Of a stretch of 38,494 nucleotides of DNA, positions 1-38,494 are shown in pieces (position 1 is the first letter of the stretch; each line of letters opens with the position of its first letter). A program made the translations under genes and the position numbers. Location of the stretch: NCBI GenBank assembly GCA_903919035.1, contig CAIXGY010000125.1:1-38494 (forward strand), in the 5' to 3' direction. The notes under the pieces are model-generated. The model was not told where the DNA came from. It saw nothing but the letters and a program-made list of their open reading frames with translations, and made no database searches. This stretch comes from an uncultured Planctomycetaceae bacterium. Lineage in GTDB: Bacteria > Planctomycetota > Planctomycetia > Pirellulales > UBA1268.

Positions 1-1521
<1,521 letters not shown>

Positions 1522-1681
1522 GCAGGTCATTCGCCGACCCCGGCTGCCCCTTGTGGCGGGGCGGGATCGCGCGTGGGGCCACCGGAATCAGTGCCGGCGA
1601 GTGTGAGTCGAGGCGAGTTGAAGTCGAGGTTGGAACGCGGGCCGTCGAGCGGGTTCAAAAAAGAAAACAGGGAGATGACAC

Positions 1682-5998
<4,317 letters not shown>

Positions 5999-6126
5999 CA
6001 CGGCCCGGGCAGGCTGTCGGGGCGGGCTGTGGCCGTCGTTCCGGCTCGTGCAGCGTGCGTGTGGAACGGGCGACCGTCAGGGCGTAGAGTCTGGCGCCAA
6101 ACCCCGTATCGCGGGCCAGGCGGTGG

Positions 6127-7077
6127 GTGACTCTGGTGATGGTCAGGATGAACGGTAGGAACCAGAAGCGAACGTGGCTCGTTCTGGAGGCGGCGTCCAC
6201 TCCGGTGGGCCGAGTTGCCGCCCGGACGCTTCGTGGTCGTCTCGAAGCCGTCTGGACCGAGCTGGCGGCGGCGGTGCATGACCCCGGTGACGCGGAGCGC
6301 GTGCATCGACTTCGGGTCGCGACACGGCGGACGCTCGCGGCGTTCGATGTGTTCCGCGACCTCATGCCGCCAAAACGTAGCGCCTGGTTCGAGCGGCGTC
6401 TGGCCGAGATTCGGCGGGCGGCTGGTGACGCCCGGGATCTCGACGTGCTGACGGGCCGCCTCTCCTCTCCGCAGAATCCCCGGCCGAAAGCGGCGGCTCG
6501 CAGCAGGCTGGTGGCCATGCTCGCGCGCCAACGTGATGATTCGCGGGCTCCGATTCACGACCTGCACGGTCGGCTGGTGGCGGCTGGCTGGTGCGACCGG
6601 GTCGATGCCCTTCTGGCCCGGATTCCTGCGGGCTCGCGGCAACCGTCTTTCGAGGCTTACGCTCGCGAGCACTTCAAGCCGATCGTGGATCGGTTTTTCG
6701 CGAAGGCCGACCGCAAACTGCACGACGACGACGACGTGCACCGCCTGCGGATCGCCGGCAAAAAGTTCCGCTACGCACTGGAGATCTTCGCGCCGGTGAT
6801 CCCACAGCGATCCCGGGTGCGCTGCCATGAGGCGCTCGAGCGATTGCAGGAGACCCTTGGCGAATTCACCGATCATGCATCTGCAGCCGACCGTTTCCGG
6901 CGGATGTCGCGAGATCGGCGCATTGGTCTCGATGTCGACGCACTCGAGGGCTTGTGCCGGACGGAGTCGGCGCTGGCGGCGGAGGCACGAAAGGCATTCG
7001 TCAAATGGTGGGATGGACGGCGACGGCGCGACCTGCGCCGGACGATCGAGCGCTCCATCGGACGACGCAGCGCATGA
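6127..7077 (+). CDS. CHAD-domain protein
   Basis: Stand-alone CHAD (conserved histidine alpha-helical) domain protein of 316 aa. CHAD domains bind inorganic polyphosphate and are found on polyphosphate granules or next to CYTH-type enzymes (family knowledge). Two internally related halves are visible, each with the His-basic signature: VHRLRVATRRTLAAF (about residues 58-72) and VHRLRIAGKKFRYALEIF (about residues 203-220). No CYTH domain or membrane segment is seen. The start is uncertain: GTG 6127, ATG 6139 and ATG 6148 are in frame and none has a convincing ribosome site. The stop codon overlaps the ATG of the next gene (ATGA at 7074), so the two are probably translationally coupled. Confidence 0.9.
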   Translation: MTLVMVRMNGRNQKRTWLVLEAASTPVGRVAARTLRGRLEAVWTELAAAVHDPGDAERVHRLRVATRRTLAAFDVFRDLMPPKRSAWFERRLAEIRRAAGDARDLDVLTGRLSSPQNPRPKAAARSRLVAMLARQRDDSRAPIHDLHGRLVAAGWCDRVDALLARIPAGSRQPSFEAYAREHFKPIVDRFFAKADRKLHDDDDVHRLRIAGKKFRYALEIFAPVIPQRSRVRCHEALERLQETLGEFTDHASAADRFRRMSRDRRIGLDVDALEGLCRTESALAAEARKAFVKWWDGRRRRDLRRTIERSIGRRSA

Positions 7078-8261
7078 TCGTGAGCCGACGGCCACCGGAC
7101 GGCGCACGAACTCGCCCGACGTCGGTGGTGGGTGGCGCGACGGTCCTGGGACTCATGGCGAGCATGCTGCTCGGCTGCAGTGCCCACCGAGAGTCGGAGA
7201 CGCGACATCCAGCCCCAGTCGTCGGTGAGTCCGGTTCACATGCCGCGAGCGACGGTTTTCAGGCGACGCTGCCGTCGGCCGCGGCGCGTCCGGATGCGGC
7301 ACCCGAAGGCATGGTCTGGGTGTCGGGAGGTGAATTCTCGATGGGGTGCGCCGACCCCCGCGGCATGCCGTTCGGCGGTGTCGATCCCATGGACGATGCC
7401 CGGCCGATACACCGCGTCAGGGTGAGGGGATTGTGGGTGGATCGAACCGAGGTGACCAACGACCAGTTCGGGGATTTCGTGGCGGCGACGGGCTACGTGA
7501 CCGTCGCCGAGCGGACGCCGCGGGCCGAGGATTTTCCTGGAGCACCGCCGGAGAATCTGGTGGCGGGTTCGATCGTGTTCACCCCACCGGACGTGTTCGT
7601 CCCGTTGCGGGATGCCACGGGTCGGGCTCATCTCCAGTGGTGGGCCTATCTGCCGGGTGCCGACTGGAGGCACCCTGCCGGGCCCGGCAGCGATCTGGAG
7701 GGCCGCGGTCGCGATCCGGTCGTGCACGTGGCCTACGAGGACGCCGAAGCCTACGCGCGCTGGGCTGGCAAGCGATTACCAACCGAGGCGGAGTGGGAAT
7801 TCGCGGCCCGGGGTGGCATGACGGGTGCGCCGTACCCGTGGGGAACCGAGTTTCGACCTTCCGGCCGGTGGATGGCCAACACCTGGCAGGGACGGTTTCC
7901 CGGCGAGAACACGGCCGAGGACGGCTTTGCCGGGCTCGCGCCGGTCGCCTCGTTTCCAGCCAACGATTACGGACTCCATGACATGTCGGGAAATGTCTGG
8001 GAGTGGTGCACCGATTGGTATCGCCCCGACACCTATCGGATCGATGCCGGACCTGACGGCAGGCTGGTGGTCCGCGACCCCCATGGACCGGCGGCGAGTT
8101 TCGACCCGCAGGAGCCGGGCCAGGCCAAGCGGGCGCAGCGGGGCGGCTCGTACCTTTGCAGCGAGGAGTACTGCTCACGCTACATCGTGGGCACGCGCGG
8201 CAAGGGGGAAGTCTCGAGCGCCACGAACCACATCGGCTTCCGCTGCGTGAAGGATCCGTAG
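7074..8261 (+). CDS. Lipoprotein formylglycine-generating enzyme (sulfatase-modifying factor)
   Basis: SUMF1/FGE-sulfatase fold protein of 395 aa. The true start is ATG 7074, overlapping the CHAD stop as ATGA, not the upstream ATG in the ORF track. The N-terminus has a basic stretch, a hydrophobic run and a lipobox MLLGC (Cys about 34), so the mature protein should be a periplasm-facing lipoprotein. The domain begins GMVWVSGGEFSMG and includes WVDRTEVTNDQF, RLPTEAEWEFAARGG and GNVWEWCTDWY. It ends RGGSYLCSEEYCSRY...IGFRCV. Cys362 and Cys367 keep the C-x4-C spacing of the catalytic, copper-binding cysteines of authentic FGEs (human Cys336/341), which many non-catalytic SUMF1 relatives lack. 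It should therefore convert sulfatase active-site Cys to formylglycine. No sulfatase gene lies in the window. Confidence 0.9.
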   Translation: MIVSRRPPDGARTRPTSVVGGATVLGLMASMLLGCSAHRESETRHPAPVVGESGSHAASDGFQATLPSAAARPDAAPEGMVWVSGGEFSMGCADPRGMPFGGVDPMDDARPIHRVRVRGLWVDRTEVTNDQFGDFVAATGYVTVAERTPRAEDFPGAPPENLVAGSIVFTPPDVFVPLRDATGRAHLQWWAYLPGADWRHPAGPGSDLEGRGRDPVVHVAYEDAEAYARWAGKRLPTEAEWEFAARGGMTGAPYPWGTEFRPSGRWMANTWQGRFPGENTAEDGFAGLAPVASFPANDYGLHDMSGNVWEWCTDWYRPDTYRIDAGPDGRLVVRDPHGPAASFDPQEPGQAKRAQRGGSYLCSEEYCSRYIVGTRGKGEVSSATNHIGFRCVKDP

Positions 8262-8325
8262 GTGACCGGGCGTTCCCGAAACGTCGTTTTGACACGCCCA
8301 ACCGGCCCGGGGCAGGCCACGGGTC

Positions 8326-10089
8326 CTACTTCATCAGCTTTTTGAGCTGGGCCAGCGTGCGGGTGTTGGCGACGTCGGCGGCCTCGAGGCCGGCGCGGCG
8401 GGCCTGAAGGATGCCGCAGCGCATCACCTCGAGGCCAGCGGTGGAGTGGGCGTCGGTGGAGATCACGAGCTTCACGCCGGCCCGCTTCGCTGCCGCAGCC
8501 AGTCGGTCGTCGAGGTCGAGCCGCCACGGGTTGGCGTTGATTTCGAGGAAGGTGCCGGTGCGGGCTGCGGCGTCGATCACGGCTTCCATGTCGACGTCGT
8601 AGGCCGGACGGCGATTGATCAGCCGGCCCGTCGGATGGCCGATCACGCTCACGTGAGGGTTTTCGATCGCCTCGACGATCCGTGCCGTGATCCGGTCGCG
8701 GGGTTGATGCTGGCCGTAGTGCAGGCTCGCCACGACCCAGTCGGCCTTTGCCAGGACGTCATCGGGAAGGTCGAGGCCCCCCTTCTCCAGCATGTCGACC
8801 TCGATGCCCTTGAGCACCACGATGGGAGGCGGGCCGTCCTGCGACAGCGACTCGTTGAGCCGGTCGATCTCACCCCACTGGTGCAGCAACCGCTTCCTGT
8901 CGAGGCCATGCGCCATCGTCACCCGCTGGCCATGGTCGGTGATCGCCACGTAGGCCAGGCCGCGTTCGATCGCCGCCCGCACCATCTCGCCGAGCGTGGC
9001 TTCGCCGTCGGTGGCAGTCGTGTGCATGTGGAGGTCACCGTGGATGTCGGTGAGCTCGACGAGCTCCGGAAGCTCGCCCAACTCGGCACGGTGAATCTCG
9101 TCGCCTCCCTCGCGAAGTTCGGGAGGGATCCAGGGAAGGCCGACCGCCCGATAGACATCCTCCTCCGTTTCACCGGCGAGGCTCGGGCCGCGCGGCCGCG
9201 GCTCGGCATCCACGCCGCCCGGAATCCGCCACACGCCGTATTCGTTGATGGTGAGGCCGCGGTCGCGGGCCCGCGACCGGAGCTTCACGTTGTGCTCCTT
9301 CGAGCCCGTAAAATACTGCCAGGCGGCGCCGAAGGCCCCGCGGTCGACCACCCGCAGGTCGACCTGCACGTTCCGCGGCCCACGAATGCTCGTCTTCGTG
9401 TCGCCTCGCAGGAGCACGGCCGACGTCTCGGGCCAGCCGTGCAGATGATCCATCACGGAGGCCGCGTCATCGCCGTCGACCACGAGATCCAGGTCGCCGA
9501 CGGTCTCACGGCCTCGACGCCAGCTCCCTGCTGCCTCGATGCGGCGCACCTGAGGGCAGCGGCGCATCCATGCCAGGAGCGTCTGCACGATCGCATCAGC
9601 ATCCGCCCAGAGGAGGCGGGCATGCTCTGGACTCTTGGCGAAGGCGATGTTCGTGAGAATCGCGGCCTGCGTCTTGGCGCCGAAACCCTTGATCGTGGCC
9701 ACGCGGCCTTTGCGGCAGGCCTGCTCCAGCGCGTCGAGCGAGTCGATGTCGAGCCCATCGACCAATGCCTTGACCTTCTTGGGCCCGAGGCCCGGCACGC
9801 GCATGAGCTCGAAGACCACGGCCGGCACCTCGCGAGCGAGTTCCTCGAGCAGCGGCAGCTTCCCGGTGTCGAGCAACGTCTCGATCTTGCCCGCGAGATC
9901 CGCCCCGACACCCTCGAGGTCGGTCAGGGATCGGCCGGATTCACCCCGCACGGAGGCGAGTGACTCGACCATTCCGCTGATCGTGCGGGCCGCGTTGCGG
10001 TAGGCACGCACGCGGAACACGTTGGCGCCCTGGTACTCGAGCAGGTCGGCTACGTGATCGAAGGCGGAAGCGATGTCGGCATTCGTCAT
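8326..10089 (-). CDS. polX: DNA polymerase/3'-5' exonuclease PolX
   Basis: Bacterial family-X DNA polymerase with a C-terminal PHP domain, 587 aa, the normal length for this two-domain family; implicated in gap filling in base-excision repair. The N-terminal 8-kDa-like domain and helix-hairpin-helix are seen at about residues 1-130 (MRVPGLGPKKVKALV). The nucleotidyltransferase core has GSWRRGRETVGDLDLVV (two Asp) and VQVDLRVV (third Asp), followed by YFTGSKEHN. The PHP domain (about residue 350 on) keeps its metal ligands in DLHMHTTATDGE, AITDHG, GIEVDML, SLHYG, IGHPTGR and STDAHS, so the exonuclease site looks intact. The ATG at 10089 has AGGA 8-10 nt upstream. It is convergent with the FGE gene, 64 bp apart. 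Confidence 0.96.
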   Translation of the reverse strand: MTNADIASAFDHVADLLEYQGANVFRVRAYRNAARTISGMVESLASVRGESGRSLTDLEGVGADLAGKIETLLDTGKLPLLEELAREVPAVVFELMRVPGLGPKKVKALVDGLDIDSLDALEQACRKGRVATIKGFGAKTQAAILTNIAFAKSPEHARLLWADADAIVQTLLAWMRRCPQVRRIEAAGSWRRGRETVGDLDLVVDGDDAASVMDHLHGWPETSAVLLRGDTKTSIRGPRNVQVDLRVVDRGAFGAAWQYFTGSKEHNVKLRSRARDRGLTINEYGVWRIPGGVDAEPRPRGPSLAGETEEDVYRAVGLPWIPPELREGGDEIHRAELGELPELVELTDIHGDLHMHTTATDGEATLGEMVRAAIERGLAYVAITDHGQRVTMAHGLDRKRLLHQWGEIDRLNESLSQDGPPPIVVLKGIEVDMLEKGGLDLPDDVLAKADWVVASLHYGQHQPRDRITARIVEAIENPHVSVIGHPTGRLINRRPAYDVDMEAVIDAAARTGTFLEINANPWRLDLDDRLAAAAKRAGVKLVISTDAHSTAGLEVMRCGILQARRAGLEAADVANTRTLAQLKKLMK

Positions 10090-10154
10090 GGGGAGCGTCC
10101 TGCATGGGGTCCGCCGCCGAGAGGCGTGCGACGGCCATCAGGGTACGCTGCCGA

Positions 10155-11282
10155 TCAGCGAGTGCCGAGCGTCGAGGGGAGGGCAGCCGTCGGGTAGCGG
10201 GGGCCGGCGGTCATGGCGGGCTGCCACGACGTCGTGTGGTTGGTCGGCTCGAGGAGCCGGGGGAAGGCACGCGTGGCGCCAGTCGGCCCTGTGCCCGGCA
10301 GGAGCGGCATGCCGCCATTGCCGCTCGTCGATGGTTGCGCGGCCGGAGCCGTGGTGCCCGATGAATTGCTGCCCGGCACGAGGCTCGGAGGCGGGACGCG
10401 GTCGAGTGTCGCACCGGTCTGCGCCGGCGCCGGGGAAGCCGGCACCGAAGTCGGCGGCGCGACCGCACCCGACGACGGGGCGCGGGGCAATTCGGGGATC
10501 GGCTTCAGCGACGGTGCCGGGGAGAGCGCCGGGGGGGCGGTCGGTTGCGGCTGGAGCTGCGTCGTCGCCTGGGGGGCGTACGTGCCGGCCTGGGGCACGA
10601 CCTGGGCCGGTGGATAGCTCGTCGCGGGAACAGCCTGGGGATATCCGGTCGCAGGGAGCGCGGGCGGGCTGATGCTCGGCTGGCCGGGAACCAGTTGTTG
10701 CGGGACGTCCGCGCCGGCGGCGCCCCAACCCTGCGGCAGCGGTTGCGCGGACGGGACGGCGGGCGTGGCAAATGGGCTCGCGGCCGGCGTCGCCGGCCCG
10801 GGCAAGGCCGGGGCCGGGGGGTATGCGACCGGAGCGCCCACCGCGGCTGGCGGCGCATAGCCAGGTTGCATCTGTACGTACTTCGTCGTCGTCACGGCCC
10901 GATATTGTGTCACAGGCACATTCACCGCCTGCTGCACGTATTGCGTCACCGGTTGCATGCACTCGGTGGGGCAGCCCGTGCAGGGATCGATTTCGCACGA
11001 CGGCTTGTAGGTCGTGACGGGCACGGATTGGTACTGGGTGCGGTACGTGGTCTCGGGAACGTAACTGGTCTGCTGCACCGGCACCATCACCGGCGGCGGG
11101 GGCGCTGCGATGGGCGCCATGACTGGCGCGACCGGCGCGATGGCGTACGCCGGAGCCTTGCGAAAGCAGGAGCCGCAGCCGGCAAACAGGCCGCTCAAGC
11201 AGCACTCCTGGCCAGCCGCCGGCACCGCGAGAATCGCGGCCCACGCCGGAAGCCAGAACCGAATCGCACGGATCGTCTTCAT
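10155..11282 (-). CDS. Secreted Pro/Val/Tyr-rich, cysteine-containing protein (conserved in Planctomycetes, function unknown)
   Basis: 375 aa with an N-terminal signal peptide (MKTIRAIRFWLPAW..., probable cleavage after about residue 24). The exported part begins with a short cysteine-rich segment (ECCLSG, GCGSC) followed by A/P/V-rich sequence. Residues about 70-140 contain degenerate repeats of the type VPxTxYRxxYxSVPVTTYKP, VPVTQYRAVTTTKYV, interrupted by a CEIDPCTGCPTEC cluster. The remaining 220 residues are low-complexity Pro/Ala/Ser. Proteins with such V-x-V-T-x-Y repeats and paired cysteines are a recognisable planctomycete class and are probably surface or cell-wall components (inference). 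The ATG at 11282 is preceded by GAGGAG about 7 nt upstream. It appears monocistronic; no enzymatic motif is seen. Confidence 0.8.
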   Translation of the reverse strand: MKTIRAIRFWLPAWAAILAVPAAGQECCLSGLFAGCGSCFRKAPAYAIAPVAPVMAPIAAPPPPVMVPVQQTSYVPETTYRTQYQSVPVTTYKPSCEIDPCTGCPTECMQPVTQYVQQAVNVPVTQYRAVTTTKYVQMQPGYAPPAAVGAPVAYPPAPALPGPATPAASPFATPAVPSAQPLPQGWGAAGADVPQQLVPGQPSISPPALPATGYPQAVPATSYPPAQVVPQAGTYAPQATTQLQPQPTAPPALSPAPSLKPIPELPRAPSSGAVAPPTSVPASPAPAQTGATLDRVPPPSLVPGSNSSGTTAPAAQPSTSGNGGMPLLPGTGPTGATRAFPRLLEPTNHTTSWQPAMTAGPRYPTAALPSTLGTR

Positions 11283-11412
11283 CTCCAGCTCCTCTTCGCT
11301 CGCCCCGACGATCCGCGCGGACGTGGTCCGGCCGAATCGACGACATTCCTAGCGTAGGTCGCCGCGCCGTGGGGTTCAGGAAAAAAAGCGACGCGCGTTC
11401 ATGAATCGACGG

Positions 11413-11433
11413 GACGGTCGCCTCACGACCGTC
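11413..11433 (-). terminator. Possible transcription stop behind the P-loop/arrestin operon
   Basis: Perfect 8-bp inverted repeat GACGGTCG/CGACCGTC with a 5-nt loop, 130 bp downstream of the P-loop ATPase gene on the minus strand. A run of seven T (minus strand, 11381-11387) follows, but only about 25 nt beyond the stem, so it is not a canonical intrinsic terminator. The 281-bp gap 11283-11563 also carries the promoter of the downstream secreted-protein gene, which I cannot pinpoint. Confidence 0.35.
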
Positions 11434-11563
11434 ACATGCGGTGCGTTCGTCATGACCGGCACCTGATGCCACCCCATGACGGCGGTGAGGGGCGACCGCT
11501 TCGGGGGCGGTTCGCCTCCCTCTCGCCGCGTTGCCGGCTTCCGCGTGCCCCCGCGACTGATGG

Positions 11564-12175
11564 TCAACGGTCCCGGCAACGCCGTTCGAATCGATCGTAC
11601 AGATCGTAGAGCGCTTCGCGGAGGTTCCCGCCGTGCGCGGCGTAGGCGTCGACCACATCCTCGGCGGCGATAAGGCCGCCGTGATCGGGGAGGTCGGCGA
11701 CGATGCGGCCGAGCAGAGCCGGTGACGTCGTGCAGTGGACAAGCGTCGCCATCCGGCCCGGGCGATGCACGGTGACGATCAGCCCCACGCCCCGGTACCG
11801 GGCCACATGGCTGACGAGCGCCCCCTGCAGTACCCCCAGCGTCTCCCAGCCATCGACGCAGAGCATGGTGCCGGGGCGTGAACGGAACACCGCTCGTGCG
11901 ACGATCGGCCCGTCGCGTCGCGACCGCGACCGGATCCGGCCGGCGAGCAGCCCGGAATCAGCCAGCGTGCTGGCGAGTGCGGCGAGAAGGGTGGACTTGC
12001 CGGCCCCGTGCATGCCCTCGATCGCCGAAACGCCGAGGCACCGGGCCCGGCGGGCCAGGGCTGCCACGTCGAGTGGCAGGCCGAGGGAATCCAACGGCGG
12101 CACGGCTCCAGGTCGCGTGAACCGCGTGGCGAACGGATTGTGCCGGCCGACAGGCGGCGGGGCGGTCGTCAGCAC
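11564..12175 (-). CDS. P-loop ATPase, conserved planctomycete family, function unknown
   Basis: 203 aa. The start is taken as GTG 12175, which overlaps the preceding stop (GTGCTGA); the ORF-track start at 12289 would overlap the upstream gene by 121 bp. The N-terminus has NPFATRFTRPG, then a Walker A motif GMHGAGKST (about residues 52-60). A plausible Walker B is LCVDGWE, followed by a VTVHRPG stretch resembling a sensor region. The C-terminus HGGNLREALYDLYDRFE is a pattern I associate with a Planctomycetes-specific NTPase family. No transmembrane segment is seen. Its strict coupling to two arrestin-like proteins suggests one functional unit, but the substrate and role are unknown. Adenylate-kinase- or TsaE-like alternatives are possible and unproven. 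Confidence 0.75.
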   Translation of the reverse strand: MLTTAPPPVGRHNPFATRFTRPGAVPPLDSLGLPLDVAALARRARCLGVSAIEGMHGAGKSTLLAALASTLADSGLLAGRIRSRSRRDGPIVARAVFRSRPGTMLCVDGWETLGVLQGALVSHVARYRGVGLIVTVHRPGRMATLVHCTTSPALLGRIVADLPDHGGLIAAEDVVDAYAAHGGNLREALYDLYDRFERRCRDR

Positions 12176-12606
12176 GGTGCCTCCCGAACCGCCAAGGGTG
12201 CGGCGGGGGGCACGCGGCCCATCACGAATTCCTGCTCCGAGACGTAGTCCCTGCCGGCGGCATAGAACACCCGCACGCGGACACACCAACGGATTTTCAC
12301 GATCACACCCTCGTATGTCAGTGGGCTGGCGGGAAGGCGAGTCTCGAAGTCGTGTCCTGCCAGGGCGGCGAGCAGGGCGTCACGATCCACGATCCTTTCG
12401 AAGGCATGAACCGCGAGATCCTCTTCGCCCTTTCCCTCCGTGTACCACACGACCGACAGTTCCAGGGCCCGGACGGACTCCGGATCCACGCCCCCGACGC
12501 GGCTGTGCACGACGAGCGGAGCGGCGGCGTCGTAACGGCGTCCGGGACGGTCGAACTGCACGTCGATGACGGGCGAGCCCCGTCCGCCATCCGGAGACAG
12601 GCTCAC
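12169..12606 (-). CDS. Arrestin-like beta-sandwich protein (predicted)
   Basis: 145 aa. The GTG start at 12606 overlaps the stop of the upstream gene (GTGA); the ORF-track start at 12888 is a shadow extension. The protein begins VSLSPDGGRG, then IDVQFDRPGRRYDAAAPLVV and ALELSVVWYTEGKGEEDLAVH, and later FETRLPASPLTYEGVIVKIRW and VRVRVFYAAGRD. Alternating beta strands plus a LPASPLTY-x-G-x-x-x-x-IRW-type motif resemble the arrestin/Vps26/SpoOM sandwich (inference). The same order of motifs (RPGxRYD..., a VH segment, PA...S...IRW) recurs in the C-terminal domain of the upstream gene, so the two look like diverged copies of one domain. No signal peptide is seen, so it is probably cytoplasmic. Confidence 0.7.
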   Translation of the reverse strand: MSLSPDGGRGSPVIDVQFDRPGRRYDAAAPLVVHSRVGGVDPESVRALELSVVWYTEGKGEEDLAVHAFERIVDRDALLAALAGHDFETRLPASPLTYEGVIVKIRWCVRVRVFYAAGRDYVSEQEFVMGRVPPAAPLAVREAPC

Positions 12607-13916
12607 GGTGATTTCTCCGCGGCAGGGTGGACGATGATCGGAAACATCCGGGTGAACGGGGGCCAGCGGGCTGGAATGCCGTGCACCCTGATTCGCCAGC
12701 GGACGGCGTTGTGTTCCGACAGGAAGGAATGCATGGCGACGGCCGGGATCGTCACCCCGGCGATCCCCTCGAACCGCGTGCCCGGTGAGACACGGATGTC
12801 GCGCCAACCGCGGAGCTGTTCGCGATGCACGACGAGCGACTCGCTCCGGGTATCGGTGCCTTGGTGAAAGGTCGCCTGCTCCTCGCACTCCAGCGTCACC
12901 GTCAGTTCACGGAGGTCGCCCGAGCCGCCCTGGGCCAGCAGGACGTCGTAGCGGCCGCCAGGCCGGAGGGGATGGTCCGAGATTTCGAGTTGGGTGGTGC
13001 CGACAGCGGTCTTCAAGAGCAGGGCACGCGTGAACAGCAGGATTGCCGCGCAGCCGACCGCGCCGGCCGGCACCAGCATCGCGAGCAGAAACCAATGCAG
13101 CCTGCCTGTCGCGAAGTCGAGGCCGGCGCCGACCGCCAGCACCGCCAGCACCGTGTTCCACGCCACAGCGAACAGGCCAAGCCCAAGCAGTGTCCACGAC
13201 TCCGGGCTTTCCAGGGGCAGGCGATAGCGCAGCACGGTTCCCGGTGAGTTGGTCATGTCGTCGCATGCTGGAATACCCGGAAGTCCGGTGGCCGATTTGA
13301 ATTGCGAGGATGTCAGCACCGGCAGGGTCCCCGCCGCCGCGATCGCCTCCTCAGATCGGCCCCAACGGCGAACCGCACGCAGCAGTCCGGAGCCGCCGAA
13401 TGCGAGGAGTGCGCCAGGGAGGAGCAGGGTCAGTCCCCACATCCACCAGTTGAAGCCCCGGTGCAGGACGACCGTGTCGGGATCGGCCGGGTCGAACCAA
13501 CCTGAAACCTCCGCGCCCAGCGGCCACGCTGCCAACGCGGCGATCGCCGCGGGGCGATCCGCCGTGGTCGCGGCGGCATCGGCCCTGGTCCACGATTCGC
13601 GGATGCCTCCCAGCGCCTCGTACCGCACGCGGAACGACGGTGTCCACGTGGCCGAGGCCGACCCGGGCGGATCCTGGACCTCGCGACGAATCAGTCCCTG
13701 CCCGATCACCCGGCAGACCGTCGGCACGTAGTCGCGATTGACCCGCCATTCCCGCATCGCCACGCCGGTCACCAGCAGCGCGCCGAACACGAGGCCGGCC
13801 ATCACGAGCACGGCGTGAAACAGCCCGTCGCCGAAGGAGCCCCAGGCCTGCGAACCAGTTCGCCGGTGGCCCCGCTTCTTGCCGAATATCCGCGGCAGCC
13901 TCACGCTCGCGCTCAC
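12603..13916 (-). CDS. DUF3592-like membrane protein with C-terminal arrestin-like domain
   Basis: About 437 aa from GTG 13916 (a GTG at 13904 is an alternative; the ORF-track start at 14003 would run into the preceding gene). Four hydrophobic segments are visible: FHAVLVMAGLVFGALLV, WGLTLLLPGALLAF, LGLFAVAWNTVLAVLAV and LLAMLVPAGAVGCAAILLF. Between the first two lies an extracytoplasmic DUF3592-type domain (YVPTVCRVIGQG...PSFRVRYEALGG...PADPDTVVLHRG). The roughly 130 C-terminal residues (RPGGRYDVLL...VVHREQLRG...IPAVAMHSF...NAVRWRIRV) look like an arrestin-type sandwich related to the next gene product. It is separated from the alpha-CTD-like gene by only about 28 bp and overlaps the next gene by GTGA. 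Function is unknown; a membrane anchor for an arrestin/ATPase complex is my inference. Confidence 0.7.
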   Translation of the reverse strand: MSASVRLPRIFGKKRGHRRTGSQAWGSFGDGLFHAVLVMAGLVFGALLVTGVAMREWRVNRDYVPTVCRVIGQGLIRREVQDPPGSASATWTPSFRVRYEALGGIRESWTRADAAATTADRPAAIAALAAWPLGAEVSGWFDPADPDTVVLHRGFNWWMWGLTLLLPGALLAFGGSGLLRAVRRWGRSEEAIAAAGTLPVLTSSQFKSATGLPGIPACDDMTNSPGTVLRYRLPLESPESWTLLGLGLFAVAWNTVLAVLAVGAGLDFATGRLHWFLLAMLVPAGAVGCAAILLFTRALLLKTAVGTTQLEISDHPLRPGGRYDVLLAQGGSGDLRELTVTLECEEQATFHQGTDTRSESLVVHREQLRGWRDIRVSPGTRFEGIAGVTIPAVAMHSFLSEHNAVRWRIRVHGIPARWPPFTRMFPIIVHPAAEKSP

Positions 13917-13944
13917 TGTCCGAGAAAACCCGTGTCGCGGCCCG

Positions 13945-14262
13945 CTACATCTGGGCGACGGTTTCGGGTCCCGCAGCCGGGGCCCCCGCCGACTGCCCCT
14001 CACCGTCGACCGGCTTGCCGGCTCGGAAGAAACCGATCTTTTCGAGTGCCTTGTAGACCTCCTCCAGCGTCTTCTCGCCGAAGTTCGAGATCGCCAGAAG
14101 ATCGGAGCGGGTGCAGTTGAGCAGGTCGTGAACCGTGAAAATCCCGCGCTCCTCCAGGCAGTTCGTGGTGCGCACCGAAAGGCCGATCTCGGCCGTGCTC
14201 ATGTCGAGCTTCTCGGCCATTTCGTCCGATTGAGTCAGGTTTTTGTATGGAATGCGCGGCAT
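13945..14262 (-). CDS. Free-standing RNA polymerase alpha-subunit C-terminal-domain-like protein
   Basis: 105 aa; ATG 14262 with GGGAGG 8 nt upstream fixes the start. Residues about 22-78 match the alpha-CTD helix-hairpin-helix fold: AEIGLSVRTTNCLEERGI, TVHDLLNCTRSDLLAISNFGEKTLEEVYKALEKIG. In true RpoA this domain binds UP-element DNA and activators. Here no alpha N-terminal dimerisation domain is present, so it is not the polymerase subunit itself. The C-terminal 25 residues are Gly/Ala/Pro-rich and disordered. It is divergent from the helicase gene and upstream of the DUF3592/arrestin unit, with which it may be co-transcribed. A DNA-binding or transcription-modulating role is likely but unproven. 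Confidence 0.85.
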   Translation of the reverse strand: MPRIPYKNLTQSDEMAEKLDMSTAEIGLSVRTTNCLEERGIFTVHDLLNCTRSDLLAISNFGEKTLEEVYKALEKIGFFRAGKPVDGEGQSAGAPAAGPETVAQM

Positions 14263-14334
14263 GGGGTCCCTCCCGTGTGCGACAGGTGACGTGGCGACTG
14301 CCGACGCCGACGACGGCGTGGGGCGGGCGGGGAA

Positions 14335-14340
14335 TATAAT
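14335..14340 (+). promoter_or_regulatory. Candidate -10 element for the helicase gene
   Basis: A perfect TATAAT hexamer in the otherwise GC-rich 165-bp divergent gap, 88 bp before the helicase ATG. The -35 position at 17-bp spacing reads GACGGC, a poor match, so only the -10 is well supported. Confidence 0.4.
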
Positions 14341-14427
14341 CGAAATCACATCAATCCGGCCACCGGCCGGCGGTCGTCCGCGCCGGGTGCGGGTCCCGGC
14401 CGGCGGTTTTGTCCCCCGAATCCCGCC

Positions 14428-16800
14428 ATGCCCCCATCCCTCGCAGCTTTGAACGACGCCCAGCGACGCGCCGTCGCGCATGTCGAGGGACCGCTGCTCG
14501 TGCTGGCAGGACCCGGCAGCGGCAAGACCCGGGTGGTGACGCACCGGATCGCCAACCTGATCTCGACGGGCGTCCGCGCCGAGCAGATCGTCGCACTGAC
14601 GTTCACCAACAAGGCCGCCGACGAGATGCGGCGCCGCGTCGGCGAACTCGTGGGCCCGCAGCCCGTCGAGATGGGGACGTTTCACCGTTTCGCGGCCCGC
14701 CTCCTGCGCCGCCATGCCCGTCTGGTGGGGCTGACGAGCGACTTTTCCATCCTCGACACCGACGACGCGGGAGCGGTGCTCAAGCGGGCGACCAAGAAAC
14801 TGGGGCTTGCCCTGACGCACGTGCCCGTCGACCGACTCGCAGGCGTGATCAGCCGGGCCAAGAACGACCTCCTCACACCGGAGACGTTCGAGCCCCGCTG
14901 GGGCCGGCCCGTCGACGACGTCGCGAAGCGAGTGTGGCCGGTCTATCAGGACTATCTGCTGGCGGCCAACGCCGTCGACTTCGACGACCTGCTCGTGCAC
15001 GTGGCGCGGATGCTCGTCGACGAGCCGGAACTGCGGGCCGCGCTCGACGCCCGCCATCGCTTCATCCTCGTCGACGAGTATCAGGACACCAACGCGGTCC
15101 AGTACTGCATTCTCCGTGGCCTGTCGATCGACCACCCGCACCTCGCCGTCACCGGGGATCCCGACCAGGCGATCTACGGATGGCGGGGCGCGAGCATCCG
15201 CAACATCCTCGAGTTCGAGCGCGACTATCCGGCAGCGGCCGTGGTCAGGCTCGAGCACAACTACCGCAGCACGGCCAACATCCTCGGCGTCGCCGACCGC
15301 CTCGTCGCCCACAACGTGCGGCGGAAGCCGAAGCGCCTGGTGTCCGACGCGCCGCCCGGAGCGCCAGTGCGGATCGTGCTCGACGCGACCGGGCACGACG
15401 AGGCCGACCGCATCGCGGCCGAGGTTGCCGCCGCCATCGAGTCGGGCTCGCGCACGCCGCGAGACATTGCCGTCCTGTTTCGGACCAACGCGCTGTCGCG
15501 ATCATTGGAGGTGGCGCTCCGCGGCCGCGGCGTCCCCTACCAGCTCGTCCGCGGGCTGGAATTTTTCCGGCGACGCGAGGTTCGCGACGTGGTTGCGTGG
15601 CTGCGATTGGTGAGAAACCCACGCGATGACGAGGCCTTGCTGCGGGTCGTCAACGTGCCGGCCCGGGGAATCGGCCGGCAGTCGCTCGATCGGCTCTCGG
15701 CCTGGGCCGAGTCGCGACAGTCGAGCTTGATCGACGCGGCCGTGCGGGCCGGCGACGTGCCTGGAATGCCGAAGCGGGCCGCTGCGGCGCTCGTGGCTTT
15801 CGCCCGCATCCACGCGGATCTCTGCGGCCAAGCCGCCCAGGATCAGCGGGTGGCCCCGCTCGTGGAGGCTGTGCTCGAGAAAACCGGGTATCGGGCCATG
15901 CTGGCGGAGGAGCAGGACGACGACGACGAGGGCCAGGAGCGGCTGGCCAACGTCGAGGAACTGCTGACCGCCGCCCGTCAACACGACGAGGCAGCCCCGC
16001 CCGAGTCCGCACCGGGCGACACCGTCGATCCACTGCTCGGCTTCTTGGAGATGACGGCACTGGTGGCCGATACCGACGCCTGGGATTCCTCGGGCGACCG
16101 TGTCGCGTTGATGACCTACCACGCGGCGAAGGGCCTGGAGTTTCCCGTGGTCTACCTGCCCGCGATGGAGGATGGCATCCTGCCCCACGAGCGGAGCATC
16201 GATCACCCGGACCAACTCGAGGAGGAGCGGAGGCTGGTCTTCGTCGGCATCACCCGCGGCCGCGAGGAGGTGTGTGCGAGCTGCGCACGGATCCGCGACT
16301 ACCGCGGCACGCGGCGGATCTCGGCACCGAGTGTTTTTCTCGCCGAGATGACCGGGGCCGAGACGGTCGTTTCCGGCGCGGAGGCGCCGAGTTCCCTTCC
16401 GGTGACCTTCGACCCATTCGGGGATGCGGCCCGCCGGCAGGGGCACGAGGCGGACGACTTCGCGCATCATGTGGGCGAACCCATGCGGGTCGTCCGTCCT
16501 GATGGCCTGACGATGGAAATCGACGAGGGGCCCGTCGCCCGCGGCGAGGGGCCACGGCCGCGCCGTCCGGAGCCCGTCATCGAGCGGGCCCAGGATCTGG
16601 CCTTGCGGATGCAAGGGGCATCGATACCGGTGCGATCGTTCGCTGCCGGCCAGCGGGTGCGGCACCTCGCCTACGGCGAGGGCGTGATCGAGAGGATCAG
16701 CGGCAGTGGCCCGCGGGCCGTGGCCACCGTCACCTTCGCCGGCGCCGCCGGTTCACGGACATTCATCATCGGCCACGGGGCACTCGAGCCGATGCCGTGA
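14428..16800 (+). CDS. UvrD/PcrA-type SF1A DNA helicase
   Basis: ATP-dependent 3'-5' DNA helicase of 790 aa, close to the family norm (700-780). All SF1A motifs are visible: Q-motif region LNDAQRRAV, Walker A LAGPGSGKTR, Ia FTNKAADEM, II (Walker B) FILVDEYQDTN, III GDPDQAIYGWRGA, IV LEHNYRST, V MTYHAAKGLEFPVVYLP and VI RRLVFVGITRGRE. The C-terminal 50 residues (RVRHLAYGEGVIERISGSG...ALEPM) match the Tudor-like domain of PcrA/UvrD, which contacts RNA polymerase. This supports a role in repair and transcription-coupled clearance. Whether it is the main UvrD or a paralogue cannot be told from one locus. It is convergent with the EpsI-like gene; a 6-bp GGGCCG/CGGCCC stem lies in the 76-bp gap. 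Confidence 0.95.
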   Translation: MPPSLAALNDAQRRAVAHVEGPLLVLAGPGSGKTRVVTHRIANLISTGVRAEQIVALTFTNKAADEMRRRVGELVGPQPVEMGTFHRFAARLLRRHARLVGLTSDFSILDTDDAGAVLKRATKKLGLALTHVPVDRLAGVISRAKNDLLTPETFEPRWGRPVDDVAKRVWPVYQDYLLAANAVDFDDLLVHVARMLVDEPELRAALDARHRFILVDEYQDTNAVQYCILRGLSIDHPHLAVTGDPDQAIYGWRGASIRNILEFERDYPAAAVVRLEHNYRSTANILGVADRLVAHNVRRKPKRLVSDAPPGAPVRIVLDATGHDEADRIAAEVAAAIESGSRTPRDIAVLFRTNALSRSLEVALRGRGVPYQLVRGLEFFRRREVRDVVAWLRLVRNPRDDEALLRVVNVPARGIGRQSLDRLSAWAESRQSSLIDAAVRAGDVPGMPKRAAAALVAFARIHADLCGQAAQDQRVAPLVEAVLEKTGYRAMLAEEQDDDDEGQERLANVEELLTAARQHDEAAPPESAPGDTVDPLLGFLEMTALVADTDAWDSSGDRVALMTYHAAKGLEFPVVYLPAMEDGILPHERSIDHPDQLEEERRLVFVGITRGREEVCASCARIRDYRGTRRISAPSVFLAEMTGAETVVSGAEAPSSLPVTFDPFGDAARRQGHEADDFAHHVGEPMRVVRPDGLTMEIDEGPVARGEGPRPRRPEPVIERAQDLALRMQGASIPVRSFAAGQRVRHLAYGEGVIERISGSGPRAVATVTFAGAAGSRTFIIGHGALEPMP

Positions 16801-16876
16801 CGCGACCACGATGTATCCCGCCGGGAGATGCCGGGCCGCCGCCTCTTTCCGGGCCGAAATGATGGGTCACGGCCCG

Positions 16877-17662
16877 TCAGCCGGCGGCGCCGTCGCTGCT
16901 CGCCGGCTCGGCCGCAGGGGCTGCTTGATCGGCCGCCGGCTCGGCCGCAGCGGCCTCGGCGAGCATCGAGGCCTCGAAGGCCGGCAGGAGTTTCGCGATG
17001 AAATCGCTGCACTCCGCCGAGGCACGGTTACTGGTCATCTTCGTCTGATCGATGATTGCATACAGCTTGAAGACCGCCGGAAAATCATTGAGCGCGATGC
17101 GGGCGATCTGCGGGGCCTGCCAGCTGAGCGGCTGCGGTCCGGTGGGGATCGGAGCCGTTTTGCCATCCTCGGACTTCTTCCGCTCGGGCACGCCATAGGT
17201 CCAAAACACCCGCAAGGTCTGCCCCTGCTTGGCGAAAGTGCCCGTGAACGCCTCGGCGATGCGGCCGTCGGCCAATTCGATCGACTGACGGTGCTCGGGT
17301 TCCGCGATCTCAAAGCCCGCGCCGGGATAGCAGCGATCGGGCGTGTGGCCCGAGGCGTCGTGGGGAGTCGCGCAGACCACGAACGCCGAAATAGGAGTCT
17401 TGGTCTTCTGGTTGCGGTACACCCGCGACACGCTGCCCACGGCCCCTGCCCGGTCGAGTTCCGCCTGGCTGGTCTCGATCTCCCGATCAAGCGACCACTC
17501 GCCGAAACTCGATGGGAACGTCCTTTCCAGCCGCTTCGCCGACTCCTCGAGCAAGTGATCCTGCCGCTCCGCCCAGCGCTCGGTCCAACGGCCTTGAACG
17601 ACCGTCACGCCCACCAGCAACGCGGCCGCCGCCGCCAGGACCAAGCCGGTCTTCGAAGCCAT
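16877..17662 (-). CDS. EpsI-like exosortase-associated protein (DUF3485)
   Basis: 261 aa. A single N-terminal hydrophobic segment (GLVLAAAAALLVGVTVV) is followed by an extracytoplasmic domain. The hallmark of the EpsI/DUF3485 family, the Cys-containing TPDRCYPGAGFE, is at about 108-118 (Cys111), after RVYRNQ...ISAFVVCATPHD. EpsI proteins accompany exosortases in exopolysaccharide/PEP-CTERM systems; in some genomes the domain is fused to the exosortase, here it is separate. The Ala/Glu-rich last 30 residues are low complexity. It is the last gene of a minus-strand run, 31 bp after the Wzz/kinase gene, and probably in one operon with it. Confidence 0.85.
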   Translation of the reverse strand: MASKTGLVLAAAAALLVGVTVVQGRWTERWAERQDHLLEESAKRLERTFPSSFGEWSLDREIETSQAELDRAGAVGSVSRVYRNQKTKTPISAFVVCATPHDASGHTPDRCYPGAGFEIAEPEHRQSIELADGRIAEAFTGTFAKQGQTLRVFWTYGVPERKKSEDGKTAPIPTGPQPLSWQAPQIARIALNDFPAVFKLYAIIDQTKMTSNRASAECSDFIAKLLPAFEASMLAEAAAAEPAADQAAPAAEPASSDGAAG

Positions 17663-17693
17663 GGCTCACACCTCGAGTCGGTTGACAGCCGTG

Positions 17694-19922
17694 TCAGGCC
17701 GGAACCGCCGTCGCGTAGCGACGGCGCGGACCCTCGTCGGTCACTCCGTTGATCACCGTGCCCAGCACCCGAACCCCCACCGACCGCAGCCGATCCACGG
17801 CCTTCGTGACAAGCGGCACGCGGCTGACGTCCCGCATCGTCACCATGATGGCCGCGTCGCTCAGTTGGCCCAGCAGGAGCGGATCGGCGAAGGCGAGCAC
17901 GGGCCCGGCGTCGATCACGACGTGGTCGAACGACGAACGGAAACCCTTGATGATCCGGGCGGTTTCGGGCCGCGAAAGGGCGGTGATGGAGGCGTAGTCA
18001 CAGGCTCCGCCCGTCACCGCGAACAATCCGTCGATGCTCGTCGGCTGGACCGCCTCGTCGTTCCCGATTTCGCCCCGCAGCAACTCGGGCAGCCCGGCCC
18101 GCAGGTCGAGTTCCAGGGCGAGATGGACGTTGGGATGCCGGAGGTCGCCGTCGATGAGCAGCGTGCGGTGTCCAGCGCGGGCCAGACTTGCCGACAACTG
18201 CGCGGCGAACGTGGTCTTGCCCTCGTGCTCCACGGAACTCGTCACGAGAATCACCTTGGGGGCCTCGCGTCCGGTCTGGGCGATGATCGTCCGCACGCCG
18301 TCGACGCATTCGGCCACGGCGTCCGCGTTGGGCCGCTTCGCCGACCGCGAGAGCGCCGGAACCGTGCCGATCACCCGCAGTCCCACGCGCTGGGTGACGT
18401 CTTCCACGGTGGCAAGCCGTGCCCGCTGGTACTCGAGCAGCACGACACCGGCGAAGCCCAGGCCGAATCCAGCGAGAGCCGAAAGCGCCGTCAGGAGGGT
18501 GCGGGTCACATCGTCACCGGCACCAGGCATGCCGGCCTCTTCGATCAACTCGACGCGGTTCGGCATGGCGATGTCGACTTCGGAGGCGTTGAGCTGAATG
18601 CCCATCTGATTGGTCACGGCCTGCAACTGGGCGATCTCGTTGCGGCGGGCCTCGAGGTCGGCGTTCGCGTTGCCGAGAGCGGTCACTTCCTTGGCGACCT
18701 GGTCGAACTCCTTCGACGTGTCTTCCAGTTGCTTGCCGAGGATTTCCCGACGCATCCGCAGCACCGCCGGGCTCGCCCCCACGCTCCCGGGCCGTCGCCC
18801 GGCATCGCCGGCCACCTCGGCCATCATCTGCGGCCGCAATTCGGTGGCCTTCGCGTCGATCCGCCGGAGCAGATCCTCCCGTTGGGCCGACAGCCGCCGC
18901 ACGGCTGGGTCATTGGCGCCGCGGGCGCTGCGATCAGCCTGATACGCGATCGCGTCGTCGAGTTCGGCGAGCCGCTTCGAGAGTTCGGCCATCTGCGGAT
19001 GACGCAACACGGTGCCGTCGACCACGTCGGCGGCGATCCCGGCATTGCCCGCGGCGTCTTGGCGGGCCGTGGCGTCGATCAGCGCGAGTTCCGTGTCGAT
19101 CTGAACGATGTCCCTTTGCAGTTGCGTGAGCTGGGCGCGAAGCGTGCCCAGGTGGTCGAGGAGCAGGCTTCGCTGGGTGGCCACCTCCGCGCTATCCCGC
19201 GTGCCGAGCGATCGAGCCAGGTTGTTGAACGTCTCCAGCCGGGTGCGAACCTCGGCCATGTTCTCCTTGTACTTCTTCTCCAGCATGTCGCGGCGGGCGA
19301 GTCGCTCCGTCCGCTCTTTGTTCACGACGTCGGTCAGGTAGGCCTGGGTGACCGCGTTGACGATCTGCTGGATCTCCCGCGGGTTCTCGCCACGCATCCT
19401 GATCTGCACGACTTCCGACTCCGTCGGCGCGGCGACCTGCACGTAGCGGGTGAGCCAGCCGACCTGATCCCGCTCGCCCCGGAGCGAATCGAGATTCGAG
19501 ATGCCGGGTCGCCGGAGGGCGGAGTTGAGCACGAACGGACTCTTGATGAGCTGCAGCTGCGTCTTGCGGTACTGCTCGTATTCGTTCGGGCCGCCCTGGC
19601 CGGAGAAGGTGCCCGGGTTGGAACGCACGCGCAACCAGGCCACCGCCTCGTACCCACGGGGCAGGAAGAACCAGGCGAGCAACGCCGCGATCGTGGCGCA
19701 CACCAAACCGATCGCCGTCGCGGGCAGCCACCGCCGACGCACGGCATGCATGACGCGGACGAAATCCAGGCCGCCGGCCTGGCCATCACCGATCGGGCCA
19801 AAGGTGGACGGCGCGTACGTCTGCGGAAACGCCAGGCCGTTTTCCGGCAATGTGGCGAGCATCCCGCCGCCAGTCGGAGGGAGGCGCTCGCTCGTGTCGG
19901 TGGACGTCGTCGTGTCGCTCAT
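17694..19922 (-). CDS. Polysaccharide chain-length determinant fused to BY-type tyrosine kinase domain
   Basis: 742 aa from ATG 19922 (MSDTTTS...). The N-terminal Wzz part has TM1 near residues 70-90 (ATAIGLVCATIAALLAWFF), a long coiled-coil periplasmic region (KERTERLARRDMLEKKYKE..., multiple Gln/Leu heptads) and TM2 (LTALSALAGFGLGFAGVVLL). The cytoplasmic BY-kinase domain follows. It has Walker A VTSSVEHEGKTT at about 559-570, Walker A' LLIDGDLRHP and Walker B FDHVVIDAGPVLAFAD at about 663. Such proteins control polymer length and export of exopolysaccharide. The C-terminus ends after GTVINGV with a single Tyr, not the tyrosine cluster that is autophosphorylated in classical BY-kinases, so kinase cycling may differ. 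It lies between the exosortase and EpsI genes. Confidence 0.92.
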   Translation of the reverse strand: MSDTTTSTDTSERLPPTGGGMLATLPENGLAFPQTYAPSTFGPIGDGQAGGLDFVRVMHAVRRRWLPATAIGLVCATIAALLAWFFLPRGYEAVAWLRVRSNPGTFSGQGGPNEYEQYRKTQLQLIKSPFVLNSALRRPGISNLDSLRGERDQVGWLTRYVQVAAPTESEVVQIRMRGENPREIQQIVNAVTQAYLTDVVNKERTERLARRDMLEKKYKENMAEVRTRLETFNNLARSLGTRDSAEVATQRSLLLDHLGTLRAQLTQLQRDIVQIDTELALIDATARQDAAGNAGIAADVVDGTVLRHPQMAELSKRLAELDDAIAYQADRSARGANDPAVRRLSAQREDLLRRIDAKATELRPQMMAEVAGDAGRRPGSVGASPAVLRMRREILGKQLEDTSKEFDQVAKEVTALGNANADLEARRNEIAQLQAVTNQMGIQLNASEVDIAMPNRVELIEEAGMPGAGDDVTRTLLTALSALAGFGLGFAGVVLLEYQRARLATVEDVTQRVGLRVIGTVPALSRSAKRPNADAVAECVDGVRTIIAQTGREAPKVILVTSSVEHEGKTTFAAQLSASLARAGHRTLLIDGDLRHPNVHLALELDLRAGLPELLRGEIGNDEAVQPTSIDGLFAVTGGACDYASITALSRPETARIIKGFRSSFDHVVIDAGPVLAFADPLLLGQLSDAAIMVTMRDVSRVPLVTKAVDRLRSVGVRVLGTVINGVTDEGPRRRYATAVPA

Positions 19923-20024
19923 GCGTGTCCGCGGAAGGTCGTCACCGTGCGATCCCGGCATCCGTCACTCGCCGGTGACGACCTGGTCGATCCGCCAGCC
20001 CCTCCAGTGTACCGCGCGGTTTGG

Positions 20025-21128
20025 TCAATTTCCGCCGCCCCCGCCAACCCCTGGCGGCAGCCGGGTTTCCTGCGATTTGAGTCCGGCAGACAGCACGGCG
20101 GGCCGCAGGGTCGGGGACCGGCCTGGCACCACGACGGACGGGGCCATTTCCTCCTCGATCACCATCGCCGCCAGCAGTCGCTGGATGCCGAACAGAAATA
20201 GCAGCGCCAGCGGCATCATGAAGTAGCCTGCCCAGTCGTGGAAAATCTTCTCCGCGATCGCAGGGTCGATCGTGTACATCAAGCCTGTCACCGTGATGCG
20301 GATCGAGTTCACGATCAAGGCGATCGGGATGGCGCTGCCGAGAATCACGAGGTTCTCCCACCAACTCCCGCCGCCCACGAGCACGATCATCAAGGCGAGC
20401 CAGACGAAGATCGTGAGCATCCGAAGACCGCTGCACGCGTCGACGACGCCGAGCACCTGGGTTTCACCGAGGATGATCTTGTTGCCTTCGCGGAAGGCGT
20501 CGAGCCCGAGCGTCTGCAGCGCGAACGTGCTGACGATCGTCGCGAGGGTCTGCATCGGCCCGAGGAGATAACGGGTCGCCTCGTCCGGGAGCGGATACAT
20601 GAAGATGAGCGCGGCGATCGGCGCCCACGCCCAACGGATCGCGCGCCAGCCGCCGGCGAGCAGGAACACGCCGGCCAAGGCCGGCACGAACGTATACATG
20701 TCGATCGTGATGATGCGATAGTTCGCGCAGAACAGCCGCATCGCGAAACTGCCGGCGATCAGGGCGAGGCCGACGTACCGCGCGGAATCCGCCACCCGCC
20801 CGATCGGTCGACGCCACCAGAACATCAGTGCCAACGAGCACAACGGCACGAGCCAGCCGTGCGAGTACTGCGGATTGTCCCAACTCGCACGCGCGTTCAT
20901 GAGACCGGGCCAGTAGCTGTAGATCAGCCCGAAGGTCAGCGCGCCGATCACGATCCACGCCAGACGATCCTCGGGCCGTTGCAGGTCCGCGGAGAACTCG
21001 CGGAGCCGCCGGCGGATGCCGTCATAGAGAGGTTCGTCCGCATACGACGGCTCGAGCGGCAGCGCCGCCGCGCCCGGCGAGACGGGGCCGATGGATCGCG
21101 GGGGCAGGATCGAGCCGGGGGTCTTCAT
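20025..21128 (-). CDS. Exosortase (EpsH/Xrt family transpeptidase)
   Basis: 367 aa from ATG 21128 (ATG 21140 is an alternative; neither has a clear ribosome site). A multi-pass membrane protein with about 8 hydrophobic segments. The exosortase catalytic triad is visible: Cys232 in VVDACSGLRML, Arg277 in VNSIRITVTG and His297 in EKIFHDWAGYF. The preceding YSHGWLVPL is typical of the family. Exosortases cut PEP-CTERM tails and transfer surface proteins, usually alongside exopolysaccharide production. The C-terminal 40 residues beyond the last TM are hydrophilic and end in a Gly run. Neighbours Wzz/kinase and EpsI confirm the assignment. The only PEP-CTERM-like trace in the window is a relic at about 34.6 kb, so the substrates are encoded elsewhere. 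Confidence 0.95.
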   Translation of the reverse strand: MKTPGSILPPRSIGPVSPGAAALPLEPSYADEPLYDGIRRRLREFSADLQRPEDRLAWIVIGALTFGLIYSYWPGLMNARASWDNPQYSHGWLVPLCSLALMFWWRRPIGRVADSARYVGLALIAGSFAMRLFCANYRIITIDMYTFVPALAGVFLLAGGWRAIRWAWAPIAALIFMYPLPDEATRYLLGPMQTLATIVSTFALQTLGLDAFREGNKIILGETQVLGVVDACSGLRMLTIFVWLALMIVLVGGGSWWENLVILGSAIPIALIVNSIRITVTGLMYTIDPAIAEKIFHDWAGYFMMPLALLFLFGIQRLLAAMVIEEEMAPSVVVPGRSPTLRPAVLSAGLKSQETRLPPGVGGGGGN

Positions 21129-21202
21129 GGCGAGACGCATCCGCACGAGGGAGATGGAGAAAAAAAAGTCTATACCCAATCGTCGATGAATTCTCGGGTT
21201 CG

Positions 21203-22030
21203 TCAACCGCCGCCCTGGCCTGGGCAGGCCAGCCCCCAGAGCCTGGCCATCGGCACCCAGGCCGCCACCGCGGACACCGTCGCCAGGCACGCGGCCGCCG
21301 GGCCGCCACCGGCCCGACGCACCCCTCCGGCGACGATCGCAGCCAGCAGCGCGGCCTGCCATCCCGAGGCCGCCCCGATCAGCATGCATGCGGAACGGCT
21401 GGCAGTCGGGCAGAGAAACCCGCTGCCGGCCACCCAGCCGCTCGAAATCCCCGCCAGGCACGCCAGGATGCGCGGGATCGCCGCCGTCGATCCGCTCCCG
21501 GCTGCCCCGCCGCAGCCGACAGGCAGCGGCGCGAGCTGGACAAACGCCATCCCGGCTACCGCCGCCGCGACCAGCGCGATCGCGACGGTGGTCGTCTTCA
21601 CCGCGTGGCCGCGGGCCGCGAGCAGCGACCAGGCGACGATGGTCAGGGCGAGAGCGGCGCGGCCGGCCCAGCCACCGATGGCCGAACCGTCACCGGTCGA
21701 AGTGGCCGCCCATTCGATGGCCGCCAGGAGCGTTGCCAGGCCACCGCAGCCCGCCTCGACGAGTGGATAGCGCGGCGGGATGGTCCACCCGCAGTCGCGA
21801 CAGCGGCCCCGCACCAGGAGCCAGCCGAGGACGGGAATGTTGTCCCGCGCGCGGATCGCCGTTCCGCAGGCCGGGCAATGCGACCGGCCGTACACGACCG
21901 TCTCGCCGCGCGGAATGCGGTGGGCCACCACATTGAGGAAACTGCCGACCATGCAGCCGGCGACGAACGATCCGGCGGCCGCCAGGCCTGCGGAGACTGC
22001 GGGCGACGGCGAAAATCCAACGATCGACAT
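21203..22030 (-). CDS. Prepilin peptidase (A24)-like membrane protein lacking the catalytic aspartates
   Basis: 275 aa from ATG 22030. The N-terminal cytoplasmic domain of type IV prepilin peptidases is well conserved: GSFLNVVAHRIPRGETVV, a four-Cys zinc site (CPAC...CRDC), DNIPVLGWLLVRGRC and PPRYPLVE. The C-terminal membrane half has the usual hydrophobic profile, and LIGAASGWQAALLA resembles the segment that normally follows the GxGD motif. However, where GxGD is expected the sequence reads SGFLCPTASRSACM, and no Asp equivalent to the first catalytic aspartate is found in the TM region. It may therefore be a non-proteolytic relative or a degenerate copy. It is divergent from the YbhN-like gene and 74 bp upstream of the exosortase gene on the same strand. 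Confidence 0.8.
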   Translation of the reverse strand: MSIVGFSPSPAVSAGLAAAGSFVAGCMVGSFLNVVAHRIPRGETVVYGRSHCPACGTAIRARDNIPVLGWLLVRGRCRDCGWTIPPRYPLVEAGCGGLATLLAAIEWAATSTGDGSAIGGWAGRAALALTIVAWSLLAARGHAVKTTTVAIALVAAAVAGMAFVQLAPLPVGCGGAAGSGSTAAIPRILACLAGISSGWVAGSGFLCPTASRSACMLIGAASGWQAALLAAIVAGGVRRAGGGPAAACLATVSAVAAWVPMARLWGLACPGQGGG

Positions 22031-22097
22031 GCACGTATGGGAGCGAGGGTGGGATTCCTGTAGGGTAACCGGCGACGAGCCTTGGCCATCTCGCCGC

Positions 22098-23087
22098 ATG
22101 ACTTTCCCGGAAACCAGCCCGCGTTCCGCGCCCCGCCGGGGCATTCCCGGCTGGTTGAGCGTCGGGCTGCGTCTGGCGGCCACGGGCGGCCTGCTCGGCT
22201 ACGCCCTGCGCAACGTTCAGTGGGGCCGGATGCTCGAATTGCTGCAGGGCGCCGACTGGCGGTGGCTCGCCGCGGGGTTGGCGTTGACCATCGCGGTGCA
22301 GATCGTCGCGGGCATGCGGTGGGCGGCCCTCGCCCGCCCGCTCGGCTTCGACGCGACGCCGGGCTATTTCGTGTGGCGGTTCTTCGAGGGGGCGTTCTTC
22401 AGTCTCTGCCTGCCATCGAGCATCGGCGGTGATGTCGTGAAGGCCTACCGTGTGGGCGACACGACGTCGCGCCGGCTGCTCGCCGGCTGTTCGGTGCTCG
22501 CCGACCGGCTCACCGGCGTGTCGGCCTTGGGCGTGCTCGCCGGCGCCGCGGTCGCGGCAGCGCGGTGGAGTCTGTCGCTGCCCGCCACGCTGGCGGTCGC
22601 GGCAGCGCTGCTGCTCGCCGTGCTCGGTGGATTCTGGCTCGTGGTCGCTTCGCTCGACCGCATCATGAACCTCGTTCCGGCATCGCATCCGGTTCGCGAG
22701 TTCATCAGCCAGCTGCTTCCCTACCAGCAGCGGCCGAGCCTGATCGCGCGGGCCTTGGGCTGGAGTTTCGTCGTCCAGATCGGCGGGACGATCTCGGTGG
22801 CGCTCATTGCCCGGACGCTGAGGGTCGACCCAGGCCTCGGCGCCTGGTTCTCGGTGGCCCCGCTCGTGGCGCTGGTCGAGACGGTGCCGATCAGCATCGG
22901 TGGTTTCGGCGTGCGGGAGAATGCCATGGAATACCTGCTCGGCCATCATGGCGTGGCCGCGGAACAGGCCGTCGCCGTGGCGCTCCTGTGCGGGCTGACG
23001 CGGATTCTCTCGGGGCTTGTCGGCGGCGTCTTGTTCCTGCTCGATCGCAAGACGGGCGCCACGCCCGCCGCGGTCACCGCGGGCTGA
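22098..23087 (+). CDS. Lysylphosphatidylglycerol synthase TM region / UPF0104 (YbhN-like) membrane protein
   Basis: 329 aa from ATG 22098; the ORF-track start at 21780 lies inside the divergent prepilin-peptidase gene. Multi-pass protein of the LPG_synthase_TM family, a flippase-like fold. Recognised signatures are MRWAALARPLG, SLCLPSSIGGDVVKAYR near residues 100-118 and VPISIGGFGVRENA near 265-280. No aminoacyl-transferase domain is attached, so this is the membrane part only. Such proteins occur beside lipid or glycan export genes; a role in moving a lipid-linked intermediate is plausible given the adjacent exopolysaccharide block, but this is inference. The 3' end overlaps the convergent NUDIX gene by 14 bp. 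Confidence 0.88.
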   Translation: MTFPETSPRSAPRRGIPGWLSVGLRLAATGGLLGYALRNVQWGRMLELLQGADWRWLAAGLALTIAVQIVAGMRWAALARPLGFDATPGYFVWRFFEGAFFSLCLPSSIGGDVVKAYRVGDTTSRRLLAGCSVLADRLTGVSALGVLAGAAVAAARWSLSLPATLAVAAALLLAVLGGFWLVVASLDRIMNLVPASHPVREFISQLLPYQQRPSLIARALGWSFVVQIGGTISVALIARTLRVDPGLGAWFSVAPLVALVETVPISIGGFGVRENAMEYLLGHHGVAAEQAVAVALLCGLTRILSGLVGGVLFLLDRKTGATPAAVTAG

Positions 23088-23607
23088 CGCCCGCCCGCCG
23101 CCGGGCCTCCACGAGCAGGATGCCCGCGACCGTCTTGGCGTCGTCGATGCGACCATCGATGCACATGGCCACGGCCGCGTCCCAGGCGACGACCCGCGGG
23201 CTGATCCGCTCCCCCGGCTCCAGGGCCTGCGGTCCCGGCACGAGGTCGGTCGCCAGGAAGAGGTGCATCCGTTCGCGGAGGATGCCGGGCGACATCCAGA
23301 ACTCGCCGATCGCCTCGATGCGGCCGGCACGATAGCCGGTCTCCTCCGCGAGTTCCCGGCGGCCGGCGTCGGCGAGCGACTCCTCCCGATCGAGCGTGCC
23401 GGCGGGCAGTTCGAGCAGGGTGCGTTGCACGGCCACCCGCGCCACCTCGACGAGGCAGACGTCGGTGGGTGAGACGAGCGGCACCACGACGACGCTGCCG
23501 GGATGCTCGATCACCTCGCGGCGCCGCGTCGAGCCGTCGTTGCACGGCTCGGGCACGCCGACCACGCGAAACCTGCGGCCGGTGAACAACACCTCGCGAC
23601 GATCCAT
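23074..23607 (-). CDS. NUDIX hydrolase, ADP-ribose pyrophosphatase-like
   Basis: 177 aa. The Nudix box is complete (G-x5-E-x7-RE-x2-EE-x-G): GTLDREESLADAGRRELAEETGY, about residues 70-92. It is preceded by TLLELPAG and followed by IGEFWMSPGIL...MHLFLATDLV, the order seen in ADP-ribose pyrophosphatases (NudF/YffH group). It probably hydrolyses a nucleoside-diphosphate-sugar-type substrate. The ATG at 23607 shares a base with the ygfZ stop (TGATG), so it is translationally coupled to that gene. Confidence 0.92.
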   Translation of the reverse strand: MDRREVLFTGRRFRVVGVPEPCNDGSTRRREVIEHPGSVVVVPLVSPTDVCLVEVARVAVQRTLLELPAGTLDREESLADAGRRELAEETGYRAGRIEAIGEFWMSPGILRERMHLFLATDLVPGPQALEPGERISPRVVAWDAAVAMCIDGRIDDAKTVAGILLVEARRRAGVSPR

Positions 23608-24560
23608 CAGTGAGCCTCCACAGTTCCGTCCACGCCGACCGTCACGACTCGGGCCGGTTGGCCGGCGACCTCGAGCCCCACGCCGCCGAGGCCGCGCACG
23701 TGCACGAGGGCGAGCCCCAGACCACCGTCGGCCCGCGCTGCCACGCAGGCCGACGAGATCCGGCCGACGACGTCACCGGCGAGCGTCACGTCCGCGCCGA
23801 TCGGGCAGGTCGCGGCGGTGCGGATGGCGACCAGCCGGCGGTTGACGTGTCCGAGGGCATCGAGTCTGGCCACGGTCTCCTGGCCAAGGTAGCAGCCTTT
23901 CGTGAAGCAGATCGCCCGGGCGTCGCGGCCCAACTCCTGAGGCAGCGTCTTGGCGTCGATGTCCTGCGGCTCCGGGCTCACGGACGCGATCCGCAGGGCA
24001 TCGACGGCGGCAGCGTCGGCCTCGGGAAGGCCCGCGGCGCGGAGCCACGCGGCGAGTCGGGCGACATCGTCGCAGTCCGTCTGGAGAAGCAGTCCACCCG
24101 GCCCGAACCAGTCGAGGGACACGACCGTGGCGTCGATGCCCGCGACCCGCAGCGGACCATGCTCGAGCAGCCCCGTCGGCGCACCACCGACCGCATGGGA
24201 TTCGAGCCATGCCCGCGCATCACCCGTCAGCAGCAGCGTGCCGCGTTCGGCGCCGACGTCCGAGACCTCGAGCTGCTCGCGAATGTGGTAGTGCTCGAGG
24301 TGCGGCCGCAGCCGATCGCCGACGCCTCCCGACGCGTCGAGCCACAGCCCCGCCTCGGTTCGCAGGATGTTGACGAGCGCGAGCACGTGCCCGCGGGCGT
24401 CGGTGAAAAAGCCCTCGACGCCCCTGCCGGGGGTGAGCCGCGAGACCGCCGCAGTCGTGAAATTGTCGATGAACCGCACGGCGTCTGGGCCGCTGACCAG
24501 CAGGGCCGAGCGACACGGCAACACGGACCAGGTGGTCGGCCGGAGGAAGGCGGCGGTCAT
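23607..24560 (-). CDS. ygfZ: YgfZ/GcvT-fold folate-binding protein
   Basis: 317 aa. The YgfZ signature KGCYLGQE is at about residues 216-223, followed by VARLDALGHVNRRLVAI. This Cys-containing motif separates YgfZ (tetrahydrofolate-dependent help in Fe-S cluster repair or assembly) from the aminomethyltransferase GcvT. The N-terminal DAVRFIDNFTT...RGVEGFFTDARGHVLA is also typical. The ATG at 24560 lies in an AT-poor leader with no strong ribosome site. It is the first gene of a two-gene unit with the NUDIX hydrolase, an arrangement that I cannot link to a known pathway. It is unrelated in position to gcvP at 35 kb. Confidence 0.92.
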   Translation of the reverse strand: MTAAFLRPTTWSVLPCRSALLVSGPDAVRFIDNFTTAAVSRLTPGRGVEGFFTDARGHVLALVNILRTEAGLWLDASGGVGDRLRPHLEHYHIREQLEVSDVGAERGTLLLTGDARAWLESHAVGGAPTGLLEHGPLRVAGIDATVVSLDWFGPGGLLLQTDCDDVARLAAWLRAAGLPEADAAAVDALRIASVSPEPQDIDAKTLPQELGRDARAICFTKGCYLGQETVARLDALGHVNRRLVAIRTAATCPIGADVTLAGDVVGRISSACVAARADGGLGLALVHVRGLGGVGLEVAGQPARVVTVGVDGTVEAH

Positions 24561-24879
24561 GGTGAATCCAGGGATCGAGCGTCCGGGGATGCCGATTCAG
24601 GCCCCAGGCTAGCAGCCGATCCGCGGGTCGGTCGGCCGCCGGAAAAATTTCGCAGCCGGGGCGAACGATCCGCGAACGGGCTGCGTATCTCTTTTCATCG
24701 CGACGCCACGACGGCCGGCCGGATCGCCGTGATCCGCCCCGAGCCCGCAGCGTCGCGGCATCTCACGCGTTGCTTCGTGCCGCGAAGCCCGGGCCGTTTC
24801 CGGCTGGTCACTGCGCATCCCGTGCGCCGTGGCGGGCCGGGATCGGTTCAGGCCCGCCTCGGGGCGAGGAGGTCGAGTC
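24561..24879. other. Divergent intergenic region
   Basis: 319 bp between ygfZ (minus) and the HTH gene (plus). No credible ORF is present. The only AT-richer patch is around 24645-24700 (AAAAATTT and TATCTCTTTT), the most likely promoter area, but I cannot identify paired -35/-10 boxes. A good ribosome site for the HTH gene (GAGGAGG, 24866-24872) closes the region. Confidence 0.5.
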
Positions 24880-25491
24880 ATGGCCACCGTCGATTACCAG
24901 ACTGCCCGCCGCGAGGAATTCGACGACGACGGGGACTTGTTCGGCCCGGAGTCGCGGATCGCCGACGCCAACTTCTCCGATGCGGCACGAGCCGCCGACG
25001 AATCGGGCGGCACGGTTCCGTCCCGCGGGCGGAGCCGCCGGCTGCACCGCATCGCCGAGGTGCGTCGGCAACAGGGCGTGACGCTGCGGAATGTCGCCCG
25101 CCGGCTCGGCATGTCGCTTCCCGTGGTCCGGCGGCAGGAGGAGCCCGACTGTGACCTGCGGCTCTCCGACGTGCAGCGGTGGCAGCAGGTGCTGGACGTG
25201 CCCATCGCCGAACTCCTCGAGGAGGGCGATGGCCAGTTGTCGGGTCCCGTGCTCGAACGGTCGCGGATGGTGAAGCTCATGAAGACGGCCGCGGCGCTGC
25301 GTGAGCGCAGCGCCGGCACGCCGACGCAGCGACTCGTGGACATGCTCGTCGACCAGATCCTCGAGATCATGCCTGAACTCGCCGACGTCACGCCGTGGCA
25401 CACGGTCGGCCAGCGGCGGACACTCGACGATGTCGGAAGGACCGCCCGGACGCCCGTGCCAGAGGAATTGTTTCGCCGGCCGCTGTCGTGA
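24880..25491 (+). CDS. XRE-like helix-turn-helix DNA-binding protein
   Basis: 203 aa; ATG 24880 is selected by GAGGAGG at 24866-24872, 7 nt upstream. The N-terminal 45 residues are acidic and probably disordered (EFDDDGDLFG). Residues about 55-110 form a lambda-repressor-type HTH: HRIAEVRRQQGVTLRNVARRLG, MSLPVVRRQEE, and the following DLRLSDVQRWQQVLDVPIAELL, as in XRE regulators. The C-terminal helix-rich segment (MVKLMKTAAALRE...LVDMLVDQILEIMPEL) may dimerise. No ligand domain is seen. The ordered acidic N-terminus plus HTH is a conserved planctomycete arrangement in my judgement; its targets are unknown. Confidence 0.85.
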   Translation: MATVDYQTARREEFDDDGDLFGPESRIADANFSDAARAADESGGTVPSRGRSRRLHRIAEVRRQQGVTLRNVARRLGMSLPVVRRQEEPDCDLRLSDVQRWQQVLDVPIAELLEEGDGQLSGPVLERSRMVKLMKTAAALRERSAGTPTQRLVDMLVDQILEIMPELADVTPWHTVGQRRTLDDVGRTARTPVPEELFRRPLS

Positions 25492-25494
25492 TGC

Positions 25495-25710
25495 GTGTGG
25501 GCGGGGCGGGCGCCGACCGAGTTCGACTTGTTGACCGGAAGTGGGGCGTTTACGATCCTGCCGACGCGGCGATCGCCTGCCACCGATACGGGAGGCGACG
25601 TCCTGCAGCGTGCGGAGGTGGTCGTGTTCTCGTTCGTCGGCGTGCTCGGCATCACGCTCGCTCTGTTCTTCGTCGTGGCCCTCACGGCCCGCCTGATCCT
25701 GGGTCGCTGA
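25495..25710 (+). CDS. Small single-TM protein (tentative)
   Basis: The track ORF is 71 aa from a GTG, but the only protein-like part is the hydrophobic C-terminus FSFVGVLGITLALFFVVALTARLILGR. GGAGG at 25614-25618 suggests GTG 25624 as the real start, giving a 28-residue membrane peptide. It overlaps the 3' end of the convergent minus-strand gene by 29 bp. The upstream half of the ORF looks like a shadow. Existence is uncertain. Confidence 0.35.
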   Translation: MWAGRAPTEFDLLTGSGAFTILPTRRSPATDTGGDVLQRAEVVVFSFVGVLGITLALFFVVALTARLILGR

Positions 25711-26089
25711 CCTCGCGCAGCCGGTATCCGGGCCCGCCGACCGCCCCGCGGAGCAGGCCGCCGACGACCGTGCCCAGGCCGCCCACGAAAACGATCCAGG
25801 CGGCCACCACGACGCCGGGGAAGTCACGGAGCCAGATTTTCTCCGGAGGCTCCGCGCTGCGGGGCACCTTGCGTTGCACCGGGCCCGTCCCACCGGATTG
25901 CCGCCTCATGTCCGACCGGAAGCGATCCCACTCCTGTTGGACGAGCGGATCATCCAGGCTCGTCAGCCGCTCCGCCCGCCACCGCAGGAAGGCGACCGGT
26001 GGCAGCACCACCAGCGCGGTCCAGGCGACCACGAACGGGATCATCAGGGCTGCGACACGGGGGCCGCGACGGGATGTGGTGCGTGGCAT
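25682..26089 (-). CDS. Hypothetical two-TM membrane protein
   Basis: 135 aa with two hydrophobic segments, VAALMIPFVVAWTALVVLPPVAFL (about 11-34) and FPGVVVAAWIVFVGGLGTVVGGLL (about 90-113). A charged loop lies between them (RAERLTSLDDPLVQQEWDRFRSDM). I do not recognise a family. The ATG at 26089 lacks a clear ribosome site. The gene is flanked by the divergent secreted-protein gene at 26236 and overlaps the tentative small ORF at its 3' end. Confidence 0.6.
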   Translation of the reverse strand: MPRTTSRRGPRVAALMIPFVVAWTALVVLPPVAFLRWRAERLTSLDDPLVQQEWDRFRSDMRRQSGGTGPVQRKVPRSAEPPEKIWLRDFPGVVVAAWIVFVGGLGTVVGGLLRGAVGGPGYRLREVSDPGSGGP

Positions 26090-26235
26090 GAGGTTCCAGG
26101 TGCGGCCGGCCCAGACGGCCCGGGCAGCCCAAGCCTCCCAGGGGTTCTTCAGTCTGGCATCGGCAGCGGGCTCCTGCTACCGTCCCGCCCCCACGGACCC
26201 GCACGGCGGGCCGCGATCGCTTCGGAGTTCCAGTC

Positions 26236-27408
26236 GTGTCGAGCGACCTCCTGTCACCCTTCCGGGTCGTGTGTGTGGCCGCCGCGCTCGCGGCCCTGAC
26301 CGCAGGCGACGTAGTCGCTGACGGCGGTTGGCTCCCGGCGTCGTGGTTTGCCGCGTCCGGCGGCGACGCCACGGCGATGTTTCCGCTCGCGGAAAAAGAC
26401 GGCCCGTGGCTCGTGCTCGCCACCACGTTCCGGGGCGACGCAGCCCGCGACGAAGCCCGCCGGCTGGCCCACGAACTCCGCGATCGGCACGGCTTCCGCG
26501 CGTACACCCACGAGAAGGCGTTCGACTTCACGGGCCGCCAGCCCGGCGCCGGCCTCAACCCCGACGGCACGCGCAAGACCATGCGCTACGCCAACGCGAA
26601 GCAGGTGATCGAGGTGGCGGTGCTCGTGGGCGACTTCTCGTCCTGCGAGGACCCCCGCGGCCAGAAGACTCTCCAGAAGATCAAGGGCCTCAAGCCCGCC
26701 GCCCTCGGGGGCGCGACCGCGAAGGGGAACCTGGTCTCCGAGTTTCTGCAGGCCAATCGCGACCACCTCGCCGCCGCTGCCACCGCCGCGAAGCCGCCGC
26801 TGGCTGCGGCGATGCTGATTCCCAATCCGCTGCTACCAGCAGATTATTTCGCGCGGCAGGAGGTCGATTCGTTCGTGCAGGAGATGAACGCCGAGGTCGA
26901 ACACAGCTTGCTCGATTGCCCGGCCCGCTACACGGTGCGGGTTGCCACGTTCTCCGGATCCGGAACCTTCGACGCCCCGGCCGACGGTCAGACCGGGAAT
27001 TCGACCGGCAGCCTCGTCGATCCGTCGCGATTGATCGACATGCTGCGCGGCACCGGCTGGCGCGATCCGCAGGTGCGCGGCGTCGCCGGCGAGAGCCGGC
27101 TCGTCGAGGCCGCCGACAAGGCCCACCGACTCACCGAGGCGCTGCGGCGGGCGGGCTGGCAGGCCTGGGAATTTCACGACCGAGACTCGAGCATCGTCTG
27201 CGTGGGGGGCATCGAGGCGCTCACCGTGCCACAGGCCGGCGGCGGACAGGCCGTGAATCCGGAGATTTCCCGGATCGTCGCGTCCCTCGGTCCGGATCCG
27301 GCGGCACTGGCGTCGGGGCGTGTCGTGCCCCGTTCGTTCGAGGGCATCATGCTCGACGTGCAGCCGAAGCCCATCGACGTGCCGCGCGGGCCGACGCGAC
27401 GGCGATGA
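26236..27408 (+). CDS. Secreted protein with two SPOR-like halves, function unknown
   Basis: 390 aa from GTG 26236. An N-terminal signal peptide is clear (VVCVAAALAALTAGDVVADGG). Two segments have the beta-alpha-beta look of SPOR-like repeats: GPWLVLATTFRGDAARDEARRLAHELRDRHGFRAYTH (about residues 55-92) and YTVRVATFSGSG...KAHRLTEALRRAGWQAWEFHDRDSSIVCVG (about 233-330). Both start with a strand reading (W/T)(L/V)xVATFxG and end with a helix plus a strand. True SPOR domains bind denuded peptidoglycan; the resemblance is by eye only. It is probably periplasmic or envelope-associated. It is close upstream of rdgB, with no other context to define its role. Confidence 0.65.
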   Translation: MSSDLLSPFRVVCVAAALAALTAGDVVADGGWLPASWFAASGGDATAMFPLAEKDGPWLVLATTFRGDAARDEARRLAHELRDRHGFRAYTHEKAFDFTGRQPGAGLNPDGTRKTMRYANAKQVIEVAVLVGDFSSCEDPRGQKTLQKIKGLKPAALGGATAKGNLVSEFLQANRDHLAAAATAAKPPLAAAMLIPNPLLPADYFARQEVDSFVQEMNAEVEHSLLDCPARYTVRVATFSGSGTFDAPADGQTGNSTGSLVDPSRLIDMLRGTGWRDPQVRGVAGESRLVEAADKAHRLTEALRRAGWQAWEFHDRDSSIVCVGGIEALTVPQAGGGQAVNPEISRIVASLGPDPAALASGRVVPRSFEGIMLDVQPKPIDVPRGPTRRR

Positions 27409-27513
27409 CCCGCCGGCGTGCGATGCGGCACATGGCCTGTGGGCCCCTGCCGGCGCGGCTGGTCGGCCGCGGCGGAGGTTCTGCAGCCGCGTGTGGTGCG
27501 TTACAACGATGGC

Positions 27514-28197
27514 GTGAGTTCCATCCCTTCGACCGCGGCCTCGGCCGTCCTCGTGCTCGGCACCACGAACGCGGGGAAGGTCCGGGAACTCGTCGCCCTG
27601 CTCGGGCCCCACGGGATTGCATGCCGATCGCTGCGTGAGGTCGAGGGGGCCGTCGAGGTCGAGGAGACCGGGGCGACGTTCGCCGAGAACGCCGCCCTCA
27701 AGGCGACCCAGCAAGCGCTGGCGCTCGAGGCGTGGGTGCTCGCGGAGGACAGCGGACTGGTGGTGCCCGCGCTTGGTGGCGCTCCCGGAGTGCTCTCGGC
27801 ACGCTTCTCGGGGCCGGCCCCACCCGACGCAACGCAGAGCGTCGACGAGCGCAACAATGCGCTGTTGCTCGAGCGCATGGCGTCCTTCTCAGGCCGTGAC
27901 CGGGTTGCTCACTACGCCTGTCATGCCGCCCTGGCCGATCCGGCCGGCAGGGTGGTCGCCGTCGCCGCGGGCACGTGTCACGGGTCGATCGCCCCGCTGC
28001 GTCGGGGCTGCGGTGGCTTCGGCTACGACCCCTTGTTCGTGGTGGCCGAGTACGGGCGGACGTTCGGTGAAATTCCGGCCGCCGTGAAGGCGGTCATCAG
28101 TCATCGGGCTCGGGCGCTGCGGGCGATGCTGCCCGCGATCGTGCGGGAACTTCAGGGCGCGAGGCCGGCCATGTCGTCGGAGCATGGCACCGCGTAA
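27514..28197 (+). CDS. rdgB: XTP/dITP diphosphatase (RdgB/HAM1 family)
   Basis: 227 aa from GTG 27514 (the ORF-track start at 27418 adds an unrelated leader; GTG 27496 is also possible). Removes non-canonical purine nucleoside triphosphates such as dITP and XTP. Conserved motifs in order: TTNAGKVRELVALLG, AEDSGLVVPALGGAPGVLSARFSG, GCGGFGYDPLFVV and VKAVISHRARALRAM. These cover the substrate lysine (TxNxGK), the metal-binding acidic DSG and the base-specificity SHR motif. Length is slightly above the family norm (about 200). It ends shortly before the PPIase gene, with which it may be co-transcribed. Confidence 0.95.
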   Translation: MSSIPSTAASAVLVLGTTNAGKVRELVALLGPHGIACRSLREVEGAVEVEETGATFAENAALKATQQALALEAWVLAEDSGLVVPALGGAPGVLSARFSGPAPPDATQSVDERNNALLLERMASFSGRDRVAHYACHAALADPAGRVVAVAAGTCHGSIAPLRRGCGGFGYDPLFVVAEYGRTFGEIPAAVKAVISHRARALRAMLPAIVRELQGARPAMSSEHGTA

Positions 28198-28237
28198 ACT
28201 TCAACCCGCCGTGTCCGTCCCCCGCGAAAAGCCATCC

Positions 28238-29290
28238 ATGAATCACCTCCATCGATGGACCATGCTCGTGGTCCTCTGTCTGACCGCGGTCGCCGGTGTT
28301 CGGGCGCTGGATGCGGCCGGCGACGCCAACCCCACGGATGTCGTGGCCACCGTGGGGGACACGCCGATTTTTCGTTCCGAGCTCGACGAGGTGCTGCGTC
28401 GCTCCGCCGGATCGACGATTCCCGGACTCCCGGACCCGGGGCCAGGACCGGGAGCCAACGCCGACAAGCGAATCTGGCTCGAGGCGCTGGCGATCGAGCA
28501 ACTCATCGATTCCCGTCTGCTGCGTGCCGAGATCGAAAAGGAACAGATCACCGTCGGTCGGCTCGACGTTGAGACCCGGCTCGAGCAACTCAAGAAGCAG
28601 GTGGCGGCCCGCGGGCTGGAATGGCAGGCCTTCCTCAAGCAGTCGGGCCGCGAGGAGCGTGCCGTTCGGGAACAGGTCGAACTCGAGATCGCCCTCGACC
28701 GGCTGGTGCGCCCCAAATTGACGCCGGCGGCGCTGGCCGCGGGCCTGGAGCGGCATCGGCGGGAACTCGACGGCACGCGGCTGCGGGTCAGTCACATCCT
28801 GCTGCGGCCGGACGCGGCCCTCGGCGAGGAGGGGATCGCCGCCATGACCGCCCGCGCGGCCACGATCCGCCGGGAAATCGTGCAGGGACTGCTCTCCTTC
28901 GCGGATGCGGCGAAAAGGTATTCGGCCGGCCCGAGCCGTCTCGACGGCGGCGATCTGGGCTGGCTGTCCCGCGACACGTCGTTCGTCGAGGGCTTCGCCC
29001 AGCAGGCTTTCAATCTCGCCAAGGGAGACGTCTCCAAACCGTTCACGACCCCGTTCGGCGTACACCTTCTGCAGGTCACCGACGTCGAGCCGGGTCGGAT
29101 CGGCGTCGAGACGCTGCGTCCCAAGCTCGAGTCGTTGCTTGCCGCCAACCTGCTCCGAGAGACGATCGCGCGGCTGCGGGCGGCCACGCCCGTCACGTTT
29201 GCGGCCGGGATCGCCCACTTCGATCCGGCCACGCCGGCGTCCGGCGACCGGCCCCGGCGGATCGTGGTGGGTGACGCGTCGGCACCATGA
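28238..29290 (+). CDS. SurA/PrsA-like parvulin peptidyl-prolyl isomerase, exported
   Basis: 350 aa from ATG 28238 (the track start at 28184 overlaps rdgB). A signal peptide is visible (TMLVVLCLTAVAGVRALDA). The N-terminal chaperone-like region begins VVATVGDTPIFRSELDEVLRR. A charged helical segment is followed by a parvulin (rotamase) domain at about 180-290: RVSHILLRPDA, FADAAKRYSAGPSRLDGGDLGWLSR and AFNLAKGDVSKPFTTPFGVHLLQVTD. It probably assists folding of exported proteins in the periplasm, as for SurA/PpiC/PrsA. A single parvulin domain is present, as in PrsA, rather than the two of E. coli SurA. Confidence 0.92.
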   Translation: MNHLHRWTMLVVLCLTAVAGVRALDAAGDANPTDVVATVGDTPIFRSELDEVLRRSAGSTIPGLPDPGPGPGANADKRIWLEALAIEQLIDSRLLRAEIEKEQITVGRLDVETRLEQLKKQVAARGLEWQAFLKQSGREERAVREQVELEIALDRLVRPKLTPAALAAGLERHRRELDGTRLRVSHILLRPDAALGEEGIAAMTARAATIRREIVQGLLSFADAAKRYSAGPSRLDGGDLGWLSRDTSFVEGFAQQAFNLAKGDVSKPFTTPFGVHLLQVTDVEPGRIGVETLRPKLESLLAANLLRETIARLRAATPVTFAAGIAHFDPATPASGDRPRRIVVGDASAP

Positions 29291-29437
29291 CCGGGGGCGG
29301 CCTGGGGCCCGTTCACGCCTGCGGTAACGTGGTTCTTCGGCGGTCGATGGGCCCCGGCACCGGCGGCTGGCTCGGATTGCGGCGGTTCCGCGGGGCCGCT
29401 ACGCTCCCCGCCCTCGCGTACCGGTGTCGGAGCCCGC

Positions 29438-29932
29438 ATGAGAATACGGTCCGGCCTGCTCGTGGCCTGCATGGTCGTGGTGCCGCTGATCGCGATGTTT
29501 TCGCACCGTCTGCCTCCTGGCACGCGGGCCGCGATCGTGGACTTTCTGCGGCGGCCCCCCAGGCTCGACCCGGTGCGTCCCGTGCCCGGTGCCGTGGCGG
29601 TGCAACCGCCGGTGGCGACGACACCGGCCGCGTCGGCACCGGCTCAGCACGTCGTGCCCGTGGTCGCGATGTCCACGGTTTCCGAGTCCGACACGTCGGC
29701 CTGGCAGCGGTTGCGCACGCTGGGAGCCGTGGCGCTCGACTGCCGGCCGCTGCAGGGCGGGACCGGTCACGTCGCCACGTGCCGCGTGCCGGTCGACGCC
29801 GCCGGCCAACTCGAGCGGGTTTTTCAGGCCACGGGACCGGACTCGACGGCCGCGATGGACAACCTGCTGCGGGAAGTGGTGGCCTGGCGGCAGGGGGCGA
29901 GCGATGCCGCGCGGGGTTTGCTCCACCTGTGA
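29438..29932 (+). CDS. Hypothetical membrane-anchored or secreted protein
   Basis: 164 aa; ATG 29438. An N-terminal hydrophobic segment (GLLVACMVVVPLIAMF) could be a signal anchor. A Pro/Ala/Val-rich linker follows (residues about 45-75), then a folded C-terminal 80 residues (AWQRLRTLGAVALDCRPLQGG...CRVPVDAAGQLERVFQATG...AMDNLLREVVAWRQ). I do not recognise the family. The compact C-terminal domain after a flexible spacer resembles other small envelope proteins of Planctomycetes. It lies between the PPIase and scpB genes on the same strand; spacing does not prove an operon. Confidence 0.6.
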   Translation: MRIRSGLLVACMVVVPLIAMFSHRLPPGTRAAIVDFLRRPPRLDPVRPVPGAVAVQPPVATTPAASAPAQHVVPVVAMSTVSESDTSAWQRLRTLGAVALDCRPLQGGTGHVATCRVPVDAAGQLERVFQATGPDSTAAMDNLLREVVAWRQGASDAARGLLHL

Positions 29933-29998
29933 GACCGCTCGTCCTCGCCCGGGTTTGCGAAGCGTGCGGCTGCGGTCTCCTGCCGGGAAACTGATGCC

Positions 29999-30766
29999 AT
30001 GCCGGCTCGCGGTCGCTCGGTGACGCAACTCGGCGTCTGCCTGGACAGGATCCACGGCCTGGCGTCGGCTGCGCCCGGGTTGCCGCGGCGCCGATCCCCG
30101 GAGTCCTGGCGCCGGCGCGGACTGTGCGGCGATCATGCTGCCGGAGTCGAGCCATCGTCGCCGGTGTCGGCGGTGGATCCCGATCCCCCGCACGTGCGCA
30201 GCGACGAAGTCGCCCGTGTCGAGGCCGCGTTGTTTCTCGCCCGTGAGCCGGTGTCGGCCCGCCGGCTGGCCAAACTGGCCCGCGTGGCGGATGGCACACG
30301 GGCCCGGGCGCTGGTGTTGGAGCTCCGGCAGATGCAGGACGCCGCAGGATCGGCGATGCGAGTCGAGCAGATTGCCGGGGGGTTTCAGGTGCTCACACGC
30401 ACGTCGTTCGGCCCGTGGGTGCGGCGGTTGGCGTCGGGATCAGCGCGCGGCCGGCTGACCACGGCCGCCCTCGAGACGCTGGCCATCGTCGCCTATCGGC
30501 AGCCGGTCACCCGGGCCGAGGTCGAGTCGATCCGGGGCGTGGGCAGCGAGGAGATGCTGCGGCAACTCATGGAACGGGATCTGGTCGCCATCGGGGGGCG
30601 GGTCGAGGAACTCGGCCGGCCCAACGTCTATGTGACCACGCGGCACTTCCTCGCCGCATTCGGCCTGGCGCGGCTCGAGGACCTCCCGCCGATCGAGTCC
30701 CTCCTGGATCGACCGGAGGCCGGGAAGGCCTCTGCTCCTGCGGCGGAGGGCTCCGGAGACGGCTGA
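29999..30766 (+). CDS. scpB: Segregation and condensation protein B
   Basis: 255 aa as annotated from ATG 29999. ScpB works with ScpA and SMC in chromosome condensation. The core starts about residue 65 (DEVARVEAALFLAREPVSARRLAKLA). The winged-helix signatures are RLTTAALETLAIVAYRQPVTRAEVESIRGVG, MERDLVAIGGRVEELGRPNVYVTT and FLAAFGLARLEDLPP. The first 60 residues are Arg/Pro-rich and unlike ScpB, so a downstream start is possible. No scpA or smc is in the window, so the usual scpAB pairing is broken here. The C-terminal tail is Ala/Gly-rich and likely disordered. Confidence 0.93.
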   Translation: MPARGRSVTQLGVCLDRIHGLASAAPGLPRRRSPESWRRRGLCGDHAAGVEPSSPVSAVDPDPPHVRSDEVARVEAALFLAREPVSARRLAKLARVADGTRARALVLELRQMQDAAGSAMRVEQIAGGFQVLTRTSFGPWVRRLASGSARGRLTTAALETLAIVAYRQPVTRAEVESIRGVGSEEMLRQLMERDLVAIGGRVEELGRPNVYVTTRHFLAAFGLARLEDLPPIESLLDRPEAGKASAPAAEGSGDG

Positions 30767-30933
30767 CCAGCGCCGGCCTTCGTCCGCTCCGTGGGCCCCG
30801 GCGCGTTCCGCCCGGCGATGGCATGGGGTGGCGGCCGAAATTTTTTTGCTGATGATTGGACGGCGTGCGGCCGATCGGGTACAGATTTCGGCCGAGGTTC
30901 ACCCGCGTCGTTCTCTCCGAGGAGGTCTTTGCC

Positions 30934-31341
30934 GTGACGATCGTTTCCAGTGAACGGGGGCATGTGGATGCCTTGGACGCCGACGTCTTCTCGTGGAGCG
31001 AGCTCCCCGAACTGCTGGCGGCCGAGGATCTGTTCTCGTCCCTGAACCGTGGCGCGGTCGCCCGAGGTGAGGATGACGACGACTTCGACGACGACGAGGA
31101 CGACGGCGACGACGATCTGGAAGACGACGAAGACGACGACGAGGACGACGACGAGCTCGAAGAAGACGAGGAGTGGGAGGAGGTCGAGGACGAGGACGAA
31201 GACGAGGAGTCGGACGACGACGACGAAGACGAGTCCGACGAGGACGGCGACGAGGATGAAGAGGATGAGGAGTGGGAAGACGACGAGGAGTGGGAAGACG
31301 ATGACGAGGACGAGGACGAGGACGACGAAGACGATGAATGA
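30934..31341 (+). CDS. Extremely acidic Asp/Glu-repeat protein
   Basis: 135 aa. The start is set at GTG 30934 by a strong ribosome site, GAGGAGGT at 30919-30926, 7 nt upstream; the track start at 30856 adds 26 residues without support. The first 45 residues form an ordinary segment (VTIVSSERGHVDALDADVFSWSELPELLAAEDLF). The remaining 90 are almost only Asp and Glu, with scattered Ser and EEWEE/EEWED motifs carrying the few Trp residues. On the DNA this is a GA-rich tract of GAC/GAG/GAA codons from about 31070 to the stop. No signal peptide is seen. Possible roles include metal or polyamine binding or mimicry of nucleic acid; none is shown. The ordered leader is conserved-looking, so I favour a real gene. 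Confidence 0.7.
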   Translation: MTIVSSERGHVDALDADVFSWSELPELLAAEDLFSSLNRGAVARGEDDDDFDDDEDDGDDDLEDDEDDDEDDDELEEDEEWEEVEDEDEDEESDDDDEDESDEDGDEDEEDEEWEDDEEWEDDDEDEDEDDEDDE

Positions 31342-31356
31342 CACCGTCGGCGTCGG

Positions 31357-32712
31357 TCAGCGCGGCTCCTCGGCAGCATCCTGAAGGCTGACGCGGAGCA
31401 TCGTTCCGCCGCGATCCACGTCGAGCGCGAGAGACGAGGACGCATTCCTCATCCGCCCCAGAAAATTATCGTGGTCCTCGACGGGCGATCCGTCGATCGC
31501 CACGACCCGGTCGCCGACGAGCAGTCCGGCAACGGCCGCCGGTGAATCGGGATTCACGCGCACGATCACGGGCGTCGCCGGTTCGCCGGGATCGACGCGA
31601 GTTCCCAGGCCCCAGCGGCCCCGCGGTGTTCCCGGGGCGAACTGGACCGACGATTCGAGCAGTCGCTTGGAGGCGTCCGATTCGTTGCGGCACGCCGCGC
31701 GGAACGTCAGTGCTTGAAGCGGGGCTGCGGCGATCTCGCTGACGAACCCGAGCGTGAGCCGGGCCACCGGCTCGATGCCGTCGAGGTTCACGAGATGCAT
31801 GTCGTCGCTGGGACGGTGATACTGGTCGTGCAGTCCGGTGTGGAACATCACCGTGGGCACGCCCGCGGCGATGAATGGATAGTGATCCGAGTCGTCTTCG
31901 ATCTTCCAGACGAATGCCAGGGTCAACCCGGCGGCGGTGGCAGGATCGCTGTTCACCCGTGTGACCCGCGACCGCAGTCCGGAGGCGGTGCGCGTGCCGT
32001 AGACCTCGACCCGCCGGCCGCGCAAGCGGCCGATCATGTCGAGATTCACCGAGAACACGGTCTTCGCACCGGCGATCGCCGCCGGTCTCACCCGCAGGAA
32101 ATGCCGCGACCCGAGCAGGCCCTGCTCCTCGCCGTCCCAGAATGCCACGAGGATCGGCCGCGGCAGCGGCGGATCGAGGAGGGAAAGGGCCTCGGCCACC
32201 TCGAGCAGGCCAGCCACGCCGGAGGCGTTGTCGTCGGCGCCGTTGTGGACGAAGCCGAACGGGCCGTAACTGGTGGCGGCCGTGCCGTAGCCGACGTGGT
32301 CGTAATGCGCCCCGATGACGACCAATTCGTCGGCCAGCGTCGGATCGCCGCCAGGGATGACCGCGAGGATGTTGCGCATCGAGCCGAAGGACTGAAAAAA
32401 TCCTCCGGCATCGCCGGCTGGCTTCACGGGCAGTCGTTCGAGTTGCTCGACGATGTAGGCGGCCGCGGCCCGACCGCCGCGACTGCCCCCCTCGCGGCCC
32501 TCGAACGAATCGTCGGCGAGGATGCCAATGTGCCGGCCCGCATCGGCGGCCCGGATGCTCCGGCCGGTGCGGGCCAAGAGATCCGCGCCGCGTGCTCTCC
32601 CCAGGGATACGAGTGCGCACGCCACCGCGAGGAAGGCCAGACACGCCACCCCGTCGCGCCACCGTGTCAGGGTGGCAGGCGCCGATGGCTGTTCGAAGTG
32701 CGCCCGTCTCAC
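31357..32712 (-). CDS. M28-family zinc aminopeptidase with C-terminal PDZ domain, exported
   Basis: 451 aa from GTG 32712; the track start at 32991 would run through the tRNA gene. A signal peptide follows (GVACLAFLAVACALVSLGRARGA). The M28 metal ligands are all present: GAHYDHVG, GADDNASG, WDGEEQGLLGS, SDHYPF and QYHRPSDD, giving a two-zinc centre typical of secreted aminopeptidases. Between the signal peptide and the peptidase core there is a PA-type insert-like stretch (ILADDSFEGREGGSRGGRAAAAYI). A PDZ domain closes the protein (VNPDSPAAVAGLLVGDRVVAIDG, about residues 390-440), as in many planctomycete M28 enzymes. It probably degrades peptides outside the cytoplasm. Confidence 0.93.
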   Translation of the reverse strand: MRRAHFEQPSAPATLTRWRDGVACLAFLAVACALVSLGRARGADLLARTGRSIRAADAGRHIGILADDSFEGREGGSRGGRAAAAYIVEQLERLPVKPAGDAGGFFQSFGSMRNILAVIPGGDPTLADELVVIGAHYDHVGYGTAATSYGPFGFVHNGADDNASGVAGLLEVAEALSLLDPPLPRPILVAFWDGEEQGLLGSRHFLRVRPAAIAGAKTVFSVNLDMIGRLRGRRVEVYGTRTASGLRSRVTRVNSDPATAAGLTLAFVWKIEDDSDHYPFIAAGVPTVMFHTGLHDQYHRPSDDMHLVNLDGIEPVARLTLGFVSEIAAAPLQALTFRAACRNESDASKRLLESSVQFAPGTPRGRWGLGTRVDPGEPATPVIVRVNPDSPAAVAGLLVGDRVVAIDGSPVEDHDNFLGRMRNASSSLALDVDRGGTMLRVSLQDAAEEPR

Positions 32713-32897
32713 GGCTTGGTTTCCTCTCGGGGCGTGGCAGTCGGGGGTGCCGCAGTCGGGTGCGCGGCGGGTTCGGTCCGCACGGCGGCAGTGTAGGTGT
32801 CGGGCACGGTCGCGCGTCCAGGCCGTGATCGCGGGGATGTCGGTCACGGGTCGCGCGGGCTCGCGGCAGCGACTTCGGGCGACCCGCGGCGGCGTCC

Positions 32898-32926
32898 TTG
32901 CGGACGCACCGGTTCGTGGCGAGAAT
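32898..32926 (+). promoter_or_regulatory. Candidate tRNA-Ser promoter
   Basis: TTGCGG at 32898-32903, 17-bp spacer, GAGAAT at 32921-32926, ending 10 bp before the tRNA. Three of six and four of six matches to sigma70 consensus; placement is right for a tRNA gene but the boxes are weak. Confidence 0.35.
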
Positions 32927-32936
32927 GCCATCGTCC

Positions 32937-33026
32937 GGAGAGGTGGCAGAGCGGTCGAATGCGCGTCTTTGCTAAAGACGTGTCCGGTCAAAAGCTGGAC
33001 CGCGGGTTCGAATCCCGCCCTCTCCG
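32937..33026 (+). tRNA. tRNA-Ser(GCT)
   Basis: 90-nt class II tRNA. The acceptor stem GGAGAGG (32937-32943) pairs with CCTCTCC (33019-33025), followed by discriminator G. The anticodon arm CGTCT-TTGCTAA-AGACG gives anticodon GCT, which reads AGC/AGT. A long variable arm (GTCCGGTCAAAAGCTGGAC) and T-arm GCGGGTTCGAATCCCGC are typical of serine tRNAs. No CCA is encoded. It marks the left edge of an accessory patch. Confidence 0.95.
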
Positions 33027-33579
33027 CTGGTTGGTTTTGCAGGGTTTCGCACCGAGTCGCGGGGCTTCGCGAAACTGGAGGCCTCTGTAGCGTTTACGCG
33101 AGGGTCGTGCGAGCCGTCGCGTGCAGTCGTTGGGCCACGGCTGTGCCGGATTCTGTGCCGCGTTCCGCAGGTGCCGATGCCTGCACGGATGGCCGGGCGT
33201 TTTCGGCGGGTGCCTCGATCGCCGGCGTTGCGAAACCGGCAGCCTGGTTGGCGACTGGCGCAGCAACGCCGGCTCGACGGCACATGCGTCACCGCCGCAT
33301 TGCCCCACGGAAGCGAGGAAGGATCGGGTCTGCCCAGCCCCTCGAGACGGCGTAGACCGGCACGCGCAGGCACGAAGCCGGAGCGCGGCCGTCTCTGAGC
33401 GAGCGGAGCCCCGGGCACCGATCCGCCCCAGGCGGATTGGTCGCGGCGCAGCGACTAGGGTTCCGTGGAGAACATGCATGGATCAAGTGTCACGGAGGGC
33501 ACTCATCCGTGAAAATCGGGGACTCGAGCGATCTGCCGGTCAATGACTCCCGTCCCCGATTTCCCGGCCGGGTGGGCGG
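33027..33579. other. Intergenic patch after tRNA-Ser without credible genes
   Basis: The overlapping ORFs here show no recognisable domain. The minus-strand ORF of 63 aa at 33094-33285 (Ala-rich, ERGTESGTAVAQRLHATARTTLA) has protein-like composition and could be a decayed fragment; nothing else supports it. Structured elements noted are a weak GTTTCGC/GCGAAAC inverted repeat at 33044-33075, a 10-bp hairpin CCGATCCGCC-CCA-GGCGGATTGG at 33418-33440 (one G-T wobble), a neighbouring GTCGC/GCGAC stem, and a REP-like inverted repeat listed separately. Confidence 0.5.
33511..33564. repeat. REP-like inverted repeat (AAATCGGGGAC arms)
   Basis: The arms GAAAATCGGGGAC (33511-33523) and GTCCCCGATTTCC (33552-33564) are inverted copies with one mismatch, separated by 28 bp. 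Arms of this kind (AAATCGGGGAC...GTCCCCGATTT) recall REP elements mobilised by REP-associated tyrosine transposases. The family link is from memory; no transposase gene is nearby. It lies just beyond the stop of the nucleotidyltransferase gene and could also stop or stabilise its transcript. Confidence 0.5.
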
Positions 33580-34023
33580 CTACGCCCCTTCCTCGAGGCG
33601 GGCTACGTCGGCGAGATCCTGGGGTCTCCCGGTGGCCCGCTTGTTGGCGAGCAGATGATGCCGGGAAATCATGGAAAAAGATCCGCCTTCCACGGGGCAG
33701 GGCACGCGGTCTCTCCACGCCTCATCGAACGTCACGCCGTCGATGTCCGTGAGAATATCGATTCGATTCGGCGGCAGGCCGATTTGATACACGAGGTCAC
33801 GTTCCGTGAATGATGTGGGGGTGAGGCGGCTCCGTGGTGCCCCAAAACGCTCGAGTGCGTTCCAGACCTTCGTGGCGTTGTCGCTCGACGGCCGGACCCA
33901 CAGATCGATGTCGCCCGTGGCTCGCGGCAGGCCGTGACCGGCGACCGCGTATGCTCCGACGATGAGGAACTCAACGCCCTCGGCGGACAACGCGGTCAAC
34001 ATCTCGACGAAGTCGCGATTCAT
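33580..34023 (-). CDS. Minimal nucleotidyltransferase (MNT/AbiEii-like)
   Basis: 147 aa from ATG 34023. The DNA-polymerase-beta-type nucleotidyltransferase core is seen as EFLIVGAYAVAGHGLPRATGDIDLWV (Gly-x-Ala followed by the DxD pair), with RIDILTDIDGVTFDEA giving the third acidic strand. The C-terminus has LANKRATGRPQDLADVARLEE, typical of the small nucleotidyltransferases of toxin-antitoxin and abortive-infection families (MNT, AbiEii, DUF6036). The gene starts 53 nt inside its upstream small partner. No HEPN gene is present. I infer an accessory, possibly toxin-antitoxin, role; the partner and activity are not established. Confidence 0.8.
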   Translation of the reverse strand: MNRDFVEMLTALSAEGVEFLIVGAYAVAGHGLPRATGDIDLWVRPSSDNATKVWNALERFGAPRSRLTPTSFTERDLVYQIGLPPNRIDILTDIDGVTFDEAWRDRVPCPVEGGSFSMISRHHLLANKRATGRPQDLADVARLEEGA

Positions 34024-34180
34024 GGGCGGGGTTTCCGGCGAACTCCCAGGCCGCGAGCGTGAGCGGCCAGACCAGCGCAACACGCTCCCCAATCGTCATT
34101 CCAGAATAGGGATTCGGCTCTCGATCGCCGCGACGACCAATCCAGACGGGCATTTCAGGTCTTGTTTTTCCGTCCGACAT
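33971..34180 (-). CDS. Small partner protein overlapping the nucleotidyltransferase gene
   Basis: 69 aa from ATG 34180 (MSDGKTRPEMPVW...). It overlaps the nucleotidyltransferase start by 53 bp in another frame, implying coupled expression. The core NPYSGMTIGERVALVWPLTLAAWEF and the basic end RLRRDVDRVVRRGR match a pattern I recall directly upstream of similar nucleotidyltransferases in Planctomycetes and other phyla (NPxxxMTxxERxxLVWPLTxxAWxF...RLRRDVxRVxRR). Overlapping ORFs are common in this GC-rich window, so the conserved-looking motif, not the ORF length, is the evidence. It may be an antitoxin-like or regulatory partner; function unknown. Confidence 0.7.
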   Translation of the reverse strand: MSDGKTRPEMPVWIGRRGDREPNPYSGMTIGERVALVWPLTLAAWEFAGNPAHESRLRRDVDRVVRRGR

Positions 34181-34588
34181 CGTTCCTCAGTGTAGCCCGA
34201 TGGCGCCTCATCCGGAAACGAGGTTCGGCATGCCGTGTTCCCACGCGAGGGCCTGCTCCCTGCCATCTCTTTCGGATGGGGGAGGAGTTTCCTGGTGCAT
34301 TCCCGGGGTGTGGTGGCGACATCCGGCTCAAATGAAACATCCGGCAGCAGTTGGCTCACCTCGACCCGGAGGTTTGCAAGCGGGAGAAGGCCAGGATGGA
34401 TTCGTCAGCGTGAAGTGAGCCCCTGACACATCTCGAAGAACCGCTCGAACCACCGCCCGTCTCGCCGGCCCGTGGCCCGCCGACCGACTGGGGAGGGCTC
34501 GTGCAGAGCTGCTTTCGACGGGGCAATCTTTCACGCGGCGTTCGACGAGTTGCCCGTGAGCGACGTCCACAGCCTCTGACGGCATTCC
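34181..34588. other. Intergenic patch, no supported gene
   Basis: About 400 bp upstream of the small partner gene. Short ORFs on both strands (for example 34096-34359 minus, 87 aa, rich in Pro, Ser and Cys) show no domain or ribosome site. This stretch must contain the promoter of the minus-strand nucleotidyltransferase pair; I cannot identify it. Confidence 0.4.
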
Positions 34589-34861
34589 ATGCCACGGTGC
34601 CTGACCTACGGCGGCACGATGACGTTGCAGATCGGTCCGCTCGTCCAGAAGGGCACGTTCAACGTGTTCAGTTTCACGTCGGCCACCGGGTCGTTCGCCT
34701 CGATCATCGCGGTCGGGGCCTACAACGGCCCGTTCGGGATCGGCTGCGCCGTGGCAGGGCTCGCGATGCGGCGATACCGCAGGCGTCGCAGCCTGGCCGG
34801 CAATGCGGGTGACGCGTGCGGGGAGACAGGACAATTTGTCGGTGAACGGGCGGCGGGCTAG
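34589..34861 (+). pseudogene. Relic of a PEP-CTERM-type surface protein C-terminus
   Basis: The frame encodes LTYGGTMTLQIGPLVQKGTFNVFSFTSATGSFASIIAVGAY, which is the style of sequence found near the C-terminus of planctomycete autotransporter-like or PEP-CTERM surface proteins. It is joined directly to a hydrophobic segment and Arg cluster (IGCAVAGLAMRRYRRRR). In an intact protein the two would be separated by a PEP motif, which is missing here. No N-terminal part, signal peptide or ribosome site is found upstream. The reading frame then runs into the gcvP promoter. I therefore call it a decayed 3' fragment. Confidence 0.5.
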
Positions 34862-34864
34862 ACT
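34836..34864 (+). promoter_or_regulatory. Sigma70-like promoter of the glycine-riboswitch/gcvP transcript
   Basis: TTGTCG (34836-34841), 17-bp spacer, TAGACT (34859-34864); four of six matches in each box. The predicted transcription start near 34871 coincides with the first base of the riboswitch, which makes this assignment better than chance. Confidence 0.6.
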
Positions 34865-34870
34865 TTCGCC

Positions 34871-35038
34871 GTCAGGAGAGAGTCGCAAGACCGCCGAAGG
34901 CCGAACGCTCAGGCAAAAGTACTGACGACACACACTGCTGGAGAGCGGTGGCGTCCCCGGCGGGGGGCGCTGCCCACCGAAGGGGCAACCCGCAGGCGAG
35001 CGCCGGCGGCGAATCTCTCAGGTTCCAGGACAGCAGGG
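34871..35038 (+). promoter_or_regulatory. Tandem glycine riboswitch
   Basis: Two consecutive glycine aptamers. The first runs from GGAGAG (34875) through CCGAAGG to CTCAGGCAAAAGTACTGAC. The second runs from CTGGAGAG (34938) through CACCGAAGGGGCAACCCGC to GAATCTCTCAGGTTCCAGGACAG. These are the core conserved blocks of the gcvT RNA motif in the expected order and spacing, with a short linker. It lies upstream of gcvP on the same strand, exactly where glycine-dependent control of the glycine cleavage system is expected. Whether it acts on transcription or translation depends on the downstream hairpin at 35044-35065. Confidence 0.95.
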
Positions 35039-35043
35039 TTCCA

Positions 35044-35065
35044 GGTGACGGTTCGCGCCGTCACC
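35044..35065 (+). promoter_or_regulatory. Hairpin between glycine riboswitch and gcvP
   Basis: Perfect 8-bp stem GGTGACGG/CCGTCACC with loop TTCGCG, followed 8 nt later by the ribosome site GAGGAG (35073-35078) and ATG 35085. No U-run follows, so it is not an intrinsic terminator. It may be part of the expression platform acting on translation, or a Rho-related or structural element. Confidence 0.6.
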
Positions 35066-35084
35066 ACCGCCGAGGAGCCCTGCC

Positions 35085-38027
35085 ATGACGGAATCCGCCG
35101 CCTCGTCCGCCCGCCGGTCGGTATCGCCCGCCGGTGACTCCCCGTTGCCCCTGGCGGCGCTGGAGAACGCCGCCGAATTTCAGGCCCGCCACATCGGCCC
35201 GGGCCCGGCCGACGAGCGACATATGCTCGACGCGGTCGGTGCCGCCTCGACGGGGGCGCTCGTCGCCGAGATCGTGCCGCCGTCGATCGCGCGGCGCGAC
35301 CCCATGCGGCTGCCGCCGGCCGTGACCGAGGCTGCCGCCCTCGCCGAACTCCGCGACATCGCCGCGCGGAACCGCGTGCTCACGAGCTTCATCGGCCAGG
35401 GCTACCACGGCACGCTCACGCCCGGCGTGATCCTGCGGAACATTCTCGAGAACCCGGCCTGGTACACCGCCTACACGCCCTACCAGGCGGAGATCTCCCA
35501 GGGCCGCATGGAGGCCCTCGTCAACTTTCAGACGATGGTCTGCGATCTCACGGCGATGCCGATCGCCAATGCGTCGCTGCTCGACGAGGCCACGGCGGCC
35601 GCCGAGGCGATGACCCTCGCCCGCCGCGTGTCGGCGAATGAGAGCCGCGTGTTTCTCGCCGACTCGCGCTGCCATCCGCAAACGCTCGAAGTGTTGCGGA
35701 CGCGTGCGGAGCCGCTCGATATCGAGGTCGTGGTGGGCGACGTGGCCGCGCTCGTCGAGTCGCACGACCACTTCGGCGCGCTCGTGCAATACCCGGGCAC
35801 GGACGGGGGCGTGGTCGACTGGCGGGGCCTGGCCGGGCGGGTGCACGCGAAGCAGGGCGTGCTGTGCGTGGCGGCCGACATCCTCGCGCTCGTGCTACTC
35901 GCGCCGCCGGGTGAGTGGGGTGCCGATATCGTCGTCGGCTCGACGCAGCGGTTCGGCATGCCGATGGGCTGCGGTGGGCCGCATGCGGCCTTCTTCGCCT
36001 GCCGCGACGCGTTCAAGCGGTCGCTGCCCGGTCGGCTCGTGGGCGTGAGCGTCGACACGCACGGCAGGCCCGCCTACCGGCTCGCCCTGCAGACCCGCGA
36101 GCAGCACATTCGCCGTGAGAAGGCGACGAGCAACATCTGTACCGCACAGGTGCTGCCGGCCGTCGTGGCGAGCATGTACGCGGTCTATCACGGCCCCGCG
36201 GGCCTGGAGCGGATCGCCCGTCGCGTGGCCTCTTTCACGGCCGTGCTGGCTGCGGGGCTCGCGCGGCTCGGCGTGACGGTGAGAAACCAGCATGCCTTCG
36301 ACACGCTGTGTCTCGACACCGGCGATCGTACGGCAGACTTCGCCGCGCGGGCCCGCGAGCGCGGCATGAACCTCCGCACGCTCGACGAGCGCACGCTCTG
36401 CATCGCCCTCGACGAGACGACGACCCGGGCTGACCTGGTGCGGCTGTGGGAGGTGTTCGCCGCACCGGACCGGGCGGTGCCCGAGGTGGCCGAGTGGGAG
36501 CAGGGCCTCGAGCCGCTCGTCCCGCCGGCCCTCCGGCGCACGAGCGGCTTCCTCGAGCACCCGGTGTTCAACTCGCACCACTCCGAGACGGGCATGCTGC
36601 GCTACATCCGATCCCTCTCGGATCGCGACCTGGCGCTCGACCGGAGCATGATCCCGTTGGGCAGTTGCACGATGAAGCTCAATGCCACGAGCGAGATGAT
36701 CCCGATCACGTGGCCCGAGTTCGCCAACGTGCATCCGTTCGCGCCGGCCGACCAACGGGAGGGCTACGCGATCCTGGACCGCCAGTTGCGGGACTGGCTC
36801 TGCGAAGCCACGGGCTACGCGGGCATCAGCCTGCAGCCCAATGCCGGCAGCCAGGGGGAATACGCGGGGCTGCTCGTGATCCGGTCCTGGCAGCGGGCCC
36901 GCGGCCAGGGGCACCGCGACATCTGCATCATCCCGTCGTCGGCGCACGGCACGAATCCCGCAAGCGCCCAGATGGTGGGCATGGAGGTGGTGGTCACGGG
37001 CTGCGACCCTCAGGGCAACGTCGACCTCGCCGAACTCAGGGCGAAGTGCGCGGAGCACGCCGACCGGCTGGCTGCAGTGATGATCACCTACCCGAGCACG
37101 CATGGCGTGTTCGAGGCAGGCATCACGGAACTCTGCGACATCGTCCACCGGTATGGCGGCAGGGTGTATGTGGATGGCGCGAACATGAATGCGCTGGTCG
37201 GCGTGGCAGCGCCCGGCACGTTCGGTGGCGACGTCAGCCACTTGAACCTCCACAAGACGTTCTGCATCCCGCATGGCGGCGGCGGACCGGGCGTGGGGCC
37301 GGTGTGTGTGGTCGGGGATCTCGTCCCCTTCCTTCCCGGCCACGCCACCGCGGGCCTGCCGGTCACCGGCGTGGGGGCCGTGTCGGCGGCACCGCTCGGC
37401 AACGCGGCGGTGCTGCCGATCAGTTGGATGTACTGTCGGATGATGGGGGGCGATGGCCTGCGGCGGGCGACCGAAGCGGCCATCCTCTCGGCGAACTACG
37501 TGAGCCGGCGGCTCCGCGACCACTACCCCACGCTCTACACCGGGGCGAACGGCCGCGTGGCCCATGAGTGCATCCTCGACCTGCGGCCGCTCAAGGAGAC
37601 CAGCGGGGTCACCGCGGAGGATGTCGCGAAGCGACTCATCGACTACGGCTTCCACGCCCCGACGTTGAGCTTTCCCGTGCCGGGCACGCTCATGGTGGAG
37701 CCCACCGAAAGCGAGACGCTCGAGGAACTCGACCGCTTCATCGATGCCATGATCGCGATCCGTGGCGAGATCCGGCGGATCGAGGCGGGTGAATGGCCCC
37801 AGGACGAAAACCCGCTGAAGCACGCGCCGCATACGGCCGCCACGGTGGCCGCGACCGCCTGGAGTCGCCCCTACACCCGCGAGGTGGCGGCATTTCCGGT
37901 GCCGGGCGTCGAGCGTAGGAAGTACTGGCCCCCCGTGGGTCGTGTGGACAACGTGCACGGCGACCGCAACCTGTTTTGCAGCTGCGTGCCGGTCGCAGCG
38001 TGGGCGGAGCCGGACGCGCCCCGCTGA
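35085..38027 (+). CDS. gcvP: Glycine dehydrogenase (decarboxylating), P-protein, single-chain form
   Basis: 980 aa, full-length P-protein with the GcvPA and GcvPB halves fused. PLP-dependent; decarboxylates glycine and passes the aminomethyl group to lipoylated GcvH. N-terminal [17 protein letters not shown], then [41 protein letters not shown] are classic. The PLP lysine is Lys724 in [17 protein letters not shown], and the C-terminus ends [22 protein letters not shown] as expected. The start has GAGGAG 6 nt upstream. It is controlled by its own tandem glycine riboswitch and is not followed by gcvT, gcvH or lpd, so the rest of the system lies elsewhere. Confidence 0.99.
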
Positions 38028-38038
38028 CGCCCGCTCGT

Positions 38039-38494
38039 TCAGACCCGCTTCGTGATCACGAACGAGTCGGCCGTGCCGCCGCTGCCGGTGAATCGCAGGC
38101 CCGCCCCGCCGGCACCGCGGATCCCAGAGTCGTCGAGGGCCAGGAGCTGCCGGCCGCCGAAGGACAGGGTGAGCCGAGTTCCAATCGCCGAGAAGTCGAG
38201 CACGCCGGCCGACCCGCCGGCGAGCCGCGACCCGAGCAGCGTCGTCGCGGTCCCCTGCTGCCGCCAGATCCGGGCCACGACGCCCGCGGCCGTGCGGGAG
38301 AGCGTGGCGATATACCTGCCACTCGTCGTGTCGCGGAGCACCAGGCCAGTGGAGCCGCTCACGCCCAATGTCACCGTCGCCCGAACCGATCCATCCGCGA
38401 ACGAAATACCGGAGACCACGGCGAGTGATGTGCCCGTGCTCCGGGAGACGGCCCGGTTGCTCGTGACCGAGATGAGTCCGGACTTCGTCACCCA
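38039..38494 (-). CDS. C-terminal part of a beta-rich, probably extracellular protein (5' end outside window)
   Basis: The frame is open to the right edge (a Trp codon precedes the GTG at 38491), so at least 151 C-terminal residues are seen. Alternating strands rich in Gly, Ser, Thr and Val are visible: ISFADGSVRATVTLGVSGSTGLVLRD, GRYIATLSRTAAGVVARIWRQ, GTRLTLSFGGRQLLALDDSGI and GAGGAGLRFTGSGGTADSFVITKRV. This is the pattern of a concanavalin/LamG-type sandwich often found at the C-terminus of planctomycete surface proteins. No sorting motif is visible at the C-terminus. It ends 11 bp from gcvP, convergently. Confidence 0.6.
   Translation of the reverse strand, partial: WVTKSGLISVTSNRAVSRSTGTSLAVVSGISFADGSVRATVTLGVSGSTGLVLRDTTSGRYIATLSRTAAGVVARIWRQQGTATTLLGSRLAGGSAGVLDFSAIGTRLTLSFGGRQLLALDDSGIRGAGGAGLRFTGSGGTADSFVITKRV

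Follow-up and report, generated by a model that had tools for sequence, protein, structure and literature searches.

In an uncultured Planctomycetaceae bacterium, three adjacent genes, here called A, B and C, seem on balance to encode a membrane-anchored, two-lobe arrestin adaptor that is served by a dedicated ATPase (probability about 0.58). Arrestins are best known from the control of animal receptors and are central membrane-protein adaptors in eukaryotes. Bacterial arrestin-fold proteins have been described mainly as Spo0M, with an unclear role. Within the literature searched, the split, membrane-tethered arrestin with its ATPase is probably a new form of arrestin; no paper on arrestins in planctomycetes was found there, judging by titles, and most subscription journals and preprints were not covered. 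Almost all genomes of one planctomycete order retain the module, and its occurrence in distant classes is patchy. It provides a concrete and genetically simple system for asking what bacterial arrestins do, and it gives a fold and a testable role to two unannotated planctomycete families and to the C-terminal half of a DUF3592 protein.

The window, that is, the whole stretch of DNA that was analysed (38,494 nucleotides), carries A, B and C as three minus-strand genes with products of 437, 145 and 203 amino acids. Gene A (12603..13916) and gene B (12169..12606), which encodes the soluble arrestin N-lobe, share the stop-start overlap GTGA at 12603..12606, inside which B starts at 12606. Gene B in turn overlaps gene C (11564..12175, start at 12175), which encodes the compact P-loop ATPase, by the 7 nt GTGCTGA at 12169..12175. 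The true start of A is probably not the GTG at 13916 but the GTG at 13904 (residue 5), where most A orthologs begin (MRLPRIF...). An ATGA, GTGA or TTGA overlap between A and B is found in 47 of 75 unfused pairs from named genomes. Since this type of overlap and the order A-B-C recur across the order and beyond, the arrangement goes beyond chance. A scan of the locus for promoters and terminators gave nothing informative. A preliminary description, made from the sequence alone, had proposed three minus-strand genes joined by these two overlaps, a four-TM DUF3592-like protein as the first product and a small P-loop NTPase with the C-terminal end given below as the third; all of this held and its coordinates were correct.

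The first product has four TM-like segments, near residues 36, 161, 244 and 276, and a Pfam match to DUF3592 (E 2.2e-8). From N- to C-terminus, A consists of a basic tail (KKRGHRRTG), TM1, a DUF3592 beta domain (residues 75-155; 13452..13694, minus strand), TM2, a loop, a TM3-TM4 hairpin and an arrestin C-lobe, a seven-strand sandwich of residues ~306-432 (12621..13001, minus strand). Across 48 orthologs, positive charge is found in the N-tail (net +7.4) and in the TM2-TM3 loop, but not in the TM3-TM4 loop or in the segments on either side of DUF3592, which range from neutral to negative. Therefore, as inferred from this charge distribution, the N-tail, the TM2-TM3 loop and the C-lobe are likely to be cytoplasmic, on the same side as B and C, and the DUF3592 domain is predicted to be extracytoplasmic. 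The window's B and C have no TM segments. The conserved KKRG..R of the cytoplasmic tail could be a docking site, although this is only inferred. The DUF3592 domain is not present everywhere: it is absent from A in six genomes near the window, belonging to several related genera, where residues ~54-140 (up to 154 in some) are gone and TM3-TM4, the arrestin lobe, B and C are all retained. As a separate observation, two A proteins from distant planctomycete families (L075 and L085) have two tandem DUF3592-like segments, and two A-profile matches are likewise seen in G184 and G108.

The arrestin fold was approached by structure prediction and by profile searches. Ortholog alignments were fed to AlphaFold2 and the models were compared with the PDB by Foldseek, the top 50 matches being considered per query. 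A and B were predicted separately, because a joint MAFFT alignment of A, B and A-B fusions superposed the C-lobe of A on B. The model of B has a mean pLDDT of 91.6 and a pTM of 0.81; that of A has a mean pLDDT of 86.1, with about 95 for the C-terminal domain over residues 308-430. Both B and this domain contain seven main strands in identical order. All 50 of these PDB matches belong to the arrestin clan for either query: ARRDC3, TXNIP, beta-arrestins and Spo0M for both, together with VPS26 for B and Rgp1 for the C-lobe of A. TM-scores against known arrestins lie in a moderate range (0.5-0.76). The matches of A are as long as a single domain, and the highest TM-score among them, 0.76, is with the TXNIP N-domain. 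Both domains match arrestin N-lobes best, so that structure alone cannot separate an N-lobe from a C-lobe.

At the sequence level the signal is weaker and comes from the families rather than from the window proteins themselves. In Pfam and NCBIfam, A and B of the window match no arrestin family, and B matches nothing at all. Among 37 B homologs, however, Arrestin_N and Arrestin_C are each matched by 13, Arrestin_N at best with 8.9e-10, and VPS26 (Vps26 1.7e-3) or Spo0M by a few; the Spo0M family PF07070 has no match above cut-off in A and B of the window and matches one of the 37, at 1.2e-4. Arrestin_C is also matched by 5 of 16 isolated C-lobes (best 6.8e-6). Searched against the PDB, the B profile retrieves 16 chains at E<1, all 16 of the arrestin clan and individually weak (best 0.003), and a second B alignment of 79 proteins retrieves 14 chains at E<5, again all arrestins. 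The A profile found no relatives in the PDB, and the profile of the C-lobe set A9 found there only designed Ig proteins, at E>0.1. The invariant residues of B are W54, G58, G60, E62, P92, P95, W107, R110 and R112. On the combined evidence, B and the C-terminal domain of A are, with high confidence, predicted to be arrestin-like folds.

The relation between the two domains is revealed by one-piece proteins of other planctomycetes (L078, L081, L083 and L084), which are built as Arrestin_N, two TM segments and Arrestin_C, with Arrestin_N at E 1e-11 to 1e-17. The B profile matches solely their first lobe (1e-7 to 3e-6) and the C-terminal profile of A solely their second (4e-15 to 1.5e-8). Therefore, TM3-TM4 and the C-lobe of A correspond to the second-half module of the one-piece proteins, and A and B are likely to be a single arrestin whose two lobes have been separated and tethered to the membrane, and no recent duplicates. 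Direct BLAST and profile-profile comparison of the A C-terminus with B gave no significant similarity, as is expected for two anciently diverged lobes; the shared fold thus rests on structure and on the bridging one-piece proteins. The two genes are fused in two families, in L054/L088 (MAG MB_PLM_2) and in L085, although the joint in L088 sits in a repetitive linker and an assembly effect is possible. Only in such L088/L085-type fusions and in the one-piece relatives do both lobes occur in one polypeptide; in the window they are split over A and B. Two of the one-piece proteins, from different lineages, have in common an extra C-terminal domain of unknown kind (Y.LDV.V.R...TG.LAGT): L083:1489-2979 (plus strand, residues ~380-497) and L084:106-2046 (minus strand, residues ~525-647).

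These results bear on what the preliminary description had made of the two domains. It had read them as a duplicated arrestin-like sandwich on the basis of motifs in a common order, and had named structure prediction as the check. The check was passed, both domains being arrestin-like and alike, and the arrestin-like reading held, mostly on other grounds than those offered; the duplication has to be corrected to two lobes of one arrestin, given the one-piece profile matches and the fact that neither profile matches the other lobe. As for the motifs, RPGxRYD was rejected as a coincidence: it is confined to 2 of 78 A orthologs and 1 of 115 B orthologs, and it lies out of register, the PG that B conserves being at 27-28 and the RPG at 20-22. 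The VH segment fails as well, since its H is conserved in B only. The third motif did hold: P...(S/H)..(I/V).W does not vary in either family (P391/W407 of A and P92/W107 of B), and its offset from strands 6 and 7 is identical in the two models.

The third protein, C, carries GMHGAGKST and ends in HGGNLREALYDLYD. Its family conserves an NPF, a Walker A (GxHGxGK), a Walker B DGxE, TxH, GNxRE and LYD, and residues G54, H56, G57, G59, K60, D108 and E111 are invariant or nearly so. With a Walker A and a Walker B that includes the catalytic acidic residue, C meets the criteria of an ASCE-type P-loop NTPase. In Pfam it comes closest to AAA_16, NACHT and nSTAND, with weak matches in most members (best 2.4e-6, NACHT); the window protein itself gives only P-loop background in Pfam and NCBIfam, below the cut-off. 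Like the NTPases of these families, C has the Walker A, the DGxE Walker B, a strand ending in T and a C-terminal GNxRE; it differs from them in a length of only about 200 amino acids, a score below the Pfam cut-off, the invariant N-terminal NPF and the TxH motif. A full STAND/NACHT NTPase was considered and not accepted, the window protein being below the Pfam cut-off; a WHD and a C-terminal sensor are excluded because 203 amino acids leave no room for them. C is probably an active minimal ATPase on the AAA/STAND side of the P-loop class, its activity being inferred from sequence. The invariant NPF near its N-terminus might serve as a docking site, again by inference.

The three genes travel together. 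Among 60 relatives, whose order is probably Pirellulales, 56 have A, 55 have B and 56 have C, almost always as a single copy. In 50 of the 60 they are adjacent in the same order, as read from coordinates. The other ten include two contig breaks, one half-complete genome, one dispersed set and three genomes without the set; in G040, G049 and G058, A and B lie together and C is on a different contig. When only the good genomes of the relatives set are counted, the module is conserved in 42 of 45. Of 80 named GTDB loci, 68 have all three genes and 76 have A and B, always on one strand. In a sample of 195 genomes across the phylum, with only strong matches counted, full-length A, B and C occur in one identical set of 20 genomes (20/20/20), in 17 of which the genes are adjacent; it is hard to explain such an identical distribution without a joint function. 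Outside the order, A-B-C is kept together in ten sampled genomes from seven families (f21, f28, f33, f35, f52, f57 and f72). C is located elsewhere in G077, G157 and G181, which represent one genus of another order, and from this and the separate contigs it follows that C need not be translated with A and B. Thus, the gene-order survey that had been suggested as a check was passed, both within the order and in seven families outside it. A scan of genome contigs returned 242 relatives, and the 80 examined are planctomycetes by title, save one titled 'bacterium'; searches of viral contigs and of plasmids returned no relative of B. Second, divergent A-B copies also occur in two genomes of the order (L032 in G037, where C is present as well, and L040 in G044); the B of L040 matches Arrestin_N at 8.9e-10 and may be nearer to ordinary arrestins.

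A gene for a free-standing RNA polymerase alpha C-terminal-domain protein of 105 amino acids (13945..14262, minus strand; PF03118, E 7.8e-20) precedes A in the same orientation, at a distance of about 30 bp. Of 69 testable loci, 39 have such a gene upstream of A and in the same orientation, often nearby, and it is conceivable that it is the first gene of the A-B-C operon. The flanking genes are partly syntenic within the order, as UvrD - alpha-CTD - A-B-C - PolX. Neither division or envelope genes, in clustered loci, nor a client gene were found linked to A-B-C. Downstream of C, the window encodes a secreted-looking, proline/tyrosine-rich low-complexity protein (10155-11282, minus strand) with a signal-peptide-like start and a CDPCTGC-like motif; it has no Pfam match, and relatives lie downstream in 28 of 80 loci. 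Further away, at 16877-17662 on the minus strand, there is a DUF3485 (exosortase-associated, EpsI-like) protein (E 4.5e-13), and the large ORFs beside it could belong to an exosortase locus.

What computation supports is the folds, the gene order, the co-occurrence, the identity of the lobes and the topology signals. The adaptor mechanism goes further. A would reside in the inner membrane, with DUF3592 outside and the C-lobe held at the cytoplasmic face on the TM3-TM4 hairpin. The soluble N-lobe B would dock on A, by which a two-lobed arrestin would be rebuilt at the membrane; this docking is inferred, and there are no interaction data. The translational overlap of A and B would keep their amounts matched. 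The rebuilt cradle may then bind a client, for which a membrane protein or its cytoplasmic tail is the simplest candidate, and C may couple ATP binding or hydrolysis to the loading, release or remodelling of adaptor or client; the client and the role of C are both inferred. The earlier suggestion of membrane-protein handling or signalling is merely an inference, and the direction of action is likewise inferred. It could even be imagined that A-B-C is an ATP-driven bacterial counterpart of the eukaryotic arrestin/retromer-type cargo adaptors, in two pieces and fixed to the inner membrane, and that the two-piece arrestin selects planctomycete membrane proteins for sorting, removal or recycling. 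This bolder reading, taken as a whole, is no more than tentative.

The alternative that ranks highest, though less likely than the adaptor, is a transmembrane signalling relay, in which DUF3592 senses outside, the arrestin lobes rearrange and C acts as a nucleotide switch, with transcription through the alpha-CTD protein as a possible output. In its favour are the predicted position of DUF3592 outside, between TM1 and TM2, the alpha-CTD gene that precedes A in more than half of the testable loci, and the weak resemblance of C to STAND/NACHT switches. However, several related genera have lost DUF3592 by a clean deletion and retain the rest of the module, and a fixed sensor is therefore not needed. 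Furthermore, the operon is without a kinase, receiver or output domain.

It is unlikely that A-B-C is a Spo0M-like envelope or division factor, that is, a split arrestin that scaffolds envelope growth or budding with C as motor or switch and without a trafficking-type client. Spo0M is a solved arrestin-clan match for both models, and the near-universal conservation in the order would fit a core cell function, but the clustered loci show no linked gene for division or the envelope, Spo0M is soluble and in one piece, and functional data in Planctomycetes are lacking. A defence system, with a STAND-like NTPase and an arrestin-like sensor directed against phages, has the weak similarity of C to AAA_16/NACHT/nSTAND for it; it is very unlikely in view of the almost constant single copy, the conservation in most good genomes, the lack of defence genes seen nearby and the lack of B relatives in viral contigs or plasmids. 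A known anti-phage system had been considered as a separate candidate and was rejected: PADLOC has no match for A or B, and what it returns for C is mere P-loop background. Equally improbable is that the three are mere neighbours without a joint function, kept by the general synteny of the UvrD-PolX region, for the flanking genes are indeed partly syntenic within the order, but the trio also stays together outside it, the phyletic sets are identical and A-B fusions occur in two families.

The membrane-anchored arrestin adaptor with its ATPase can be compared with several known systems. One is the group of one-piece planctomycete arrestins, whose lobes are homologous and in which the TM hairpin directly precedes the C-lobe, as in A; they differ in having N-lobe, two TM segments and C-lobe in one protein and in being without DUF3592. 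The genomes of these one-piece arrestins (G088, G063, G233 and G194) contain no clear C, with P-loop background matches at most. The alpha-arrestins (ARRDC3, TXNIP; PF00339/PF02752) are the best fold matches of both domains, at 3.6e-7 and 5.3e-9 for the ARRDC3 N-lobe, and, like the A and B lobes, they carry a characteristic P-x-S loop ahead of a strand with an aromatic residue. Alpha-arrestins are eukaryotic single polypeptides without TM segments and with docking motifs for E3 ligases. Unlike A-B-C, they are without a P-loop partner. VPS26 of retromer and VPS26C of retriever (fold match of B with 5f0l, 4.1e-6) offer the parallel of an arrestin-fold subunit in a membrane sorting assembly. No counterparts of VPS35 or VPS29 are present among the flanking genes of the window or the conserved neighbours, only linked genes being considered, and the partner of A-B is a P-loop ATPase instead. 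Finally, there is the comparison with Spo0M (PF07070; B. subtilis 5cl2), as which the prokaryotic arrestin clan was described (PMC2515105). Spo0M is reported to associate with FtsZ and to affect cell shape in B. subtilis (PMC5325327), where its function is only partly understood. It matches the models of B and A at 4.6e-6 and 3.9e-7, respectively, and appears as weak Pfam matches in some homologs of the window proteins. However, Spo0M is a single, soluble, two-lobed polypeptide, whereas A and B are two proteins, one of them in the membrane, with an ATPase of their own.
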